Positions 1 to 64,000 of a stretch of DNA of 64,000 nucleotides are shown here, piece by piece. A model generated the notes under the pieces. That model was not told the DNA's origin. It made no database searches and saw only the letters and a list, made by a program, of their open reading frames with translations. How positions within the stretch are numbered: the first letter of the stretch is position 1; every line of letters begins with the position of its first letter. A program made the translations under genes and the position numbers. Source of the DNA: an uncultured Roseovarius sp. (lineage in GTDB: Bacteria; Pseudomonadota; Alphaproteobacteria; Rhodobacterales; Rhodobacteraceae); assembly GCF_947489715.1 (NCBI RefSeq), contig NZ_CANLER010000005.1, forward strand, positions 62,001-126,000, read 5' to 3'.

Positions 1-374
1 TAGCGCTTGGTCAGGCTCTGACCAAGGCACTTGGCGACAAGAAAGGCGTTCGCCGCTATGGTGCGTGTCTCTTGCCGATGGATGATGCGCTTGTGCGCGC
101 CGCGCTGGACCTGTCAGGACGGCCCTTTCTGGTGTGGAACCTTGATCTGCCCACGCCCAAGATCGGTAGTTTTGACTGCGAATTGGTGCGCGAATTCTTT
201 CAGGCCTTCAGCACCCATGGCGGCATCACACTGCATGTGGACGCGCTGCACGGGATCAACAGCCACCACATCGCCGAAGCGGCTTTCAAGTCTGTGGCAC
301 GTGCCCTGCGGGAAGCGGTTGAAACAGATCCGCGCAAATCAGATGCGATCCCATCGACCAAAGGTGCGCTCTGA
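1..374 (+). CDS. hisB: Imidazoleglycerol-phosphate dehydratase, C-terminal part (5' end outside window)
   Basis: This is the 3' part of hisB, read in the frame that begins at base 3. The enzyme dehydrates imidazole glycerol phosphate to imidazole acetol phosphate in histidine synthesis. The visible 123 codons include a HisB-like stretch around [16 protein letters not shown], the [11 protein letters not shown] segment, and the metal-site region [16 protein letters not shown] with the paired histidines typical of the family. The protein ends in the normal place for monofunctional bacterial HisB. The gene begins outside the window. hisH follows 35 bases downstream on the same strand, so the two are probably co-transcribed. 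Confidence 0.95.
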
Positions 375-409
375 CACATCCCGGCGCGATGCGCGGTGAA
401 GGAAAAGCA

Positions 410-1048
410 ATGACGACCGTCATTATCGACTACGAAAGCGGCAACCTGCATTCGGCAGAAAAAGCATTCCGCCGGATGGCGGAAGAAGTCGGCGCGGGCA
501 AGGTCCGGGTCACCTCGGACCCTGATGAGGTGCGTAAAGCTGACCGCGTGGTGCTGCCGGGCGACGGTGCATTTCCAGCCTGCCGCAAGGAACTTTTCGA
601 TCATCGGGGCCTGTTTGAAGCCATGAAAGAAGCGGTAATTGATGGCGGGCGTCCCTTCATGGGCATTTGTATCGGCATGCAGATGATGGCGACCAAAGGG
701 TTGGAATATGCCGAAACCCCCGGATTTGACTGGATCAGTGGCACGGTCGAGCCGATCTTGCCAGACCACACCGATCTGAAAGTACCGCATATGGGGTGGA
801 ACGATTTGGTGATTGATCACCCGCATCCTGTCTTTGAGGGAATAAAAAGCGGTCAACACGCCTATTTTGTGCATTCCTTTCACTTCCGGGCGAGCGATCC
901 GACCCAGAGGCTGGCACATGTAGAATATGGCAACCAGATCACGGCTGTTGTTGGGCGCGACAACCTGGTCGGCACACAATTTCATCCAGAAAAAAGCCAA
1001 ACTACCGGCCTGAGGATGATCGCCAATTTCATGCGCTGGACACCCTAG
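410..1048 (+). CDS. hisH: Imidazole glycerol phosphate synthase, glutaminase subunit HisH
   Basis: HisH hydrolyses glutamine and channels ammonia to HisF, forming imidazole glycerol phosphate and AICAR. The 212-residue protein is a class I glutamine amidotransferase with nucleophile Cys87 in GICIGMQ and His192/Glu194 in TQFHPEKS, a complete triad. A longer frame opens at 389, but the ATG at 410 has a purine-rich site (GAAGGAAAAG) just upstream and gives the usual N-terminus MTTVIIDYESGN. The stop codon abuts the ATG of the glutaminase gene with no spacer. Its partner hisF lies 2.8 kb downstream. Confidence 0.96.
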   Translation: MTTVIIDYESGNLHSAEKAFRRMAEEVGAGKVRVTSDPDEVRKADRVVLPGDGAFPACRKELFDHRGLFEAMKEAVIDGGRPFMGICIGMQMMATKGLEYAETPGFDWISGTVEPILPDHTDLKVPHMGWNDLVIDHPHPVFEGIKSGQHAYFVHSFHFRASDPTQRLAHVEYGNQITAVVGRDNLVGTQFHPEKSQTTGLRMIANFMRWTP

Positions 1049-1972
1049 ATGTCGATCACGGCCCCCCAGTTGCAAACAATTCTTGATGAAATTGCATCCA
1101 TAGCGGAATCGACAACAGATAAGGGCCGCGTCGCTGATTACATCCCCGAACTAGCGGGCGTGAACCCGGATCAATTTGCCATGGCGGTCTCTCGGCCCGG
1201 TCAGTCGACACTCATCGCTGGGGATGCAAATACGCGCTTTTCGATCCAGTCGGTTTCCAAGGTTTTCACTCTGGCGCTGGCCCTGGGGAAAGTGGGCGAT
1301 CGTTTATGGCAGCGGGTCGGACGTGAACCATCGGGGCAGGCCTTTGATTCCGTAATCCTCCTTGAGCAGGAAAAAGGCCGGCCTCGCAATCCCTTCATAA
1401 ATGCAGGGGCAATCGTGACCACGGATACCGTGCTAGAAGGGGCGACCCCTAGCGAAACGCTGGGCGCTATTTTACGGTTTGTTCGTGCCGCTGCGAGTGA
1501 CGATGAAATCCATATCAACGATCAGGTGGCCCAGTCCGAAATCACCACGGGCCACCGAAATTTCGCGATGGCGCATTACCTTTTATCCCATGGCAATCTG
1601 GTAAATGCGCCGGAACAGACCCTTGGCACCTACTTCCATCAATGCGCCATCGAAATGACCTGCGCTCAACTGGCCAATGCGGGCCTGTTTCTCGTCGGCG
1701 GACCTGAGGCACCCCGGCTGGTTTCGGACGACCGCATCCGCCGCATCAACGCCCTGATGATGACCTGCGGGCATTACGATGGATCGGGCGACTATGCCTA
1801 CCGTGTCGGATTGCCGGGCAAAAGCGGCGTTGGCGGCGGCATCCTTACGATTGTCCCTAACATCGCCTCAGTCGCAGTCTGGTCGCCAGGGCTCAACCGC
1901 TACGGCAACTCGAAGCTGGGCACTGAGGCGATGCAGATTCTGGCAGAAAAAACCGGCTGGTCGGTGTTCTAA
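1049..1972 (+). CDS. glsA: Glutaminase A (serine-dependent beta-lactamase fold)
   Basis: GlsA hydrolyses L-glutamine to L-glutamate and ammonia in the cytoplasm. The 307-residue length is normal. The catalytic Ser-x-x-Lys motif is S68-V-S-K71 in the context [10 protein letters not shown], and family segments [17 protein letters not shown] and [12 protein letters not shown] are intact. The ATG begins on the base after the hisH stop, so translation is probably coupled to hisH. Placing a free glutaminase inside a his operon, directly behind the glutaminase subunit of the IGP synthase, is unusual. It could supply ammonia or glutamate or recycle glutamine. The identity is clear; the reason for the location is unknown. 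Confidence 0.93.
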
Positions 1973-2011
1973 GTCAGACGTCTAACATGTCAGGCAGCCT
2001 ACTCAGTTCAG

Positions 2012-2404
2012 CTACTTGACGCGTTGCCAACTCTGGCTGCGACAAATCACGGCCACGCAACCCGACACTTTCAACGTATTGCCATTTAACGACATTTTCG
2101 ACTTGTAGGTCTTGTTGCGATCCGGGGCCCATATCTTGCCACCAGCATAAGCCCCCTCCCCCTTGGCCTGCATGTCCCAAAGCATTCGCTTGCCCAGATG
2201 CTCGTATCCCTCGGAGACCGCTCCACCTTCTTTGTAGGCCTGCTTGATGACACCACAGATCGCCTCTCCGCATTTTGAGACAGTGACATGCAGATATCCG
2301 CCGGTATCGCCGGGCTGGGTCTTCCAGACGCCCTCAACCGGGTCTGCAAAGCTGGCACTGGCGCTCAGGATCAATGCGGCGGCGCTGAGTGCTAATTTCT
2401 TCAT
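2012..2404 (-). CDS. DUF2147 family secreted protein
   Basis: A 130-residue protein with an N-terminal signal peptide (MKKLALSAAALILSASASFA, cleavage probably before DPVEG). The mature part starts with the DUF2147 pattern VEGVWKTQPGD and contains GGKIWAPDRNKTYKSKM. Two cysteine pairs, CGEAIC and CVAVIC, could form disulfides in the periplasm. I chose the ATG at 2404 because GGGAGGACGAG lies just upstream; a longer frame reaching 2683 runs antisense into hisA. It sits on the minus strand between glsA and hisA, convergent with glsA. The function of DUF2147 is unknown. Confidence 0.82.
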   Translation of the reverse strand: MKKLALSAAALILSASASFADPVEGVWKTQPGDTGGYLHVTVSKCGEAICGVIKQAYKEGGAVSEGYEHLGKRMLWDMQAKGEGAYAGGKIWAPDRNKTYKSKMSLNGNTLKVSGCVAVICRSQSWQRVK

Positions 2405-2539
2405 GGTCTCGTCCTCCCTGAAACTCTGCGCGACATTGGCCAAGGGATGGATTTCGATCAAGTCTGACGTTGGGTCGCGTTGCAATTGCTGTCCGCGCGT
2501 GCAAAACGGCGGGCAAGATTTCGCTGAAAGGGCCACGCC

Positions 2540-3262
2540 ATGATCCTCTACCCCGCCATCGACCTGAAAGACGGCCAGGCCGTGCGCCTGTTCAAAGGTG
2601 AGATGGACCAGGCCACCGTGTTCAATGACGATCCTGCAGCGCAGGCAATGGAGTTCGTCGAAGCGGGTTGCGAATGGCTGCATCTGGTCGATCTGAACGG
2701 CGCTTTTGCGGGTGAGCCGATCAATGCCGCCCCGGTCGAGGCGATACTGTCGCGTACCAAGGTGCCAGCCCAGTTGGGAGGCGGCATCCGCGAAATGGCC
2801 ACAATAGAACGTTGGCTGTCAAAGGGGCTTGCGCGGGTCATTCTAGGCACTGTGGCCGTGGAAAACCCAGGCCTCGTGCGCGAGGCTGCCAAAGCGTTCC
2901 CCGGTCAGGTCGCGGTGGGTATCGACGCCCGCAACGGTCGTGTCGCCACCAAGGGCTGGGCGGAAGAAACCGACGTGATAGTGACCGATCTGGCGAAATC
3001 CTTCGAGGATGCGGGCGTGGCCGCGATCATCTACACCGACATCAACCGCGACGGCGCGATGCAGGGCCCGAACACCGAGGCCACGGCGGCACTCGCCAAC
3101 GCGGTCAGCATTCCGGTGATCGCGTCGGGTGGCGTCAGTTCGCTCGACGATCTGATCGCCCTTCGCGATTGCGGTGCGGCTTTAAACGGCGCAATTTCTG
3201 GCCGAGCCCTCTATGATGGCGCGATTGATCTTAAGGAAGCATTGAATACGCTGAAAAGCTAA
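2540..3262 (+). CDS. hisA: Phosphoribosylformimino-5-aminoimidazole carboxamide ribotide isomerase HisA
   Basis: HisA carries out the Amadori rearrangement of ProFAR to PRFAR in histidine synthesis. The 240-residue (beta-alpha)8 barrel has the catalytic aspartates in the expected places: Asp8 in YPAIDLKDG and Asp129 in AVGIDARNG. The two phosphate-binding segments are QLGGGIR and [10 protein letters not shown] ribosome site (AAAGGG) precedes the ATG. The gene is separated from glsA by the antisense DUF2147 gene, so it probably has its own promoter in 2405-2539, although no clear promoter was identified there. Confidence 0.96.
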
Positions 3263-3293
3263 AAAACACTTCAAAAACAGCATTCTGCAACAT

Positions 3294-3743
3294 CTACATT
3301 CCCGACGCCTTGCCCGTCAGTTTAGCCAGCGCGCCGGTCATTTTTTTCACGTATTCTGCATCTTTCGGCACATTTAGGTCTTCGAGCATTTCGGCAGGGT
3401 CTTCATAGGCAAGCCATGTCTGGCCGTCACCATCCTGATAGACCAGCACCTTCATCGGCAGGTAGAGCCCTGCAAGCGGGTCATCCTGCATCGCCGGTGT
3501 GCCCAGCTTGGGGTTACCGAAGATCAGCACCTGCTCCGGCGCCAATTCCATGTCCACCTTCGCCGCCCCGGCGGCATGGTCGACGCGGGCGAATACCGTG
3601 GCCCCTGCCCCGGTCACGGCGGCTTCCAAAGCATCCATGGTGCTGGCGACATCTCCGCTGGCCTTGACTTTCACGATGTCCTCGCTGGCTACAGCAGGTA
3701 CGGCAGCCATTGACAACGCGGCAGCGGTGATAATTTTTTTCAT
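3294..3743 (-). CDS. DUF302 domain periplasmic protein
   Basis: A 149-residue protein with a signal peptide ([20 protein letters not shown]) and one DUF302 domain. The domain shows the usual order: an amphipathic helix [22 protein letters not shown], then [19 protein letters not shown], then [17 protein letters not shown] and YEDPAEM. The ATG has the site GAGGAGATCGTC upstream. DUF302 proteins are exported, and their ligand is not established. The gene lies antisense between hisA and hisF and is convergent with hisA. Confidence 0.88.
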
Positions 3744-3845
3744 GACGATCTCCTCAAAAATCCGACAGGTGCATGCCTATCCTCTGGCATGTGGACCAAT
3801 TTGCCCATAAACGGTTGCGTGAGTTTTGTGACGGAAAGCAAGAAC

Positions 3846-4610
3846 ATGCTCAAGACCCGTATCATCCCCTGTCTGGACGTGGCCGATGGCCGCGTGGTCA
3901 AGGGCGTGAATTTCGTTGACCTGGTGGATGCCGGTGACCCCGTTGATGCGGCACGTGCTTATGATGCCGCAGGCGCTGACGAGCTGTGTTTTCTGGACAT
4001 TCAGGCCACCCATGAAAACCGGGGAACGATGTTCGACGTGGTGCGCCGCACAGCCGAACAATGCTATATCCCGCTGACTGTGGGCGGCGGTGTGCGAACG
4101 GTCGAAGATGTACGCGCTTTGCTGCTGGCCGGGGCTGATAAGGTCAGCTTTAATTCCGCCGCGGTCGCCAACCCGGATGTGGTACGCCAGGCCGCGGATC
4201 AATTCGGCAGCCAGTGCATTGTGGTTGCCATCGACGCCAAGACAGTAAGCCCCGGAAAGTGGGAGATCTTCACCCACGGCGGACGCAAACCAACTGGCAT
4301 CGACGCGGTTGAATTTGCCCGGTTGGTCGAAGCCAACGGTGCCGGTGAAATTCTGCTGACCTCGATGGATCGTGATGGCACACGCGCGGGATTCAACTTG
4401 CCGCTAACACGCGCCATCAGTGACGCGGTGAATATTCCGGTCATTGCTTCTGGCGGGGTCGGCACTTTGGATCACTTGGTCGACGGGGTGACAAAAGGTG
4501 GCGCAAGTGCGGTGCTGGCTGCGTCGATTTTTCACTTCGGTGACTACTCGATCGCCGAAGCCAAAGCGCATATGTCCAACGCGGGTATCGCGATGAGGTT
4601 GGACGTATGA
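3846..4610 (+). CDS. hisF: Imidazole glycerol phosphate synthase, cyclase subunit HisF
   Basis: HisF uses ammonia delivered by HisH to convert PRFAR into imidazole glycerol phosphate and AICAR. The 254-residue barrel carries the two catalytic aspartates, Asp11 in [11 protein letters not shown] and Asp130 in VVAIDAKTV. The phosphate-binding loops LTVGGGVR and [10 protein letters not shown] are intact. The frame is open from 3789, but only the ATG at 3846 gives the family start [12 protein letters not shown]. Its stop overlaps the hisE start by four bases (ATGA), a sign of translational coupling. Confidence 0.97.
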
Positions 4611-4921
4611 CACTTGATGATCTGGCAGAAATCATTGCCAAACGCGCAACAGCAGATGCGTCTGAAAGCTGGACCGCCAAACTGCTTGGCAAAGGCCCGG
4701 AAAAATGTGCTGAAAAGTTCGGAGAAGAGGCTGTTGAGGCCGTGATCGAAGCCGTTCGGGGCGACAGGGAAGCGCTGACCAACGAGGCTGCCGATGTGCT
4801 TTTCCATCTGCTGGTGATGTTGCAATCACGTGATGTGGCGCTGTCCGATGTCATGCGAGAGCTTGCCCGCAGGCAAGGCACCAGTGGTCTGGTTGAAAAA
4901 GCCGCAAGAAAGAAGGGCTGA
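4607..4921 (+). CDS. hisE: Phosphoribosyl-ATP pyrophosphatase HisE
   Basis: HisE hydrolyses phosphoribosyl-ATP to phosphoribosyl-AMP, the second step of histidine synthesis. The 104-residue all-alpha protein belongs to the MazG-like family, with the metal-binding acidic helix [17 protein letters not shown] followed by [14 protein letters not shown] (E-x-x-D). It is a stand-alone HisE, not fused to HisI, as usual in Rhodobacterales. The start overlaps the hisF stop and the next gene begins two bases after the stop, so hisF, hisE and the Dabb gene form one tight unit. Confidence 0.95.
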
Positions 4922-4923
4922 AC

Positions 4924-5223
4924 ATGATCCGTCACATCGTTTTTTTCAGCGCATCTGATCCCACCGATATCAAGGCCATTCGCGACGGGCTGATGATGCT
5001 CAAGGATATTCCGGACAGCAGCCATTTCGAAGTTGGAGAGAATATCCACAGCGATACAATTTCCGGGCCCCAAATAGACGTTGTCGTCTATGCTGAGTTC
5101 GCTGATGAGGCCGCCCTTGCCGCTTACAAATCCAATCCGATTTACGAGGCGTGTATTGCGCGGGTCCGACCCATGCGTGAAATAAGAATTGCAGCAGACT
5201 TCAAAGCGTTTTCAGCTACTTGA
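4924..5223 (+). CDS. Dabb (stress-responsive alpha/beta-barrel) domain protein
   Basis: A 99-residue protein covering one Dabb ferredoxin-like domain. It starts MIRHIVFF, the first strand with its conserved histidine, and continues VVVYAEFADEAALAAYKSNPIYEAC, typical of the second half of the fold. Dabb proteins form small dimeric barrels; some are enzymes of polyketide or aromatic metabolism and many have no known role. The gene starts two bases after hisE and is the last gene of that run. No functional link to histidine synthesis can be read from the sequence. Confidence 0.85.
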   Translation: MIRHIVFFSASDPTDIKAIRDGLMMLKDIPDSSHFEVGENIHSDTISGPQIDVVVYAEFADEAALAAYKSNPIYEACIARVRPMREIRIAADFKAFSAT

Positions 5224-5232
5224 CGCACGTTT

Positions 5233-5706
5233 TTAAAGTTTTGAAGAAATAACGCCCGTATTGAAACCACCCATCCTGAGTTCTCCGAAAAGCCGCTGGT
5301 TTTCGATCTTGGGACAGCGGTTCATAATCACCTCAACGCCGCGCTCACGTGCCATTTGAGCAGCCTCTTCATGGACGACGCCAATCTGCATCCAAATCGT
5401 CTGTAGTCCCGAAAAGGTTTCCAGCGCCTCCTCGACCACGGGCGGTACGTGTTCCGATCTGCGAAAAATATCGACCATATCGACCGGGTCTTCTATTTCC
5501 GACAAATAGCCCCTGACGAGTTGGCCAAACAACATTTTGCCCGCATGACCCGGATTGATCGGAATCACCGTGAACCCTTTGAGTGCGAGATAGCGCGCCA
5601 CATAATAGCTGGGGCGTATTGGGTTCATCGAAACACCGACCACTGCAATGGTCTTTGTCCGGGTCAAGACTTTGCGCAAATATGCGTCTGAATATTCTTC
5701 CGACAT
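5233..5706 (-). CDS. CoA-binding (YccU-like) protein
   Basis: A 157-residue single-domain protein of the CoA-binding family. It shows the Rossmann start KTIAVVGVSMNPIRPSYYVARYL, then VIPINPG, a central VDMVDIFRRSEHVPPVVEEAL, and the end MNRCPKIE. I chose the ATG at 5706 (MSEEYSDAY) rather than the upstream GTG at 5736, because AAGG lies just before it and the peptide resembles relatives. It is convergent with the Dabb gene, with stops nine bases apart. The family binds CoA; its physiological role is not established. Confidence 0.88.
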   Translation of the reverse strand: MSEEYSDAYLRKVLTRTKTIAVVGVSMNPIRPSYYVARYLALKGFTVIPINPGHAGKMLFGQLVRGYLSEIEDPVDMVDIFRRSEHVPPVVEEALETFSGLQTIWMQIGVVHEEAAQMARERGVEVIMNRCPKIENQRLFGELRMGGFNTGVISSKL

Positions 5707-5756
5707 CTCAAAGCCTTGGCTGGAATCGCTTTGCACACTTTAACTATTTGTACGGA

Positions 5757-5786
5757 TAAAAAAAGCGCCCAGGGAAACCTGGGCGC
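5757..5786 (-). terminator. Strong rho-independent terminator
   Basis: A perfect nine-pair stem, GCGCCCAGG and CCTGGGCGC (5765-5773 and 5778-5786), encloses a four-base loop. Seven A residues at 5758-5764 become a U tract on the minus-strand transcript. It ends transcription coming from the right, either the zinc-ribbon gene or the candidate small RNA just upstream. Confidence 0.88.
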
Positions 5787-5839
5787 CAGTCGCGGAACGA
5801 GGGACAGTGAAGTGAAACGTTGATGTTCCAGATCAACGC
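5757..5839 (-). ncRNA. Candidate terminator-ended small RNA
   Basis: On the minus strand, bases 5839 to 5757 read as a compact RNA of about 83 nt. A 5' hairpin has arms CGTTGAT and ATCAACG (seven pairs, seven-base loop), a single-stranded C/U-rich stretch follows, and the terminator hairpin with seven U residues ends it. A -10-like TATATT lies at 5846-5851, correctly placed for a start near 5839. No good -35 was found. The stretch has no open reading frame. It could instead be the 3' UTR of the zinc-ribbon gene. Confidence 0.4.
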
Positions 5840-5920
5840 TTCTGTAATATAGATAGGTCCTGCTTTAGGAATAAAAAGAGAATGTAATACAGGTGTGAAC
5901 AGAGTGTTAAAATTGGGGAC

Positions 5921-6247
5921 CTAATCGAAGATATCTTCAACCACGTCCCAAAGCTCTTCAAAAATCTTGCGTGACAGCGGTTTTCGTTTTTTTTGCTTCA
6001 CCGGTTTGCGAAAGTTTCGCCGCTTATCATCATCCGAAAACTTACGTCGGCTTGGTCGATATGGCGTAGGTTTTCGCATACTCTCTGCGCGTTTCTCGGG
6101 CTTCGCTGGTGATATGGGCATGAACTTCATGTCATGAAGAGGTGCACCACAAGCTGAACAGCTCAGCTCATGCCGGGCCTGATCCAGCATCAAAATGCTT
6201 CTTGCGCCGCAGTAACAGCAGGTCGCGATCTTACGGGTTTGTGGCAT
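5921..6247 (-). CDS. Small zinc-ribbon protein with basic linker, function unknown
   Basis: A 108-residue protein. The N-terminal 35 residues hold two CxxC knuckles, CCYCGA and CSACGA, about 20 residues apart, which form a zinc ribbon. The middle is strongly basic (RPSRRKFSDDDKRRNFRKPVKQKKRKP), suggesting nucleic-acid contact. The end is acidic and amphipathic (FEELWDVVEDIFD). I know no function for this type of protein. It lies downstream of and on the same strand as rlmB, 108 bases away, so the two may share a transcript. Confidence 0.75.
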   Translation of the reverse strand: MPQTRKIATCCYCGARSILMLDQARHELSCSACGAPLHDMKFMPISPAKPEKRAESMRKPTPYRPSRRKFSDDDKRRNFRKPVKQKKRKPLSRKIFEELWDVVEDIFD

Positions 6248-6355
6248 TGTGCGGCGTTCCAGTCGGCGTTTCTTCGCCTTGATATTGGGCGGCGCGCCCC
6301 TTGTCGCAAGGGCAAGATCGCCAATAACGGCTCACAAAACAGATGATGACCTTGA

Positions 6356-7132
6356 TCAAGGTCGCGCGGCATACATCGCCACCGCAGCCGCGTTCGATAC
6401 ATTCAACGATCCGAAACCACCTGCATAATCGATCCGAACCAACTGATCACAGGTCTCGCGTGTTTTCTGCCTCAACCCCGGCCCTTCTGCCCCAAGCACC
6501 AGCGCGATGGGCCGATTGCGCCGCCCCTCGACTGCCTGCTCTATGGTCATTTCGGCCTCACCATCAAGGCCAAGCACGACATAGCCCATCGACTGAAGTT
6601 CGGTGATCCCATCCGCAAGGTTGCGAATACGTAGATAAGGTTGACGCTCCAGCGCACCGCTGGCGGTCTTCGCTAACGCGCCAGTCTCGGGTGCCGCATG
6701 GTGGCGCGGGGCGATCACGGCACAAGCTCCGAAAACTTCGGCCGATCGCAAGATCGCGCCGACATTATGTGGATCGGTAACACGGTCCAACAGGATCACA
6801 CGAGGCGGGCTTTCCCCATCTCCCAGGCAGCGGCTTGCCAATGTGCCCCAATCCAACGGCTTCACCTCAAGCGCGGCCCCCTGATGCACCGACTGCGGAT
6901 CAATGGGCGCCGGAAACCGACGCGGGTCGGCAGGTTCGGGCGTCATACCAGAGGTTTCTATCGCATCCGCAAGCTTGTCATGCGCATTTTTCGTAACGAC
7001 AAGTCGTAACTTTTCACGGGCTTCATTTTGCAACGCATCGCGAACCGCATGCAAGCCAAACAGCCAGAGCGTTTCCGCTGCAACCGCCCGCTTTGCCTGC
7101 TCTTTTTCGACCACCCAACGGGGTTTTTTCAT
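6356..7132 (-). CDS. rlmB: 23S rRNA 2'-O-methyltransferase RlmB-type (SpoU/TrmH family)
   Basis: This SPOUT-fold enzyme probably methylates the ribose of a guanosine in 23S rRNA (G2251 in E. coli). The N-terminal substrate-binding domain contains LFGLHAVRDAL. The catalytic domain shows the three SpoU motifs: LLDRVTDPHNVGAILRSAE, ALVLGAEGPGLR and YAGGFGSLNVSNAAAVAMY, the last holding the knot residues. The ATG at 7132 gives MKKPRWVVEKEQAKRA, which resembles relatives. A TTG at 7192 with AGGA upstream would add 20 residues. The exact rRNA target is inferred from family. A tRNA-Tyr gene lies upstream on the other strand. Confidence 0.9.
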   Translation of the reverse strand: MKKPRWVVEKEQAKRAVAAETLWLFGLHAVRDALQNEAREKLRLVVTKNAHDKLADAIETSGMTPEPADPRRFPAPIDPQSVHQGAALEVKPLDWGTLASRCLGDGESPPRVILLDRVTDPHNVGAILRSAEVFGACAVIAPRHHAAPETGALAKTASGALERQPYLRIRNLADGITELQSMGYVVLGLDGEAEMTIEQAVEGRRNRPIALVLGAEGPGLRQKTRETCDQLVRIDYAGGFGSLNVSNAAAVAMYAARP

Positions 7133-7266
7133 GGCTTCAATCGCCCCTTTTCCTGAGCGCGCGACAATGCGCTGCGTCTTGGCGTTGTGCAAGGTATTTT
7201 CCTGTTGACGGTGCCGGGCCGCGCTAGTAATCAGCGCTGCACGTCAAGCGGTTTGACCGCTGGCAG

Positions 7267-7351
7267 TGGGCGACAGGCCGCAAGGTGTGGCAGGGGACTG
7301 TAACTCCCTCGCGGAGACGCACGCCTGGTTCGATTCCAGGGTCGCCCACCA
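7267..7351 (+). tRNA. tRNA-Tyr (anticodon GTA)
   Basis: An 85-base type II tRNA with encoded CCA. The acceptor arms TGGGCGA (7267-7273) and TCGCCCA (7342-7348) pair fully. The anticodon loop CTGTAAC gives anticodon GTA, and a long variable arm follows, as expected for bacterial tRNA-Tyr. The T arm is CCTGG-TTCGATT-CCAGG. The following 260 bases up to the LysR gene hold no gene I can support. Confidence 0.96.
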
Positions 7352-7612
7352 TTTTCTTCTTTCTCGAGTACTTAGAACGCAAAACCCGCCGGTGCGACGC
7401 ACAGGTGAGACAAATACATGCGTTTTCTGGCTGAACGGTCGCTACAAGTCACTTGGTTAAGAGATCACCGGGTTTCATGTCTGAAGGGGTCGCGAGATGG
7501 GAAAGTCATCGATCAGACCGTGCCAGAAGGTGACGAAATTGTGCTACTCACTAACATCGTCATCGCACTCGCTCCTTTCATGCACCCCGAGGTTCCAGAT
7601 GGTAGGGGTTCC

Positions 7613-8527
7613 TCATTCCTCGCTCTTCTGTGAGGTCTGCAAAACCCAACGTTCCAATACCGTAGCCTCTTGGGTCAATTTCACGCCCGACCGTTTCACA
7701 AGAAAATACCCACGGCCGGTCTTGAGAGAAACTTTCAAAGGTTGCACCAATTCGCCATTACCCAATTGCCGGTCGAGTAGCCGGTCCCACCCAAGGGCTA
7801 TTCCCTGTCCGGCACATGCGGCCTGAATGAGAAGTGGCAAATTGTTAAACCCGAGTGATCGCATGTCCTCTGAGAATGGGATCTTCTTCTTTGTCAGCCA
7901 TTGATGCCAGTCGACCCAATCCCAGCGGTCGCCCCGGAGATCCAACAAGGTATGATCCAGAAAATCCCTTGGGGCCAAGATTGGTGGGTTGTTCTGCAAA
8001 TATTCAGGGGCACAAACCGGGAATATCTCCTCTGAGACAAGCAAGGTCGCATCAAATCCCGGCCAGTTTCCATCTCCGTACAACAAAGCCATGTCGACAC
8101 CGCTTTTCAGACAATCCCCTTCGCTATCCGACGCGATGATGTTTACGGAAATCTCAGGAAACTGCGCCTGGAATTCGTGGAACCGAGGCATCAGCCAAAG
8201 ATGGGCCATCGAAAGATCCGCCCCCAGGGTCAGATCATGGGGCGTGTTTTCAACCCGTATTGAACCCGCTGAATTCGCAAGCAAGTCCAAAGCGACAGAC
8301 ACCGAATGCTGGAAACGCTGGCCTGCTTCGGTCAGTTCAATCCGCCTGTGAGTGCGGTCAAACAGTTTCACGCCAAGATACTGTTCCAAAATCCTAATTT
8401 GCCGACTTACTGCGGCTTGCGTGATAAATAACTCCTCTGATGCACGGGTAAAACTGCGTAGCCTCGCAGAGGCCTCGAACGCAGCAAGTGTTGTCATCGG
8501 CGGCAACTGACTTCGAACTTTATCCAT
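7613..8527 (-). CDS. LysR-family transcriptional regulator
   Basis: A 304-residue LysR regulator. The N-terminal winged helix shows LAAFEASARLRSFTRASEE and ITQAAVSRQIRILEQYLG, resembling the GcvA subgroup, followed by the periplasmic-binding-like effector domain (LGADLSMAHLWLMPRFHEF). I chose the ATG at 8527 because CAGGA sits six bases upstream; an 18-residue extension to 8581 has no such support. The gene is divergent from the sodium/solute symporter gene across 181 bases, the usual layout for a LysR regulator controlling its neighbour. The effector is probably the transported solute. Confidence 0.92.
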   Translation of the reverse strand: MDKVRSQLPPMTTLAAFEASARLRSFTRASEELFITQAAVSRQIRILEQYLGVKLFDRTHRRIELTEAGQRFQHSVSVALDLLANSAGSIRVENTPHDLTLGADLSMAHLWLMPRFHEFQAQFPEISVNIIASDSEGDCLKSGVDMALLYGDGNWPGFDATLLVSEEIFPVCAPEYLQNNPPILAPRDFLDHTLLDLRGDRWDWVDWHQWLTKKKIPFSEDMRSLGFNNLPLLIQAACAGQGIALGWDRLLDRQLGNGELVQPLKVSLKTGRGYFLVKRSGVKLTQEATVLERWVLQTSQKSEE

Positions 8528-8708
8528 AAGTATTCCTGATGAGACAAGCAAAGTTAATATCGTTTGAGCGGCTTCAAGCACAATTATATCTTATGTCTCA
8601 CGCAAATGTGGGTTTGAAATTATTTATTATCTTGGTGATCGTTAACGCCCGTCGCGCGTCAGAGTAGGCACAAGCCTGCCGGAAATCGAACAACGGGGAG
8701 CACTTCCA

Positions 8709-10391
8709 ATGTCTGATCCGGTATTTTTTCAGTTCTCTACAGTTACCGTCATAATCCTCTTGGCACTTTTCTATGGTGGCACCTTTTGGATGTCGACTTT
8801 CGTCAATGAAAAAGAAGAGAGCGTTGACGGCTTCATGGTTTCAAGCGGCGAGGTCGGCTTTGGCATCTCAGCCGCAAGCATGACCGCGACGTGGATTTGG
8901 GCGGCGTCTTTTTATGGCGCGGCAATCTCGGGCTACAACTACGGCTTGTCCGGGCCAATGCACTATGGGTTTTGGGGGGCGTTAATGATCCTCTTCATAT
9001 ATCCGTTTGGCCTGCGGTTCAGGAAACTTGCACCAAACGCCCATACCCTGGCCGAGATCATGCATGCACGGCATGGATCCGGCAGCCAGCTGATCCTGGC
9101 AATTTCCAACCTTTTTGGCAGCGTGATCAGCCTGATGGTGAATTTCACTGCGGCAGGTGCACTTGTATCTGTGCTATCACCGCTATCCTTCCAGGCGGGG
9201 GTGCTAATCGCCGGTATTGGCGTGCTATCCTATACGCTTTGGTCCGGTTTCCGAGCATCCATCCTAACCGATTTTGCCCAAGTGGTTGCAATGATGTCCA
9301 TTGCTGTCGTCATCATCCCATGGGTCTATTTCAGCGCGGGCGGTAGTGAGGCGTTGAGTAACGGTTTTGCCATCATTACAGAACAGCAGGCCGATTTCTT
9401 CTCGACCACCGCAATTCTGGAACAGGGCGCGCCCTTCTTCGTGGCGGTACTGGCCTACGCCATCGGCAATCAAACAATAGCTCAGCGTCTATTCGCTGTG
9501 CGCGAGGACCTAATCAAACCCACCTTTATCACGGCAACACTAGGTTATGGGTCGATTGTGATTGGTCTGGGTATGCTAGGTCTGATGGCATTGCTGCTTG
9601 GCGTGGCACCACATGAAGGTGACTTGAATAACCTTATCCCACAGATGGCGTCAGCCTACCTGCCACCGTTCATGATCGCGCTTTTCTTCATCCTGGTGAT
9701 CGGTTCGCTATCTTCTACGGCAGATTCTGATTTATCCGCTCTGTCGGCGATCATGATGACCGATATCTATGGCCGTAATCTGGCCAAGGGCAATCCAAAC
9801 CCACGCAAGATGCTGCTGTTGGGTCGCCTGACAATGATCGTGGCCACCGTGGCCGGGCTGATCCTCGCGAGTTTCTCGCTCGATATCCTGGTGATGCTGG
9901 TATTCGTTGGTGCTCTGTGGGGGGCTATCGTGTTTCCTGTGATCGCCAGTTGTTACTGGAACAGAGTTACCAATACGGCATTCATCTGGGCCGTGCTTGG
10001 CGGGCTTGTCCTGTTCACAATCGTGCGTTTCGAAGTCCTACCGCTCAGTGGAATTTTTGGTGGGTTTTTCGAACTTGTCGCCGCAGTAGGTGGTGGTGTG
10101 GTTCTGGCCTTAATGGCCTTCGGCTTCTTCGGACGCATCGTTGGACTATTGGTGGGTGTCATTGGATTTGTGGCATGTGCTTTCTACTTCAGTGGGTTTC
10201 TTCGGGACTACACTGTCCTGTTAGGATCGCTGACCGCCTATGGCGCCAGCACGGTTATCTGTGTAGCGCTGAGCTTGATGGGCAAGGAAGAGTTTGATTT
10301 CGACCTGATCAACGAGCGCGTCACCAGCTTTGACGATGACGCCGCGATGGCGGCTGTTCGTAAAGAAGATGAGCGCCTGAAAAACGCCTGA
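8709..10391 (+). CDS. Sodium:solute symporter (SSS family)
   Basis: A 560-residue inner-membrane protein with about 13 predicted helices. The SSS pattern is seen in TWIWAASFYGAAISGYNYGLSGP, the conserved sodium-site region IGSLSSTADSDLSALSAIMMTDIYGRN, and LPPFMIALFFILVIG. It resembles urea/choline-type members more than sugar or proline carriers, but the solute cannot be read from the sequence. The start has a GGGGAG site. A divergent LysR gene sits upstream, and a 39-codon gene follows 21 bases downstream in the same operon. Confidence 0.92.
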   Translation: MSDPVFFQFSTVTVIILLALFYGGTFWMSTFVNEKEESVDGFMVSSGEVGFGISAASMTATWIWAASFYGAAISGYNYGLSGPMHYGFWGALMILFIYPFGLRFRKLAPNAHTLAEIMHARHGSGSQLILAISNLFGSVISLMVNFTAAGALVSVLSPLSFQAGVLIAGIGVLSYTLWSGFRASILTDFAQVVAMMSIAVVIIPWVYFSAGGSEALSNGFAIITEQQADFFSTTAILEQGAPFFVAVLAYAIGNQTIAQRLFAVREDLIKPTFITATLGYGSIVIGLGMLGLMALLLGVAPHEGDLNNLIPQMASAYLPPFMIALFFILVIGSLSSTADSDLSALSAIMMTDIYGRNLAKGNPNPRKMLLLGRLTMIVATVAGLILASFSLDILVMLVFVGALWGAIVFPVIASCYWNRVTNTAFIWAVLGGLVLFTIVRFEVLPLSGIFGGFFELVAAVGGGVVLALMAFGFFGRIVGLLVGVIGFVACAFYFSGFLRDYTVLLGSLTAYGASTVICVALSLMGKEEFDFDLINERVTSFDDDAAMAAVRKEDERLKNA

Positions 10392-10412
10392 TAAAATGAA
10401 AGGAATAAACCA

Positions 10413-10532
10413 ATGCTGACACTTTACATCCTGATATGGCCACTGATTTCCGCGGTCGTTCTAGCCCTGATTGTCACTACGTTTGTGCGCGAATTGCGTC
10501 AGGCCAAAAAAGACGGAAAGAAGGTCGTGTAA
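10413..10532 (+). CDS. Putative transporter small subunit (39 aa, one membrane helix)
   Basis: A 39-codon gene that is easily missed. It has a good ribosome site (AAAGGAATAAACC) and starts 21 bases after the symporter stop. The peptide begins MLTLYILIWPLISAVVLA and continues as a single hydrophobic helix, ending in a basic tail (RQAKKDGKKVV). Small single-helix proteins of this sort are known beside SSS-family transporters and are annotated as transporter small subunits. A strong terminator closes the operon about 60 bases downstream. Its effect on transport is inferred. Confidence 0.8.
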   Translation: MLTLYILIWPLISAVVLALIVTTFVRELRQAKKDGKKVV

Positions 10533-10591
10533 CACATCGGCCGAGGCCTCCCACCTTGGCCAAGCGCTGAAGGCCCGGACCCTAAGCGCAA

Positions 10592-10624
10592 GCGCCCTCG
10601 CGATTTCCCGTTTCGCGAGGGCGC
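10592..10624. terminator. Bidirectional terminator
   Basis: A twelve-pair stem, GCGCCCTCGCGA and TCGCGAGGGCGC, encloses a nine-base loop and is followed by ATTTCT. It lies between the convergent symporter operon and the ArgE-type gene, and can end both transcripts. Confidence 0.82.
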
Positions 10625-10636
10625 ATTTCTGACCGC

Positions 10637-11800
10637 TCAGCAAGCGAGTTTTTCTGCGACCGCTCTGAGAAAATTCAACCCCTGCTGCAACTCGGTTACT
10701 TCAATATACTCATCTGCCCCATGGGCGCGGCGGATCGTTCCAGGCCCGAAAACGACCGTCGACAGGCCTTTATCGCTGAAATACCCGGCATCTGTGCCGA
10801 ATGAGACGACGCTCTGACTGTTTTGCCCCGTAATCTCACTCACAAAGGCCGCCGCGCGCGCAGCGTTGCGATCATCCAACGGCGGCACCGCAACCTCTGT
10901 AATGATTTTGATATCTGCTTTTGGGCTAACAGCCTTCATCACCGGTAGCAGTTCTTGCGCAGCAAAATCTTCGATCTCCCCAATGATGGCACGACTATCT
11001 TGCCCCGGCATACCGCGGAACTCCCAATCGAAATTACACCATCCTGCAGTCGCGTTTCGGGCCGCCCCGCCCTCAATCGTGCCGATATTGAACGTCGCGT
11101 AGGGCGGATCATAGGGTGAACCGGGCACAGGATCAGCCGCCAGCCGCGCACCTATCTCCTCAATCTTGGCAATCAGGCGCGTCGCCGTTGAAATCGCGCT
11201 GACACCGCCGCGGGGATCGCTGGAATGCACCTCGTGGCCTGTAATCTCGGTACGCATCTCGTCACCGGCTTTGTGACCGGTCACGATGTTCATTTCTGTA
11301 GGTTCCCCCACGATGACAACCGACGGCTTACATCCCAACGCCTCCATACTATCCAGCAGCACTGGCATCCCAAGCCCGCCAATTTCTTCGTCATAGGTGA
11401 AGGCGATATGGATGGGACGTGTCAACTGGGCCGCTTGAAACACCGGGACCGAGGCCATGACACATGCCAGAAAACCCTTCATATCGACCGATCCGCGCCC
11501 ATAAAGCCGGTCATCAATACGGGTTAACTTGAAGGGATCGCTGGCCCAATCCTGACCTTCAACCGGAACCACGTCGGTATGGCCATTCAGCACGATACCG
11601 CCATCAATCCTGGGTCCGATCGTGGCAAACACATTTGCCCGTTCACCATCAACATCATAGCTGAGAATGACATCGACGCCCTGCGCTTCAAGCGTGTCTT
11701 TGATGTACCCGACAATCGCCTGGTTTGGCCTGCCCGATACACTGTCAAACCCAACAAGGTTTTCCAGTATTTCAATCGCCGAATTCAGTGTATCAGCCAC
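10637..11800 (-). CDS. argE: M20-family amidohydrolase, acetylornithine deacetylase (ArgE) type
   Basis: A 387-residue zinc-dependent M20 enzyme that removes an acyl group from an N-acyl amino acid. Metal and catalytic residues are present: His74 and Asp76 in NGHTDVVP, Asp106 in GRGSVDMKG, and Glu138/Glu139 in TYDEEIGG. The closest family is acetylornithine deacetylase. Alphaproteobacteria usually make ornithine by ArgJ, and the neighbours here are a symporter, a racemase-like enzyme and a dioxygenase. A catabolic role on another N-acetylated diamino acid is therefore possible. The fold assignment is firm; the substrate is not. Confidence 0.82.
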   Translation of the reverse strand: MADTLNSAIEILENLVGFDSVSGRPNQAIVGYIKDTLEAQGVDVILSYDVDGERANVFATIGPRIDGGIVLNGHTDVVPVEGQDWASDPFKLTRIDDRLYGRGSVDMKGFLACVMASVPVFQAAQLTRPIHIAFTYDEEIGGLGMPVLLDSMEALGCKPSVVIVGEPTEMNIVTGHKAGDEMRTEITGHEVHSSDPRGGVSAISTATRLIAKIEEIGARLAADPVPGSPYDPPYATFNIGTIEGGAARNATAGWCNFDWEFRGMPGQDSRAIIGEIEDFAAQELLPVMKAVSPKADIKIITEVAVPPLDDRNAARAAAFVSEITGQNSQSVVSFGTDAGYFSDKGLSTVVFGPGTIRRAHGADEYIEVTELQQGLNFLRAVAEKLAC

Positions 11801-11928
11801 GTAAAAGCCCCATGAAGCACTCCAACCGAACGGACCCTATAGCGGCGACGCTCGATTCGCCTAACCTAAAATATGTGATGTCGCTAACACGCTAGTCAGG
11901 CGCATTTGATCGTGGAAGTCTCTTTCTC

Positions 11929-12711
11929 ATGGAGAGCTATCCCCCCTTCACCTCCACCCCTGTCAGCGGGACATATCAGACCGACAAAGGGCCGGGCAAA
12001 CACCGGATTGGCCTGATCGTTTTGTCGAATGATTACGTGACCGAGCGTGACTTCATCAATATGCGCCCCAGCGATGACGTGGCGCTTTTTACCAGCAGGG
12101 TGCAGAACAGCCAGGATTGCACCTTGGAAACACTGCCACGAATGGCACCACATATTTCCGACGCAGCGGCGCTATTGGTGCCGGATGGACAGCTTGACGT
12201 AATCGCCTATGCCTGCACGTCGGGTACAGTAGTGATGGGATATGAAGAAGTCAGCGCTCGCATCTGTCGAAATCGAGCGGAGGTAAAAGTCGTCACGCCG
12301 ATCACGGCAGCGATGGTAGCCTTCCGGCGACTGGATGCACAGAGGCTGTCGGTTTTGACACCCTACACTGAGGATGTGAACCACGCGATTGCCGATCATC
12401 TGGTCGAGAATGGCAAGGATGTTCGCGCGTTCACTTCCTTTCACATCGAAGATAACGAGGTCATGGCTGCCCTGCCGACTGAGGCGATCTTTCACGCGGC
12501 GCTCGAAGCTGACCAGCCCGATGCAGATGCGCTTTTCATCTCGTGCACGGCCATTCGCGCCGTCGATGTCATTCAGCAGATCGAAGATACCATTGGGAAA
12601 CCCGTTGTCACCGCCAATCAGGCGATGATCTGGCAGTCGTTGCGCTGGTCTGGATACCAGGGCGAAATCGCTAATTACGGGAAATTGCTTCATCTCTCTC
12701 ACCCGACCTAG
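11929..12711 (+). CDS. Maleate isomerase / Asp-Glu racemase superfamily enzyme (EutA-like)
   Basis: A 260-residue two-cysteine enzyme of the maleate cis-trans isomerase / arylmalonate decarboxylase group. The two catalytic cysteines are Cys96 in AYACTSGTVVMG and Cys206 in FISCTAIRAVD, each ending one half of the pseudo-symmetric fold. Related proteins act on maleate, on substituted malonates, or in ectoine breakdown (EutA). The dioxygenase gene begins 15 bases downstream, so the two form an operon divergent from the ArgE-type gene. Substrate unknown; ectoine-type catabolism is a guess from context. Confidence 0.8.
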   Translation: MESYPPFTSTPVSGTYQTDKGPGKHRIGLIVLSNDYVTERDFINMRPSDDVALFTSRVQNSQDCTLETLPRMAPHISDAAALLVPDGQLDVIAYACTSGTVVMGYEEVSARICRNRAEVKVVTPITAAMVAFRRLDAQRLSVLTPYTEDVNHAIADHLVENGKDVRAFTSFHIEDNEVMAALPTEAIFHAALEADQPDADALFISCTAIRAVDVIQQIEDTIGKPVVTANQAMIWQSLRWSGYQGEIANYGKLLHLSHPT

Positions 12712-12726
12712 ACAAGGATTTTCAGA

Positions 12727-13620
12727 ATGCGTTCCAAGGATGTTCTATCCCACCCGGCACGGGTTCTTACCCAGCAAGAGCGCGAGTTCTTCTTTGACCA
12801 AGGGTATATCGCCCGCAAAAACGTTATCGACGAGAAGTGGCTGGTCAGGCTGAACGCGGCCATTGATGCACAGGTCGACCGTTCGCGGATCCTGACACAA
12901 TCGGACGGAACATTTGATCTTGAAGCCGGACACAGCGCCGATACACCCCGCCTGCGCCGCATCTCGTTTCTGGATGATCTTGACCCGGTCTTCTGGGAGT
13001 TCTGCACCCAGAGTAACCTCCCGGATATGGCGGCAGATCTTATGGGGCCCGACGTGCGCTTCCGCGAATGCATGATCAACATCAAATGGGCCGGTGGCGG
13101 GCAAGAGGTGAAGTGGCATCAGGACATACCCTTCTACCCTCTGACCAATCTTTCCGTTGCGCAGTTTCTGGTCTGCCTGAACGATGTCGGTCCGGAACAA
13201 GGCCCACTTCAAGTCGTTCCTGAAAGTCACAAGGGCCAAATCTATAACCACTACGATGACGAGGATAATTGGCTGGGCTATATACCCGACGACCGGCTTG
13301 GCGATGCAGGGCTTGAGCGTGCGGTTGATCTAACGGGACCAGCGGGTACGGTCACGGTTCACCATTGCGCAACATTGCACGCTTCGCGCGCCAATCTCAG
13401 CCCGCGGGGACGTCCGGTTCTGATCGTGGGATTCGCGGCATGCGACGCCCTGCCCTATACTGCACCCGCATATAAATCCTCGCATTATGGCCATGTCGTG
13501 CGTGGCAACGAAGCACGATTTTCGCATCATGATCCACTGGATATGCGGCTGCCTCCCGATTGGTCTGGCGGTTACACCTCTATCTTCGAACACCAACAGG
13601 ATAAGGCGGCGCAGCGATAG
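12727..13620 (+). CDS. Phytanoyl-CoA dioxygenase (PhyH) family oxygenase
   Basis: A 297-residue Fe(II)/2-oxoglutarate dioxygenase. The iron ligands appear as His131-x-Asp133 in VKWHQDIPFY and a distal His218 in ATLHASRAN, with arginines nearby that could hold 2-oxoglutarate. EctD (ectoine hydroxylase) is a member of this superfamily, but overall this sequence does not look like EctD and its substrate is open. It is co-transcribed with the two-cysteine enzyme 15 bases upstream. The pair may process the solute brought in by the symporter at 8.7-10.5 kb. Confidence 0.82.
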   Translation: MRSKDVLSHPARVLTQQEREFFFDQGYIARKNVIDEKWLVRLNAAIDAQVDRSRILTQSDGTFDLEAGHSADTPRLRRISFLDDLDPVFWEFCTQSNLPDMAADLMGPDVRFRECMINIKWAGGGQEVKWHQDIPFYPLTNLSVAQFLVCLNDVGPEQGPLQVVPESHKGQIYNHYDDEDNWLGYIPDDRLGDAGLERAVDLTGPAGTVTVHHCATLHASRANLSPRGRPVLIVGFAACDALPYTAPAYKSSHYGHVVRGNEARFSHHDPLDMRLPPDWSGGYTSIFEHQQDKAAQR

Positions 13621-13939
13621 CAGCCAAAGGTTTAACGCCTGCCCCTAAGTGGTGAGTTCTATTTAAGATTGCAGCAATAACGCCAACTCGCGGCGCACCT
13701 GGCAATGGCCAGACTCCAGTCGAATTTTTTCTATAGGTTTTTCTTTGGTTATCATAGATATTATACGATTGTAGCCTTGTAGTTTTCTGCCCTAGTGTCG
13801 TCCACCAGAGGCTGAATCGCAGCACCGGGCTATAACTGGGGGAAATACAAAAACAAAAAATCTGGGGGTGGCTGTCATCATAACGTTAATAACAAGCGCC
13901 AATCCCCCTTTGTCTGACTAAACGTCCAATGGAGGAAAT
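13621..13939 (+). other. Non-coding stretch upstream of ABC transporter operon
   Basis: This 319-base stretch is A/T-richer than its surroundings, especially at 13720-13780. No gene is supported. It should hold the promoter of the ABC operon, and a GGAGGAAAT ribosome site lies just before the ATG at 13940. I could not pick out a convincing -35/-10 pair. Confidence 0.5.
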
Positions 13940-15979
13940 ATGAAAAGACTACTGTTATCAGGAGTAGCCGTCATCGCATTGCCGGTGGCCGCCTACGCCA
14001 ATTGTCCGGCAATTACCGTTGCGGACATGCAAGGTGTCGCCGCAGGCGCCTACCCGCAGCAATACGACCTGTCTGAATTCCAGGGCGCCGCGGGCTGCAC
14101 GATGGAATTTTCAACCAACCCGAATATCGACGCGCTGAATGGCAAGATCAAAGGCAATGGCGACCTGCCGGCACTGGCTGATCGCCTTCCGCAAGAGCCG
14201 CTGGTCGTGGTTCCCTACGACTCGATTGGTCAATACGGCGGCACGCTGGATGTGCTGTCGAACGCGACCGAGGCCGGGACATCGGACTTCCTTTCAGTAC
14301 GCCACGTCAATCTGGTGCGCTACTCGGATGACCTTCAGACCATCGTGCCCAATATCGCCCAATCCTGGGAATGGAACGATGATTACACGCAACTGACATT
14401 CAAGCTGCGCAAAGGCCACAAGTGGTCGGATGGTGCGCCATTCACCTCTGCGGACGTGAAGTTCTGGCATGACAATCTGATGCTGGACACCAACATCTTT
14501 GAAAAACCGAAAGACTATGTGACCGTCGGTGGCGCGCCGATGACTGTCGATGCGCCCGACGAGGAAACTGTTGTCTTTAACCTGCCCGCGCCGAAGCCCG
14601 GCCTACTGGCGCATTTCGCGACCTCATATGCTCAGGGCTTCCAACCCAAGCATTTCCTGGGGCAATTCCATCCGGAATTTAACGCGGATGCAGACAGCTA
14701 CGCCCAAAGCCTCGGCTTTGAAAACGGCTACGATGCGATCAAGGCGTATTACGGTAATTCGGACTGGACGGACACGCCCACTCCGATGCTGTCAAAACCG
14801 GAATTGGTGGACGGTCTGCCAAAGAACACCGTTCCCACGCTGGAAAGCCATATCTACATCAATGATACGACAGAGGGGCGCCAGCTGGTTGCCAATCCGT
14901 ATTTCCACCAGGTTGATACTTCCGGTCAGCAGCTGCCTTACATCAGCGAACAGGACGAAGTTTACATCAACGACAAAGAGGTGCGGATCCTCAAGCTCGT
15001 GAACGGCGAGATTGACTATAAATCACAGTCCGTCCGCCTGGAATCGGCTCCGATCCTGCTTGAGAACCAGGAAGCTGGTGGATATTCGATCCAGCTGAAA
15101 CCAACCGTCGCGATGCCGGCGTTTTCGTTCAACCTGACAGCCGAGGACGAAGCAAAACGCGCTGTCTTTGGTGATCTGCGCTTCCGCGAGGCGATGTCAG
15201 TTGCGATCAATCGCGACGAGTTGAACGAAGTGGCGTATTTCGGTCAGGGCACACCCAGCCAGATCGCACCGTTCCTGCCAACGCCTGATTTTGTTGATCC
15301 CAAGTGGAGCAGCTACAAGTCAGAATTCGACCCGGATGCTGCCAAGGCGGCACTGGAAGAGATTGGCATGAAAGACACCGATGGCGATGGCTTCCGCGAA
15401 TTGCCGAATGGGGACAAGCTGGTTCTGACAATGAACTACTCGACCCAGGGCATTTCCGGACAGGTCGTGGAACTGGTCAGCCAGTACTGGGCTGATGTCG
15501 GCATCGAATCGACCGTAAAAGAGGTGACACCGGACGAATATCGCTCGGCGCAATCGTCGAACAAACTGGATGTCGGTCTCTGGCAATATGGTGCGCCTCT
15601 GGCGATCCACCTGGGCCTCAACACCTTCTTCCGGGCGCCTTTCGGAACGTATTTCGAACATCGCACCGGGATGCTTTGGGGTGAATGGCTGGATTCCGAT
15701 GGTGCCAAGGGCGTTGAACCGCCGGAATACGTGAAGCAGCTTGCCGCTGACATCGACGCGTTCCAGTCGGCAACTCCGGGTTCCGACCAGGTTGGGGAAC
15801 TGGGCAATGCGCTGGTTCAGGGCATCGTCGAGAACCTTGTGCTGATCGGCACCGTTCAAGCACCCGAGCCAGTTTATGCCAGCAACAAGCTGCAGAACTT
15901 TACCGAGTTCAAGACCTGGTCCTACGAATACTACCGGACGTACCCGTATCGGGCGTCGCAGTGGTGGCTGTCGGAATAA
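13940..15979 (+). CDS. ABC transporter substrate-binding protein, oligopeptide (SBP_bac_5) type
   Basis: A 679-residue periplasmic binding protein, longer than the usual 500-600. A signal peptide (MKRLLLSGVAVIALPVAAYA) precedes an unusual stretch of about 70 residues with two cysteines (near residues 22 and 53). The family 5 fold then begins near GQYGGTLDVLSNATEAG. Typical segments include NIAQSWEWNDDYTQLTFKLR, GHKWSDGAPFTSADVKFW and RFREAMSVAINRDELN. It is the first gene of a five-gene transporter operon followed by a sulfatase. The ligand could be a peptide or a sulfated or phosphonylated glycan. Confidence 0.9.
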   Translation: MKRLLLSGVAVIALPVAAYANCPAITVADMQGVAAGAYPQQYDLSEFQGAAGCTMEFSTNPNIDALNGKIKGNGDLPALADRLPQEPLVVVPYDSIGQYGGTLDVLSNATEAGTSDFLSVRHVNLVRYSDDLQTIVPNIAQSWEWNDDYTQLTFKLRKGHKWSDGAPFTSADVKFWHDNLMLDTNIFEKPKDYVTVGGAPMTVDAPDEETVVFNLPAPKPGLLAHFATSYAQGFQPKHFLGQFHPEFNADADSYAQSLGFENGYDAIKAYYGNSDWTDTPTPMLSKPELVDGLPKNTVPTLESHIYINDTTEGRQLVANPYFHQVDTSGQQLPYISEQDEVYINDKEVRILKLVNGEIDYKSQSVRLESAPILLENQEAGGYSIQLKPTVAMPAFSFNLTAEDEAKRAVFGDLRFREAMSVAINRDELNEVAYFGQGTPSQIAPFLPTPDFVDPKWSSYKSEFDPDAAKAALEEIGMKDTDGDGFRELPNGDKLVLTMNYSTQGISGQVVELVSQYWADVGIESTVKEVTPDEYRSAQSSNKLDVGLWQYGAPLAIHLGLNTFFRAPFGTYFEHRTGMLWGEWLDSDGAKGVEPPEYVKQLAADIDAFQSATPGSDQVGELGNALVQGIVENLVLIGTVQAPEPVYASNKLQNFTEFKTWSYEYYRTYPYRASQWWLSE

Positions 15980-16093
15980 CCGACAGCTCTTTCGTACCTC
16001 ACTGCGGGCGGCCAATGTCGCCCGCGGTCCTCACGCAAAAGCGTTGAAGATCGCGCCAAAAAGCGATCAAAAACGCAGATACGGAACGGGAAC

Positions 16094-17098
16094 ATGTTAC
16101 AATTCGGCCGCTTCGTGATGGTCAGGGCGATGATGGCGATGACGACGCTGATTATCGTATCGCTGGTTGTGTTCACGCTGATGGAACTTGTGCCAGGCGA
16201 TTGCGCCGAACGCTATCTTGCCTTCAAGAACACCCAAGGCTCCGGCATTTCGCTGGAAGACATCGAAATCGAACGTCAGCGCCTTGGTCTGGACCGTCCC
16301 TTTCTGACACGTTGGGCCAGTTGGATCGTCAACGCCTTTCAGGGCGAATACGGTGACAGCTGTATTCTTAGGGTCAACATCGCCCAACTTCTTGGCGCGA
16401 AGTTCTGGCTCTCGCTCGGTGTTTGCCTTGCCTCTCTGGCCCTGGCCTACGCCATTGCCATTCCGGTCGGCATCATCTCGGCCGCCTCCAACAACCCCTT
16501 CCTCAACAACGGCCTGCGCCTCTTCAGCTATCTGGGCCTCGCGATGCCAAACTTCCTGTTGGCGCTGATGATCATGCTGGTCTCGACCATATGGTTCGGG
16601 GAAACGCTCACCGGTCTATTCAGCAAGGAATACCGCGATGCCCCGTGGGATTGGAACAAGTTTGTCGACCTCATGAAACACGCCTGGTTGCCAATCTTCA
16701 TCCTGGGTTGGTCGGCCACTGCCTTTGCCCTGCAAACGGTGCGCGCGCTGATGTCTGATGAGATTGGCAAGCTTTATGTAACCGCCGCGGCTGCCCGCGG
16801 CGTCTATGGCCGCAAGCTGCTATGGCGCTACCCTGCACGGCACGCCCTGGGCCCCATCGTCAACTCACTGGGTTTTGACCTCAACCGGATCTTTAACGAA
16901 TTGCCCATCGTGGCGTTGATCCTGACCCTGACAGAAGCCGGCGCATTGTTGATCGAAGCCCTGGCCAGATCCAATGACCAGCAGCTTGCGGGCGCGATCA
17001 TCTTCCTGCTGACCGCATCCATCGTCACACTCAACTTCTTCACCGACATCCTGCTGGCCGTCATCGACCCGCGCGTCCGTAAAAGCATTCTGAGGTAA
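16094..17098 (+). CDS. ABC transporter permease (DppB type)
   Basis: A 334-residue inner-membrane permease of the oligopeptide family, with about six helices. It starts MLQFGRFVMVRAMMAMTTL and carries the usual N-terminal LMELVPGD and the EAA-type loop TAAAARGVYGRKLLWRYPARHAL, which contacts the ATPases. It lies 114 bases after the binding-protein gene. The second permease starts five bases after its stop. Confidence 0.92.
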   Translation: MLQFGRFVMVRAMMAMTTLIIVSLVVFTLMELVPGDCAERYLAFKNTQGSGISLEDIEIERQRLGLDRPFLTRWASWIVNAFQGEYGDSCILRVNIAQLLGAKFWLSLGVCLASLALAYAIAIPVGIISAASNNPFLNNGLRLFSYLGLAMPNFLLALMIMLVSTIWFGETLTGLFSKEYRDAPWDWNKFVDLMKHAWLPIFILGWSATAFALQTVRALMSDEIGKLYVTAAAARGVYGRKLLWRYPARHALGPIVNSLGFDLNRIFNELPIVALILTLTEAGALLIEALARSNDQQLAGAIIFLLTASIVTLNFFTDILLAVIDPRVRKSILR

Positions 17099-17103
17099 CC
17101 GCC

Positions 17104-18246
17104 ATGACCGATGTGACCACAGACAACACGCAGGATCAGAAGGCCAAAGAGGCTTATTTCACCGCCTCGCAGGGGCAGCTCATCTGGGCACGCTTCAAGA
17201 AACAGCGTGCCGCACTTATCGCCGCTGTCATTCTGGTGGCGCTGATCCTGTCGGGTATCTTCGCCCCGTTCCTGTCGCCCTATGACCCGACAATTGCGGG
17301 CCGCGACAAGGATTACACCAACGGCGCGCCGCAATTACCGCAATTCTGCGATTCCAATGGATGTTCCGCCCGTCCCTTCATCCACGCGGTCAAGCGCGAA
17401 CGCTCCATGGCGACAAACTTTCGCTGGGTGACAACGATTGACGAAGACACGCGCCTTTACATGAATTTCTTTGTGGAGGGCGACGACTATCACCTCTTTG
17501 ACCTGATCCACATGGATACCCACCTCTTCGGCGTCGAAGGTGGTAAAATCCACCTCTTTGGAACTGATGAGGACGGGCAGGATATCTTCTCCCGAACGCT
17601 CCATGCGATCTGGACCTCAATGAAAGTAGGGTCCATCGGGGTCTTCATCGCCTTTGTTCTCGCCCTCATCATCGGAGGGGTTTCCGGCTATTACGGCGGC
17701 TGGATCGACGGGGTCATACAGATGATCACCGATGCGGTCCGAACGGTCCCGGCAATTCCGCTCTTCATGGCGGTGGCGGCCTTCATGCCCCCCGAAATGA
17801 CGGCGGAGGCCAGGTTTTTCTACATATCACTCATATTGGGCTTCATCGGCTGGCCCACCCTGGCGCGACGTGTCCGCACCCATCTGCTGACCGAACGCAA
17901 TCAGGAATACGTGCTGGCCGCCCAGCTTTGCGGTGCCAAACCCGGCCACGTGATCCGCCGTCACCTGCTGCCCAGTTTCACCAGCTACATCATCGTCGAT
18001 CTGGTGATTTCTTTCCCCTACATGGTGCTTAGTGAAACCGCGCTTTCATTCATCGGGCTGGGCCTGAAAGACCCGGTCAGCTCGCTTGGCGTGATGCTAC
18101 AGAAAGCCACCAGTGCTGACGTTCTTCTGAACTACCAATGGTACTTCATCCCGGTGATTTTCTTCATCGCGCTGGTGATGGCCTTTGTGTTCGTAGGTGA
18201 CGGGTTGCGTGACGCCGCCGACCCCTATTCGGAGGCCAAGAAATGA
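17104..18246 (+). CDS. ABC transporter permease (DppC type)
   Basis: A 380-residue second permease. The N-terminal half has one helix (AALIAAVILVALILSGIFAPFL) and then an insert of roughly 120 residues facing the periplasm, longer than in typical DppC proteins. Five helices follow, with the EAA loop LAAQLCGAKPGHVIRRHLLPS. The N-terminal segment FKKQRAALIAA is typical of the DppC family. Its stop overlaps the first ATPase start by four bases (ATGA), so the genes are translationally coupled. Confidence 0.92.
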   Translation: MTDVTTDNTQDQKAKEAYFTASQGQLIWARFKKQRAALIAAVILVALILSGIFAPFLSPYDPTIAGRDKDYTNGAPQLPQFCDSNGCSARPFIHAVKRERSMATNFRWVTTIDEDTRLYMNFFVEGDDYHLFDLIHMDTHLFGVEGGKIHLFGTDEDGQDIFSRTLHAIWTSMKVGSIGVFIAFVLALIIGGVSGYYGGWIDGVIQMITDAVRTVPAIPLFMAVAAFMPPEMTAEARFFYISLILGFIGWPTLARRVRTHLLTERNQEYVLAAQLCGAKPGHVIRRHLLPSFTSYIIVDLVISFPYMVLSETALSFIGLGLKDPVSSLGVMLQKATSADVLLNYQWYFIPVIFFIALVMAFVFVGDGLRDAADPYSEAKK

Positions 18247-19241
18247 GCCTGCTGACCGTTGAAAACCTGACGCTCCAATTCGACACGGATGAGGGACGGA
18301 TCACCGCCGTGGACGATGTTTCATTCTCGCTTGAACCCGGCGAGGTCATGGGGCTGGTGGGCGAAAGCGGCTCGGGCAAATCGGTGACCGCGAAAGCGCT
18401 GATGAAGCTCAATGCCGGCAACGCGCACTATGCGCCCGAAACCAACATCACGCTTAATCTGGATGACCAGTCAATCGACGTCATGTCACTGAAATCCCCG
18501 CGCGAGATGCAGCTTGTGCGCGGCGGGGCCATTTCGATGATCTTTCAGGAGCCGATGGCAAGCTTTGCCCCCGCGATGACAATCGGCAAGCAGATGGTTG
18601 AACAATTGCTGATCCATTCGGACATGTCCAAGGCGCAGGCCAAGGAACTGTCGATTGAAATGCTGGACCGGGTCGGCATTTCTGACGCCTCTACCCGCTT
18701 TGGGCAATATGCCTTTGAAATGTCGGGCGGGATGCGGCAGCGGGCCATGATTGCAATGGCGCTGAGCACCAAACCCAAGCTGCTGATCGCGGACGAACCC
18801 ACGACGGCGCTTGACGTGACCATCCAGGCGCAGGTGATCGACCTGATGAAGGATCTGGTGGATGAATTTCACATGGGCATCATCTTCATCACCCACGATC
18901 TAGGCGTGGTCGCCCAGACCGCCGACAAGGTGGCGGTAATGTATCTGGGACGGATGATCGAACAAGGCCCAGTGCGCGACGTGATCCGCCGCCCGCAACA
19001 CCCCTATACGCAGGGACTTCTGGACGCACTGCCGAAACTCGATGATCTCGAAGCACCTCTGACGCCAGTCGCGGGTGATATCCCGTCGCCGCTTGAGCGC
19101 CCCTCGGGCTGCGTGTTTCATACGCGCTGCCCCAAAATCATCGGCGACATCTGCAAGCGTGACGTACCGCAGTGGGCCGATACCGGTGAAAACCACCGCA
19201 CCGCCTGCCATCTTTGTACCGTCAGAGGAGAAGCGGCATGA
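18243..19241 (+). CDS. ABC transporter ATPase (DppD type)
   Basis: A 332-residue nucleotide-binding subunit. Walker A is GESGSGKS (residues 40-47), the signature is SGGMRQR (from residue 161), and Walker B is LLIADEP with Asp184/Glu185. The C-terminal oligopeptide-transporter extension (PSGCVFHTRCP and later cysteines) is present and may hold an iron-sulfur cluster, as in other members. It pairs with the second ATPase, whose start overlaps its stop by four bases. Confidence 0.94.
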   Translation: MSLLTVENLTLQFDTDEGRITAVDDVSFSLEPGEVMGLVGESGSGKSVTAKALMKLNAGNAHYAPETNITLNLDDQSIDVMSLKSPREMQLVRGGAISMIFQEPMASFAPAMTIGKQMVEQLLIHSDMSKAQAKELSIEMLDRVGISDASTRFGQYAFEMSGGMRQRAMIAMALSTKPKLLIADEPTTALDVTIQAQVIDLMKDLVDEFHMGIIFITHDLGVVAQTADKVAVMYLGRMIEQGPVRDVIRRPQHPYTQGLLDALPKLDDLEAPLTPVAGDIPSPLERPSGCVFHTRCPKIIGDICKRDVPQWADTGENHRTACHLCTVRGEAA

Positions 19242-20242
19242 GCGAAGACCCCCTCATCAAAACCCGCAACCTGTCGGTCGAATTCAAGATCGGTGGCGGC
19301 CTCTTTACCAAGCAGATTCTCAAGGCGGTCGATGGCATCTCAATCGACATTCCGCGCGGATCGTTCTTTGGCGTGGTCGGGGAAAGCGGCTCGGGCAAGA
19401 CGACCCTTGGACGCGCCCTCTTGAAGGCCGTTCCGATCGCCAGGGGCGAGGCCAATTACGACGATGGCGAGGTCCAGTATGACCTGACCACCCTCGCCGG
19501 GCCCGAGTTGAAGGATTATCGCAAACGCGCGCAGCTGATTTTTCAGGATCCTTACGCCGCGCTGTCCCCGCGCATGACCGTACGCGACATCATTGCCGAG
19601 CCGCTCGAAGTGATGGGGATCACCAGGACACGCGATGAAACCGATGCCCGCGTCCGCGAAATCGCTGAAAAATGCCGCCTGAACCTCGAACACCTGCGCC
19701 GCTTTCCCCACGCCTTTTCCGGCGGGCAGCGGCAACGGATTTCGATTGCCCGCGCATTGGTTTCCGGCCCGCAGTTCATTGTGGCGGATGAAAGCGTCGC
19801 CGCCCTTGATGTGTCGATCCAGGCCGACGTGCTGAACCTGTTGAAATCCATCCAGCGCGAGATGGGCCTGACCTTCATGTTCATCAGCCACGACCTCAGC
19901 GTCGTGGCCCATACCTGTGATCATGTCGCGGTGATGTATCTGGGTCGTATCGTCGAAAGCGCGCCGACACGACAGCTATTCGACAATGCGCGCCACCCCT
20001 ATACCAAGGCGCTCTTCTCGGCGATCCCCTCGCTTGATCCCGATGATCGCGGTACGGCGCAGAAACTCGAAGGGGAAATCCCCTCGCCCACCAACCAGCC
20101 GCCGGGCTGCAAGTTCCACACCCGCTGCCCGTTCGCGACAGATATCTGCAAACGCGAAGAACCCTCGCTAGATACTTGCGAAGAAGGCCACGCCGTATCC
20201 TGCCACCACTGGCAGGAGCTGAGTGAAAAGGCCATCGCCTGA
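19238..20242 (+). CDS. ABC transporter ATPase (DppF type)
   Basis: A 334-residue nucleotide-binding subunit with Walker A GESGSGKT (residues 48-55), signature FSGGQRQR, Walker B FIVADESVAALD and switch histidine in FISHDLSVV. Walker B reads DES instead of the usual DEP, a small change that keeps the catalytic Glu. The frame is open from 19214, but the ATG at 19238 follows GAGGAGAAGCGGC and overlaps the previous stop. The C-terminal PPGCKFHTRCPF segment matches the first ATPase. Confidence 0.94.
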   Translation: MSEDPLIKTRNLSVEFKIGGGLFTKQILKAVDGISIDIPRGSFFGVVGESGSGKTTLGRALLKAVPIARGEANYDDGEVQYDLTTLAGPELKDYRKRAQLIFQDPYAALSPRMTVRDIIAEPLEVMGITRTRDETDARVREIAEKCRLNLEHLRRFPHAFSGGQRQRISIARALVSGPQFIVADESVAALDVSIQADVLNLLKSIQREMGLTFMFISHDLSVVAHTCDHVAVMYLGRIVESAPTRQLFDNARHPYTKALFSAIPSLDPDDRGTAQKLEGEIPSPTNQPPGCKFHTRCPFATDICKREEPSLDTCEEGHAVSCHHWQELSEKAIA

Positions 20243-20277
20243 CAGCAATTCCATCTCGAAGATAAGGATTACCGGAT

Positions 20278-21789
20278 ATGGCGCGATCTCAAAACGTGCT
20301 GTTCATCCTGATCGACCAGCTGCGTGCCGATCTACTGCACGGCGTGCTGGCCGATCATGTCGACCTGCCAAATCTGCGCGCCCTGATGGCCGAGGCGGTG
20401 ACGTTTCGGCGCCACTATTCTGTGGTCAATCCCTGCGGGCCATCCCGTGCCTCGATCCTGACGGGTCAATACGCCAAGAACCATCGCTCTGTGCGCAACG
20501 GCACGCCCCTGCGGCATGACACGCCGAACCTTGCCATCGAGGCGCGCAAGGCCGGCTATCAGCCGCTGCTCTTCGGCTATACCGACACCACGCTTGATCC
20601 ACGCATGCATCACCCGTCAGACCCGGCGATGCACAGCTACGAACAACCCATGCCGGGCTTTGACGAGATCGTGGAAATGCGCTCGGGCGACTCCTATCCG
20701 TGGCGGGCTTACCTGGCAGGCAAGGGCTATGACCTGCCGGATTACGATAGGTTCTATGTACCTAACGCAGCACAGGATCAGCCGCGGACGCTCACCGATC
20801 CAGCTTTCTACAAGGCCGAGGATAGCGACACCGCCTTCCTGACAGATCGCTGTCTGGACCATCTGCGCGTCCAGCAGGGCCAGAGCTGGTTTACCCATCT
20901 GACCTATATCCGCCCGCACCCACCGCTTGTTGCGCCCACGCCCTACAACCGGATGTACGACCCTGCCAACCTGCCCCTGCCGCGCCAATCCGGCGATGCG
21001 CCTCACCCCTTCCACGAGATTTCCAAACAGCGTGTCACCCCACGGGATTTCGTGCAGGGTTTCGATGACCTTGAAGCGACAGAAGAAACCATCCAATCCC
21101 TGCGCGCGATCTATCTGGGCCTGGCAAGCGAGGTCGATCATCATATCGGCCGCGTGATCCGCTACCTGAAAGAGACCGGACAATATGACGACACCTTGCT
21201 GATCGTCGGCGCAGATCACGGCGAGATGCTGGGGGATCACAATTCCTGGGGCAAGATGACCTTCTACGACGCGGCCTACCACGTGCCGCTGATCATTCGC
21301 GACCCCCGCAATACCGCCCAGCACGGCAATTCCGTCAGCGCTTTCACCGAGTCGGTCGATGTCATGCCAACGCTGCTGGATTGGATCGGGGAGCCCACGC
21401 CAACATCGGTCAATGGCCACTCGCTGATGCCTTTCCTGCAAGGTGAAAACCCAAAGGGCTGGCGCGGCGAAAGCTATTCCGACTTGGATTTCGGCGATCC
21501 GCTCACCCTAACGATCTGGCAGAACGAACTGGGGCTCAGCGAGGCCGAGGCGAGCATGTCCATCCTCAGAACCGACCGCCTGACACTGGTGCATTTCGCG
21601 GGTAATCTGCCGCCGGTGCTGTTTGATCATCAGGCGGAAGGAGAGCTGCGTAACGTCGCCGCTGATCCCAAGTATGCAAGCGACCTACTGGCGATGACGC
21701 AAAAGCTGCTCAGCCACCGCATGCGGCATCCCGACACGACGCTGTCAAAGACAATGATCACCGATGCCGGCCCGGTGACCGGTCGCTGA
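20278..21789 (+). CDS. Sulfatase / phosphonate monoester hydrolase (formylglycine enzyme)
   Basis: A 503-residue alkaline-phosphatase-superfamily hydrolase. The formylglycine motif C-x-P-x-R is Cys53-G-P-S-R in NPCGPSRASILTG; the cysteine must be oxidised by a formylglycine-generating enzyme encoded elsewhere. Metal ligands are seen in LIDQLRAD (Asp13) and GADHGEMLGDH (Asp313, His314). Length and motif context resemble phosphonate monoester hydrolases as much as sulfatases. There is no signal peptide, so it acts in the cytoplasm on a substrate probably imported by the ABC transporter 36 bases upstream. Confidence 0.88.
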   Translation: MARSQNVLFILIDQLRADLLHGVLADHVDLPNLRALMAEAVTFRRHYSVVNPCGPSRASILTGQYAKNHRSVRNGTPLRHDTPNLAIEARKAGYQPLLFGYTDTTLDPRMHHPSDPAMHSYEQPMPGFDEIVEMRSGDSYPWRAYLAGKGYDLPDYDRFYVPNAAQDQPRTLTDPAFYKAEDSDTAFLTDRCLDHLRVQQGQSWFTHLTYIRPHPPLVAPTPYNRMYDPANLPLPRQSGDAPHPFHEISKQRVTPRDFVQGFDDLEATEETIQSLRAIYLGLASEVDHHIGRVIRYLKETGQYDDTLLIVGADHGEMLGDHNSWGKMTFYDAAYHVPLIIRDPRNTAQHGNSVSAFTESVDVMPTLLDWIGEPTPTSVNGHSLMPFLQGENPKGWRGESYSDLDFGDPLTLTIWQNELGLSEAEASMSILRTDRLTLVHFAGNLPPVLFDHQAEGELRNVAADPKYASDLLAMTQKLLSHRMRHPDTTLSKTMITDAGPVTGR

Positions 21790-21859
21790 AACTGCCCTCT
21801 TCTTTGCCGCGCATAAAACCGTATAGTAACGCCAGGCAGTAAGGCAGAAGCGACGGGAC

Positions 21860-22864
21860 ATGGCCGGGCAGGCAGGAATTTCACACCCCTACAACATCGT
21901 GGTTGTTGGTCAGGGCGGCAGATTGCAATACGAGGCGATCATCTTCGCCGCTTCCCTGCGTGCCATGAGCCCCGATTTCGCGGGTCGCCTGATCGTGGCC
22001 GAACCGCAGCCCGGTCCGCGATGGGACAACGATCCGCGGCTCCGGGGCGACGACACGCACGAATTGATGGAGCGTCTGGGGATCGAAGTTATTCCTTTTG
22101 AAAACAGGTATTTCGGCCAATCCTACCCCTATGGCAATAAAATCGAGGCGCTGTTTGCCCTGCCCAAGGGTGAACCGTTCGTCTTCTTCGACACCGATAC
22201 GCTGGTGACGGGGGATATCGCCAGCGTTCCGTTTGATTTCGACCGTCCCACCGCCTCGCTCAGACGCGAAGGCACCTGGCCCAAGCTCGAACTCTACGGC
22301 CCCGGCTACACCCAAATCTGGAAATCGCTTTATGATCTGGTCGGGCTGGATTTCGAAAGCTCACTGGATGATCGCTGGCCTGACGAGTACTGGCAACGCT
22401 ACCTCTATTTCAACGCCGGGTTCTTCTTCTACAAATGCCCGCACGAATTCGGCCAGCGGTTCCTCGATTACGCGCTGGCGATCCGCGACACCCCGCCGCC
22501 CGAGCTGGTCGTGCAGGAATTGAACCCCTGGCTGGATCAGGTTGCCTTGCCGCTGGTCATCCATGCCCTGGGCGGCGGGCGCGATACCCTGCCCGACGGT
22601 CTGCTGGACGGCGACATCACTTGCCATTACCGCATCCTGCCGCTGCTATATGCTCGCGAAAACGACCATGTGGTCGAGGTGCTTGAAGCGGTCACCGCCC
22701 CCAACTGGATCAAGAAAGTGCTGAAGAAATACGATCCGATCAAGCGGATGATCTACCAGGAACGCGGCCACAAGGTGCGCGCACTTTTCGACCGCGAAAA
22801 CTTGCCCCGCAAGGAACAGGCCATTCGCAATACGATCAAGCGTAACGGTTTCTGGATGCGCTGA
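21860..22864 (+). CDS. Glycosyltransferase-like GT-A fold protein, function unproven
   Basis: A 334-residue soluble protein. The N-terminus PYNIVVVGQGGRLQYEAI opens like a nucleotide-sugar-binding fold, and a DxD motif stands in VFFDTDTLVTGD (Asp111, Asp113), as in GT-A families such as GT8, where it binds the metal-sugar-nucleotide. Further features are FNAGFFFYKCPHEF and a late histidine segment ITCHYRI. The end is basic. It follows the sulfatase by 70 bases on the same strand and may be the last gene of that operon. No acceptor can be named. Confidence 0.65.
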   Translation: MAGQAGISHPYNIVVVGQGGRLQYEAIIFAASLRAMSPDFAGRLIVAEPQPGPRWDNDPRLRGDDTHELMERLGIEVIPFENRYFGQSYPYGNKIEALFALPKGEPFVFFDTDTLVTGDIASVPFDFDRPTASLRREGTWPKLELYGPGYTQIWKSLYDLVGLDFESSLDDRWPDEYWQRYLYFNAGFFFYKCPHEFGQRFLDYALAIRDTPPPELVVQELNPWLDQVALPLVIHALGGGRDTLPDGLLDGDITCHYRILPLLYARENDHVVEVLEAVTAPNWIKKVLKKYDPIKRMIYQERGHKVRALFDRENLPRKEQAIRNTIKRNGFWMR

Positions 22865-22996
22865 TGGCCATCTTACCGACCTGCCGCCATTAACAAAATC
22901 TCGCCGTATTGTTGTCCAGACCGTCTGGTATGGCTCAAAACCACGCCATTCGCGTATTTTAAGTTCAGAGACACGTTGAACATCAAAGAGGTTGAA

Positions 22997-23113
22997 ATGA
23001 ATAAACTGCTCGCCGCGCCTATACTTGCCCTGCTTCTGACCGCCTGCGGTCAACCAATACCAGTGACCGACCCGGAAACGGGCGAGAAGAAATACGTGAC
23101 TTTCGGCGACTAA
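22997..23113 (+). CDS. Tiny lipoprotein (38 aa)
   Basis: A 38-codon gene with start ATGAATAAACTGC and an upstream AAGAGG site. The peptide is MNKLLAAPILALLLTACG and then a short hydrophilic tail ending KKYVTFGD. LLTAC is a lipobox with Cys17 as the lipidated residue, leaving a mature lipopeptide of only 22 residues. Very small entericidin-like lipoproteins exist, but this is not clearly one of them. A 13-base interrupted palindrome (CCAGACcGTCTGG, 22916-22928) lies 70 bases upstream. Confidence 0.65.
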   Translation: MNKLLAAPILALLLTACGQPIPVTDPETGEKKYVTFGD

Positions 23114-23191
23114 GCGTCGACAAAACAGCGGTTGTCCTGATTTCCGCTTTACCCTAACCCTGTAGCGAAAGTTTTACAGGGAGATATTCCA

Positions 23192-24487
23192 ATGTCCGAT
23201 CGCGTTCACGAATTTGGCTTCGACACGCTGCAAATCCACGCGGGCGCCCGGCCCGACCCGGCAACCGGCGCGCGCCAGACCCCGATCTACCAGACAACAG
23301 CCTATGTGTTTCGCGATGCCGAACATGCCGCGGCTTTGTTCAACCTTCAGGAAGTCGGCTATATCTATTCGCGCTTGACCAACCCCACGGTCGCCGTATT
23401 GCAGGAACGCGTTGCCACGCTCGAAGGCGGTGTCGGCGCGGTCTGCTGCTCATCCGGCCACGCGGCGCAGATCATGGCACTTTTCCCGATCATGGCACCG
23501 GGGCGCAACGTCGTGGTCTCGACCCGTCTCTACGGTGGCTCGGTCACCCAGTTCAGTCAGACCATCAAGCGCTTCGGGTGGGAGGCGAAATTCGTCGATA
23601 TCGACGACGCGGATGAAATCCGAGGCGCGATTGATGAAAATACCCGTGCGGTCTTCTGCGAATCCATCGCCAACCCGGGCGGCCATATCGCCGATATCAA
23701 GGCAGTGGCCAAAATCGCCGACGATGCGGGCATCCCGCTTATCGTCGATAACACCTCGGCCACGCCCTATCTCTGCCGTCCGATCGAACACGGCGCCACG
23801 CTCGTCGTGCATTCTTTGACTAAATACCTCACGGGCAATGGCACCGTCACAGGTGGCGTCGTGGTGGATTCTGGCAAATTCGACTGGTCCGCCAGCGATA
23901 AATTCCCTTCGCTCAGCGAACCGGAACCCGCCTATCACGGGCTGAAATTCCACGAAACCTTCGGCCCGCTGGCCTTTACCTTCCACGGCATCGCCATCGG
24001 TCTGCGCGATCTGGGCATGACCCTGAACCCGCAGGCGGCGCATTACACGCTGATGGGCATCGAAACCCTCAGCTTGCGCATGCAGCGCCACTGCGAAAAC
24101 GCGCAGGCGGTGGCCGAATGGCTGGAAAAGGATGACCGGATCGAAGCGGTCACATACGCGGGTCTCAAATCCTCGCCCTATAACAAACGCGTCAAGACCG
24201 TTTGTCCCAAGGGCGCGGGCGGGCTTTTCACCGTCGCGTTGAAAAGCGGCTATGACGGCTGCGTCAAACTGGTCGATAACCTCGAACTTTTCAGCCATGT
24301 GGCCAATCTGGGCGACACAAGATCGCTGATCATCCACTCGGCCAGCACCACCCACCGCCAACTCACACCCGAACAACAAAAAGCGGCCGGGGCCAGCCCG
24401 AATGTCGTGCGGATTTCAATCGGGATCGAAGATCTCGACGATATCATTGCCGATCTGGATCAGGCCCTGACCAAGGCCGCGTCATAA
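23192..24487 (+). CDS. metY: O-acetylhomoserine sulfhydrylase / aminocarboxypropyltransferase
   Basis: A 431-residue PLP enzyme of the Cys/Met metabolism family that makes homocysteine (or methionine) from O-acetylhomoserine and sulfide (or methanethiol). The PLP lysine is Lys211 in VVHSLTKYLTG. MetY features include GARQTPIYQTTAYVF and the long C-terminal insert FHETFGPLAFTFHGIA. It lies alone, with a GGGAG site before the ATG and a strong terminator after it. The family also holds MetZ-type enzymes, but the length favours MetY. Confidence 0.93.
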   Translation: MSDRVHEFGFDTLQIHAGARPDPATGARQTPIYQTTAYVFRDAEHAAALFNLQEVGYIYSRLTNPTVAVLQERVATLEGGVGAVCCSSGHAAQIMALFPIMAPGRNVVVSTRLYGGSVTQFSQTIKRFGWEAKFVDIDDADEIRGAIDENTRAVFCESIANPGGHIADIKAVAKIADDAGIPLIVDNTSATPYLCRPIEHGATLVVHSLTKYLTGNGTVTGGVVVDSGKFDWSASDKFPSLSEPEPAYHGLKFHETFGPLAFTFHGIAIGLRDLGMTLNPQAAHYTLMGIETLSLRMQRHCENAQAVAEWLEKDDRIEAVTYAGLKSSPYNKRVKTVCPKGAGGLFTVALKSGYDGCVKLVDNLELFSHVANLGDTRSLIIHSASTTHRQLTPEQQKAAGASPNVVRISIGIEDLDDIIADLDQALTKAAS

Positions 24488-24507
24488 CCTTACCGGCCCA
24501 TGATCCG

Positions 24508-24548
24508 CCCCGTCGCCCCATCTTTCCCCGGGGCGGCGGGGCTTTTTC
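24508..24548 (+). terminator. Rho-independent terminator of metY
   Basis: A twelve-pair stem with one G-T pair, CCCCGTCGCCCC (24508-24519) and GGGGCGGCGGGG (24530-24541), is followed by CTTTTTC. It sits 20 bases after the metY stop. Confidence 0.88.
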
Positions 24549-24633
24549 TTTGCCTCGGCGGTGAACTGCTGTAAATTCCGGTAAGTACGAGTTGATCTCC
24601 CGCAGGTCCTGCCTAGGTGTTAGAGCGTTGACC

Positions 24634-27102
<2,469 letters not shown>

Positions 27103-27230
27103 ACAACACCGCGCTACATCTTGTAATTGCGTTAGAACCCAATACAATTTCCCGTGTCGCGACAGTAATAAAAACAACACCACATCGAAACATGCTGCTT
27201 TCGGTCTGATCGCCATAGAGGGATATTGGG

Positions 27231-29156
27231 ATGGAAGGTTTTCTGATCCAGGCTTCGATCTATCTGGCCGCCGCGGTAATCGCGGTGCCGCTGGCAGCAC
27301 GATTGGGCCTTGGATCGGTGTTGGGCTATATCGCCGCCGGCATTCTGATCGGCCCGATCATCGGCCTTGTGGGCCACGAAACCGAGGAATTACAGCACTT
27401 TGCCGAGTTTGGCGTGGTGATGATGCTGTTCCTGATCGGTCTGGAGCTGGAACCCAAAGCCCTTTGGGACATGCGACACCGGTTGATAGGTCTCGGCGGG
27501 CTTCAGATCTTCATCACAACGGTTGTGGTCATGGCCGGGGCCATGGTGCTTGGTCAGGTCTGGAGCGTCTCGCTGGCCATCGGTCTGATCTTTGCCCTTT
27601 CATCGACCGCCATCGTGCTGCAAACCCTGTCGGAAAAAGGCTTGATGCAGACCGGCGGTGGCAGATCGGCCTTCTCGGTCTTGTTGACGCAGGACATCGC
27701 GGTGATCCCGATGCTGGCGCTGCTGCCGCTCCTTGCCCTCCCGAAACGCCCCGAAGACGTACTTGAGGGCGCGCTGGAACGTATCCACAGCGGTGGCGCA
27801 GCAACAACAGACGACGGCCACGGCGCCAATGCCACGCATGAGGCCGCGCTGTCCCTTGTCGAAGGGTTGCCCGGATGGGGCGTCACCCTGGTGACCATCG
27901 GGGCCGTCGCCGCCATCGTATTGACGGGGGTCTACCTGACACGCCCGGTCTTCCGGTTCATACATGCCGCACGGCTGCGCGAAATGTATACGGCGCTGGC
28001 ATTGCTGATCGTCGTCGGCATCGCCTTCCTGATGAACCTCGTGGGGCTTTCGCCCGCATTGGGCGCATTCCTGGCAGGGGTGGTCCTGGCCAGCAGCGAA
28101 TTCCGGCACGAGTTGGAAAGCGACATCGCCCCCTTCAAGGGCCTTTTGCTGGGGCTCTTCTTCATCACCGTCGGCGCAGGCATCAACTTCAAGGTTCTCT
28201 TCGGGGAATTCGTCATCGTCGTGGGCCTGGCCCTTGCCATCATCCTGCTCAAAGGCGCCATACTCTATATGTTGGGGCGGATGTTCAAACTGCGCGGGCG
28301 CGACCTCTGGCTCTTTACGCTATCACTGGCGCAGGCGGGTGAATTCGGCTTTGTGCTGATCTCGTTTTCGACCAAGACCAATGTGATCCCACGCGAAATG
28401 ACCGAATTGCTGTTGCTGGTCGTCGCCCTGACCATGCTGATCACGCCACTGCTCTTTATTCTCTACGACTGGCTGTCGCACCGGATGGAAGAAGCCGCTG
28501 TAGATCATGAACCCGATGAGATCGACCACGAAGGCCCGGTGATCATCGCCGGGATCGGCCGGTTCGGCCAGATCGTCAACCGGCTGGTACGCTCCAGCGG
28601 CTTCGACACGGTGGTACTGGATCATGATCTGGGTGCCATCCAGCGGATGCGGCGTTTCGGCGTCAAGGGCTTCTTTGGCGATCCCTCACGCCCCGAGCTT
28701 CTGCTGGCAGCCGGGCTGAAAGAGGCCAAGGTGCTGGTCGTGGCCCTCGACGATACCGAGGCCGCGATCCGGCTCGTCACCTTCGCCCGCCGCGAGCGAC
28801 CCGATCTGCATATCGTGGCCCGCGCGCGCGACCGCACCCATGTATTCCGGCTATATCAGGCGGGGGCCAATGACATCGTTCGTGAACTTTTCGACAGCTC
28901 CCTGCGCGCCGGTCGCTACGTGCTTGAAAACGTGGGCCTGACCGAATTCGAGGCCTCTCAACTGGAGACCGCCTTCTACCAGCATGACAGGCAATCGGTC
29001 CGAGAGCTTGCCGCATTGTGGAGCCCCGACATTCCGACCATCGAAAACACCGCCTATATCGAGCGCGCGCTGGAACTGGAAAAAGACCTTGAAACCATGC
29101 TGCTGTCGCAGCTGGAAGAGGCGGTGGCAGATCAGAAAGCCGCCAAGGAAAAGTAA
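27231..29156 (+). CDS. Kef-type monovalent cation:proton antiporter (CPA2) with TrkA-N domain
   Basis: A 641-residue inner-membrane antiporter. About twelve helices cover the first 410 residues, with CPA2 segments SLAIGLIFALSSTAIVLQTL, RSAFSVLLTQDIAVIPMLAL and GLSPALGAFLAGVVLASSEF. A TrkA-N (RCK) domain follows from about 433, with nucleotide motif IIAGIGRFGQI and VVLDHDL. It resembles KefB/KefC, glutathione-gated K+ efflux systems, but gating cannot be judged. Its stop abuts the convergent cobT stop with no intervening base. Confidence 0.92.
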   Translation: MEGFLIQASIYLAAAVIAVPLAARLGLGSVLGYIAAGILIGPIIGLVGHETEELQHFAEFGVVMMLFLIGLELEPKALWDMRHRLIGLGGLQIFITTVVVMAGAMVLGQVWSVSLAIGLIFALSSTAIVLQTLSEKGLMQTGGGRSAFSVLLTQDIAVIPMLALLPLLALPKRPEDVLEGALERIHSGGAATTDDGHGANATHEAALSLVEGLPGWGVTLVTIGAVAAIVLTGVYLTRPVFRFIHAARLREMYTALALLIVVGIAFLMNLVGLSPALGAFLAGVVLASSEFRHELESDIAPFKGLLLGLFFITVGAGINFKVLFGEFVIVVGLALAIILLKGAILYMLGRMFKLRGRDLWLFTLSLAQAGEFGFVLISFSTKTNVIPREMTELLLLVVALTMLITPLLFILYDWLSHRMEEAAVDHEPDEIDHEGPVIIAGIGRFGQIVNRLVRSSGFDTVVLDHDLGAIQRMRRFGVKGFFGDPSRPELLLAAGLKEAKVLVVALDDTEAAIRLVTFARRERPDLHIVARARDRTHVFRLYQAGANDIVRELFDSSLRAGRYVLENVGLTEFEASQLETAFYQHDRQSVRELAALWSPDIPTIENTAYIERALELEKDLETMLLSQLEEAVADQKAAKEK

Positions 29157-30185
29157 TCAGCCGTCTGTAACGCCCGCCTCGGCAAAAGTGGCCATGCCGG
29201 AATGGCAAGCGATCGCGCCTTGCAATATGCTGATCGCCAGCGCCGCGCCGGACCCTTCACCCAGACGCATCTCCAGCGCCAGAAGCGGGGTCTTGCCCAT
29301 CTTGTCCAGCAGTGCGGCATGGGCCGCCTCGGCGCTTTGATGGCCAGCAACCACATGATCCAGCGCAGATGCATCAACCGCCTGCAAACAAGCTGCTGCC
29401 GCACTGCATATAAACCCATCCAGAATGACCGGGATACGCATGACACGCGCCCGCGTGATCGCGCCAGCCATCGCTGCCAATTCGCGCCCCCCCAGACAGC
29501 GCAGCGCCTCCAGGCCATTTCGCTGCGCCGACCGGTTGAATGCTACGCCCTCGGCGACGATCCGCGATTTCAGCGCGATACCATCCGCCCCCAAGCCGGT
29601 TCCCGCACCGGTCCAATCCTGTGCGTCACCACCAAAAAGCGCCAATGCAATGGCGGCGGCGCTGGTTGTGTTACCAATCCCCATCTCACCTGTGACCAGC
29701 AGATCACATTCGGCATCCACGGCGTTCCATCCCGTGCGCAACGCGTCAATGACCGCCTCCTCGTCCATCGCCGGACCGGTGGTGAAATCCGCTGTAGGCG
29801 TCTCCAGCGACAGGGCATGCACATCCATACGCGCACCAAAGATTTGCGCCAGTTGGTTGATCGCGGCCCCGCCATGCCGGAAATTTTCGACCATCTGTGC
29901 CGTCACTTCCGCGGGAAACGCCGAGACACCCCGCGCCGTCACACCATGATTACCCGCAAAGATAATCACCTGCGGGTGGTTGATCCGGGGCTGCGGATCC
30001 CCCCGCCAACTGCAATACCACTGCGCCAGGTCCTCTAACCGGCCAAGCGCCGCCGGGGGTTTGGTCAATTGGGCATTGCGTGCTGCTGCTGCCGCCCCTG
30101 CCGCCTCATCCGGGCCGGGCAGGTTGCGCAAAATACCGGCAAATTCGGCGAGAGTGGTGAAATCCTGGCACATCGGCTTGCTCAT
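29157..30185 (-). CDS. cobT: Nicotinate-nucleotide:dimethylbenzimidazole phosphoribosyltransferase
   Basis: CobT activates the lower-ligand base of cobalamin by forming alpha-ribazole phosphate. The 342-residue protein carries family segments [18 protein letters not shown]-like near the N-terminus, [39 protein letters not shown] and LGADG-x-ALK. The gene is divergent from cobS across 66 bases, a common pairing for this last part of B12 assembly. There is no room for, and no sign of, a cobalamin riboswitch between them. Confidence 0.95.
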
Positions 30186-30251
30186 TGCATGTTATCTGCC
30201 GTCTGTGTATCGCAGGCCCGTCAGCAGGCAACAGCTGAAAAGGCGCAGGTA

Positions 30252-31010
30252 ATGGTAAAAAACGACACGGATCTGGTGCGGCTTTCCGACATTGCGCAGG
30301 CTGTCGCCCTCCTGACACGCCTGCCCGTCCGGGTCAGCGATACGGCGCGTGGGGGTGCTGCCGCCTGGGCCTATCCGATTGTGGGCCTGATCGTCGGCGG
30401 CATTGCTGCACTGGTTGGTGTGATGGCGCATTGGTCCGGCCTGCCGGATATCGCCGTTGCCTTGCTGTGTCTTGCAACACTGGTCATCGTCACCGGCGCC
30501 CTGCACGAAGACGGTCTGGCCGACACCGCCGATGGGCTCTGGGGCGGCTGGACCCGCGAAAAGCGCCTTGAGATCATGAAAGACAGCCATATCGGAACTT
30601 ACGGCGTTCTGACCCTGATCGTGATCACCGTTGCCCGGTGGATCGCGCTTTGGCTGCTTTTCCAGACCGGCATCGCGGCCGCCGTGGCCGCCCTTCTTGC
30701 CGCCTGCATGCTCTCGCGCGCCACCATGCCCAGCCTGATGGCCACCCTGCCCCATGCCCGCGACACCGGCCTGTCGCACAGCGTCGGATCGACTTCGCGC
30801 GCAAGCGCCGCGATTGCCTGGGCCATAGCATTGGCCGCCGCCCTGCTTTTGACCGGCGGAGGCGCGATCTGGGCAGCGCTCTGGGCCGGGATGATTTGCG
30901 GGGCCATCGCAATGATCGCACGGCGCAAGATCGGCGGCCAGACCGGCGATATTCTGGGCGCCACACAACAAATCAGCGAAGTCGTCGTGCTTTTCAGCCT
31001 GCTAACCTAG
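30252..31010 (+). CDS. cobS: Adenosylcobinamide-GDP ribazoletransferase (cobalamin synthase)
   Basis: CobS is an inner-membrane enzyme joining adenosylcobinamide-GDP and alpha-ribazole to give adenosylcobalamin. The 252-residue form starting MVKNDTDLV matches relatives; the frame is open further upstream (30069) but that part overlaps cobT. The acidic motif HEDGLADTADGLWGGWTREKR is intact, as are the multiple hydrophobic helices and the end RRKIGGQTGDILGATQQISE. A terminator follows. Confidence 0.94.
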   Translation: MVKNDTDLVRLSDIAQAVALLTRLPVRVSDTARGGAAAWAYPIVGLIVGGIAALVGVMAHWSGLPDIAVALLCLATLVIVTGALHEDGLADTADGLWGGWTREKRLEIMKDSHIGTYGVLTLIVITVARWIALWLLFQTGIAAAVAALLAACMLSRATMPSLMATLPHARDTGLSHSVGSTSRASAAIAWAIALAAALLLTGGGAIWAALWAGMICGAIAMIARRKIGGQTGDILGATQQISEVVVLFSLLT

Positions 31011-31020
31011 CACAAAACGA

Positions 31021-31052
31021 AAAACCGCGCCCGGGATCGGACGCGGCCTTTT
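31021..31052. terminator. Bidirectional terminator between cobS and carD
   Basis: Arms CCGCG and CGCGG (31025-31029 and 31042-31046), extended inward by a CC/GG pair past a mismatch, are flanked by a run of A on the left and CCTTTTCTT on the right. It serves both convergent genes. Confidence 0.75.
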
Positions 31053-31070
31053 CTTGCAGTGTTACGTGTC

Positions 31071-31580
31071 TTACGCGGCGCGCGACACCAGAACCTCGTC
31101 AACCTGCTTGGTTGCCTGCACTTCGTCACCACCGCTTACGGCGGCCACTTCGCGGGTCAGACGCTCCAGCGCGGCTTCATAAAGCTGACGCTCGGAATAG
31201 CTTTGCTCGCGCTGATCATCGGTGCGGTGCAGGTCGCGCACCACTTCGGCAATCGCGATCAAATCGCCCGAGTTGATTTTCTGTTCGTATTCCTGCGCCC
31301 TACGCGACCACATCGCGCGTTTCACCTTGGCCTTGCCCTTCAGCGTGGTCATCGCCTTGGATACAACATCCGGGCTCGACAGGCTGCGCATGCCGATTTC
31401 GGTTGCCTTGTTGGTGGGGACGCGCAAAGTCATCTTGTCTTTCTCGAACGAGATCACGAAAAGCTCCAGCGTGATGCCGGCGATTTCCTGCTCTTCGATC
31501 GAAACGATCTGGCCTACCCCATGCGCGGGATATACGACATAATCATCGGGCCGAAACTCGAACTTCTTAGACTTGCTCAT
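31071..31580 (-). CDS. carD: CarD-family RNA polymerase-binding regulator
   Basis: A 169-residue CarD/CdnL protein. The N-terminal RNA-polymerase interaction domain reads FRPDDYVVYPAHGVGQIVSIEEQEI and is followed by the helical DNA-contacting half (RRAQEYEQKINSGDLIAIAEVVRDL with ER and YEAALERL segments). CdnL proteins stabilise open promoter complexes, especially at rRNA promoters, and are essential or growth-limiting in several bacteria. The gene is the last of a minus-strand run that begins at the TPR gene, 297 bases after fdxA and separated from it by a terminator. Confidence 0.94.
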   Translation of the reverse strand: MSKSKKFEFRPDDYVVYPAHGVGQIVSIEEQEIAGITLELFVISFEKDKMTLRVPTNKATEIGMRSLSSPDVVSKAMTTLKGKAKVKRAMWSRRAQEYEQKINSGDLIAIAEVVRDLHRTDDQREQSYSERQLYEAALERLTREVAAVSGGDEVQATKQVDEVLVSRAA

Positions 31581-31743
31581 TCAGATCTTCCTCATGCGGG
31601 TGAAGCCAGTTCCGGCACCGATGCGAGTTACAGGCGCGAGGCCGTTAACAGGTACGTTTTGGCGCAAAGAAATCCATCCCCGAACAGCGGTGCGGGCAGA
31701 TGGATATCTGGCAGGTATCTACATTTACGACAGTAATATAACA

Positions 31744-31775
31744 TAAAAACGCTGCTTGCGAAAGTCTGGCAGCGT
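31744..31775 (-). terminator. Probable fdxA terminator
   Basis: Arms ACGCTGC and GCAGCGT (31749-31755 and 31769-31775) form a seven-pair stem. On the minus strand the stem is followed by TTTTTA. It lies about 100 bases after the fdxA stop. The rest of 31581-31876 holds no gene and should contain the carD promoter. Confidence 0.65.
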
Positions 31776-31876
31776 CTCATTTGCCATCCGGCGCGGCAAA
31801 TAAGGGGTTTAAAGCGCTCTATTTACAACGATTTGAGGCTTTCAGAACCCAAACTGAACGAATCGTTTCAGTTGCC

Positions 31877-32215
31877 TCAGCCGCCCTCGCCCGGCGCTTC
31901 CGAGAAATACTTCTCCAGCTTTCCGTCTTCCCCATCACGTTCTTCGGCCTCGGGCAGCGGGTCTTTCTTGGTGATGATGACCGGCCACATTTCCGAGTAT
32001 TTCCGATTGAACTCGACCCATTTCTCCATATCCGGCTCAGTATCCGGGCGGATGGCGTCGGCGGGACATTCCGGCTCACACACACCACAGTCGATGCACT
32101 CGTCGGGATGGATGACCAGCATGTTCTCACCTTCGTAGAAACAATCCACGGGGCATACCTCGACACAGTCGGTGTATTTACAGGCAATGCAGCTATCGTT
32201 GACGATATAGGTCAT
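31877..32215 (-). CDS. fdxA: 7Fe ferredoxin FdxA
   Basis: A 112-residue ferredoxin carrying one 3Fe-4S and one 4Fe-4S cluster. The N-terminus [20 protein letters not shown] and the motifs CPVDCFYEG and [12 protein letters not shown] supply the cysteines in the arrangement known for alphaproteobacterial and Azotobacter-type FdI. The C-terminal helix region ([15 protein letters not shown]) and the acidic tail are also typical. It is a cytoplasmic electron carrier. The gene stands between the S4-protein and carD genes, an order often seen in Rhodobacterales. Confidence 0.96.
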
Positions 32216-32296
32216 CTTGGTCTCATGTCTTGATCATGGTCGCGCTGCGCCTCACCTAATCCAGTGACAGGGATCAATCAAGCGCCCGGCGTGATT

Positions 32297-32677
32297 TCAG
32301 GGCTTATTCAGATCGAGTTTACGGCGATCTCTCTTGGTTGGGCGTCCTTTTCCTTCGTATCGCGGCGCGGATGGAAGATTTTTCTCATCCGCTGGCGTTT
32401 CTGCGGACGGCGTCATGTCTTCGTAGAGCGCCTGTGCCTCGGGGGCCGGGCCGCGCCGGGTACCCAACGCCACGATACGCACCACACGGATCACCCGCGC
32501 CTGGGGAAAGGTCAGCACATCGCTCTCACCGATCTGATGCGCGGGCTTGCTCACAAGGGTGCCGTTCACGCGGACATGACCGGCACTCACCTCTTTCGCG
32601 GCCAGGCTGCGGGTCTTGAAGAACCGCGCCTGCCACAACCACTTGTCCAACCGGAGCTTTTCAGGCGATACGTTCAC
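32297..32677 (-). CDS. S4-domain RNA-binding protein (HslR/Hsp15-like)
   Basis: A 126-residue protein whose first 60 residues form an S4 domain: LRLDKWLWQARFFKTRSLA, then AGHVRVNGTLVSKPAHQI and DVLTF. The remainder is basic and disordered, with KGRPTKRDRRKLDL near the end. Hsp15 relatives bind stalled 50S subunits carrying peptidyl-tRNA. The start is a GTG at 32677, 14 bases after the helicase stop, so the gene is translated from the helicase transcript. Confidence 0.88.
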   Translation of the reverse strand: MNVSPEKLRLDKWLWQARFFKTRSLAAKEVSAGHVRVNGTLVSKPAHQIGESDVLTFPQARVIRVVRIVALGTRRGPAPEAQALYEDMTPSAETPADEKNLPSAPRYEGKGRPTKRDRRKLDLNKP

Positions 32678-32691
32678 GCCTTGGGCACCCC

Positions 32692-35571
32692 TCAGGTTTT
32701 GTCTTTCAACCCCATCAGGGCGGCGGCAAAGGGATTATCGGGATCAATCCGATCCTTCTTCTGCGGCTTGGCCGAGTAGGATTTCGCCTTGTTGTCCTGC
32801 CCCCCGCGCGGTTTACCCTTGCCTGGTTTTCCCTTGCCGGGCTGGCCTTTGCCGCGCGGCTTGCGATCATGCTGCGGGCGATTACCACGCGGTTTGGGGG
32901 CCCAGCTGAACGTGTAGAACACCTCGACTTCGGGGGCGGCATCCGCCGTTTCTGTTGCCTCTGCGGCCTCCGCCACCTCGGTGGGTTCTGCGGCATCCGG
33001 GGCCGTGCCCGGGGCCAATTCCCCCTCACTTTCAGACGGGATTTCGGCAGGTATTTCTGCCGCATCAGTTGGCTCTGCCGCGATAGGTGCAACCCCGTCA
33101 TCGGCAATCTCTTCTGCCACCACATCGACCGGCGCGGGTGCCGCGGCGTCCTGCGCGGCGGGCTCTGCCATCGCCACGTCGACGGCCTTGACCTTTTCAC
33201 GCTCGCCACGTTCGGCGCGGTATCCCAAGCCCTGCATCAGGTCGGCGAATTGTTCCAGCGTCATGCCGGTGATCGACAGCATATCGGCCTTGGCCTCAAA
33301 ACCGCCGCGGCTGTCTTCGACGCGCAGCATATCGGCCAGCCGTTCCAGCATGTCGATCCGGATCGCACGCTCGCCAGCCGCCCGGTAGCCCGACATGGTG
33401 TGGAACCCGGTCACATCCGATCCCGGTGTCGCGGCCGGTACGGTGACCAGGCCCGGTGGGGGCGCTTCAGGAAACTCTTCCAACCCATTGGAAAGTGACC
33501 ATAAAACCAGTCGCAGCCGTGTCGGCGCGGGCTTCAGCAAAAGCGGCATGAAGATGGTGAATTGACCGAACCGGATGCCATGCTTGCGCAGGGCGCCGCG
33601 CGCATCCTGATCCAGCGCCTTGACCTCATCGGCCACATCGCCACGCGGAATGACACCAAAGCTCTCGACCATGCGGAAACCAAAGCCCCGTGCCAATCCA
33701 CTCAGTGTCTCGTCGCGCTGGATGTTCAGCAAAGGCTCGAACAAGGTCGTGACCTTGCGGTCAATAAAGTGCTGCAAGCGACGCTGTACCTTCTGCGCCA
33801 CATCCGCACCGGCCTCGTCATCGACAAAGGCAACCGCCTGCGGCTTCAGCGGATCGGGGCCAGCGACAAGCTTGCCAACCGCATCGGTGCCCCACATCAA
33901 CCCGCCCTGCTCGGTAAAGTCGATCTCGGTATCGGGAGCGTTATAGAAACGGTCCGCCTTCAGATGGAAATGCGGCGCCAGCGCCTGCAAGCTGGCCTGA
34001 GCCAGCGTCTTGGCCTCCTGTCCGGCCGCACCCTTGTCCTGAATGAACCGGAACCCTTCCAGCCGACCGACAAATTCGCCTTCGACCGTCACTTCACCAC
34101 TATCATTTACTTCGGCCACCATGGCCTCCTTCTGTTTGAGCCGGCGCAATAGCACGGATGTGCGCCGGTCCACAAATCTTTGCGTCAAACGCTCGTGCAG
34201 CGCATCCGACAGGCGGTCTTCTACCGCGCGCGTGGCATCGCGCCAATGGTTTTCGTCCTCGACCCAGCCTTTTCGTTGCGCCACGTATGTCCAGGTGCGG
34301 ATATAAGCCAACCGTGTCGACAATGTGTCAATGTCGCCATCTGTCCGGTCGATGCGACGCACCTGCCGGGCCAGCCAATCGTCTGAAATTCGGCCCTTTT
34401 CCTGAAGATCTGCGTAGATAACGCCTAACAGGCCAGCATGTTCCGCCTGGCTGATGCCGCGAAAGTCGGGCACGCGACAAACGTCCCATAACAGCCGGAC
34501 CGACGGCCCGTCGCAGGCCCGCGCGCGGATTTCCGCCTGTTGCGCCAGTGTTTTCAACGCGCTCAGGTCATCCGCTTCGCGCCCGCGCGCAAGCAAGTCA
34601 TCCTGCGGCTTCACCTCAAGCGACGCAATCAGCGCCGCGACCGTGCCAAAGCTCAGATCGGAATTGCGCCATTCCAGCTTGCGGATCGGCGTGAACTGAT
34701 GATCCATGATGGCGCGGGCGACCTCTTCGTGCAGATCCGGCGCCTCTCCGGTCACACCAAAGGTGCCGTGGCTCATTCCCCGGCCCGCGCGCCCCGCGAT
34801 CTGGCCCAGTTCATTGGGGGCCAGGGCGCGCATCCGGCGGCCATCGAACTTGGCCAGCGATGAAAACGCCACATGGTTGATATCCAGGTTCAACCCCATC
34901 CCGATAGCATCGGTCGCCACCAGGTAATCCACATCCCCGTTCTGATAAAGATCGACCTGCGCGTTGCGTGTACGCGGGCTCAGCGCCCCCATCACAACCG
35001 CAGCCCCGCCTTTCTGGCGACGCAGCAACTCGGCCATCGCATAGACGTTATCGACCGAAAACCCGACGATGGCACTGCGCGCGGGCATCTTGCCGATCTT
35101 CTTCGGGCCAGAATATGTCAGCTGCGACATCCGTTCGCGGTGCAGAAACTCCACCCGCGGCACCAGCGCGGCAATGGTCTTGCGCATGGTCTGCGCGCCC
35201 AGAAACTGCGTCTCGCGCAGTCCGCGCATCTTCAACAACCGGTCGGTAAATACATGCCCACGCTCGGGATCGGCGCAAAGCTGGATCTCATCCACCGCCA
35301 CGAAATCCGCGCCCATACCTTCGGGCATCGCCTCGACTGTGCAGACCCAGTATTTGGTGCGTTTCGGCACGATCCGCTCTTCGCCGGTGACCAGCGCCAC
35401 CACCGACGGGCCCCTGATGGCGACAATCTTGTCATAAACCTCGCGCGCCAGAAGACGCAGCGGCAGCCCGATCACCCCCGTGGGATAGCCAAGCATCCGC
35501 TCGATCGCATAATGCGTCTTGCCCGTATTCGTCGGTCCCAGCACCGCCAGGATCCGTGACTGCTCGGCCAT
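32692..35571 (-). CDS. SUV3-like DEAD/DExH-box helicase
   Basis: A 959-residue superfamily 2 helicase. Walker A is GPTNTGKT (residues 12-19), with the unusual Walker B DEIQ (94-97), as in the mitochondrial RNA helicase Suv3. The helicase C domain contains GLNLDINHVAF and QIAGRAGRG. The last 200 residues are low-complexity acidic (Ala, Glu, Pro) and then strongly basic and Gly-rich (QHDRKPRGKGQPGKGKPGKG), probably an RNA-binding tail. The protein likely works in RNA turnover. It sits between the TPR gene (18 bases) and the S4 gene (14 bases) in one operon. Confidence 0.9.
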   Translation of the reverse strand: MAEQSRILAVLGPTNTGKTHYAIERMLGYPTGVIGLPLRLLAREVYDKIVAIRGPSVVALVTGEERIVPKRTKYWVCTVEAMPEGMGADFVAVDEIQLCADPERGHVFTDRLLKMRGLRETQFLGAQTMRKTIAALVPRVEFLHRERMSQLTYSGPKKIGKMPARSAIVGFSVDNVYAMAELLRRQKGGAAVVMGALSPRTRNAQVDLYQNGDVDYLVATDAIGMGLNLDINHVAFSSLAKFDGRRMRALAPNELGQIAGRAGRGMSHGTFGVTGEAPDLHEEVARAIMDHQFTPIRKLEWRNSDLSFGTVAALIASLEVKPQDDLLARGREADDLSALKTLAQQAEIRARACDGPSVRLLWDVCRVPDFRGISQAEHAGLLGVIYADLQEKGRISDDWLARQVRRIDRTDGDIDTLSTRLAYIRTWTYVAQRKGWVEDENHWRDATRAVEDRLSDALHERLTQRFVDRRTSVLLRRLKQKEAMVAEVNDSGEVTVEGEFVGRLEGFRFIQDKGAAGQEAKTLAQASLQALAPHFHLKADRFYNAPDTEIDFTEQGGLMWGTDAVGKLVAGPDPLKPQAVAFVDDEAGADVAQKVQRRLQHFIDRKVTTLFEPLLNIQRDETLSGLARGFGFRMVESFGVIPRGDVADEVKALDQDARGALRKHGIRFGQFTIFMPLLLKPAPTRLRLVLWSLSNGLEEFPEAPPPGLVTVPAATPGSDVTGFHTMSGYRAAGERAIRIDMLERLADMLRVEDSRGGFEAKADMLSITGMTLEQFADLMQGLGYRAERGEREKVKAVDVAMAEPAAQDAAAPAPVDVVAEEIADDGVAPIAAEPTDAAEIPAEIPSESEGELAPGTAPDAAEPTEVAEAAEATETADAAPEVEVFYTFSWAPKPRGNRPQHDRKPRGKGQPGKGKPGKGKPRGGQDNKAKSYSAKPQKKDRIDPDNPFAAALMGLKDKT

Positions 35572-35589
35572 CGGCCCGCTCCGTTCCTG

Positions 35590-36153
35590 TCAGAGGTCCT
35601 CACCGCCAAGCGTCGCGCCCAGCCTGTCCAGCACATCGTTTACATCTTCAAAATGCGGGTGGATTTCAAGTACCCGGGAATAGGCGTCATAGGCCATTTC
35701 GGGCTGGTTCAGTTCTTCAAGGATCACGCCCAGGCCATAAATAGCCTCGAAATGGCGCGGACGCAGGGCAAGGGCGCGTTCCAGATCGGACAGCGCAGGC
35801 CCATACCGGCCCGAGCGTGAGAACGCCACCGCGCGCATATGCCAGCCCTCGGCGAATTCCGGCGCATGATCGGTCAGCGCGGTCAAATGCTCGATCGCGG
35901 CCCGCGTATCATCCGCCTCCAGCGCATCGCGGCCGCGTTTCAGCAGCAAATCCATCGCGGAAGAGCCGGATTTCGACAATTCCAACACGATTTCGTTACC
36001 AATCTTAACGGCTTCTGAAGATTCTGCCTGCTTCAATTGCGCATATAAACGGTCCAGCCTGTCCTGCTCAACCGCTGTGCAAGGTAAGGAAAACATGACT
36101 ATCGCCAGAAATGCCGCGACGATATTCTTGAAGAGGTGATTCAGTGCGCTCAT
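35590..36153 (-). CDS. Secreted tetratricopeptide repeat protein
   Basis: A 187-residue protein with an N-terminal signal or anchor (NIVAAFLAIVMFSLPCTA) and about three TPR units: LLLKRGRDALEADDTRAAIEHL, AEGWHMRAVAFSRSGRYGPA and AIYGLGVILEELNQPEMAYDAY. TPRs mediate protein contacts; the periplasmic partner is unknown. It is the first gene of the minus-strand run TPR - helicase - S4 - fdxA, divergent from the SCP2 gene. Confidence 0.85.
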   Translation of the reverse strand: MSALNHLFKNIVAAFLAIVMFSLPCTAVEQDRLDRLYAQLKQAESSEAVKIGNEIVLELSKSGSSAMDLLLKRGRDALEADDTRAAIEHLTALTDHAPEFAEGWHMRAVAFSRSGRYGPALSDLERALALRPRHFEAIYGLGVILEELNQPEMAYDAYSRVLEIHPHFEDVNDVLDRLGATLGGEDL

Positions 36154-36223
36154 AACAGCGTAGAGTTTAGCGTGCGCAGCCGGAATTCAAACCCCCGGCA
36201 TGTCAAAATTGGAGGAAGCGCAA

Positions 36224-36514
36224 ATGAGCGATGTGATCACATCAGCAGTAGAGGCCCTGAATAACAAGATGGGCGACACCGGATTGGCCGGAACGGCCAA
36301 GTTCGTCATCGAAGACGAAGGGGCGATCATGGTAGACAGCAACGGCGCCCGCGCCGGCGATGACGAGGCCGATGTCACCCTGACAGCCGATGCCGAAACC
36401 TTCCAGTCCATCCTTGAAGGCGATCTTGATCCCACCTCCGCATTCATGTCCGGCAAACTCAGCGTTGATGGTGACATGGGAATGGCAATGCAGCTTGGCG
36501 GTGCGCTAAGCTGA
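36224..36514 (+). CDS. SCP2 sterol-binding domain protein
   Basis: A 96-residue protein made of one SCP2-type lipid-binding domain. Seen segments are FVIEDEGAIMVDSNGARAGDDEADVTLTADAETF and the characteristic LEGDLDPTSAFMSGKLSVDGD. I start at 36224, where GGAGGAAG stands eight bases upstream, rather than at 36200. It probably binds a fatty acid or acyl-CoA. The stop codon shares one base with the ATG of the lysophospholipase-like gene, which suggests a joint role in lipid handling. Confidence 0.92.
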   Translation: MSDVITSAVEALNNKMGDTGLAGTAKFVIEDEGAIMVDSNGARAGDDEADVTLTADAETFQSILEGDLDPTSAFMSGKLSVDGDMGMAMQLGGALS

Positions 36515-37632
36515 TGGAACGCGCGCCCCTATTTGCGGAAATCGCCGACGGACCTGATGGCGGCGAAGCCTGGTGGCTCAATTCCGATGACGGGGTGCGC
36601 ATTCGTGTCGCGGCCTGGGCCAAGGACGCCCCCAAGGGGACGGTTCTGCTGTTTCCAGGCCGAACAGAATATATCGAAAAATATGGCCGTACTGCTGCCG
36701 ACCTGGCGCAGCGCGGCTATGCAACCTTTGCCATCGACTGGCGCGGTCAGGGGCTGGCCGACCGCCTGGTCAGCGATGCGATGGCAGGTCATGTCATTCA
36801 TTTCAGCGATTACCAGCGCGACGTGACCGCGATGCTGACCGCCGCAAAAGAACTGGACCTGCCCAAGCCCTGGCACCTTCTGGCGCATTCAATGGGCGGC
36901 TGTATCGGCCTGCGCGCCGTGTTGGACGGCCTGCCGGTGAATTCCTGCGCGTTTTCAGCCCCAATGTGGGGCATCCAGATGTCCGAGGCCCTGCGCCCCG
37001 TCGCCTGGTCTCTGTCCTGGAGCAGCAATCACCTTGGCATGGGCCACGTCTTTGCGCCCGGAACATCGCCGCAAAGCTATGTGCTGATCGAACCATTCGA
37101 GACCAACAAGCTCACCAATGACCGCGAAATGTATCAATACATGATCGACCAGACCCGCGCACATCCCGCGCTTGGCCTTGGCGGTCCAAGCCTGCGCTGG
37201 CTTTATGAAGCGCTCAGAGAATGTCGCGAGCTGTCGCAGATCCCCTCACCCGACCTGCCCTGCGTGACCTTCCTGGGCTCGGACGAACAGATCGTCGATA
37301 TCCCCCGCATCCAAGACCGGATGACCCGCTGGTCGGATGGCACGCTTGAAATGGTCGAAAACGGCAAACACGAATTGCTGATGGACAACAGCGATATCCG
37401 CAATCGCGCCATCGGCTCCTATTGCGACCTGTTCGACCGCGCCAACACCATGCCGGTCAATCGCGCGCAACGCTCTGCTGCTGGCGGCCAAGCCCGGAAA
37501 TCTCAAGGTTCATCACGTCACCATCGGTCAGAAAACGGGGCGGGTTTTTTCCCATTCCTACCCCAGGCGGTGTTCCGGTGGCGATCACATCACCGGGCAA
37601 CAGGCTCATCATCTCACTCAGATACGCTATGA
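36514..37632 (+). CDS. Alpha/beta hydrolase, lysophospholipase PldB type, with run-on C-terminus
   Basis: A 372-residue serine hydrolase. The nucleophile is Ser126 in LLAHSMGGC, with Ala in place of the first Gly of the usual GHSMGG. Other conserved parts are FPGRTEYIEKYGR, FAIDWRGQGLADR and the late histidine in NGKHELLMD. Relatives end near residue 315. Here the frame runs 58 residues further, exactly where it begins to overlap the antisense FAH gene, and this tail is low-complexity and basic. A lost stop codon or small frameshift is likely. The hydrolase core is secure; the tail may not fold. Confidence 0.85.
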   Translation: MERAPLFAEIADGPDGGEAWWLNSDDGVRIRVAAWAKDAPKGTVLLFPGRTEYIEKYGRTAADLAQRGYATFAIDWRGQGLADRLVSDAMAGHVIHFSDYQRDVTAMLTAAKELDLPKPWHLLAHSMGGCIGLRAVLDGLPVNSCAFSAPMWGIQMSEALRPVAWSLSWSSNHLGMGHVFAPGTSPQSYVLIEPFETNKLTNDREMYQYMIDQTRAHPALGLGGPSLRWLYEALRECRELSQIPSPDLPCVTFLGSDEQIVDIPRIQDRMTRWSDGTLEMVENGKHELLMDNSDIRNRAIGSYCDLFDRANTMPVNRAQRSAAGGQARKSQGSSRHHRSENGAGFFPFLPQAVFRWRSHHRATGSSSHSDTL

Positions 37633-38284
37633 TCTGAGCGACCGGGAAAATCATCGCGCGGCTATTGCCCGTCTGCATCCTCTCGCCATTCACATCCAGT
37701 GACATATCCAGCGCCTGTGGGTCCGGCACCTCGTCCGGGGTTACCAGCCACGGGCCAATCGGCCCGAACGTGTCGCAGCTTTTGCCCTTGGTCCACTGGC
37801 CCTTGCGTTCGGTCTGGAAATGCCGTTCCGACACGTCATTGACGATGCAATAGCCCGCCACATGGTTCAGCGCATCGGCCTCGCTCACGTATTTGGCATG
37901 TTGGCCGATAACCACGCCCAGCTCGACCTCCCAATCCGATTTCTCTGATCCGCGCGGCAGGCTGACCGTATCGTTCGGCCCGATGATCGACGAGGTTGCC
38001 TTCATGAAGACAATCGGCTCGGGTGGCGGTTTCAGCCCGGCCTCCGCCGCATGATCCGAAAAATTCAACCCGATGCCGATAAACTTGCCGGTACCCGCCA
38101 CCGGGGGGCCAAGCCGCGGCGAGCCCGCAACCTTGGGCAGGCTCTCGGGGTCCACCTTCGGCAAATCACCCAGCACCTCCCCCGCCAGATCGTCTACATG
38201 GCCAGACAGGTCGCGGATCATCCCGTCGGCATCCAGCACCCCCGGCTTTTCATGGCCCGGCTCTCCGTAGCGTAGAAACTTCAT
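37457..38284 (-). CDS. Fumarylacetoacetate hydrolase (FAH) family protein
   Basis: A 275-residue FAH-fold enzyme acting on 2-keto or beta-diketo acids. The metal-site signature is SDWEVELGVVIG with the three acidic ligands, and the lid and core segments FIGIGLNFSDHAAEAG, IVNDVSERHFQ and GDVIATGTPPGVGMG are present. It resembles ureidoglycolate lyase or 2-hydroxyhepta-dienedioate isomerase type members; the substrate is unknown. Its 3' 176 bases overlap the end of the hydrolase gene on the other strand. Its own C-terminus (LEISGLGRQQ) ends normally, so this gene looks intact. Confidence 0.9.
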   Translation of the reverse strand: MKFLRYGEPGHEKPGVLDADGMIRDLSGHVDDLAGEVLGDLPKVDPESLPKVAGSPRLGPPVAGTGKFIGIGLNFSDHAAEAGLKPPPEPIVFMKATSSIIGPNDTVSLPRGSEKSDWEVELGVVIGQHAKYVSEADALNHVAGYCIVNDVSERHFQTERKGQWTKGKSCDTFGPIGPWLVTPDEVPDPQALDMSLDVNGERMQTGNSRAMIFPVAQIIAYLSEMMSLLPGDVIATGTPPGVGMGKNPPRFLTDGDVMNLEISGLGRQQQSVARD

Positions 38285-38583
38285 GGTGCTGCCCTCCTGC
38301 GATTTCTGACCGGCTCAGAATAGGCCGCTGCGAAAGCCCGGCAAGGCGAAACCCGGCAGCGGGTCCACCGTTCCCGTCGGTGGATGACTTCCGTTCACAG
38401 CCGCACCGCTGCGCGCGCTCTTAACCGGGGTAATTGCGGTAATAAATACCGACGTAATACCGACGTTATACCGACGTAACACAGCCAGTGGTTTTCCCTT
38501 GTTAACCAAGGGCTTGGGCCCGATTCGCCCGGTTCCGGGCACCACGCACTTTTCATTCGCCGCAAACGTCCTACTCTGGGCTT
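38285..38583 (+). other. Intergenic region upstream of exonuclease-ligase operon
   Basis: About 300 bases without a gene, between divergent FAH and exonuclease genes. The one notable structure is the set of three phased nonamers at 38447-38477, listed separately. No clear promoter was identified. Confidence 0.5.
38447..38477 (+). repeat. Three TACCGACGT direct repeats with an 11-base period
   Basis: Exact copies of TACCGACGT stand at 38447-38455, 38458-38466 and 38469-38477, separated by AA and TA. An 11-base spacing places the three sites on nearly the same face of the helix, as expected for a cooperative operator. They lie 107 bases before the exonuclease ATG. Confidence 0.75.
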
Positions 38584-39585
38584 ATGGTTCTCAAGTTCAC
38601 TCCCGCCGGAATCTACTGTCCCGCCGGCGATTTCTACATTGATCCCTGGCGCCCGGTTGACCGGGCCCTGATCACCCACGGCCATGCCGATCACGCCCGC
38701 CCCGGCCATGCCCGGTATCTTTGTACAGACATCGTCGCGCCAGTGATCCGGCACCGGTTGGGAGAACTTGAACTTGAGACGATAACCTACGGAGAGAAAA
38801 CAGAAATAGGCTCTGCCTCTGTATCGTTTCACCCCGCAGGCCACACCCCCGGCTCAGCACAGATCAGGGTCGAGGTCGCAGGCGAGGTCTGGGTTGTATC
38901 GGGCGACTACAAGGTCACGCCCGATGCGCTCTCCACCCCGTTCGAACCGGTGCGCTGCCACGCTTTCATCTCGGAATGCACCTTTGGCCTGCCAGTCTTC
39001 ACATGGCCGGACGAGGCGCAGATCAGGGACGAAATCAACCACTGGTGGGCCGCCAACGCCGCCGACGGCCGGACCAGCCTGCTGGGCGCTTACTCCTTTG
39101 GCAAGGCGCAGCGTGTGCTCAGCTTGCTGGATGCTGACATCGGCCCGATCCTGACTCATGGCGCAGTTGAAAACACGAATATTGTGATGCGAAATCAAGG
39201 CATTACCCTGCCCGATACGCTTCAGGTCACGCCAGACCTCAATTCCAAGGATCATCCTGGCGCGCTGGTTCTGGCTCCGCCCTCGGCGCTTGGCTCCACC
39301 TGGGCACGGCGGTTCGGATCGCCCGCCACCGGCTTTGCCTCGGGCTGGATGCGCCTGCGCGGTGTGCGCCGTCGCCGTGCGGCAGATCGCGGTTTCGTGC
39401 TCTCTGATCATGCCGACTGGCCCGGACTGAACAGCGCCATCGCCGAAACCGGTGCCGAAAAGATATTCGTAACCCACGGATATACCGACATTTTCGCCCG
39501 CTGGCTCAACGAACAAGGCTATCAGGCCAAAGTGATCCCGACTGAATTCACCGGTGAACCCCTGGATGAGGGCGACACCACATGA
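38584..39585 (+). CDS. Ligase-associated DNA exonuclease (metallo-beta-lactamase fold)
   Basis: A 333-residue nuclease of the MBL/beta-CASP group. The metal motif HxHxDH is His32-G-His34-A-Asp36-His37 in ITHGHADHARPGH. Later motifs are VSGDYK, ECTFGLPVF and FVTHGYTDIFARWL. Members of this family are encoded next to ATP-dependent ligases and are thought to trim 3' ends in DNA repair. The stop overlaps the ligase ATG by four bases, so the two are translationally coupled. Confidence 0.93.
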   Translation: MVLKFTPAGIYCPAGDFYIDPWRPVDRALITHGHADHARPGHARYLCTDIVAPVIRHRLGELELETITYGEKTEIGSASVSFHPAGHTPGSAQIRVEVAGEVWVVSGDYKVTPDALSTPFEPVRCHAFISECTFGLPVFTWPDEAQIRDEINHWWAANAADGRTSLLGAYSFGKAQRVLSLLDADIGPILTHGAVENTNIVMRNQGITLPDTLQVTPDLNSKDHPGALVLAPPSALGSTWARRFGSPATGFASGWMRLRGVRRRRAADRGFVLSDHADWPGLNSAIAETGAEKIFVTHGYTDIFARWLNEQGYQAKVIPTEFTGEPLDEGDTT

Positions 39586-41180
39586 AACGCTTTGTCGATC
39601 TCTACACAACCATCGACCAGACCACCAAGACCAACCGCAAAGTGGCCGCGCTCGCCGCTTATTTCTCCGCGGCTTCTGACGCTGACAAACTCTGGACCAT
39701 CGCATTGTTCTCGGGCCGCCGCCCGCGCCGCGCCATCACCACCACAAAGCTTCGGGAATGGGCGGCAGAACGCGCGGGCATCCCGCTTTGGTTGTTCGAG
39801 GAAAGCTACCCCATCGTCGGTGATCTGGCCGAAACCATCGCCCTTGTTTTGCCCGCCCCTACGGCGACGCAGGATGACAGTCTGAGCGACTGGATTACCC
39901 GTCTGCGCGCCTTGGACAACGCCAGCGAAGAGGATCGGAAAATCGCCGTACTGGATGCGTGGAACCGGATGGTGGCCACAGAACGGCTTGTTTTCAACAA
40001 GTTACTGACCGGTGGTTTTCGCGTTGGCATCAGCCGGAAACTGATGACGCGGGCGTTGGCGCAGGCGACCGACAAGGACGAGGCCGAACTGGCCCACCGG
40101 CTGATGGGCGACTGGACGCCCGACAGCATCACCTATCAGGCCCTGATCGAAGCGCCGGATAACTCGGCTGGCCTATCGCGTCCCTACCCGTTCTGCCTCG
40201 CCCATGCGCTCGAAGGCGACCCCGACGCCCTTGGCCCGCCCGGCGACTGGTGCGCCGAATGGAAATGGGACGGCATCCGGGGACAGCTTATCCGCCGCGG
40301 TGGCGATCATTTCGTCTGGTCACGCGGCGAAGACCTGATGACCGATCGGTTTACTGAATTTTCACGGCTGTGCGATTTCCTCCCCGACGGCGTTGTCATC
40401 GACGGCGAGGTGTTGGCCTGGGACATGAACGCAGATGCGCCCCAGCCCTTCAATGCGCTGCAAAAACGCCTCGGTCGTAAGACCGTGCCAAAAAAATTGC
40501 TGAAAGACGCGCCTGCCCTTCTGATGGCCTATGATCTGCTCGAGGAGGATCACGCAGACCTGCGCGACATGCCTTTTGCAGAACGCCGCAAGAGGCTTGA
40601 AACGTTACTGACCGGCCTGCCATCAGACGCGCCGGTCCGCCTGGCGCCGCTTTTGCCCTTCGATGACTGGACAAAGTTGGCAGAAATCCGGATCGATGCC
40701 CGCGACATGCGCGCCGAGGGGCTGATGCTCAAACGCGCCGACAGCCCCTATCACGTGGGCCGCAAGAAAGGCGACTGGTGGAAATGGAAGCTGGATCCGC
40801 TGACCATCGACGCGGTGATGATCTATGCCCAGCAAGGCCATGGCCGCCGCGCCAACCTGTTTACCGATTTCACCTTTGCGGTGCGCGATGGCGACGATCT
40901 GGTGCCGTTCACCAAGGCCTATTCCGGCCTGACCGATGCTGAATTCCGCAAAATCACCGCCTGGGTCCGCAAGAACACCTTGCAACGTTTCGGCCCGGTC
41001 AGGCAGGTGACGCCCGAGCATGTGTTCGAAATCGCTTTCGAAGGCATTGCAGCCTCGACCCGGCACAAATCCGGCGTCGCCCTGCGCTTTCCCCGCATGG
41101 CCCGCTGGCGGCATGACAAACCTGTGTCCGAGGCCAATACACTGGACGATCTCAAGGCCATGCTGGCGCAATATGGTTAA
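39582..41180 (+). CDS. ATP-dependent DNA ligase (bacterial repair type)
   Basis: A 532-residue ATP-dependent ligase. The adenylated lysine is Lys228 in the motif AEWKWDGIRGQL (K-x-D-G). Downstream motifs include VIDGEVLAWD, RAEGLMLKRADSPYHVGRKKGDWWKWK and the OB-fold region. The N-terminal 200 residues form the extra DNA-binding domain of this class. It works with the exonuclease encoded just upstream. The helicase and phosphoesterase that usually complete this cassette are not in the following genes. Confidence 0.94.
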   Translation: MKRFVDLYTTIDQTTKTNRKVAALAAYFSAASDADKLWTIALFSGRRPRRAITTTKLREWAAERAGIPLWLFEESYPIVGDLAETIALVLPAPTATQDDSLSDWITRLRALDNASEEDRKIAVLDAWNRMVATERLVFNKLLTGGFRVGISRKLMTRALAQATDKDEAELAHRLMGDWTPDSITYQALIEAPDNSAGLSRPYPFCLAHALEGDPDALGPPGDWCAEWKWDGIRGQLIRRGGDHFVWSRGEDLMTDRFTEFSRLCDFLPDGVVIDGEVLAWDMNADAPQPFNALQKRLGRKTVPKKLLKDAPALLMAYDLLEEDHADLRDMPFAERRKRLETLLTGLPSDAPVRLAPLLPFDDWTKLAEIRIDARDMRAEGLMLKRADSPYHVGRKKGDWWKWKLDPLTIDAVMIYAQQGHGRRANLFTDFTFAVRDGDDLVPFTKAYSGLTDAEFRKITAWVRKNTLQRFGPVRQVTPEHVFEIAFEGIAASTRHKSGVALRFPRMARWRHDKPVSEANTLDDLKAMLAQYG

Positions 41181-41240
41181 GCGGGGTTGAGGCGCAGGCC
41201 AGTCCCGCCTATGTCATGGGAAACCCTGTAGGAGACCCAT

Positions 41241-43061
41241 ATGTTGCAGCCCATTAAGCCTGTTTTCGATGCCACCGATGCCGCCAGCGGAAAGGATCTG
41301 GGCGACCTGCCGGAATGGGACCTGAGCGACCTTTATAGCTCGGAAGACGCGCCAGAGCTGCAAACCGATCTGGACTGGCTGGAAAAGGCCTGCGCCGATT
41401 TCGCCGCAGATTACGAAGGCAAGCTGGGTACGCTGGACGCCGCCGGACTGCTGGAATGCATCCACCGGGATGAGAAGATAAGCAACATCGCCGGGCGCAT
41501 CATGTCCTTCGCCGGGTTGCGCTATCACCAGCTGACCACCGATGGCGGACGCACGAAATTCCTGTCGGATTGCCAGGAGAAGCTGACCAATTTCACCACG
41601 CCGCTGGTGTTTTTCACCTTGGAACTCAACCGGTTGGAAGAGGACAGCCTGACGGCGATGTACGCTGAAAATGCCGATCTCGCCCGGTACGAGCCCGTCA
41701 TCCGCCGCATCCGTGCGATGAAACCGCATCAGCTAAGCGACGAGTTGGAAAAATTCCTGCACGACCTGGGCGTTGTCGGCGACGCGTGGGAGCGGCTTTT
41801 TGATGAAACCATCGCCGGGCTCACCTTCACCGTTGACGGCGAAGAGCTGAATATCGAAGGCACGCTGAACCTTCTGACCGAACAGGACCGGTCCAAGCGC
41901 GAGGCTGCCAGCCGCGAACTGGCGCGGGTCTTCGGCGAAAACATCCGTACCTTTGCCCGCGTCCACAACACCGCCGCCAAGGAAAAAGAGGTTATCGACC
42001 GCTGGCGCAAAATGCCCACCGCACAGACCGGGCGACACCTCTCTAACGATGTCGAACCCGAGGTTGTCGAGGCGCTGCGCGATGCGGTCGTTGCCGCCTA
42101 CCCCAAGCTCAGCCATCGCTATTATGAGCTCAAGCGTAAATGGCTGGGTCTTGATGTCATGCAGGTCTGGGACCGCAACGCCCCCCTGCCCGTCGATGAT
42201 ACCAAGACCGTCGACTGGCCTGCCGCGCGCAAAACCGTGATGGATGCCTATTCGGCCTTTGATCCGCGCATGGGCGATCTGGCGAAACCCTTCTTCGACA
42301 AGGGCTGGATCGACGCAGGCGTGAAGCCCGGCAAGGCCCCTGGCGCCTTTGCCCACCCCACCGTCACCACCGTGCATCCTTACGTGATGCTCAACTATCT
42401 GGGCAAACCGCGCGACGTGATGACCCTCGCGCATGAACTGGGCCACGGCGTGCATCAGGTGCTGGCCGCCGAACAGGGTGAATTACTGGCCTCGACCCCG
42501 CTGACTCTGGCCGAAACCGCCAGCGTGTTCGGTGAGATGCTGACTTTCCGCAAAATGCTGGATACGGCTAAGGACGATCAGGAACGCAAGGTACTGCTGG
42601 CCGGCAAGGTCGAAGACATGATCAACACCGTTGTCCGTCAAATCGCCTTCTATGATTTCGAATGCAAGCTCCACGCGGCGCGGCGCGAGGGCGAGTTGAC
42701 GCCGGATGACATCAATGCGCTCTGGATGTCGGTGCAGGCTGAAAGCCTTGGACCCGCCTTTGAGTTCATGGATGGCTACGAGAGCTTCTGGGCCTATATC
42801 CCGCATTTCGTCCACTCACCCTTCTACGTCTATGCCTACGCCTTTGGCGACGGGTTGGTGAACGCGCTTTATGCGGTCTACGAAGAAAACCCCGAGGGCT
42901 TTCAGGATAAGTATTTCGACATGCTGAGAGCCGGTGGGTCAAAGCACCACAAGGAATTGCTCGCACCCTTCGGCCTTGATGCCTCGGATCCGAAATTCTG
43001 GGACAAAGGTCTCAGCATGATCTCGGGCTTCATCGACCAGCTTGAGGCGATGGAGGGCTAA
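41241..43061 (+). CDS. pepF: M3 family oligoendopeptidase F
   Basis: A 606-residue zinc metallopeptidase that cleaves short peptides in the cytoplasm. The zinc site is His398-E-L-G-His402 in MTLAHELGHGVHQ, with the third ligand in LTLAETASVFGEM. The N-terminal helical lobe and the segment FVHSPFYVYAYAFGD are typical of PepF. A GGAG site precedes the ATG. The stop abuts that of the convergent lipoprotein gene with no gap. Confidence 0.94.
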   Translation: MLQPIKPVFDATDAASGKDLGDLPEWDLSDLYSSEDAPELQTDLDWLEKACADFAADYEGKLGTLDAAGLLECIHRDEKISNIAGRIMSFAGLRYHQLTTDGGRTKFLSDCQEKLTNFTTPLVFFTLELNRLEEDSLTAMYAENADLARYEPVIRRIRAMKPHQLSDELEKFLHDLGVVGDAWERLFDETIAGLTFTVDGEELNIEGTLNLLTEQDRSKREAASRELARVFGENIRTFARVHNTAAKEKEVIDRWRKMPTAQTGRHLSNDVEPEVVEALRDAVVAAYPKLSHRYYELKRKWLGLDVMQVWDRNAPLPVDDTKTVDWPAARKTVMDAYSAFDPRMGDLAKPFFDKGWIDAGVKPGKAPGAFAHPTVTTVHPYVMLNYLGKPRDVMTLAHELGHGVHQVLAAEQGELLASTPLTLAETASVFGEMLTFRKMLDTAKDDQERKVLLAGKVEDMINTVVRQIAFYDFECKLHAARREGELTPDDINALWMSVQAESLGPAFEFMDGYESFWAYIPHFVHSPFYVYAYAFGDGLVNALYAVYEENPEGFQDKYFDMLRAGGSKHHKELLAPFGLDASDPKFWDKGLSMISGFIDQLEAMEG

Positions 43062-44129
43062 TCAGGGCGACTTTTGCAGTACGATGTAATCGCCCATCCA
43101 ATGCCCTGCACGCTCTGACTGAGAGATCAGACCTTTCAGCAACCGCACGGCAACTGGGGATGTGACCGGCACGATATGGTTCAACCCCTTGCCGTCGGAC
43201 ACTTCTGAAAAGTCCACCACTTGGACGTCAAGCCCCTTCACCTCGTCCGGGCTATCCACCACGCCCAGCCGTGGTTTGCGGCCGCTCAGGATCGCCGACA
43301 GCCCCAGGGCCCGGTCCTGTTTCGAGGTGAAGATGACAAAGGGCTGCGGCAGTTTGCCGATCGCCTCGGCCTGGCGGCGAAACAGGTCCGGGTCGATGTC
43401 CGGCGACATCAGCGCGACACCGCTAATCCGGTTCAACAACTGCCGGTCACCGCGCAAAGCCGCCTGTCGCAGCACCTCCATCGTCAGATGCGTGCCAACG
43501 GAATGCGCCAGGATGAACACCTTCTCGCCGGGCACCTCTGTCAGCGACTTCAGCACATGTTCCAGATCGTCACGGGCAAAAAGAACGCTGTCACGATCAT
43601 AGATATATCCCCGCGGATCTCCGGCCGAGGGCCACGAGAACAGGACCGCCGGTTTACCCTGATTGAAATCCGTCCGTATCTGCGCCAACCGGTACATCGC
43701 CTCGGACAGCGTGTTATTGTAGCCGGGCACAAATACCATCGTTTCACGCTCGGGCGTGGCCCGCTGAACGCTGCGTGCCAGCGCGGTGGCACTGTCATAA
43801 AGCTGGGTATTGGTGACGACAAAATCGGTCCGCGCATCCGGTTCGCCCTCTGCCCATTCGATCTTGCCGGCCTCATGGGTGGGCGGCACCGACACGTCTA
43901 CGCGGAAAAAATTCAACTCTGTCGAGCGGGCTGCCCCAAAGGCCGGTCCGGTCTTATCAAGCTCACGCGTCGTGGCGACATAGACCGGCTGTATCTTGGC
44001 CGAAGGGTGCGGCGGCGCACGCATGGCAGTGTCACGTTCGGAACACGCCGACAGAAGAAGCATGCAAACTGGCACCAAAGCCCGAAGGCTTTTCCACCTG
44101 AAGCAGGCTGCGTGGGCTACCCCTATCAT
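43062..44129 (-). CDS. DUF900 alpha/beta hydrolase lipoprotein
   Basis: A 355-residue protein with a lipoprotein signal (VPVCMLLLSACSERD; Cys in LSAC) and one alpha/beta hydrolase domain of the DUF900 type. Segments are VYVATTRELDKTGPAFGAAR, TMVFVPGYNNTLSEAMYRLAQ and the nucleophile elbow ILAHSVGTHLTME. It would sit in the periplasm attached to a membrane. The substrate is unknown. GGGAGAGG precedes the ATG at 44129. Confidence 0.88.
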   Translation of the reverse strand: MIGVAHAACFRWKSLRALVPVCMLLLSACSERDTAMRAPPHPSAKIQPVYVATTRELDKTGPAFGAARSTELNFFRVDVSVPPTHEAGKIEWAEGEPDARTDFVVTNTQLYDSATALARSVQRATPERETMVFVPGYNNTLSEAMYRLAQIRTDFNQGKPAVLFSWPSAGDPRGYIYDRDSVLFARDDLEHVLKSLTEVPGEKVFILAHSVGTHLTMEVLRQAALRGDRQLLNRISGVALMSPDIDPDLFRRQAEAIGKLPQPFVIFTSKQDRALGLSAILSGRKPRLGVVDSPDEVKGLDVQVVDFSEVSDGKGLNHIVPVTSPVAVRLLKGLISQSERAGHWMGDYIVLQKSP

Positions 44130-44187
44130 GAAAAACCTCTCCCGGCTGCCCAGAAGAGGTTACATTGGTTTGCGATGGTCTGAAAGG

Positions 44188-45084
44188 TCAGGCTTGGGTC
44201 AACATGCCCTTTTCCTGCGCCAATCCGCGCATCCGCTTTTGCAGCTTCTCGAACGCACGCACTTCGATCTGGCGGATACGTTCGCGGCTGACATCATATT
44301 CGGTGCTCAGGTCCTCCAGCGTGATTGTCTTGTCGCTCAACCGGCGTTGGGTCAGAATATCGCGCTCTCGCTCATTCAGCACATCCATCGCCTCGGCCAG
44401 CAACTCGCGCCGCGCTTCCAGTTCGTCACGCGCCTCGTAATCGCCTGCCTGGTCGGCATCTTCGTCCTCCAGCCAGTCCTGCCATTGCATGGTGCCCTCG
44501 CCTTCAGACCCGACCGTGGCATTCAGCGACGCGTCCCCGCCCGACATGCGGCGGTTCATGCTGATCACCTCATCCTCGGTCACGCCCAGATCGGTCGCGA
44601 TCCGTTTGACATTATCGGGGTGCAGATCACCATCTTCCAGCGCGCCGATCTTGGCCTTGGCTTTGCGAAGGTTAAAGAAAAGCTTCTTTTGCGCGCTCGT
44701 GGTTCCCAGTTTGACAAGGCTCCACGATCTAAGAATGTATTCCTGGATGCTGGCGCGGATCCACCACATCGCGTAGGTCGCCAGGCGGAAACCACGTTCC
44801 GGATCAAAGCGTTTCACCGCCTGCATCAGGCCCACATTCGCCTCCGAGATGACCTCGGCCTGCGGCAGACCATACCCGCGATAGCCCATCGCGATTTTCG
44901 CGGCCAGACGCAGGTGACTGGTGACCATCTTATGTGCCGCCTCGGTATCTTCCTTTTCGACCCAGGCCTTGGCCAGCATGTATTCTTCTTCCGGCTCCAG
45001 GAGCGGGAATTTACGAATTTCCTGCATGTACCGGTTCAGTCCGCCCTCAGGCGTCGGTGCCGGAAGATTTTTGTAATTACTCAA
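44188..45084 (-). CDS. rpoH: RNA polymerase sigma factor RpoH (sigma-32)
   Basis: A 298-residue heat-shock sigma factor. It shows region 2 (FDPERGFRLATYAMWWIRASI), the diagnostic RpoH box QKKLFFNLRKAKAKI in region 3, and the region 4 helix-turn-helix with ERERDILTQRRL and LSTEYDVSRERIRQIEVRAFEKL. Rhodobacterales often carry two rpoH genes, and this could be either. It is monocistronic, between the DUF900 gene and rluD. The 159 bases before it hold its promoter, not identified. Confidence 0.95.
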   Translation of the reverse strand: MSNYKNLPAPTPEGGLNRYMQEIRKFPLLEPEEEYMLAKAWVEKEDTEAAHKMVTSHLRLAAKIAMGYRGYGLPQAEVISEANVGLMQAVKRFDPERGFRLATYAMWWIRASIQEYILRSWSLVKLGTTSAQKKLFFNLRKAKAKIGALEDGDLHPDNVKRIATDLGVTEDEVISMNRRMSGGDASLNATVGSEGEGTMQWQDWLEDEDADQAGDYEARDELEARRELLAEAMDVLNERERDILTQRRLSDKTITLEDLSTEYDVSRERIRQIEVRAFEKLQKRMRGLAQEKGMLTQA

Positions 45085-45243
45085 GCCTCTGTCCCTCCCA
45101 ATGTTTAGGGTGTTAACATTAATGTAGGGTCGCGATGCATCCCGTTCAAGCCACGTGAACCGAATAGTTTAACAAAATATGAATGCACAGTCGGCATAAT
45201 GCCAGATTGAACCCTGCATTTTCGCACAATAGTGAGAAAAGTT

Positions 45244-46269
45244 TCAGCTTTTCAGGGCCGTAATCAGATCGGCGATATCTTGCGGAAGGGGCGCCTCGAA
45301 GCGAATTTGTTCTTTTGTTAACGGATGCTCAAATCCCAGAAAGGCCGCATGAAGCGCCTGCCTGGGAAATTCACGCGCCGCGTCGACACCCAAACTGCCT
45401 AGCGCTTTCAGCGGCAATTTGCGCCGCCCCCCATAGGTCGGATCGCCAATCAACCCGTGCCCGACATGGGCCATGTGCACCCTGATCTGATGGGTGCGCC
45501 CGGTTTCCAACCAACATTCCACCAAAGCAGCCACAGCTGGCGCGCCAAAAACCTCTACTATTCGCGCCCGCGTCACCGCATGACGCCCGCCCTCGAACAA
45601 CACCGCCTGTTTTTGCCGGTCGGTCTTATGCCGCGCCAGTTGCGTGGTGATCCGCATGATGTTCCCCGACTCGAAACTAACACCCCTGATCCCACGCAAA
45701 CGTGGATCGCTGGCATCAGGTACGCCGTAGACCACCGCGTTATAGTACCGTTCAACGCTATGCGCCTCGAATTGTGCGGCCAGTCCATGATGTGCCCGGT
45801 CTGATTTAGCAACAACCAGCAAGCCACTGGTATCCTTGTCAATTCTGTGTACGATCCCGGGCCGTTTCTGCCCGCCAACGCCTGACAACGCATCTCCACA
45901 ATGATGCAAAAGCGCATTTACCAGCGTGCCACTCGGTGTCCCTGGCGCAGGATGCACCACCATGCCCACCGGCTTGTTGATCACAATCAGATCATCATCT
46001 TCATACACCACGTCCAACGGAATATCTTCTGGCCCGATATGGCTCTCGGCGGCTTCGGGCACGGTGATCTCCGCGATATCGCCCTCGGATACCTTGGCCT
46101 TGGGGTCATGCGCCACCTTGCCGTTCAACACCACCTGCCCGTCCGCTATCAACCGCCCCAACCGGGTACGCGACAGGCTCGCCGCCTCTGGCACATCCCG
46201 CGAAAGCGCCTTATCAAGGCGCGCAGGCGGATCAGCAGCGATCCGGACGATAAGCGGTGTGGAACCCAT
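45244..46269 (-). CDS. rluD: Ribosomal large-subunit pseudouridine synthase RluD type
   Basis: A 341-residue enzyme that converts uridines of 23S rRNA helix 69 to pseudouridine. It has an N-terminal S4 domain (ARLDKALSRDVPEA, LSRTRLGRLIADGQVVLNG) and the catalytic domain with active-site Asp in HRIDKDTSGLLVVAK, plus LETGRTHQIRVHMAHVGHGL. I chose the ATG at 46269; it overlaps by two bases the ATG of the divergent DUF6476 gene. The frame is open further upstream, but that part is antisense to DUF6476. Confidence 0.92.
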   Translation of the reverse strand: MGSTPLIVRIAADPPARLDKALSRDVPEAASLSRTRLGRLIADGQVVLNGKVAHDPKAKVSEGDIAEITVPEAAESHIGPEDIPLDVVYEDDDLIVINKPVGMVVHPAPGTPSGTLVNALLHHCGDALSGVGGQKRPGIVHRIDKDTSGLLVVAKSDRAHHGLAAQFEAHSVERYYNAVVYGVPDASDPRLRGIRGVSFESGNIMRITTQLARHKTDRQKQAVLFEGGRHAVTRARIVEVFGAPAVAALVECWLETGRTHQIRVHMAHVGHGLIGDPTYGGRRKLPLKALGSLGVDAAREFPRQALHAAFLGFEHPLTKEQIRFEAPLPQDIADLITALKS

Positions 46270-46573
46270 GAATAACAGCCCTGAAACGCAACCGGTCGAT
46301 CCGGCCCTGGTGAAATATTTGCGCGTACTGGTCACGGTTCTGACCGTCACGATGATTCTGGGTTTCATAGTGATCGTGGTGCTCTTTGTCACCAAGTTCT
46401 CGGACGCCTTCCGCGCCGATTTGCCCGATACGATCACCTTGCCCGACGGCAGCGCGGCCTCGGCATTCACGCAGGGAAATGGCTGGTATGCGGTGGTTAC
46501 CGATGGCGACAAGATACTGATATACAACCAGAAAACCGGCGAACTGCGCCAGACAATTGCGATCGAAAACTAA
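46268..46573 (+). CDS. DUF6476-like single-span membrane protein
   Basis: A 101-residue protein with one transmembrane helix (VLVTVLTVTMILGFIVIVVL) near residues 20-40 and a small extracytoplasmic domain (TLPDGSAASAFTQGNGWYAV and DKILIYNQKTGELRQ). It matches the roseobacter proteins I know as DUF6476. The function is unknown. Its ATG overlaps the rluD ATG on the other strand, so each gene's ribosome site lies inside the other gene. The frame is open far upstream, but that part is antisense to rluD. Confidence 0.8.
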   Translation: MNNSPETQPVDPALVKYLRVLVTVLTVTMILGFIVIVVLFVTKFSDAFRADLPDTITLPDGSAASAFTQGNGWYAVVTDGDKILIYNQKTGELRQTIAIEN

Positions 46574-46587
46574 GCCAGAAGTGAGGG

Positions 46588-46664
46588 TGGTACCACCTCC
46601 CCGGCTCGAACGGGGGACCTCTTGATCCACAATCAAGCGCTCTAACCAACTGAGCTAAGGCGGC
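46588..46664 (-). tRNA. tRNA-His (anticodon GTG) with A73 discriminator
   Basis: A 77-base tRNA with encoded CCA. The acceptor GCCGCCT pairs with AGGTGGT, the anticodon loop TTGTGGA gives GTG, and the T arm is CCCCG-TTCGAGC-CGGGG. Base 73 is A and the base before G1 is T, so the encoded G-1:C73 pair of ordinary tRNA-His is missing. This is the known alphaproteobacterial variant. It stands 14 bases after the convergent DUF6476 gene. Confidence 0.97.
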
Positions 46665-46811
46665 ACTACCGGGCGATGTACATATTCAGACGATGAAATG
46701 CAAGCCTGATGCCGCGCAAAAACCAGTAAATTTCAGCATCCTGCGGCCCTGCGGATCGCTTGCCAAGCCGGGTCAAAACAAGTACCTGAACCGCTGACAA
46801 AGGAGGCCACA

Positions 46812-47000
46812 ATGGGCATCAATTCGGAAAGCAATATCGAAGCCAATTTGCAGATTGGCCCAACGGATCAGGGCATGGTTCGCCTTTACATCGAAGCGCA
46901 AGACCTTGAAATTCCTATGGACTTCACTCCCGAAGAAGCCGAAGAAATCGCCACCGAAATCGTTGCTGCGGCCAAGATCGCGGCGGGCCGCAAATCATAG
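46812..47000 (+). CDS. DUF6324-like small acidic protein
   Basis: A 62-residue protein with an AAAGGAGG ribosome site. It is acidic: a beta-rich first half (NLQIGPTDQGMVRLYIEAQ, LEIPMDF) followed by a helix TPEEAEEIATEIVAAAKIAAG. Small proteins of this type occur across Rhodobacterales without known function. Its TAG stop is interleaved with the TGA of mmcB on the other strand (TCATAG), a six-base convergent overlap. Confidence 0.78.
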   Translation: MGINSESNIEANLQIGPTDQGMVRLYIEAQDLEIPMDFTPEEAEEIATEIVAAAKIAAGRKS

Positions 47001-47438
47001 CACCGGATCGCGAAACCCCTGCAACCTGCGCCCGGCATGGCGCGCGAATTTCCGGGTCAGGGCCGCGCGCCGCGCAGGGGCCAAACGATCCTCGGGCCCC
47101 ATGCGAATGATCTCGGCATTATAGGCATCCGCAATGATCAGGCCGGTGCCTTCAGGCAGCAGATCAGAGGGAAATTCCTCGTCCACCGCCCAGAAATACC
47201 GATCGCACCATTCCAGATACCCTTCCCATTTCGCATCTGAGGTGAAATCAACCCGGCTCGACTTGCACTCAATCACCCAGATTTCACCCTTGGGTCCAAG
47301 CGACATCACATCCACCCGTTTACCCCGTTCCGGAATAAATTCCACTATGGAAACAAAGTCATACTCGGTCAGATGCCGGCACACGCCCCGCGCCAAAAGC
47401 TGACCTGGCAGTAATGTTTTATCTCCAGAAACATGCAT
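46995..47438 (-). CDS. mmcB: MmcB family DNA-repair protein (DUF1052)
   Basis: A 147-residue protein of the DUF1052/MmcB family with a restriction-endonuclease-like core. The nuclease-type residues appear in RVDVMSLGPKGEIWVIECKSS (Asp, then Glu-x-Lys). Further family segments are VDFTSDAKWEGYLEWCDRYFWAV and PEGTGLIIADAYNAEIIR. MmcB is SOS-induced and takes part in repair or mutagenesis in Caulobacter-type bacteria. A perfect LexA box lies 12 bases before the start codon, direct support for SOS control here. Confidence 0.92.
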   Translation of the reverse strand: MHVSGDKTLLPGQLLARGVCRHLTEYDFVSIVEFIPERGKRVDVMSLGPKGEIWVIECKSSRVDFTSDAKWEGYLEWCDRYFWAVDEEFPSDLLPEGTGLIIADAYNAEIIRMGPEDRLAPARRAALTRKFARHAGRRLQGFRDPVL

Positions 47439-47449
47439 CCCAGAATTAT

Positions 47450-47464
47450 GAACAAAAGATGAAC
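47450..47464 (-). promoter_or_regulatory. LexA (SOS) box GTTC-N7-GTTC upstream of mmcB
   Basis: On the minus strand the sequence is GTTCATCTTTTGTTC, an exact match to the alphaproteobacterial LexA operator GTTC-N7-GTTC. It ends 12 bases before the mmcB ATG, so bound LexA would cover the transcription or translation start. Confidence 0.85.
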
Positions 47465-47738
47465 ATATGCAACCCCTTGCCGCGGGTCTGACGACACACT
47501 AGGTAGGGCGGTGGCGGGTTCTGCGCTTCTTGTGAACGGTTGCATTCCGGTGGCCTTAAGCAATTCCGAGGGAGCTGGCTCTGTCCGGGCCCTGGTCCGG
47601 TTACCCGGCGCCCACCTGTATATACAGGTCCTCGGGAATGAGATAACCACACGGTCCGCGCGGTCCCGCCACCCTTTCGAAGACATTCCACACTGCAAAG
47701 CAGGGATTCTTGAGAAATCACACCCGAACTAAAAGAGG
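47465..47738 (+). other. Intergenic region between divergent-pointing neighbours with a 16-base palindrome
   Basis: Some 270 bases without a convincing gene; the open frames found here lack ribosome sites and recognisable composition. It contains the perfect palindrome ACCTGTATATACAGGT at 47614-47629, listed separately. Confidence 0.5.
47614..47629. promoter_or_regulatory. Perfect 16-base palindrome, candidate operator
   Basis: ACCTGTATATACAGGT reads identically on both strands. The centre is A/T-rich and the arms end in ACCTG, like binding sites of small dimeric regulators. It also resembles the E. coli LexA consensus (CTGT-N8-ACAG), but it is shorter at the centre and alphaproteobacterial LexA uses a different site. 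No adjacent target gene is obvious. Confidence 0.5.
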
Positions 47739-48074
47739 TCAGCCGCGTCTCGGAAAACTCCGGTCACCTCGCGCCTCGACCCGGACAGGGATGGGCACTG
47801 GCTCGGGTCGCATCACGCGGTTGCGGCGTCCACCGCGCGGCTCATCATCGTCATCATCCTTCATGCGCATCACGGCGATGGCAAATTGCACACCGGCAAA
47901 GACGATTCCGTTGGCGATCCAAAGGATAAGCACCGCAAGCCACCCCTGTTCGGTATGGCTGACCAAATGCCAAAGATTTCCGACGTTGAACCACAATAGC
48001 ATGGCCACGAACACAGCGGCCAGTGCGAAACCGATTGCTACGTTGATGATATAAAGGCGGATCAGCTTTGGCAT
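47739..48074 (-). CDS. Two-helix membrane protein, function unknown
   Basis: A 111-residue protein starting MPKLIRLYIINVAIGFALA. Two membrane helices (IINVAIGFALAAVFVAMLLW and WLAVLILWIANGIVFAGVQF) are followed by an acidic patch (MKDDDDDEPRGG) and a basic, proline-rich tail. I start at 48074 because the extension to 48131 looks unlike protein. Related proteins in roseobacters are hypothetical. No operon partner. Confidence 0.72.
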   Translation of the reverse strand: MPKLIRLYIINVAIGFALAAVFVAMLLWFNVGNLWHLVSHTEQGWLAVLILWIANGIVFAGVQFAIAVMRMKDDDDDEPRGGRRNRVMRPEPVPIPVRVEARGDRSFPRRG

Positions 48075-48437
48075 GGGCGACTCAATGCTTGCTCTTGATC
48101 TATAAAGTAGCATGTTCAGGGACTGCCTCAAGACCCTGCGTCAATCCCACGCTGCCTACCCGCGAACCAGCGCCTAGATAACTATCCGCGACCAGGGGTT
48201 TGGGGGGATCACCCCCAAAGGCCGAGTGCCTCGAAGGCTAACAAAATCTTGCGCCGCAGACGCTACGGCAGAGAAAAAATACGATCTATTAGGTTGGGTC
48301 GGGCCAGTTATCTGAAAATTAATTCAATCCAAAAACGCACCCCTGCGTAATAACCTGAAAGAAGTTCAATTTACCCGGCCACGTCAGGCCATTGCCTTTG
48401 TATTTTGACAGCCGCAATTTCGCAGGAGAACAGAGTC
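48075..48437 (+). other. Non-coding region upstream of the ECF sigma gene
   Basis: A 363-base stretch with no supported gene. It contains a hairpin TTTGGGGG-GATCA-CCCCCAAA at 48199-48219 without a T tract, and ACGCA-cccc-TGCGT at about 48340. The promoter of the sigma/anti-sigma operon should lie in the A/T-rich part after 48300, but I could not match it to a known ECF consensus. Confidence 0.5.
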
Positions 48438-48980
48438 ATGAGTACGGTTGATGAGATCGAAACACTGATTGGCAAGGTTTCTCTCGGCGACCGGCAGGCC
48501 TTCTCCAGGCTCTATGACCTGACCCATGCGAAACTTTTTGGCGTCAGCCTTCGTATATTGAACAACAGAGCCAGCGCCGAAGATGTCTTGCAAGAGACAT
48601 ATATGAAGATCTGGCGCTACGCCGACAGATACGCAAGCAAAGGCACAAGCCCGATGACCTGGCTGATCACCATCGCGCGGAACACCGCAATCGACAAGCT
48701 GCGCACCCGACGCGATAGCGAGGACATAGAGGGTATGGCAGAGACACTGGCATCAAGTGGCCCCACCCCCGAACAGGTGGCGGTCGCCAGCGGCGAGGCT
48801 GGTCGGATCGCGCATTGCCTGGAGCAGTTGGAAGAACCACGCGACAAGGCCGTCCGCGGGGCCTACCTTGAAGGCCTGAGCTATGCTGAGCTGTCCGAGA
48901 AGCTGAGCGTACCGCTCAACACCATACGGACTTGGTTGCGGCGCAGCCTGATCAGCCTGCGAGAGTGTATGGAGCAATGA
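48438..48980 (+). CDS. ECF-type RNA polymerase sigma factor
   Basis: A 180-residue extracytoplasmic-function sigma factor. Region 2 reads AFSRLYDLTHAKLFGVSLRIL, ASAEDVLQETYMKIWRYADRY and SPMTWLITIARNTAIDKLR; region 4 reads AYLEGLSYAELSEKLSVPLNTIRTWLRRSL. The ATG at 48438 has AGGAGA upstream. The anti-sigma gene follows with a four-base overlap. The pair resembles the SigK-RskA group. The activating signal is unknown; envelope or oxidative stress is likely for the group. Confidence 0.94.
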   Translation: MSTVDEIETLIGKVSLGDRQAFSRLYDLTHAKLFGVSLRILNNRASAEDVLQETYMKIWRYADRYASKGTSPMTWLITIARNTAIDKLRTRRDSEDIEGMAETLASSGPTPEQVAVASGEAGRIAHCLEQLEEPRDKAVRGAYLEGLSYAELSEKLSVPLNTIRTWLRRSLISLRECMEQ

Positions 48981-49681
48981 CCGACGCCGACCTGCCTGAT
49001 CGTGACGACGACAGCCTACTGGCGGCAGAATATGTACTGCGCTTACTGGAACGCGAAGAAGAGCGCGCATTTGAGGCGCGGCTGGAGCGTGATTCGGCGC
49101 TGATGCGTGAAGTCAACGCCTGGAGCGAGCGACTTTCGGGGATGGACGCGGAATTTGCCGCGGAAACGCCACGTGCAGCAATAAAGGCACACTTGATGGA
49201 ACGCCTCTTCGGTGCGCCCGAACGCACCACATCCATTTGGCAAAAACTGAGTTTGTGGCAAGGCCTCAGCTTTGCCTCGCTGCTGGTGGCCGGGTTCTTT
49301 GCCTGGCAGGTTACACAATTGGCCCCGGTTGATACCCCAGCAAGCGGGCCGCTCTATGTCTCTGAGATCGCGGCCGAAGATCAATCCTTGCGGGTTCTAG
49401 CGGTCTATGACAGCGACTCCGATGCCCTGCAAATCAACCGCACCGCCGGTCAGGCAGCAGCAGGCCGCACATTGGAACTCTGGGTGATCACCGATGGTAA
49501 CGCGCCGGTGTCCTTGGGTGTATTGCCCGATGCTCAAACCACAGAGATCACCCTGCCCGAGGAATTCCGCGCCCAGGTAGCAGACCTGACCCTGGCAATT
49601 TCCGACGAGCCACCCGGCGGGTCGCCCACCGGACAACCCACCGGCGCGGTTCTGGCCGTAGGAACAGTGACGGAGCTGTAA
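48977..49681 (+). CDS. Anti-sigma factor, RskA type
   Basis: A 234-residue protein with a cytoplasmic sigma-binding domain (AAEYVLRLLEREEERAFEARL), one membrane helix near residues 91-111 (LSFASLLVAGFFAWQVTQL), and a periplasmic RskA domain (LRVLAVYDSDSDALQINR, LELWVITDGNAPVSLGVLP). There is no Zn-binding H-x3-C-x2-C motif, so it is not a ZAS-type anti-sigma factor. The start overlaps the sigma stop (ATGA), which keeps the two proteins in balance. Confidence 0.9.
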   Translation: MTDADLPDRDDDSLLAAEYVLRLLEREEERAFEARLERDSALMREVNAWSERLSGMDAEFAAETPRAAIKAHLMERLFGAPERTTSIWQKLSLWQGLSFASLLVAGFFAWQVTQLAPVDTPASGPLYVSEIAAEDQSLRVLAVYDSDSDALQINRTAGQAAAGRTLELWVITDGNAPVSLGVLPDAQTTEITLPEEFRAQVADLTLAISDEPPGGSPTGQPTGAVLAVGTVTEL

Positions 49682-49753
49682 TCTCCAGCTAGGGCGCGCT
49701 TACGTCTGCTATGCGGACATAGCCCTTAGCTCCCGTCAGGCTGAGGCGTTGAT

Positions 49754-49963
49754 CTAAGAATTCCGTCTCAGCCATTCGTCGGCGACATCGCCCATCGTCT
49801 TGGGCTGACCATCCTTAATCCAATTCATGAAGGGGCGGTCAAACTTAAAGCAATCGCCGCATTGCAACTTCAGAAATCGTCTAACATTCTGTGTTGACTT
49901 GTATTTCTCAGTCACAATCGTTTGTCGATCGATTGGATCAGAATGCCAATCAAAGCCTGCCAT
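49754..49963 (-). CDS. DUF6434-like small protein
   Basis: A 69-residue protein that I read as one DUF6434-type domain: FDWHSDPIDRQTIVTEKYKS, then TQNVRRFLKLQCGDCFKF, FMNWIKDG and a final helix. Relatives are small stand-alone proteins or SAP-domain fusions of unknown function, possibly DNA-related. The ATG at 49963 follows GAGGTGCCC. A 30-residue extension to 50053 looks less like protein. It stands alone between the anti-sigma gene and nusB. Confidence 0.65.
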   Translation of the reverse strand: MAGFDWHSDPIDRQTIVTEKYKSTQNVRRFLKLQCGDCFKFDRPFMNWIKDGQPKTMGDVADEWLRRNS

Positions 49964-50110
49964 TGGGCACCTCGGCAACCACTTCGAACACAGCATATCC
50001 GATCTTATGCCACCAGCAAGTTCCTGAGCAACCGAGAGCCTAGATGACCCCAATCGTGCTCAGCCGTGGGGTGAATTGGGCTCAAATTGGACTTTAGGCC
50101 GCTCAGGTAT

Positions 50111-50581
50111 TCAGAATGCCTCTGGCTTGGCTTCGCGGGCCATATGGTCAAGTACGGCGTTGACGAATTTGGGCTCACGGCCTTCAGGGAAGAAGCTTTT
50201 CGCGATATCCACAAACTCCATGATCACCACCTTGGGTGGTGTGTCTGACTGGGTCAGTTCTGCTCCGGCGGCGCGGAACAAGGCGCGGATCGTCGGGTCA
50301 ATCCGGTTGATCGGCCATTTCGCCACCAGCGCCCGGTCGGTCATCTGATCTATCAGCGCCTGATTATTAACCGCATCCTGCATCAGGCGTTCGAAGAGGC
50401 TCACATCCCCTTCGGCCATGTCGCCCTCGTCGTAGGACGCACCGAAACGGTGATCTTCGAACTCGTGCATCACTGCATCCACGGTCTGGCCGGAATGCTC
50501 CATCTGAAACAGCGCCTGTACGGCATAAAGCCGCGCGGTAGATTTCATCTGCCGTTTCTGATTGCCGGAGAGCTTGGTCAT
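50111..50581 (-). CDS. nusB: Transcription antitermination factor NusB
   Basis: A 156-residue all-helical RNA-binding protein that, with NusE, binds boxA RNA and supports rRNA antitermination. Conserved parts are MKSTARLYAVQALFQMEHSG, then IDPTIRALFRAAGAEL and VVIMEFVDIAKSFFPEGREPKFVNAVLD. The start overlaps the ribH stop by four bases. It is the last gene of ribB-ribH-nusB, a very common bacterial order. Confidence 0.95.
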   Translation of the reverse strand: MTKLSGNQKRQMKSTARLYAVQALFQMEHSGQTVDAVMHEFEDHRFGASYDEGDMAEGDVSLFERLMQDAVNNQALIDQMTDRALVAKWPINRIDPTIRALFRAAGAELTQSDTPPKVVIMEFVDIAKSFFPEGREPKFVNAVLDHMAREAKPEAF

Positions 50582-51123
50582 GCTTTCGGATTATCCTTGA
50601 GGCCACCGGCCAGCTTGTATTCTTCTGCTTCGGGCAGGAATCCCACCCCCTTGCGCGAGGCGCCCCACTTACGGGTGAGCGCGACAAGTTGCAAGGCTGC
50701 CGCTGCGGCCCCGGCGCCTTTGTTCATCCGGTTCGGATCGGCGCGCACCTCGGCCTGATCGCGGTTTTCGACAGTGAGGATGCCATTGCCGATGCACAGC
50801 CCTTGCAAACCCAGCAAAGTGATCCCGCGCGAACTGTCGTTGCAGACAGTCTCATAATGCGTGGTCTCGCCTCGAATGACACAGCCTAATGCCACGTAAC
50901 CGTCGAAATTCGACATGCGTTCAGCGATGCCAATCGCGGTAGGTACTTCCAAAGCGCCGGGCACTTCGACCAGGTCCCAGGTGCCACCCGTGGCCTCGAT
51001 TTCGGCCTTGGCACCCGCGATCAGGTTGTCAGCGATGTCGCGGTAGAACGGCGCCACCACGATCAGCAGTTTGACCGGCTTATCAAAATCGGCGCGGGGC
51101 AGTGAATATTCTTTTTCAGCCAT
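50578..51123 (-). CDS. ribH: 6,7-dimethyl-8-ribityllumazine synthase
   Basis: RibH condenses 5-amino-6-ribitylaminouracil with 3,4-dihydroxy-2-butanone 4-phosphate, the step before riboflavin. The 181-residue protein contains VEVPGALEVPTAIGIA, the substrate-binding VALGCVIRGETTHYETVCNDSSRG, and GNGILTVENRDQAEVRA. The active-site His is in TTHYE. It starts four bases after the upstream RibB stop, so the genes are coupled. Confidence 0.96.
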   Translation of the reverse strand: MAEKEYSLPRADFDKPVKLLIVVAPFYRDIADNLIAGAKAEIEATGGTWDLVEVPGALEVPTAIGIAERMSNFDGYVALGCVIRGETTHYETVCNDSSRGITLLGLQGLCIGNGILTVENRDQAEVRADPNRMNKGAGAAAAALQLVALTRKWGASRKGVGFLPEAEEYKLAGGLKDNPKA

Positions 51124-51127
51124 GGGA

Positions 51128-52279
51128 TTATCCTTCGCTCAAAGGGCGTGTGCCGGTGATCGAGATGCCGTAGGCGTCAAGGCCCAGGTAGCGCGTATCG
51201 GGGCTGTCGGTCACCAGAATAAGCTCGTGCAGGCCCATTGTCTGCATGATCTGCGCGCCCAGACCGGTCTGTTTAATGGTACGCGGCGTGTCCTCGTCCT
51301 CCATCTCACTCGACAGCTTCGGGCGGGGTTGGCGAAAAAGGAATACGGCGCCGCGCCCCTCAGCGGCAATAATCTCCATCGCGCGCGGCAGTTTCCCGGT
51401 CGGTCCGCTGGCGGTCTGGTCCAATCCGATGCCCAATACATCCTCCAGCGCATTTAGCGCATGGGTGCGCGTCAGCACCGGTTTGCCATCGCTCACATCG
51501 CCCTTGGTCAGAACCACGTGTTCGGTGCCACTGATCTGATCGGCAAAAATATGCATCTCCCATTCTCCGCCATGGGATGAAGAGATGACCTCGCGCCGCA
51601 CCTCTCTCACCAGATTGTCGTGCTTGTGGCGATAGGCGATCAGATCGCTGATCGTGCCGATCTTCAAACCGTGTTGCCCCGCGATCTTGATCAGGTCGGG
51701 GAGACGGGCCATGGTGCCGTCTTCCTTCATGATCTCGCAAATGACACCCGAGGGATGCCGCCCGGCAAGGCGCGAGATATCCACCGCCGCCTCGGTATGA
51801 CCCGCCCGGATCAGCACACCGCCTTGACGCGCGCGCAACGGAAACACGTGCCCGGGTGTGGCGATATGTGCCGGACCGTTCTGATCATTGATCGCGGTGG
51901 CCACGGTCAGGGCCCGGTCGGCGGCCGAAATACCGGTGCTGACGCCTTCGCGCGCCTCGATCGAGACGGTAAAGGCAGTTTCATGCCGAGAGGAATTGTT
52001 GACCGACATCATCGGCAGACCTAGATGATCAATCCGCTCAGATGTCATCGGCAGGCAGATCAACCCGCGCCCGTGCATTGCCATAAAATTGATCGCCGCA
52101 GCATCGGCGCAGTCAGCGGGAATGACGAAATCACCCTCATTCTCGCGGTCCTCGTGATCGACAAGAATATACATGCGGCCCGCCCGGGCCTCGGCAATGA
52201 TCTCTTCGATAGGCGCGATGGACTGGCGCAGACCAGCCTCGACCGGACCTGGTTTTTCGAACGGAACAGTATCTGACAT
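51128..52279 (-). CDS. ribB: 3,4-dihydroxy-2-butanone 4-phosphate synthase with degenerate GTP cyclohydrolase II domain
   Basis: A 383-residue protein. The N-terminal 200 residues are an intact DHBP synthase, making the four-carbon precursor of riboflavin from ribulose 5-phosphate, with [23 protein letters not shown] and [16 protein letters not shown]. The C-terminal half has the GTP cyclohydrolase II fold but lacks the three zinc cysteines (the C-x2-GD-x8-C-x-C segment is replaced by [13 protein letters not shown]), and the HRQEGRGIGL loop is changed to LFRQPRPKL. That domain should be inactive, as in the RibBX proteins known from alphaproteobacteria; a separate GTP cyclohydrolase II is required elsewhere. 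Confidence 0.92.
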
Positions 52280-52578
52280 CTGACCCCCGGAAATGTGCCC
52301 CGGTCAGATACCGCAGGGGCCGGGCGTTGACCAGAGCGGAGTTTGACGCGCGCATCATTCAGTGCCCGAATCACGGCGACACAACGGCTATTCCCACAAT
52401 CTGCCAGTGATCAATTCCACCTGAACCAATCGTTTGTTGCCGGGATGTGAACAGATTTGGCCAATTTATGAGAAATTCAGGCAAAATATGCCCTTTCTGA
52501 GGCAAAAGCGTTGACTCAATTCGGCCTCGCCAACCATATACGGGGCTATCTGTGTATGCGTCATGAGTGAGAGAGATT
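52280..52578 (+). other. Intergenic region between divergent ribB and VPLPA-CTERM genes
   Basis: About 300 bases. I looked for an FMN riboswitch before ribB and saw none of its conserved blocks. A GAGAGAGATT site precedes the VPLPA gene. No gene is supported. Confidence 0.5.
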
Positions 52579-53277
52579 ATGAATTTTAAGACAGCAGTTA
52601 TCGCTGCCGCGGCAGCGATCGTCATGGTGGGAACAGCCGCATCGGCAACAACCACCTACAAAGCCACAAGTCATTATGAAAACGGATCACCCGAGCATTC
52701 GGTCTGGTTTGGTTGGGGACCGCAGGGCGCCTCGGGCAGCAAATCGAACCATTTCCTGTTTGAAAACACCGTCGGTGGCGAAAACCCGTATGGGTCCTTC
52801 ACCGTCAAAGGCAACACCGCGTCGTTGACCGGTACTGTGCGCAACGCCGCACTTCAGGGTTTCGACCTGAAGGTTGACCTGGTCGAAGTTGCAGATCCGG
52901 GCACATACAAGACCGTTCCGGGTGCGAACCCCGCAACGTGGAAATTCTATGATTTCGTATCGGCCACGCTGATGTCGAAAACGCCCGGCATTGCCAGTTT
53001 CTTCCTCGAAATGCGCGGCCCGGGCCTGAAGGCACAATTCGGTGTCGGTGCAAACGACAAGGATGCAAACCTGCTGGGCTTCTCAAGCTGGTTTACCGCC
53101 TACGAACTGGACTGCAAGAGCGACCAGTGTCAGCGCTATGATGGCGACATCAATATCGTTCTCGAACCCGGTGGAGGCTCCGGCGTAGTACCACTTCCTG
53201 CATCGCTTGTCATGCTCCCCGCCGCGTTGGGGATGCTGGGCGCCGTTGGCGGTTTCGCCCGTCGCCGCAAAAGCTGA
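52579..53277 (+). CDS. VPLPA-CTERM sorting-domain protein
   Basis: A 232-residue exported protein. A signal peptide (MNFKTAVIAAAAAIVMVGTA) is followed by a beta-rich domain of unknown fold (DLKVDLVEVADPGTYK, CKSDQCQRYDGDINIVLEP). The end is the VPLPA-type tripartite sorting signal: VVPLPASLVMLPAALGMLG, a hydrophobic helix, then FARRRKS. Rhodobacterales use this variant of PEP-CTERM, read by an exosortase-type enzyme outside this window, to anchor surface proteins or link them to exopolysaccharide. It is monocistronic with a strong terminator. Confidence 0.9.
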   Translation: MNFKTAVIAAAAAIVMVGTAASATTTYKATSHYENGSPEHSVWFGWGPQGASGSKSNHFLFENTVGGENPYGSFTVKGNTASLTGTVRNAALQGFDLKVDLVEVADPGTYKTVPGANPATWKFYDFVSATLMSKTPGIASFFLEMRGPGLKAQFGVGANDKDANLLGFSSWFTAYELDCKSDQCQRYDGDINIVLEPGGGSGVVPLPASLVMLPAALGMLGAVGGFARRRKS

Positions 53278-53299
53278 TCTATCGGCATAAAGTTTCTGA

Positions 53300-53330
53300 A
53301 ACGCCCGCCATAAGAGCGGGCGTTTTTTTG
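53300..53330 (+). terminator. Rho-independent terminator of the VPLPA gene
   Basis: Arms AACGCCCGC (53300-53308) and GCGGGCGTT (53316-53324) form a nine-pair stem with a seven-base loop, followed by a run of T. Confidence 0.93.
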
Positions 53331-53627
53331 CCGTTAGCCGTCGCCGCCAATGCAGATCAGACAAGAGCCTGACAATCTTCTACTAATGACCAATTTGTGC
53401 CTATTGCAGGCTTGGCACCATTGCCCGGTATCAAGGAGCATAGCGACGCCGGGCAACGATTGCCATTGAAGCGCTATTGGTCAAAGCGACAATGGCATGG
53501 GCGGGCGCTTCTGCAACGCAAACAGGTGTAGGCTGTGTGCTTGCAATGGGTTGGTTCTTTGCAAGTGGGCCTCAGTATCTTCGGTAAATGTCTTTGCAAC
53601 TTCTGATTAAACAACGTTTCAGCGTGT
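53331..53627 (+). other. Intergenic region, no gene seen
   Basis: Nearly 300 bases between the VPLPA terminator and the convergent GlxA-type gene. The open frames here lack ribosome sites and do not resemble known proteins. Decayed coding sequence is possible, but I recognise nothing. Confidence 0.4.
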
Positions 53628-54674
53628 TCAGAAAGCCATCCCGTCGAACGACAAAGGGATCGGAGACAGGCGTTTCTTGCGATAGGTAGAGGCGGGCATT
53701 CCGACGTGCCGGCGAAAGGCATTTCGGAAGCTTGAGGTTTCGGTGTAGCCAACTTCGTCAGCAATATCTTCAATGGGCATTTCTGTGGTTTCCAGCATCT
53801 GCTTGGCTTCTTCGATTCTCAGGGTCTGGATATAGTCGACCGGGGTTTGCCCGGTTGCCTTGCGAAACCGACGCAGCAGACTGCGTTCCGTCAATCCGCT
53901 CCGTTCCGCCATGGCCGCGACCGGAGAAGCCAACGCGTAATTGTCGGCGGCCCAAACCTGAGCCTCGGCAACCAAACCGTCTTCATGCTGGGCCCCAGCC
54001 AATAAAGAAGCATAGTGCAATTGACCTTCACTATGCGGTTGCAACAAATACACCTTCGCAATGCGTCTTGCCTCTTCTTGGCCAGCAATTCGACCAATGA
54101 GGTAAAGCACCAGGTCCCCCCAGGCCGACGCTCCACCTGCGGTCACGATCCTATGCCCTTCGCCGGCGGGGATCAGAATTCTTTCTCGCTGCATTCTGAC
54201 CTCGGGAAATCGCTTTGCGATGGCGTCACAAAAGCTCCAATGGCTTGTCGCATTCAGGCCGTTCAAGAGACCAGTTGCAGCAAGCAACAAAGCCCCTGAA
54301 CACACCGATGTCATCATGGCCCCTTCTGAATGTACCTGAACGAGCCACGGTATCAGCTTCGCGAAAACGTCGGGTGGCGGTGTATCAGGAGCGAAGTGCA
54401 GGTCAGGAATGATCACGAGGTCCGGCTGCCCGAAATCCTTAAGGCTCCCATCCGGTGTGATCCGTCGGCCATTGATGTCTGTGTAAGGCTCACCATCCAG
54501 CGTTAGCAGAGCCGGAGCAAAAACCGGCGGCTTGGGTTGCGTTCCGTGCAGCATTTCCCAGTCGCGCCCGACCGATGCCAGCGCATCAAGAATGCAGAAT
54601 ACGGTGGATGTGCCTGCGCAGGGCATAGCCACGACCGCAGTGCGGCAGACGTTGTAATTAGGTGCTTTTGACAT
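53628..54674 (-). CDS. GlxA-family (DJ-1/PfpI + AraC) transcriptional regulator
   Basis: A 348-residue regulator. The N-terminal 190 residues have the DJ-1/PfpI fold with the nucleophile-elbow SVCSGALLLAATGLL. The C-terminal 100 residues are an AraC pair of helix-turn-helix units: ASPVAAMAERSGLTERSLLRRF and PIEDIADEVGYTETSSFRNAF. Members include GbdR and CdhR, which govern betaine and carnitine breakdown. It is divergent from the homocysteine S-methyltransferase gene across 129 bases and probably controls it. The effector is probably a methylated amine, by context only. Confidence 0.92.
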   Translation of the reverse strand: MSKAPNYNVCRTAVVAMPCAGTSTVFCILDALASVGRDWEMLHGTQPKPPVFAPALLTLDGEPYTDINGRRITPDGSLKDFGQPDLVIIPDLHFAPDTPPPDVFAKLIPWLVQVHSEGAMMTSVCSGALLLAATGLLNGLNATSHWSFCDAIAKRFPEVRMQRERILIPAGEGHRIVTAGGASAWGDLVLYLIGRIAGQEEARRIAKVYLLQPHSEGQLHYASLLAGAQHEDGLVAEAQVWAADNYALASPVAAMAERSGLTERSLLRRFRKATGQTPVDYIQTLRIEEAKQMLETTEMPIEDIADEVGYTETSSFRNAFRRHVGMPASTYRKKRLSPIPLSFDGMAF

Positions 54675-54803
54675 GTCCGATTTTCACCGATTTGGTCACT
54701 TCACGACATATCACGACTCACTCTCTTCCGGCAATACCGTCACAGAACGGACGCATGTCCATATCGACACACCAATGACCAAACCATGTGAATGGAGATG
54801 AAA

Positions 54804-55736
54804 ATGACACATAGAAAATTGCCCCATGAAACCAACCAGCTTTTTCTGACAGATGCCGGGTTCGAGACATGGCTGTTATTTATCAAAGGGTTTGATATGC
54901 CTTGTTTTGCGGCATACCCACTGTCGCGAGTTGCCGATGGCCGCGCTGCAATCGAAGAGTATTTCAAGCCGATCTTTGACCTCGCTCGCGAGAACAATAC
55001 TGGCCTTGTCCTCGATACAAACACATGGCGCGCCAATCCTGACTGGGGACAGGAACTGGGGCACGACCTAGATCACCTGCGCGCTGTGAACGAAGAAGCT
55101 GTCACATCGGCCATGAACATGCGGCGTGACTTTGGACAGGGGCTGAACGTACTCATCAACGGTGTTATTGGCCCTCGTGGCGACGGTTATGATCCCAAGA
55201 CAATCATGAGCGTCGAAGAAGCGCAGGACTACCATGGTTTTCAGGTCGCTACTTTCGCAAAAAGCGGTGTGGACATGGTTTCCGCGCTCACAATCACCAA
55301 CATCCCCGAGGCGATCGGGGTTGCAAACGCCGCGGCAAAAGCCGGAATGCCCTGTGTCATCAGTTTCACACTGGAAACCGACGGGTGCTTGCCAACCGGG
55401 GAGAGGCTCGGTGACGCAATTGCGCAGGTTGATGCGCGGGCCAAGACAAAGCCTGCCTATTTCATGATCAACTGCGCGCACCCCGATCATTTCGTCGACA
55501 TAATCCCGAAAGACGCCGATTGGATCAAACGTATCGGGGGTGTGCGTGCAAACGCGTCGCGCATGTCTCATGCAGAGCTAGATTGTTGTGAAACCCTCGA
55601 TGACGGCGATCCGGTTGAACTGGGCGAGCAATACGCAGCCCTACGCCAATTGCTACCGAACCTGAAAGTATTCGGCGGATGCTGCGGTACGGACCACAGA
55701 CATCTATCGCAAATCTGCAACTCTTTGGCCGCTTAA
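54804..55736 (+). CDS. Homocysteine S-methyltransferase family protein
   Basis: A 310-residue zinc-dependent methyltransferase. The zinc cysteines are Cys224 in MINCAHPDHF and Cys293-Cys294 in FGGCCGTDHRH. Other parts are LTDAGFETWL, LVLDTNTWRANPDWG and VSALTITNIPEAIGV. The methyl donor could be S-methylmethionine, betaine or DMSP. The regulator and transporter nearby make a methylated osmolyte attractive, but the sequence does not decide. I chose the third in-frame ATG (54804) because GGAG lies six bases before it. The flavin monooxygenase gene follows after 24 bases. Confidence 0.9.
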   Translation: MTHRKLPHETNQLFLTDAGFETWLLFIKGFDMPCFAAYPLSRVADGRAAIEEYFKPIFDLARENNTGLVLDTNTWRANPDWGQELGHDLDHLRAVNEEAVTSAMNMRRDFGQGLNVLINGVIGPRGDGYDPKTIMSVEEAQDYHGFQVATFAKSGVDMVSALTITNIPEAIGVANAAAKAGMPCVISFTLETDGCLPTGERLGDAIAQVDARAKTKPAYFMINCAHPDHFVDIIPKDADWIKRIGGVRANASRMSHAELDCCETLDDGDPVELGEQYAALRQLLPNLKVFGGCCGTDHRHLSQICNSLAA

Positions 55737-55760
55737 GCGCGCTATTTCAAGGAGCCTACG

Positions 55761-56981
55761 ATGAAACCGAATCCATCAAAAAACGCCATCGTAATTGGTG
55801 CGGGGCTGTCCGGCCTTGCTACAGCCAAGGAACTGCGAGCAAATGGCATTCCCGTGGTTATTCTGGAAGCCGCAGATCAGATCGCGGCTCCTTGGCGCAC
55901 ACGCCACCCGCGGCTACGTTTAAACATCCACCGCCGGTTTGCCCGGCTTCCGGGGCAACAGGTGATCCAGCACAAGGATACCTACTTGCCTCGGGATTCC
56001 GTGGTTGAATATCTGACCGACTATGCCAACCATTCGGGCGTTCCAATCCACTTTGAGACGCGAGTAAATGCCGTGATGCGGCGGGATTCCGGGTGGTATA
56101 TCCAGACGAACAATGGAGATTTTCAGTGTTCTGACTTGATCGTTGCAACCGGGCGCGAATGCGTGAAATCCATGCCGATCTGGCCCGGCATGGATGTGTT
56201 CGGGGGCGTGATCATCCACTCTGCCGATTTTGCTGATCCCCGCGAATATGATGGGAAAAAGGTTCTGGTGATCGGCGCCGGCAATTCCGGCTCCGATATC
56301 TTGAACCACCTGTCGCGCAGCAAACCCGCGCAAGTCTGGGTGTCGGTGCGACACGGGCCCGCGATCCTGCCAACACGCATTCTGGGCTTCCCGCTTCACC
56401 GTCTGGCAAACCTGTTCGCACGGATGCCAAAATGGTCCCTGGATCCGATCTTTGCGGTCATGCAACGTTTGTTCTTTGGCGATTTACGCCGTTATGGATT
56501 GCGCCAACATACTATGGGCGGGGGCACGCGAATGCTCAAGGATGGCGTGACATTCGCACTGGATGACGGATTTATTGCAGCCTTGAAATCGGGTCGTTTT
56601 GAGGCGGTTGAGGAAACCGTCGGTTTCACTTCCAACGCAGCCGAGCTGTCCAACGGGCGCGAAATCTGCCCGGATGTGGTGATTTGTGCTACTGGCTACA
56701 GCCCCGGTCTGGATGATCTATTCGATCATCTCGGAGCCTTGGACAGCCAAGGCTACCCCCTGCACCCTATGGGTCAGGAAGATACCAGGAACCCGGGCCT
56801 CTGGTTCACTGGGTATGGTGTGGTCTTCCAAGGCTTCTTTCACGCGGCAGGCATAAGCGCCAGGCGAATAGCGACAAGCATAACGGCTCGGGTTTGTTCT
56901 GCTGAGGACGCGCATGTCCGGCGCCGCGCAGTCAACACCAACAACCGACGAACGCTTTCTTTGAACGGGATAGACCAATGA
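55761..56981 (+). CDS. Flavin-containing monooxygenase-type FAD/NADPH oxidoreductase
   Basis: A 406-residue class B flavoprotein monooxygenase. Two Rossmann motifs are seen: GAGLSG (residues 13-18) for FAD and GAGNSG (172-177) for NADPH. Between them lies the FMO fingerprint F147-x-G149-x3-His153-x3-F157 (FGGVIIHSADF). The ATG-type motif VICATGYSPGLDD is near the end. Such enzymes oxygenate soft nucleophiles such as sulfides and amines, including trimethylamine, or act as Baeyer-Villiger enzymes. It is in one operon with the homocysteine methyltransferase. Confidence 0.9.
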   Translation: MKPNPSKNAIVIGAGLSGLATAKELRANGIPVVILEAADQIAAPWRTRHPRLRLNIHRRFARLPGQQVIQHKDTYLPRDSVVEYLTDYANHSGVPIHFETRVNAVMRRDSGWYIQTNNGDFQCSDLIVATGRECVKSMPIWPGMDVFGGVIIHSADFADPREYDGKKVLVIGAGNSGSDILNHLSRSKPAQVWVSVRHGPAILPTRILGFPLHRLANLFARMPKWSLDPIFAVMQRLFFGDLRRYGLRQHTMGGGTRMLKDGVTFALDDGFIAALKSGRFEAVEETVGFTSNAAELSNGREICPDVVICATGYSPGLDDLFDHLGALDSQGYPLHPMGQEDTRNPGLWFTGYGVVFQGFFHAAGISARRIATSITARVCSAEDAHVRRRAVNTNNRRTLSLNGIDQ

Positions 56982-57235
56982 CCACCATCGAAAAGCGCGG
57001 AACCGTGACCAGTCAAGCAATCCATAATAGACCCCAAAGTTGTTCTATTTGTGGAATGGCCATCGTCGCCGCGCAAAAGATGATCGCGCAACTACCAAAC
57101 TACCGGATTGTGCCCTGCGCGACCTCGGCCTTGAACATTGTTCCCATTCGAAAGGCGACAAAACACTCGGCGGTGCGCTGGTTTCGGAAAGCCTTTTTCC
57201 CGAATTGTCAGCTTAATGACAATCCAATCGGATAG
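56978..57235 (+). CDS. Possible truncated gene after the monooxygenase
   Basis: An 85-codon frame whose ATG overlaps the monooxygenase stop (ATGA), exactly as a coupled operon gene would start. The peptide has a CSICG knuckle but otherwise no pattern I recognise, and coding quality falls off before the MITE at 57248. It may be the 5' remnant of an operon gene destroyed by rearrangement, or no gene at all. Confidence 0.3.
   Translation: MTTIEKRGTVTSQAIHNRPQSCSICGMAIVAAQKMIAQLPNYRIVPCATSALNIVPIRKATKHSAVRWFRKAFFPNCQLNDNPIG
57204..57223. repeat. Inverted repeat ATTGTCA-N6-TGACAAT
   Basis: Perfect seven-base arms with a six-base spacer (GCTTAA). There is no T tract, so it could be an operator or the end of a decayed element. 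It lies 24 bases left of the MITE. Confidence 0.5.
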
Positions 57236-57247
57236 ATTTGCCTGAGT

Positions 57248-57351
57248 TAGAGCGTTTCCAGTTTTCGTTGAAACAAGCATCATCGCTTTTCGCGTTCGAG
57301 CGTAGCGAGAGGCAGCGAACAAGCGATTCAATGTGAACTGGAAACGCTTTA
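57248..57351. mobile_element. MITE-like element with IS630-type TA target duplication
   Basis: A 100-base element (57250-57349) is bounded by terminal inverted repeats GAGCGTTTCCAGTT and AACTGGAAACGCTT, 13 of 14 bases matched, and flanked by TA on both sides (57248-57249 and 57350-57351). Its inside is partly palindromic (GTTCG near 57294 and CGAAC near 57315). It has no coding capacity. The TA duplication points to mobilisation by an IS630/Tc1-type transposase encoded elsewhere. Confidence 0.75.
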
Positions 57352-57582
57352 GGCAACGGCATTCCCTTTCGGCACTTCTAACTCGCTCGTGGCGATATCT
57401 TTCACCTGCTTGGCTAAAATCCATCCAAAATCCGATACTATCCGCGAAGGCCCGATCTGGTTAAAAATCGGACCGCCGGACATCGAAGCATTCGAATGTA
57501 GATTGTGGGCCACTGTCAGTTTTCTGATCAGCAGGTGCATTATCTGGCCCATCGCAAATAGATCTGGCGCATTGACCAGCAT
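57349..57582 (-). pseudogene. Short open frame ending in the MITE, possible truncated gene
   Basis: A 77-codon minus-strand frame with protein-like composition (FAMGQIMHLLIRKLTVAHNL, FNQIGPSRIVSDFGWILAKQ). Its TAA stop is formed by the right-hand edge of the MITE, so an older, longer frame may have been cut by the insertion. The ribosome site is weak and I recognise no family. The remainder of 57583-57720 holds only the upstream region of the BCCT gene. Confidence 0.3.
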
Positions 57583-57720
57583 GGGCGAGATGTCGCTTAG
57601 GCACTTACGATTCGTTGAAGTGTTTCTGCGCTGTCAACCTTGATTTGCGAAGAAATACAACATCCCATGGGTTTTTACCAACGACCAATTTCGCGTCTTA
57701 CGGGTAACAGGGGGTGGATA

Positions 57721-59286
57721 ATGTCAATTTTCAAAGGTGCTTCCTTCAACACGGTATTCATCGTCGCCATGGTCTTATGCTTGGCCATTGGCGTCTGGGG
57801 CGTGATCAGCCCAAACAGTATGACGGGCTCGGCCCAAGCATTTACGAGCTACCTATTGAACGGAGCAGGCTGGATGTGGCTGGCAATGTGCTCGGGCTTT
57901 CTACTGCTTGGCGGCTATATGGCGTTCGGACCTTATGGAAACATCCGGCTGGGAAAGGACGACGAAGAACCGGAGTTCGATACGGCCTCCTGGATCGCGA
58001 TGTTGTTTGCTGGCGGGATGGGTTCGGGGCTTTTGGTCTGGGGCGCAGCGGAACCAATGTACCACTTCGTCTCTCCCCCAGGAATGGAAGGCGAGACGGC
58101 GCAAGCTGCTCGAGAAGCACTGGTCATCACGAACCTTCATTGGGGTTTGCACGCCTGGTCGATCTATGGTTGCTGCGCGCTGGTCATTGCCTATTTCACG
58201 TTCCGGCGAAATGAGCCGTCTATGATTTCGACGCCGATCAAGCATGTCTTCAAGGGAAAAACCGGCGATAACGTGGGCAAGGCTGCTGATATCCTCGGCG
58301 TCATCTCGGTCGTATTCGGTCTTGCAGGGTCACTGGCCATGGGCGCGCTTGCGGTGCGATCTGGCATGTTCTACGCGTTCGACACGCCGCAGAACAACAA
58401 CATGTCGATGATTATTTTGGCGGCCCTTTTCGTCTGCTATATGTTGTCTGCAACGACCGGTGTCGACAAGGGCATCAAGATCTTGTCGAACCTCAACATG
58501 GTGCTGACAGTGGCGATCATGCTTCTGGTGATCTTTGCCGGACCCACACAATTCATCATGGAAACTTTCGTGGATTCCATCGGTCAGTATTTCAGCGCGA
58601 TCATCACGAAGTCATTCACGCTTTATCCCTTCGAAGGCCTGACAGGATGGACGTCGGGCTGGACATTGACATACCTGATCTGGTGGCTGGCTTGGGGGCC
58701 TTTCATCGGCATTTTCGTCGCGCGAATTTCGCGCGGACGCACAATCCGGGAATTCATCTTTGGCGTCGTTCTGGTGCCCACGATGTTCTCGATGCTCTGG
58801 TTTGCAGCCTTTGGCGGTGCTGGCTTCTACATCGAGATGTTCGGCGGTGGCGGCTTGAAAGAGATCATTTTCGAAGATGTCTTTGCCGCGCTCTTCGCTT
58901 TCCTGGGGTACTTTCCGGGTGGCGCACTTCTTGCAGGCTTGGCTGCGGCTCTTCTCTTCATCTTCCTGGTAACGTCGGCGGACTCAGGCACGTTCGTGCT
59001 TTCGATGATGACAACCGACGGCAATCTCGACCCGCCAGTGGTGCAAAAGATGATTTGGGGCGTCCTGATCGCTGTCCTGACTTTCTCGACCCTGGTGACC
59101 GAGTCGGTGACCGTGGCCAAGGCGATGGCAATCACAGGCGCAATTCCATTTGCGATAATCGTCCTGCTGCAGATTGTGGGCTTCATGCGCGAAATCCGAA
59201 AAGAAATCGCAGAGCCAGAGGAAATCGAAGCCCAGGGTGTAACCGAGGGTAGAAACCCCGAAATCGCCACTGAAGGCAGCGCGTAG
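57721..59286 (+). CDS. BCCT-family transporter (betaine/choline/carnitine type)
   Basis: A 521-residue secondary carrier with twelve predicted helices. The BCCT core is seen in MLFAGGMGSGLLVWGAAEPMYH, the tryptophan-rich helix WWLAWGPFIGIFVARISRGRTIREF and LVTSADSGTFVLSMMT. It imports a quaternary ammonium or sulfonium compound with Na+ or H+. The frame opens at 57640, but the ATG at 57721 follows GGGGGTGG and gives the normal cytoplasmic N-terminus. The tail is short, without the osmosensing extension of BetP. A binding-protein gene follows after 27 bases. Confidence 0.93.
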   Translation: MSIFKGASFNTVFIVAMVLCLAIGVWGVISPNSMTGSAQAFTSYLLNGAGWMWLAMCSGFLLLGGYMAFGPYGNIRLGKDDEEPEFDTASWIAMLFAGGMGSGLLVWGAAEPMYHFVSPPGMEGETAQAAREALVITNLHWGLHAWSIYGCCALVIAYFTFRRNEPSMISTPIKHVFKGKTGDNVGKAADILGVISVVFGLAGSLAMGALAVRSGMFYAFDTPQNNNMSMIILAALFVCYMLSATTGVDKGIKILSNLNMVLTVAIMLLVIFAGPTQFIMETFVDSIGQYFSAIITKSFTLYPFEGLTGWTSGWTLTYLIWWLAWGPFIGIFVARISRGRTIREFIFGVVLVPTMFSMLWFAAFGGAGFYIEMFGGGGLKEIIFEDVFAALFAFLGYFPGGALLAGLAAALLFIFLVTSADSGTFVLSMMTTDGNLDPPVVQKMIWGVLIAVLTFSTLVTESVTVAKAMAITGAIPFAIIVLLQIVGFMREIRKEIAEPEEIEAQGVTEGRNPEIATEGSA

Positions 59287-59313
59287 CACCAACCGGAGGG
59301 AAAGGAGATTCTT

Positions 59314-61167
59314 ATGTTCAGATCGACATTCACTTTAATTCTCGCCGGCGTGTTCATGCTGACAGGGTGCTCGGAAGAAGAAAGCTCGATACGTATTGGA
59401 TCAAAGAGTTTTGGCGAAAGCCGGATCCTGGCGCACATGATGGCTGCAATCGCGACCGAACAAGGTTTGCCAGTGGAAGGCGTTGTTGAATATGCCAACA
59501 CGCCCGCCATTCTCGAGGCGTTGAAACGTGGAGATATCGACGCCTATCCCGAATACAATGGAACGGGTCTGGTCATGCTTGGGCAAAGCCCGATGGCCGA
59601 TGGCGATGCGGCGACCGCGCGTGTGAAGGAAATCTTCGAACCACTTGGGATTTCGTGGCGCGAACGCGTTGGCTTTGCCAATAATTACGGGCTGGCAATG
59701 CTGCCCGACCGCGCCGATGAACTTGGTCTGACGACAATGACAGACCTGGTTGCCCGCTCTTCCGAGGTGACGTTGGGTATAGAAGATGATTTCGATGAAC
59801 GCCCACTGGACGGCCTCAGCCCGATGATTCAGCGTTACGGTTTCGAATTCGCCAGCGTGGAACAAGTGCCGTTGGCGGATCGGGGCCAACTCTATGATTT
59901 GCTGCTGGACGAGAAAGTGGACGTCATCGAAGTTTACACGACCGATGGTCAGATCGCAGATTACGGCCTTGTTCTACTCGAAGATAACCTGACATTCTTC
60001 CCGGTTTATGAACTTGCACCGATCGTTCGGATGTCGTCGCTGTCTGAATTTCCTGAATTGGGTGTTGCGCTGGATGCATTGGGCGGCAGGTTTTCAGATG
60101 CTGAGATGCAAGCGCTCAATCGGAAGGTCGACCTCGAAGGCCGCTCTCCTGATGCTGTCGCGCGTGATGCGCTTGCGCGTCTCGAACTGATCTCTTCCGG
60201 CGCGGTGGAAGCCGAAGATCCTCTTCTGATTGCCACGTCGCCCATACTGACAGATAGCGAACATGCCGGTACGTCTCTCAGGGCGGTTCGGCGCGCATTT
60301 GTCGGGCGCGAAGTTGCAGTCGAACCAAGCATCAACCCGTTGCAAGAGGTTGGAAACGGCAACGCACGGCTTGCCATGGTTGGCGCAGAAAGCTTTTTTG
60401 ATATTTCAGGCCCTGCACCGCGCCGTTTGAACCAATTTGAAAGCGTTGCCGCGGTAGGGGCCAATGTGTTGCATCTGATTGCAAAAACAGAGACCGAGGC
60501 CGCTCAATCTCTTCAGGATGCATCCGCACTTGTCGTTGGTACGGAAGGCTCGTCGACATATCAACTCGGATTAATACTCAAGGATGCGCTTGGCTTAAGC
60601 GCCGACCTGATCGCGATCGAAGCTTCTAGCGCCACGGATCTGATTGCGGCCATTGACGATGGTAGTAAAGTTGCGCTGGTTGCAGCCCCGCTTGGCATCG
60701 ACGCGATCGAAGATGCGTTTGATGGTGCCGGGTTGAGGCTCTTGCCAATCAATGGCTGGACGGATGGCGGAAACCTGGTGAAATATCCTTTCCTGCGCCA
60801 GACACGTATCCCCGGCGGCACCTATGGGCTTCAATTCACCGCAATTGAGACACTGTCAAGCCAGGTGGTGCTTGCCGGCCCTGCCCCGGTGGCGGTCGCA
60901 TCAACCATTGGCGAACAGGGGCCTGGCGCCACGGCAGCACCCAGCCTGAAGCCAGTACCGTCCAGCACCGTAAAGGCGCTGGCTGGTGGGATTACCAATG
61001 GCGAGATCGTCGACCCGGTGTTGCCAATTGCAGTCGCCTTTGCACCTGAGCTTCCGGAACCACCCGCGGCGATGAACCCATCGGCTGATGTGTCGGTCCT
61101 GAATATTCTGATCGTTATGATGTTCGTGTGGATATTCTGGTTGTATACACGCCGCGAAGTTCGCTGA
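59314..61167 (+). CDS. Two-domain substrate-binding lipoprotein (OpuAC + TAXI-like) with C-terminal membrane helix
   Basis: A 617-residue protein. A lipobox (FMLTGCSEE, Cys19) starts it. Residues about 26-295 form an OpuAC/OsmF-type glycine-betaine-binding domain: IRIGSKSFGESRILAHMMAA, EALKRGDIDAYPEYNGTGL. Residues about 305-545 look like a TAXI-type TRAP binding domain: VVGTEGSSTYQLGLILKDAL, FLRQTRIPGGTYGL. A proline/alanine linker leads to a terminal helix (LNILIVMMFVWIFWLYTRRE). No ABC or TRAP permease is nearby; the only transporter is the BCCT gene 27 bases upstream. The OpuAC call is firm, the TAXI call moderate, the coupling to BCCT inferred. Confidence 0.82.
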   Translation: MFRSTFTLILAGVFMLTGCSEEESSIRIGSKSFGESRILAHMMAAIATEQGLPVEGVVEYANTPAILEALKRGDIDAYPEYNGTGLVMLGQSPMADGDAATARVKEIFEPLGISWRERVGFANNYGLAMLPDRADELGLTTMTDLVARSSEVTLGIEDDFDERPLDGLSPMIQRYGFEFASVEQVPLADRGQLYDLLLDEKVDVIEVYTTDGQIADYGLVLLEDNLTFFPVYELAPIVRMSSLSEFPELGVALDALGGRFSDAEMQALNRKVDLEGRSPDAVARDALARLELISSGAVEAEDPLLIATSPILTDSEHAGTSLRAVRRAFVGREVAVEPSINPLQEVGNGNARLAMVGAESFFDISGPAPRRLNQFESVAAVGANVLHLIAKTETEAAQSLQDASALVVGTEGSSTYQLGLILKDALGLSADLIAIEASSATDLIAAIDDGSKVALVAAPLGIDAIEDAFDGAGLRLLPINGWTDGGNLVKYPFLRQTRIPGGTYGLQFTAIETLSSQVVLAGPAPVAVASTIGEQGPGATAAPSLKPVPSSTVKALAGGITNGEIVDPVLPIAVAFAPELPEPPAAMNPSADVSVLNILIVMMFVWIFWLYTRREVR

Positions 61168-61188
61168 ACCACGAAAGGCAGGCTGAAA

Positions 61189-61644
61189 ATGACTGATAAC
61201 ATACTTGTTCCAATCGATTTGGCGGACCAGGAAACGGGTTTGAAAGTGATCAAAGAAGGCGTGATGCAGGCCAAAGCCAGGAATGGCGACATGACAGTGA
61301 TGACAGTCGTGCCGGATATTCTTTCGGGTCTCGATTTTCGCTATGCCATTCGCGGCGAAATGGGCGGTTCGGAAGATTATGATCTCAAGGGGATTGTGCA
61401 AGAGGCCCTGGAACGGTTGAATGAAATCGTGGCGGAACACACCCCAAGCGGCATGAGGGTGAAAACCATCGCGCGTCATGGAACAGCCTACGAAGAAATC
61501 CTGAAAGTGGCTGACAAAATCGGCGCCACTCAGATTGTGATGGGCGCTCACAGACCGTCACTGGCGGATTACCTTATCGGACCAACAACGGCGCGCGTGG
61601 TGCGCCATGCCGAGTGTTCGGTCAATGTCCTCAGAACCGTTTGA
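61189..61644 (+). CDS. Universal stress protein (UspA family)
   Basis: A 151-residue UspA-fold protein, starting ILVPIDLADQETG and ending with the nucleotide-binding loop IVMGAHRPSLADYLIGPTTARVVRHAECSVNVLR. The usual G-x2-G-x9-G-(S/T) motif is partly changed, with Arg instead of the second Gly, so ATP binding is uncertain. It starts 21 bases after the binding-protein gene and is the third gene of the BCCT operon. Usp proteins sit beside several TRAP transporters (TeaD with TeaABC), where they tune transport. Confidence 0.92.
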   Translation: MTDNILVPIDLADQETGLKVIKEGVMQAKARNGDMTVMTVVPDILSGLDFRYAIRGEMGGSEDYDLKGIVQEALERLNEIVAEHTPSGMRVKTIARHGTAYEEILKVADKIGATQIVMGAHRPSLADYLIGPTTARVVRHAECSVNVLRTV

Positions 61645-62016
61645 AAATCGCAGGGCACTCGTTTTCGTGAACGATTATTCTTCGCCTGGGATCTGGTGAA
61701 AGCGCTTTCCTGAGACGGCAGATGATCTGACAATTGTGATGAAAACCGTCTGTATTGCCGCGCGTAATTGCAGTTTGAATTTTTTTCTTCGCGGACATGG
61801 CGAAGGGTGGCTATGAGTGGTCGCGCAGCAAAACCAAGTGATCTGCACAAGGTCGCCTTCGGGCTGGCAGGAAAAGACCAGCAATGCTCAGCGTTTTTCC
61901 GCCCTCCACCGCTCAATCAGTAGGTGAGCCGCTATAGATGTGATATACTCCCCGTCATTAGCAGGGCCATTTGGCCAAATTTTAGATCGAATATTATTTT
62001 GAATACGGAGGCTCTT
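61645..62016 (+). other. Non-coding stretch after the BCCT operon
   Basis: About 370 bases. The open frames here are shadows without ribosome sites. The right end is A/T-rich (61930-62000) and probably holds the promoter of the hypothetical pair. No terminator hairpin was recognised. Confidence 0.45.
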
Positions 62017-62349
62017 ATGCCAATTTCCCCTTCGCCGGAACCCTTTCGGCTGTCTCTCCTCGAAAGTCCTGACGGATCCGAACTCCTAGTTTATGCCAAT
62101 GCTACTGGCTGCGGCATCTACCTATTGCAACGCATTGTCGTCTGCACCGAATCCGGCGGTTCATCTATCTGTCGCTTCTTCCGTCCGGGCGGCTTCTTCG
62201 ACTTCGCTGTCGGCGGTGCACAAATCGAACCAAACATAACGATCCTGAAGGCCCGAGTACCTGCACCCGGCGGTAACTACACCGCCTATGCAGATGGTCA
62301 CTTCGTGCGCATCGACCGGCGCGCGACAACCGCGGTCGAAAGCTTCTGA
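62017..62349 (+). CDS. Hypothetical protein (110 aa)
   Basis: A 110-residue protein of no family I recognise, starting at ATG 62017 with a strong GGAGG site seven bases before. It looks like a small globular beta-rich protein (FRLSLLESPDGSELLVYANA, FFRPGGFFDFAVGGAQ, GGNYTAYADGHFVRID) with three cysteines. It lacks a signal peptide and membrane helices. The next gene starts 12 bases downstream. Confidence 0.65.
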   Translation: MPISPSPEPFRLSLLESPDGSELLVYANATGCGIYLLQRIVVCTESGGSSICRFFRPGGFFDFAVGGAQIEPNITILKARVPAPGGNYTAYADGHFVRIDRRATTAVESF

Positions 62350-62361
62350 GGAGGAAAGATC

Positions 62362-62646
62362 ATGACAGACAGTGTGTTCAAACTAGCCGTCGCCGGAGCG
62401 ATGGAAATAGACGAGGTCATTGCGGCAGCAGATGCTGTCCCGGGTCAAACCTGCGAAACGGCGGAGATCCGAGGTGTGGAATTGCAGCGCATTGACCGGG
62501 CCAAGGAAACCACGGTGGTGTTCTTTACCAGTGGTGAGGAAAGCGCGCGTGCTTTCCAGAAGGTTGTCGAAAAATCCGGGCGAAAGGCACGCGTCGACAA
62601 AGCCGACCCAAAGGAGCTCTTGTCCAGCGAACCGGTTCAGAATTAA
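62362..62646 (+). CDS. Hypothetical protein (94 aa)
   Basis: A 94-residue protein of no family I recognise, with an excellent GAGGAGGAAAG site. It has an alpha/beta pattern: VFKLAVAGAMEIDEVIAAAD, then ELQRIDRAKETTVVFFTSGE, then a helix ARAFQKVVEKSGRKAR. It forms an operon with the 110-residue protein and the two may act together. A ten-pair hairpin follows the stop. Confidence 0.65.
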   Translation: MTDSVFKLAVAGAMEIDEVIAAADAVPGQTCETAEIRGVELQRIDRAKETTVVFFTSGEESARAFQKVVEKSGRKARVDKADPKELLSSEPVQN

Positions 62647-62656
62647 AGCACCTCAA

Positions 62657-62692
62657 GTTTGCGGTGCCGCTTTGATCACGGTCACCGCAAAC
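62657..62692. terminator. Ten-pair hairpin between convergent genes
   Basis: Arms GTTTGCGGTG (62657-62666) and CACCGCAAAC (62683-62692) are perfect, with a 16-base loop. It has no clear T tract, but its place 10 bases after one stop codon and about 100 bases before the stop of the convergent gene suggests transcript ending or 3'-end protection. Confidence 0.55.
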
Positions 62693-62796
62693 GCGGGTAA
62701 AAAACGTAGTCATGCCCTCGAAATATAACCGACGCCTGGGAACCAGCAAATCGTCTTAGTTGGCCTGAAAAGCTTCGCTGTCGATAGCTTGATGCC

Positions 62797-62979
62797 TTAA
62801 CCTTGGTTCGGCCCGCGCAAAGAGCGGATTGCTTGGCGGATCGCCTTCCAGTCGTTTGCTTCGTCAACCTTCTCCGCCTCTTTGCTTTCTCTCATTTTTT
62901 TGGAAGCTTCGGCTTCGGCCCGGTCACCATGCGAGCTATATAACGCACGTGCATATTCTGAGACTTTGATTGCATCCAT
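62797..62979 (-). CDS. Small highly charged hypothetical protein (60 aa)
   Basis: A 60-residue helical, highly charged protein: MDAIKVSEYARALYSSHGDR, a Lys/Glu-rich helix, then DWKAIRQAIRSLRGPNQG. The ATG at 62979 has GGAAGGATGGAAAG before it. Proteins with this start and the end RSLRGPNQG occur across roseobacters, as far as I remember, without assigned function. Confidence 0.65.
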   Translation of the reverse strand: MDAIKVSEYARALYSSHGDRAEAEASKKMRESKEAEKVDEANDWKAIRQAIRSLRGPNQG

Positions 62980-63564
62980 TCTTTCCATCCTTCCTGCCGT
63001 GGTGCGGCGCGGCTTGACCTTAGGGATTCGAAAGGTAACTCCAGTCATACATCAGCCAGCGCCCCGAGTCAGGGTGCTGACGCACAGCAAACCTTACCGG
63101 AATCTGGTTTGCACGCTCAGCCAAAATTTGTGCGCTGAGTGGTTCCACACAAAAAGACAGGCTCAAAAAACAACCAGATAAGACTAAATCGCGCCTTGAA
63201 CATGCGACCGCCAGTCCAGAAGCCTCTACCAGAAATTGGAACATGGAACTAGCAGCGGACAAAGACAGTCTTGTTCAAACGCGAGGCACAATCGGTTTTT
63301 TGACCGAGTATATACAACGAAAACCTGGGACGGGATTACGCTAACAATCACTCTGGACTATGGCAAACGTAGATAGGTTTTCAGTGCCATGACAATTATT
63401 ATGTCGGTGGACGAGTTGACCGTCGAGAAAATAGCGCCGGGCGCAACCTGTTTCTTTTTCCCGCTGTCTATCTGCCCTTCGTCTTATTAGCTGATCGAAA
63501 CGGATAGAACAGTGCTGGTTGTTAGGTTGGCCGTTTCTCAAATTTTATCAGATGTCGCACCGAA
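62980..63564 (-). other. Region without a recognised gene
   Basis: Nearly 590 bases with lower GC than the surroundings. Several short open frames are present, none with a ribosome site and protein-like composition together. It separates the diol dehydratase small-subunit gene from the 60-residue gene and may contain decayed sequence. Confidence 0.4.
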
Positions 63565-63981
63565 TTACCGATCCAGGAGACCTCTTTGTCGATAAATTTC
63601 CGCAGCACGGTCGACGAAGTCGGCAATGATCTTTGCACCATATTCTTCACGCAAAAGTTCGGCTTGTTTTGCAAGGCTTTCGCAAGAGTGTACGCGGCCA
63701 GGGCGCAACATCTCGTAGGTTTGCATGATCACCTCTTGCGGTACGTCAATCAGTTCCGCACCGCGCTCGAAATTCAACGCCAGTGTCTCACGCCCAGCGG
63801 CGCGCGCGATTTCTGCTTGCGCCAACAATGCTTCTCGTGAGATGCGCAGATCTTCAATTTCAATGTCACCGCCGGCAATGGCGTCCAGGGTAATCTTATC
63901 CAACGATAACCCTCTCGGGCCGCTGATGTTTTTCGGTCGGGTTTCGGAAAGCGGATAATCCGTTAAGGCGGCTTTTTTCAT
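63565..63981 (-). CDS. Glycerol/propanediol dehydratase, small (gamma) subunit
   Basis: A 138-residue gamma subunit of a coenzyme-B12-dependent diol/glycerol dehydratase (PduE/DhaB3 type). Family pieces are YPLSETRPKNISGPRGLSLD, ISREALLAQAEIARAAGRE, LNFERGAELIDVPQEVIMQTYEMLRPGR and a C-terminal helix. The complex turns glycerol or 1,2-propanediol into an aldehyde. The large and medium subunits would lie upstream, to the right of the window. No gene follows it to the left for 585 bases, so it appears to end its operon. Confidence 0.93.
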   Translation of the reverse strand: MKKAALTDYPLSETRPKNISGPRGLSLDKITLDAIAGGDIEIEDLRISREALLAQAEIARAAGRETLALNFERGAELIDVPQEVIMQTYEMLRPGRVHSCESLAKQAELLREEYGAKIIADFVDRAAEIYRQRGLLDR

Positions 63982-64000
63982 GGAGAGACCCTGTTGGTGT

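Follow-up and report, generated by a model that had tools for sequence, protein, structure and literature searches.

Outside ABC systems, soluble binding proteins are known only in association with TRAP and TTT transporters and, since 2025, with the carrier GltS, and all of these seem to be elevators (PMC12344293). The GltS example, encoded by BP0403-BP0402 of Bordetella pertussis, is the closest precedent for the locus described here. It pairs a TAXI lipoprotein whose TAXI domain binds glutamate with a secondary carrier of the ESS family, and the coupling of the two was inferred from gene context, fusions, and modelling. In the same report, the published binding-protein-dependent secondary carriers are described as thought to be elevators, and its authors propose that elevators may be required and that further classes would test this need. 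BCCT, betaine, and OpuAC are absent from its main text.

Our literature search, conducted at the level of titles and abstracts and reaching few subscription papers or preprints, recovered no described BCCT carrier that works with a binding protein. Carriers of the BCCT family have the LeuT fold rather than an elevator architecture, which speaks against a partnership with a binding protein, and its known members are trimeric. TRAP systems such as TeaABC-TeaD carry out ion-driven uptake of compatible solutes, and their operons include genes for a binding protein and a Usp protein. BetP, BetT, and DddT of the BCCT family are described as single-subunit transporters (PMC10030565). The initial annotation of the locus reported below knew of no described example of a BCCT system assisted by a binding protein. 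One correction to it is that TAXI-GltS provides a precedent for pairing a binding protein with a secondary carrier outside the TRAP and TTT classes, although not with a BCCT (PMC12344293).

The window that we analysed is a stretch of 64,000 nucleotides from an uncultured Roseovarius sp. It had been annotated as carrying a tight operon for a BCCT carrier, a binding lipoprotein, and a Usp protein, and we confirm the three genes, their shared strand, and the gaps of 27 bases between the first and second and 21 bases between the second and third (Table 1). The assignment of the third gene to the Usp family is likewise secured by its Pfam match. Scans for promoters and terminators gave no more than shuffled sequences did. 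An in-frame TTG is also present at 57640, 5′ of the BCCT start codon.

Table 1. Genes and protein features of the BCCT operon, in window coordinates.
Feature	Coordinates	Strand	Details and basis
BCCT-family secondary transporter	57721..59286	+	521 aa from ATG 57721; Pfam BCCT, NCBIfam bcct
Doubly anchored binding protein, 617 aa	59314..61167	+	Lipoprotein signal, OpuAC, TAXI-like, linker, C-terminal helix
Lipoprotein signal peptide ending LTGC (Cys19)	59314..59370	+	Lipobox
OpuAC (betaine/choline type) domain, residues 22-293	59377..60192	+	Pfam, Foldseek, cage residues
TAXI-like domain without canonical TAXI end motifs, residues 300-523	60211..60882	+	Profiles, fold
Linker, residues 524-590	60883..61083	+	Mostly low model confidence; conserved motifs GxQGPGA ... 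ALAPxLPEPPAAxNP
C-terminal membrane helix, residues 593-611, basic tail TRREVR	61090..61146	+	Hydrophobicity
UspF-like universal stress protein	61189..61644	+	Pfam Usp 1.9e-22; nearest PDB 4r2l and 4r2m (UspF)

We consider it rather likely that this operon encodes a two-component uptake system, in which a doubly anchored receptor delivers a betaine-type solute (a quaternary ammonium compound or similar) to the BCCT carrier. Apart from this carrier, the operon encodes no membrane path. The carrier matches PF02028 (BCCT) at 2e-160 across profile positions 1-485/485 and exceeds the cut-off of TIGR00842, and thus is a full-length match to the family. Alignment to BetP (4ain) places a complete trimethylammonium aromatic cage at W141, W146, Y149, and W322, for which we take the counterparts to be W189, W194, Y197, and W374 in BetP numbering. 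These residues, together with W321, W325, T418, and S419, are identical in all ten aligned BCCTs that are linked to such a binding protein, and the last two (both kept in 10/10) presumably fall at the sodium site of BetP. We infer that the carrier performs ion-coupled transport of a betaine-type solute, probably driven by sodium, although this coupling is not demonstrated by our data. Among the matches listed, identity between the linked BCCTs and other members of the family does not exceed about 45%, and 26 positions that never vary among 12 linked proteins are missing from 12 other BCCTs. A tree of ten linked BCCTs and 12 others requires a single change for the linked group, with support of only 71/64, and we regard the evidence for a clade as weak.

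The first domain of the binding protein is a clear OpuAC domain, with a match to PF04069 of 1.1e-44 over residues 25-288 and Foldseek matches (prob 1.00) that include OpuBC and iAChSnFR at a TMt of about 0.9. All seven positions that we take to be ligand residues of ProX (K13, Y63, T66, Y111, R149, Y190, and Y214) could be mapped onto it by alignment. K31, Y81, T84, R163, and Y232 are kept in all 13 homologues, while position 125 is Y or F in 13/13 and position 208 is Y or F in 12/13. Judged by residue identities, and without binding data, betaine-type cages are conserved in both the carrier and the binding protein. In the uptake system that we propose, the OpuAC domain would trap the solute in its aromatic cage and pass it to the BCCT.

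The second half of the protein passes the cut-off of NMT1_3 (PF16868, a TAXI-like family; 38.9 versus 27, E-value 9.8e-10, residues 370-521), but does not meet the curated cut-off of the NCBIfam TRAP_TAXI profile TIGR02122 (40.9 bits versus 84.35, E-value 1.1e-10). Modelled alone with AlphaFold2, this half reached a mean pLDDT of 79.2 and a pTM of 0.73. Its seven best Foldseek matches in the PDB are TAXI-type, with TMt values of 0.53-0.63; they include entries titled TAXI or VcGluP, as well as 1us4, 9ibp, and 4ddd, which we take to be TAXI relatives. Thus, the model and these matches rule out the absence of a binding-protein fold in this half, which would have undermined the proposed coupling. 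An hhalign comparison with TAXI (94%, E 1.1e-7) starts at column 45 and stops short of the end, and the domain lacks both the GTGG..G.Y start and the PLHPGA end that are present in most of the four TAXI proteins of the same genome. The earlier description of an OpuAC-TAXI fusion stands in that both folds are supported, but the TAXI half is degenerate, having lost its canonical motifs, and a linker of about 65 residues comes after it. On sequence grounds, this domain probably does not form a second normal binding site, so that the tandem protein may combine a single binding domain with a domain for coupling. The likeliest role of the TAXI-like domain and linker would be that of a module that docks on the BCCT or works as a lever against it. 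The two-domain architecture can also be traced in a divergent homologue (L101), where Pfam detects only OpuAC (E 0.001) and the second half reveals itself when aligned with that of the window protein (28%, E 3e-16).

Both anchors given in the initial annotation, an N-terminal lipid and a C-terminal membrane helix, are upheld by the lipobox and by the hydrophobic segment, whose Kyte-Doolittle mean is 2.30 (range across the 13 homologues 2.09-2.52). A lipobox-like pattern occurs in 13/13 homologues; in L056 the first pattern match, with end residue 7, is probably false, and LSAC ending at residue 16 suits the alignment. From these features we infer a topology in which the protein would be tethered by its lipid and its helix at the outer face of the inner membrane. 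The relative placement of the domains is unsure, since the full-length AlphaFold2 model has a pTM of only 0.50 and the five models span pLDDT values of 58-80.

Such an anchored protein might simply raise or buffer the local solute concentration near the BCCT without specific docking. Its double anchoring near a carrier from the same operon and its intact OpuAC pocket are compatible with this idea. However, a protein that merely buffers does not require the TAXI-like domain and linker found in 13/13 homologues, and the overlap of the two genes in 4/13 loci suggests coupled synthesis. We consider buffering alone improbable.

The main rival to delivery is sensing or gating, wherein the protein binds external betaine without handing it over and either switches the BCCT on and off or signals inward through its helix. 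BetP has an osmosensing tail, and the binding protein might serve in its stead. The membrane helix is present in all 13 homologues and, by inference, is seemingly unneeded for delivery, and a stress gene encoding Usp or MscS comes next in 11/13 loci. Moreover, the genes around another OpuAC protein of the same genome (L149) encode a hybrid histidine kinase, a response regulator, and a kinase carrying a TorS sensor domain, and no ABC gene was seen across 9.5 kb, indicating that OpuAC proteins can serve in sensing. In contrast, the tail beyond the hydrophobic stretch is just 5-8 residues long in 12/13 homologues (36 in L059), with no recognisable signalling domain, and the cages of the two proteins agree in ligand type. 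We therefore regard a sensor or gate as unlikely, though it deserves serious consideration.

The recurrence of the gene pair is evidence for delivery to the BCCT. We examined 13 distinct loci that have the complete architecture, from 11 genomes, two plasmid lineages, and two orders, after counting L034 and L100 as one place and likewise L035, L036, and L053, and leaving out Martelella NC20, whose annotated proteins are the same as those of NC18. The BCCT gene lies directly upstream on the same strand in 13/13 loci, separated from the binding-protein gene by -4 to +27 bases, and the two form a stable genetic pair of binding protein and secondary carrier. The deposited P. aminovorans sequence has a broken BCCT frame, but its frame for the binding protein is open. 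No fusion of the two genes was seen. Flanking genes and the third gene vary between loci. Usp follows the binding protein directly in 10/13 loci and an MscS channel gene does so in 1/13. Because Usp does not adjoin the pair in 3/13 loci, we rejected it as an essential part of the unit; we infer for it an accessory role in stress regulation, like that of Usp in some TRAP operons, and in some lineages MscS or nothing takes its position.

The pairing is kept down to about 32% identity for the binding protein and 59% for the BCCT, and it occurs in Rhodobacterales, in Hyphomicrobiales (Martelella), and in another family of the same class (G335). Unrelated neighbours might still have come together by chance or recent common descent, given that most loci are from one family, that the samples overlap, and that several copies reside on plasmids. 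However, the pairing holds at such identities and in more than one order while the flanks and the third gene change, which leaves this explanation scarcely credible, and the same order and architecture in every locus indicate more than chance.

Nine OpuAC-only control loci, drawn from many OpuAC-only matches and representing eight genomes, had no BCCT gene nearby (0/9), and on this sample we rejected a shared BCCT link for OpuAC-only relatives. None of 13 other BCCT genes had an OpuAC-TAXI partner within about 1.5 kb, indicating that the BCCT fold itself needs no partner. BCCTs of the linked clade occur in at least 3/198 genomes of the family, in at least 1/190 genomes of the class (that of the window), and in 3/72,556 plasmid records, each beside the binding protein. 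These genome counts are lower bounds, because an initial filter limited scoring to a few candidates in each genome. The distribution is patchy, and 9/12 listed genomes of the genus of the window have no match at the cut-off.

It might be argued that the true partner of the binding protein is an ABC or TRAP permease whose gene lies elsewhere, and that its proximity to the BCCT gene reflects co-regulation only. Permeases of these kinds are the usual partners of OpuAC and TAXI domains, a readable ABC ATPase gene adjoins each of four other OpuAC genes of the same genome, and around one two-domain ABC permease gene (L148 4983-6734) neither a binding-protein gene nor an ATPase gene was seen within about 5 kb. 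However, among the frames listed, no ABC or TRAP permease gene, including TRAP membrane subunits, was seen adjoining the pair in the 13 loci; these neighbours were judged partly from reading-frame lists rather than profile-scanned throughout. In L057 the binding protein lies about 3 kb from a DctM-type TRAP gene, and in L055 an ABC set is located about 4 kb away. The four TAXI-TRAP permeases above the cut-off in the genome of the window each have an adjoining TAXI protein gene of their own, and matches to an osmoprotectant ABC permease are 22-32% identical, and no spare permease partner is evident. We judge this explanation to be very improbable, though not excluded. The proposal of a BCCT system assisted by a binding protein had been open to refutation by homologues lying mostly beside ABC or TRAP permeases. 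Instead, a BCCT gene lay beside the binding-protein gene in every locus examined with this architecture, and the proposal is supported by these data, although physical contact, ligand delivery, and the coupling itself are inferred. That the binding protein is required for transport, or stimulates it, is also inferred and not shown.

A stronger version of the delivery hypothesis is that this BCCT is the first LeuT-fold carrier dependent on a binding protein, obligately fed by the OpuAC-TAXI receptor with the TAXI relic as its docking lever. We hold this version only tentatively. If it is true, then an elevator mechanism is unnecessary for binding-protein-dependent secondary transport. Because the BCCT has the LeuT fold, the operon would test whether an elevator is required, and the well-studied structure and mechanism of BCCT carriers make it a good test case. 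Betaine-type compounds are osmolytes and nutrients for Roseobacter-related and other salt-tolerant bacteria, in which the operon may provide a high-affinity route for their uptake. The pairing in some marine and salt-tolerant bacteria suggests a new way to join a binding protein to an ion-driven carrier.

Each of the known systems shares some of these features. Like OpuBC, ProX, and OsmF of the OpuB/OpuC/OsmF-type ABC importers, the receptor has an OpuAC-type domain with the cage residues, but neither an ATPase nor an ABC permease gene was seen adjoining the pair in the 13 loci. The type of solute uptake, a binding protein, and Usp are shared with TeaABC-TeaD, whereas the carrier is a BCCT and there is no TRAP membrane subunit. 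As in BetP, BetT, and DddT, the carrier is a full BCCT, but its gene is paired with one for a binding protein. The resemblance to TAXI-GltS lies in a TAXI lipoprotein with extra domains that is associated with a secondary carrier outside the TRAP and TTT classes, and the TAXI-GltS genes overlap. In contrast to that system, the carrier here is a BCCT, the OpuAC domain holds the intact pocket, the TAXI part has degenerated, and the receptor ends in a membrane helix.

The initial annotation placed a BCCT carrier, a binding lipoprotein and a Usp protein in one tight operon. This layout is borne out in the window, which comes from a genome of 5.03 Mb: profiles confirm all three genes, and the gaps are 27 bases (BCCT/binding protein) and 21 bases (binding protein/Usp). 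Upstream of the BCCT gene lies a 25-base inverted repeat (57248-57351; 84% complementary, 54 bases between its arms), possibly a small mobile element or a regulatory one. Also upstream of the operon, on the same strand, are a homocysteine S-methyltransferase-like gene and a FAD monooxygenase-like gene (54792-56981), neither of which was seen beside the operon in the fetched locus L034. For two small reading frames downstream (61924-62646), neither Pfam nor NCBIfam gives a match at E 1.

Genes of the operon (window positions) and parts of the encoded binding protein (residues)
Feature	Position	Strand	Detail
BCCT gene	ATG 57721, stop 59286	+	profile match
Binding-protein gene	59314-61167	+	617 codons; profile match
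Usp gene	61189-61644	+	profile match
Lipobox			LTGC
OpuAC domain	25-288		profile
TAXI-like stretch	about 339-521		profile
Linker	between TAXI-like stretch and helix
Hydrophobic helix	593-611		followed by TRREVR

The association with BCCT recurs in other genomes. In all 13 distinct loci examined that carry the full binding-protein architecture, a BCCT gene is located directly upstream on the same strand, with gaps of -4 to +27 bases; apart from this, the surrounding genes vary between loci to the extent that they were read. With the binding protein or its alignment as query, full-length matches came from 2 of 385 genomes sampled in the class, 6 of 390 in the order, 8 of 394 in the family and 2 of 398 in the phylum. 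These samples overlap, each counts the window's own genome, and together they yield 11 genomes. Two of the homologue places are also present in named records, namely Roseovarius sp. MMSF_3359 (of the window's genus) and an uncultured Rhodobacteraceae bacterium. Among plasmids, 570 of 72,556 records match the binding protein, and three of them carry at least 80% of it in one place: one from Paracoccus aminovorans and two from Martelella, the latter two sharing the same annotated proteins. In the other plasmid matches listed, similarity covers the OpuAC half or hardly more than that. The system is present in 3 of the 12 genomes listed for the window's genus, once in a divergent form (locus L101). 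Given this patchy distribution and the three plasmid records, transfer between lineages is likely.

On P. aminovorans plasmid IV, the gap between the two genes, read from the junction, is 14 bases. The BCCT frame there (locus L120, about 6400-7960) is broken in the deposited sequence and unannotated, reflecting either decay or sequencing error, and the binding-protein gene is open. A Martelella genome paper tabulates the BCCT and binding-protein genes in different rows, and the passages seen make no remark on them (PMC9720073).

The third gene is less constant, with Usp directly following the binding protein in 10 of the 13 loci. In locus L059, an MscS-type channel gene (9189-10553) takes its place one base after the binding-protein stop, linking the system to osmotic stress. 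Neither gene is directly downstream in L101 or Martelella; in the latter, a mechanosensitive channel gene lies about 0.7 kb beyond the binding protein on the opposite strand. Elsewhere in the window's genome (L130, 638-1072, minus strand), a Usp gene resembling that of the operon overlaps the 3′ end of a TAXI-TRAP permease gene, which supports comparison of the operon's Usp with TRAP-linked Usp proteins.

Controls were examined from both sides of the pairing. No BCCT match was seen in the 11-15 kb retrieved at each of nine OpuAC-only loci, which come from the same family-level search, and neither 11 BCCT loci of other genomes nor the two other BCCTs of the window's genome have a binding-protein match within about 1.5 kb. 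The nine other linked BCCTs that were aligned are 59-97% identical to that of the window; in 198 family genomes, identity drops to 37-40% at the next BCCTs. One tree, built from 10 linked BCCTs and 12 others, requires a single change for the linked ones, with weak support (71/64) and long branches. Relatives of the L101 BCCT occur in 48 plasmid records at E 1e-80; only three are at least 60% identical, and these are the three binding-protein records.

The window's genome offers no convincing alternative permease for the binding protein, although our survey of ABC permeases was not exhaustive. In annotated records, the binding-protein gene is named as a glycine betaine ABC transporter substrate-binding protein. 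The window's genome encodes eight OpuAC proteins in all, and at E 1e-5 the operon's binding protein resembles none of the other seven. For four of them (L123, L124, L125 and L128), an ABC ATPase gene can be read within 1.5 kb; the neighborhoods of L122 and L127 are unresolved and not part of this count. Each of the four TAXI-TRAP permeases above cut-off has an adjacent TAXI gene. With a Neorhizobium osmoprotectant ABC permease as query, the only matches in this genome are 22-32% identical. One of these is a two-domain permease gene (L148, 4983-6734, minus strand) flanked by a molybdopterin oxidoreductase gene and what may be an oxidoreductase fragment; no gene for a binding protein or an ATPase was seen within about 5 kb of it.

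The proposed fusion of OpuAC and TAXI-like domains is supported for both folds, but the TAXI half is probably not a second normal receptor. An AlphaFold2 model of the whole protein from 10 sequences (mean pLDDT 79.6) finds its best PDB matches among OpuAC-type proteins (target-length TM-scores near 0.9); because its pTM is only 0.50, domain placement is unsure. The C-terminal half modelled alone from 11 sequences (pLDDT 79.2, pTM 0.73) does have a predicted binding-protein fold: its seven best PDB matches (TMt 0.53-0.63) are TAXI-type proteins or entries that we take to be their relatives. When its profile is compared with that of four TAXI proteins encoded elsewhere in this genome, they match (94%, E 1.1e-7), but only over columns 45 to 217 of 318. 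The GTGG..G.Y start and PLHPGA end are absent, the protein scores below the NCBIfam TAXI cut-off, and Pfam reports OpuAC alone in the divergent L101 homologue. We therefore interpret this half as a relic of a TAXI domain that may serve for docking. The lipid anchor and C-terminal membrane helix are both supported, and from the sequence we infer that both ends are at the inner membrane with the domains in the periplasm.

The ligand residues of Archaeoglobus ProX, which we take to be K13, Y63, T66, Y111, R149, Y190 and Y214, agree in numbering with our alignment to the OpuAC half. Counterparts K31, Y81, T84, R163 and Y232 are identical in all 13 binding proteins; position 125 is Y or F throughout, as is position 208 in 12, with L in Martelella. 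In the window's BCCT, W141, W146, Y149 and W322 correspond to the BetP aromatic cage, and these residues, with W325, are identical in all 10 BCCTs aligned. Each protein on its own thus points to betaine-like solutes as the ligand class, and this agreement makes the strongest functional case for cooperation. Residues T418 and S419 match the sodium site of BetP, making sodium coupling likely, an inference without transport data. Import of DMSP and betaine has been reported for BCCTs from Roseovarius nubinhibens and Sulfitobacter (PMC10030565), which may or may not fall in the linked clade.

Cooperation could take more than one form. The main rival is that the binding protein senses solute and gates BCCT. 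OpuAC proteins may also serve in sensing, which favors this rival, given that the remaining OpuAC gene of the genome (L126/L149; L149 1833-9070, G000 C1 around 569884-570711) has as neighbors a response-regulator gene and two kinase genes, one for a hybrid histidine kinase and one whose product carries a TorS sensor domain; the OpuAC protein is a possible betaine or TMAO sensor. We nevertheless lean toward delivery of solute to BCCT as the probable function, a balance that this kinase neighborhood and the lone ABC permease alter little; no contact or transport has been shown. The tethered binding protein would capture solute and pass it to BCCT, which would perform the transport, while the TAXI relic, linker and helix would keep the receptor on the carrier.

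A similar arrangement was modelled for TAXI-GltS, with one domain on one protomer and the binding domain on the other (PMC12344293). According to the same paper, only TRAP and TTT had been known as secondary carriers with soluble binding proteins before TAXI-GltS in 2025. It suggests that such carriers may need something particular to the elevator mechanism, which further classes would test. Neither BCCT nor betaine occurs in the main text of that paper. As the initial annotation anticipated, we found no described BCCT with a binding protein among the open-licence papers listed, nor any description there of this receptor architecture. A binding-protein-dependent secondary transporter is a kind known in principle; compared with known examples, the carrier here is a BCCT, of another fold, paired with a receptor architecture not found described.
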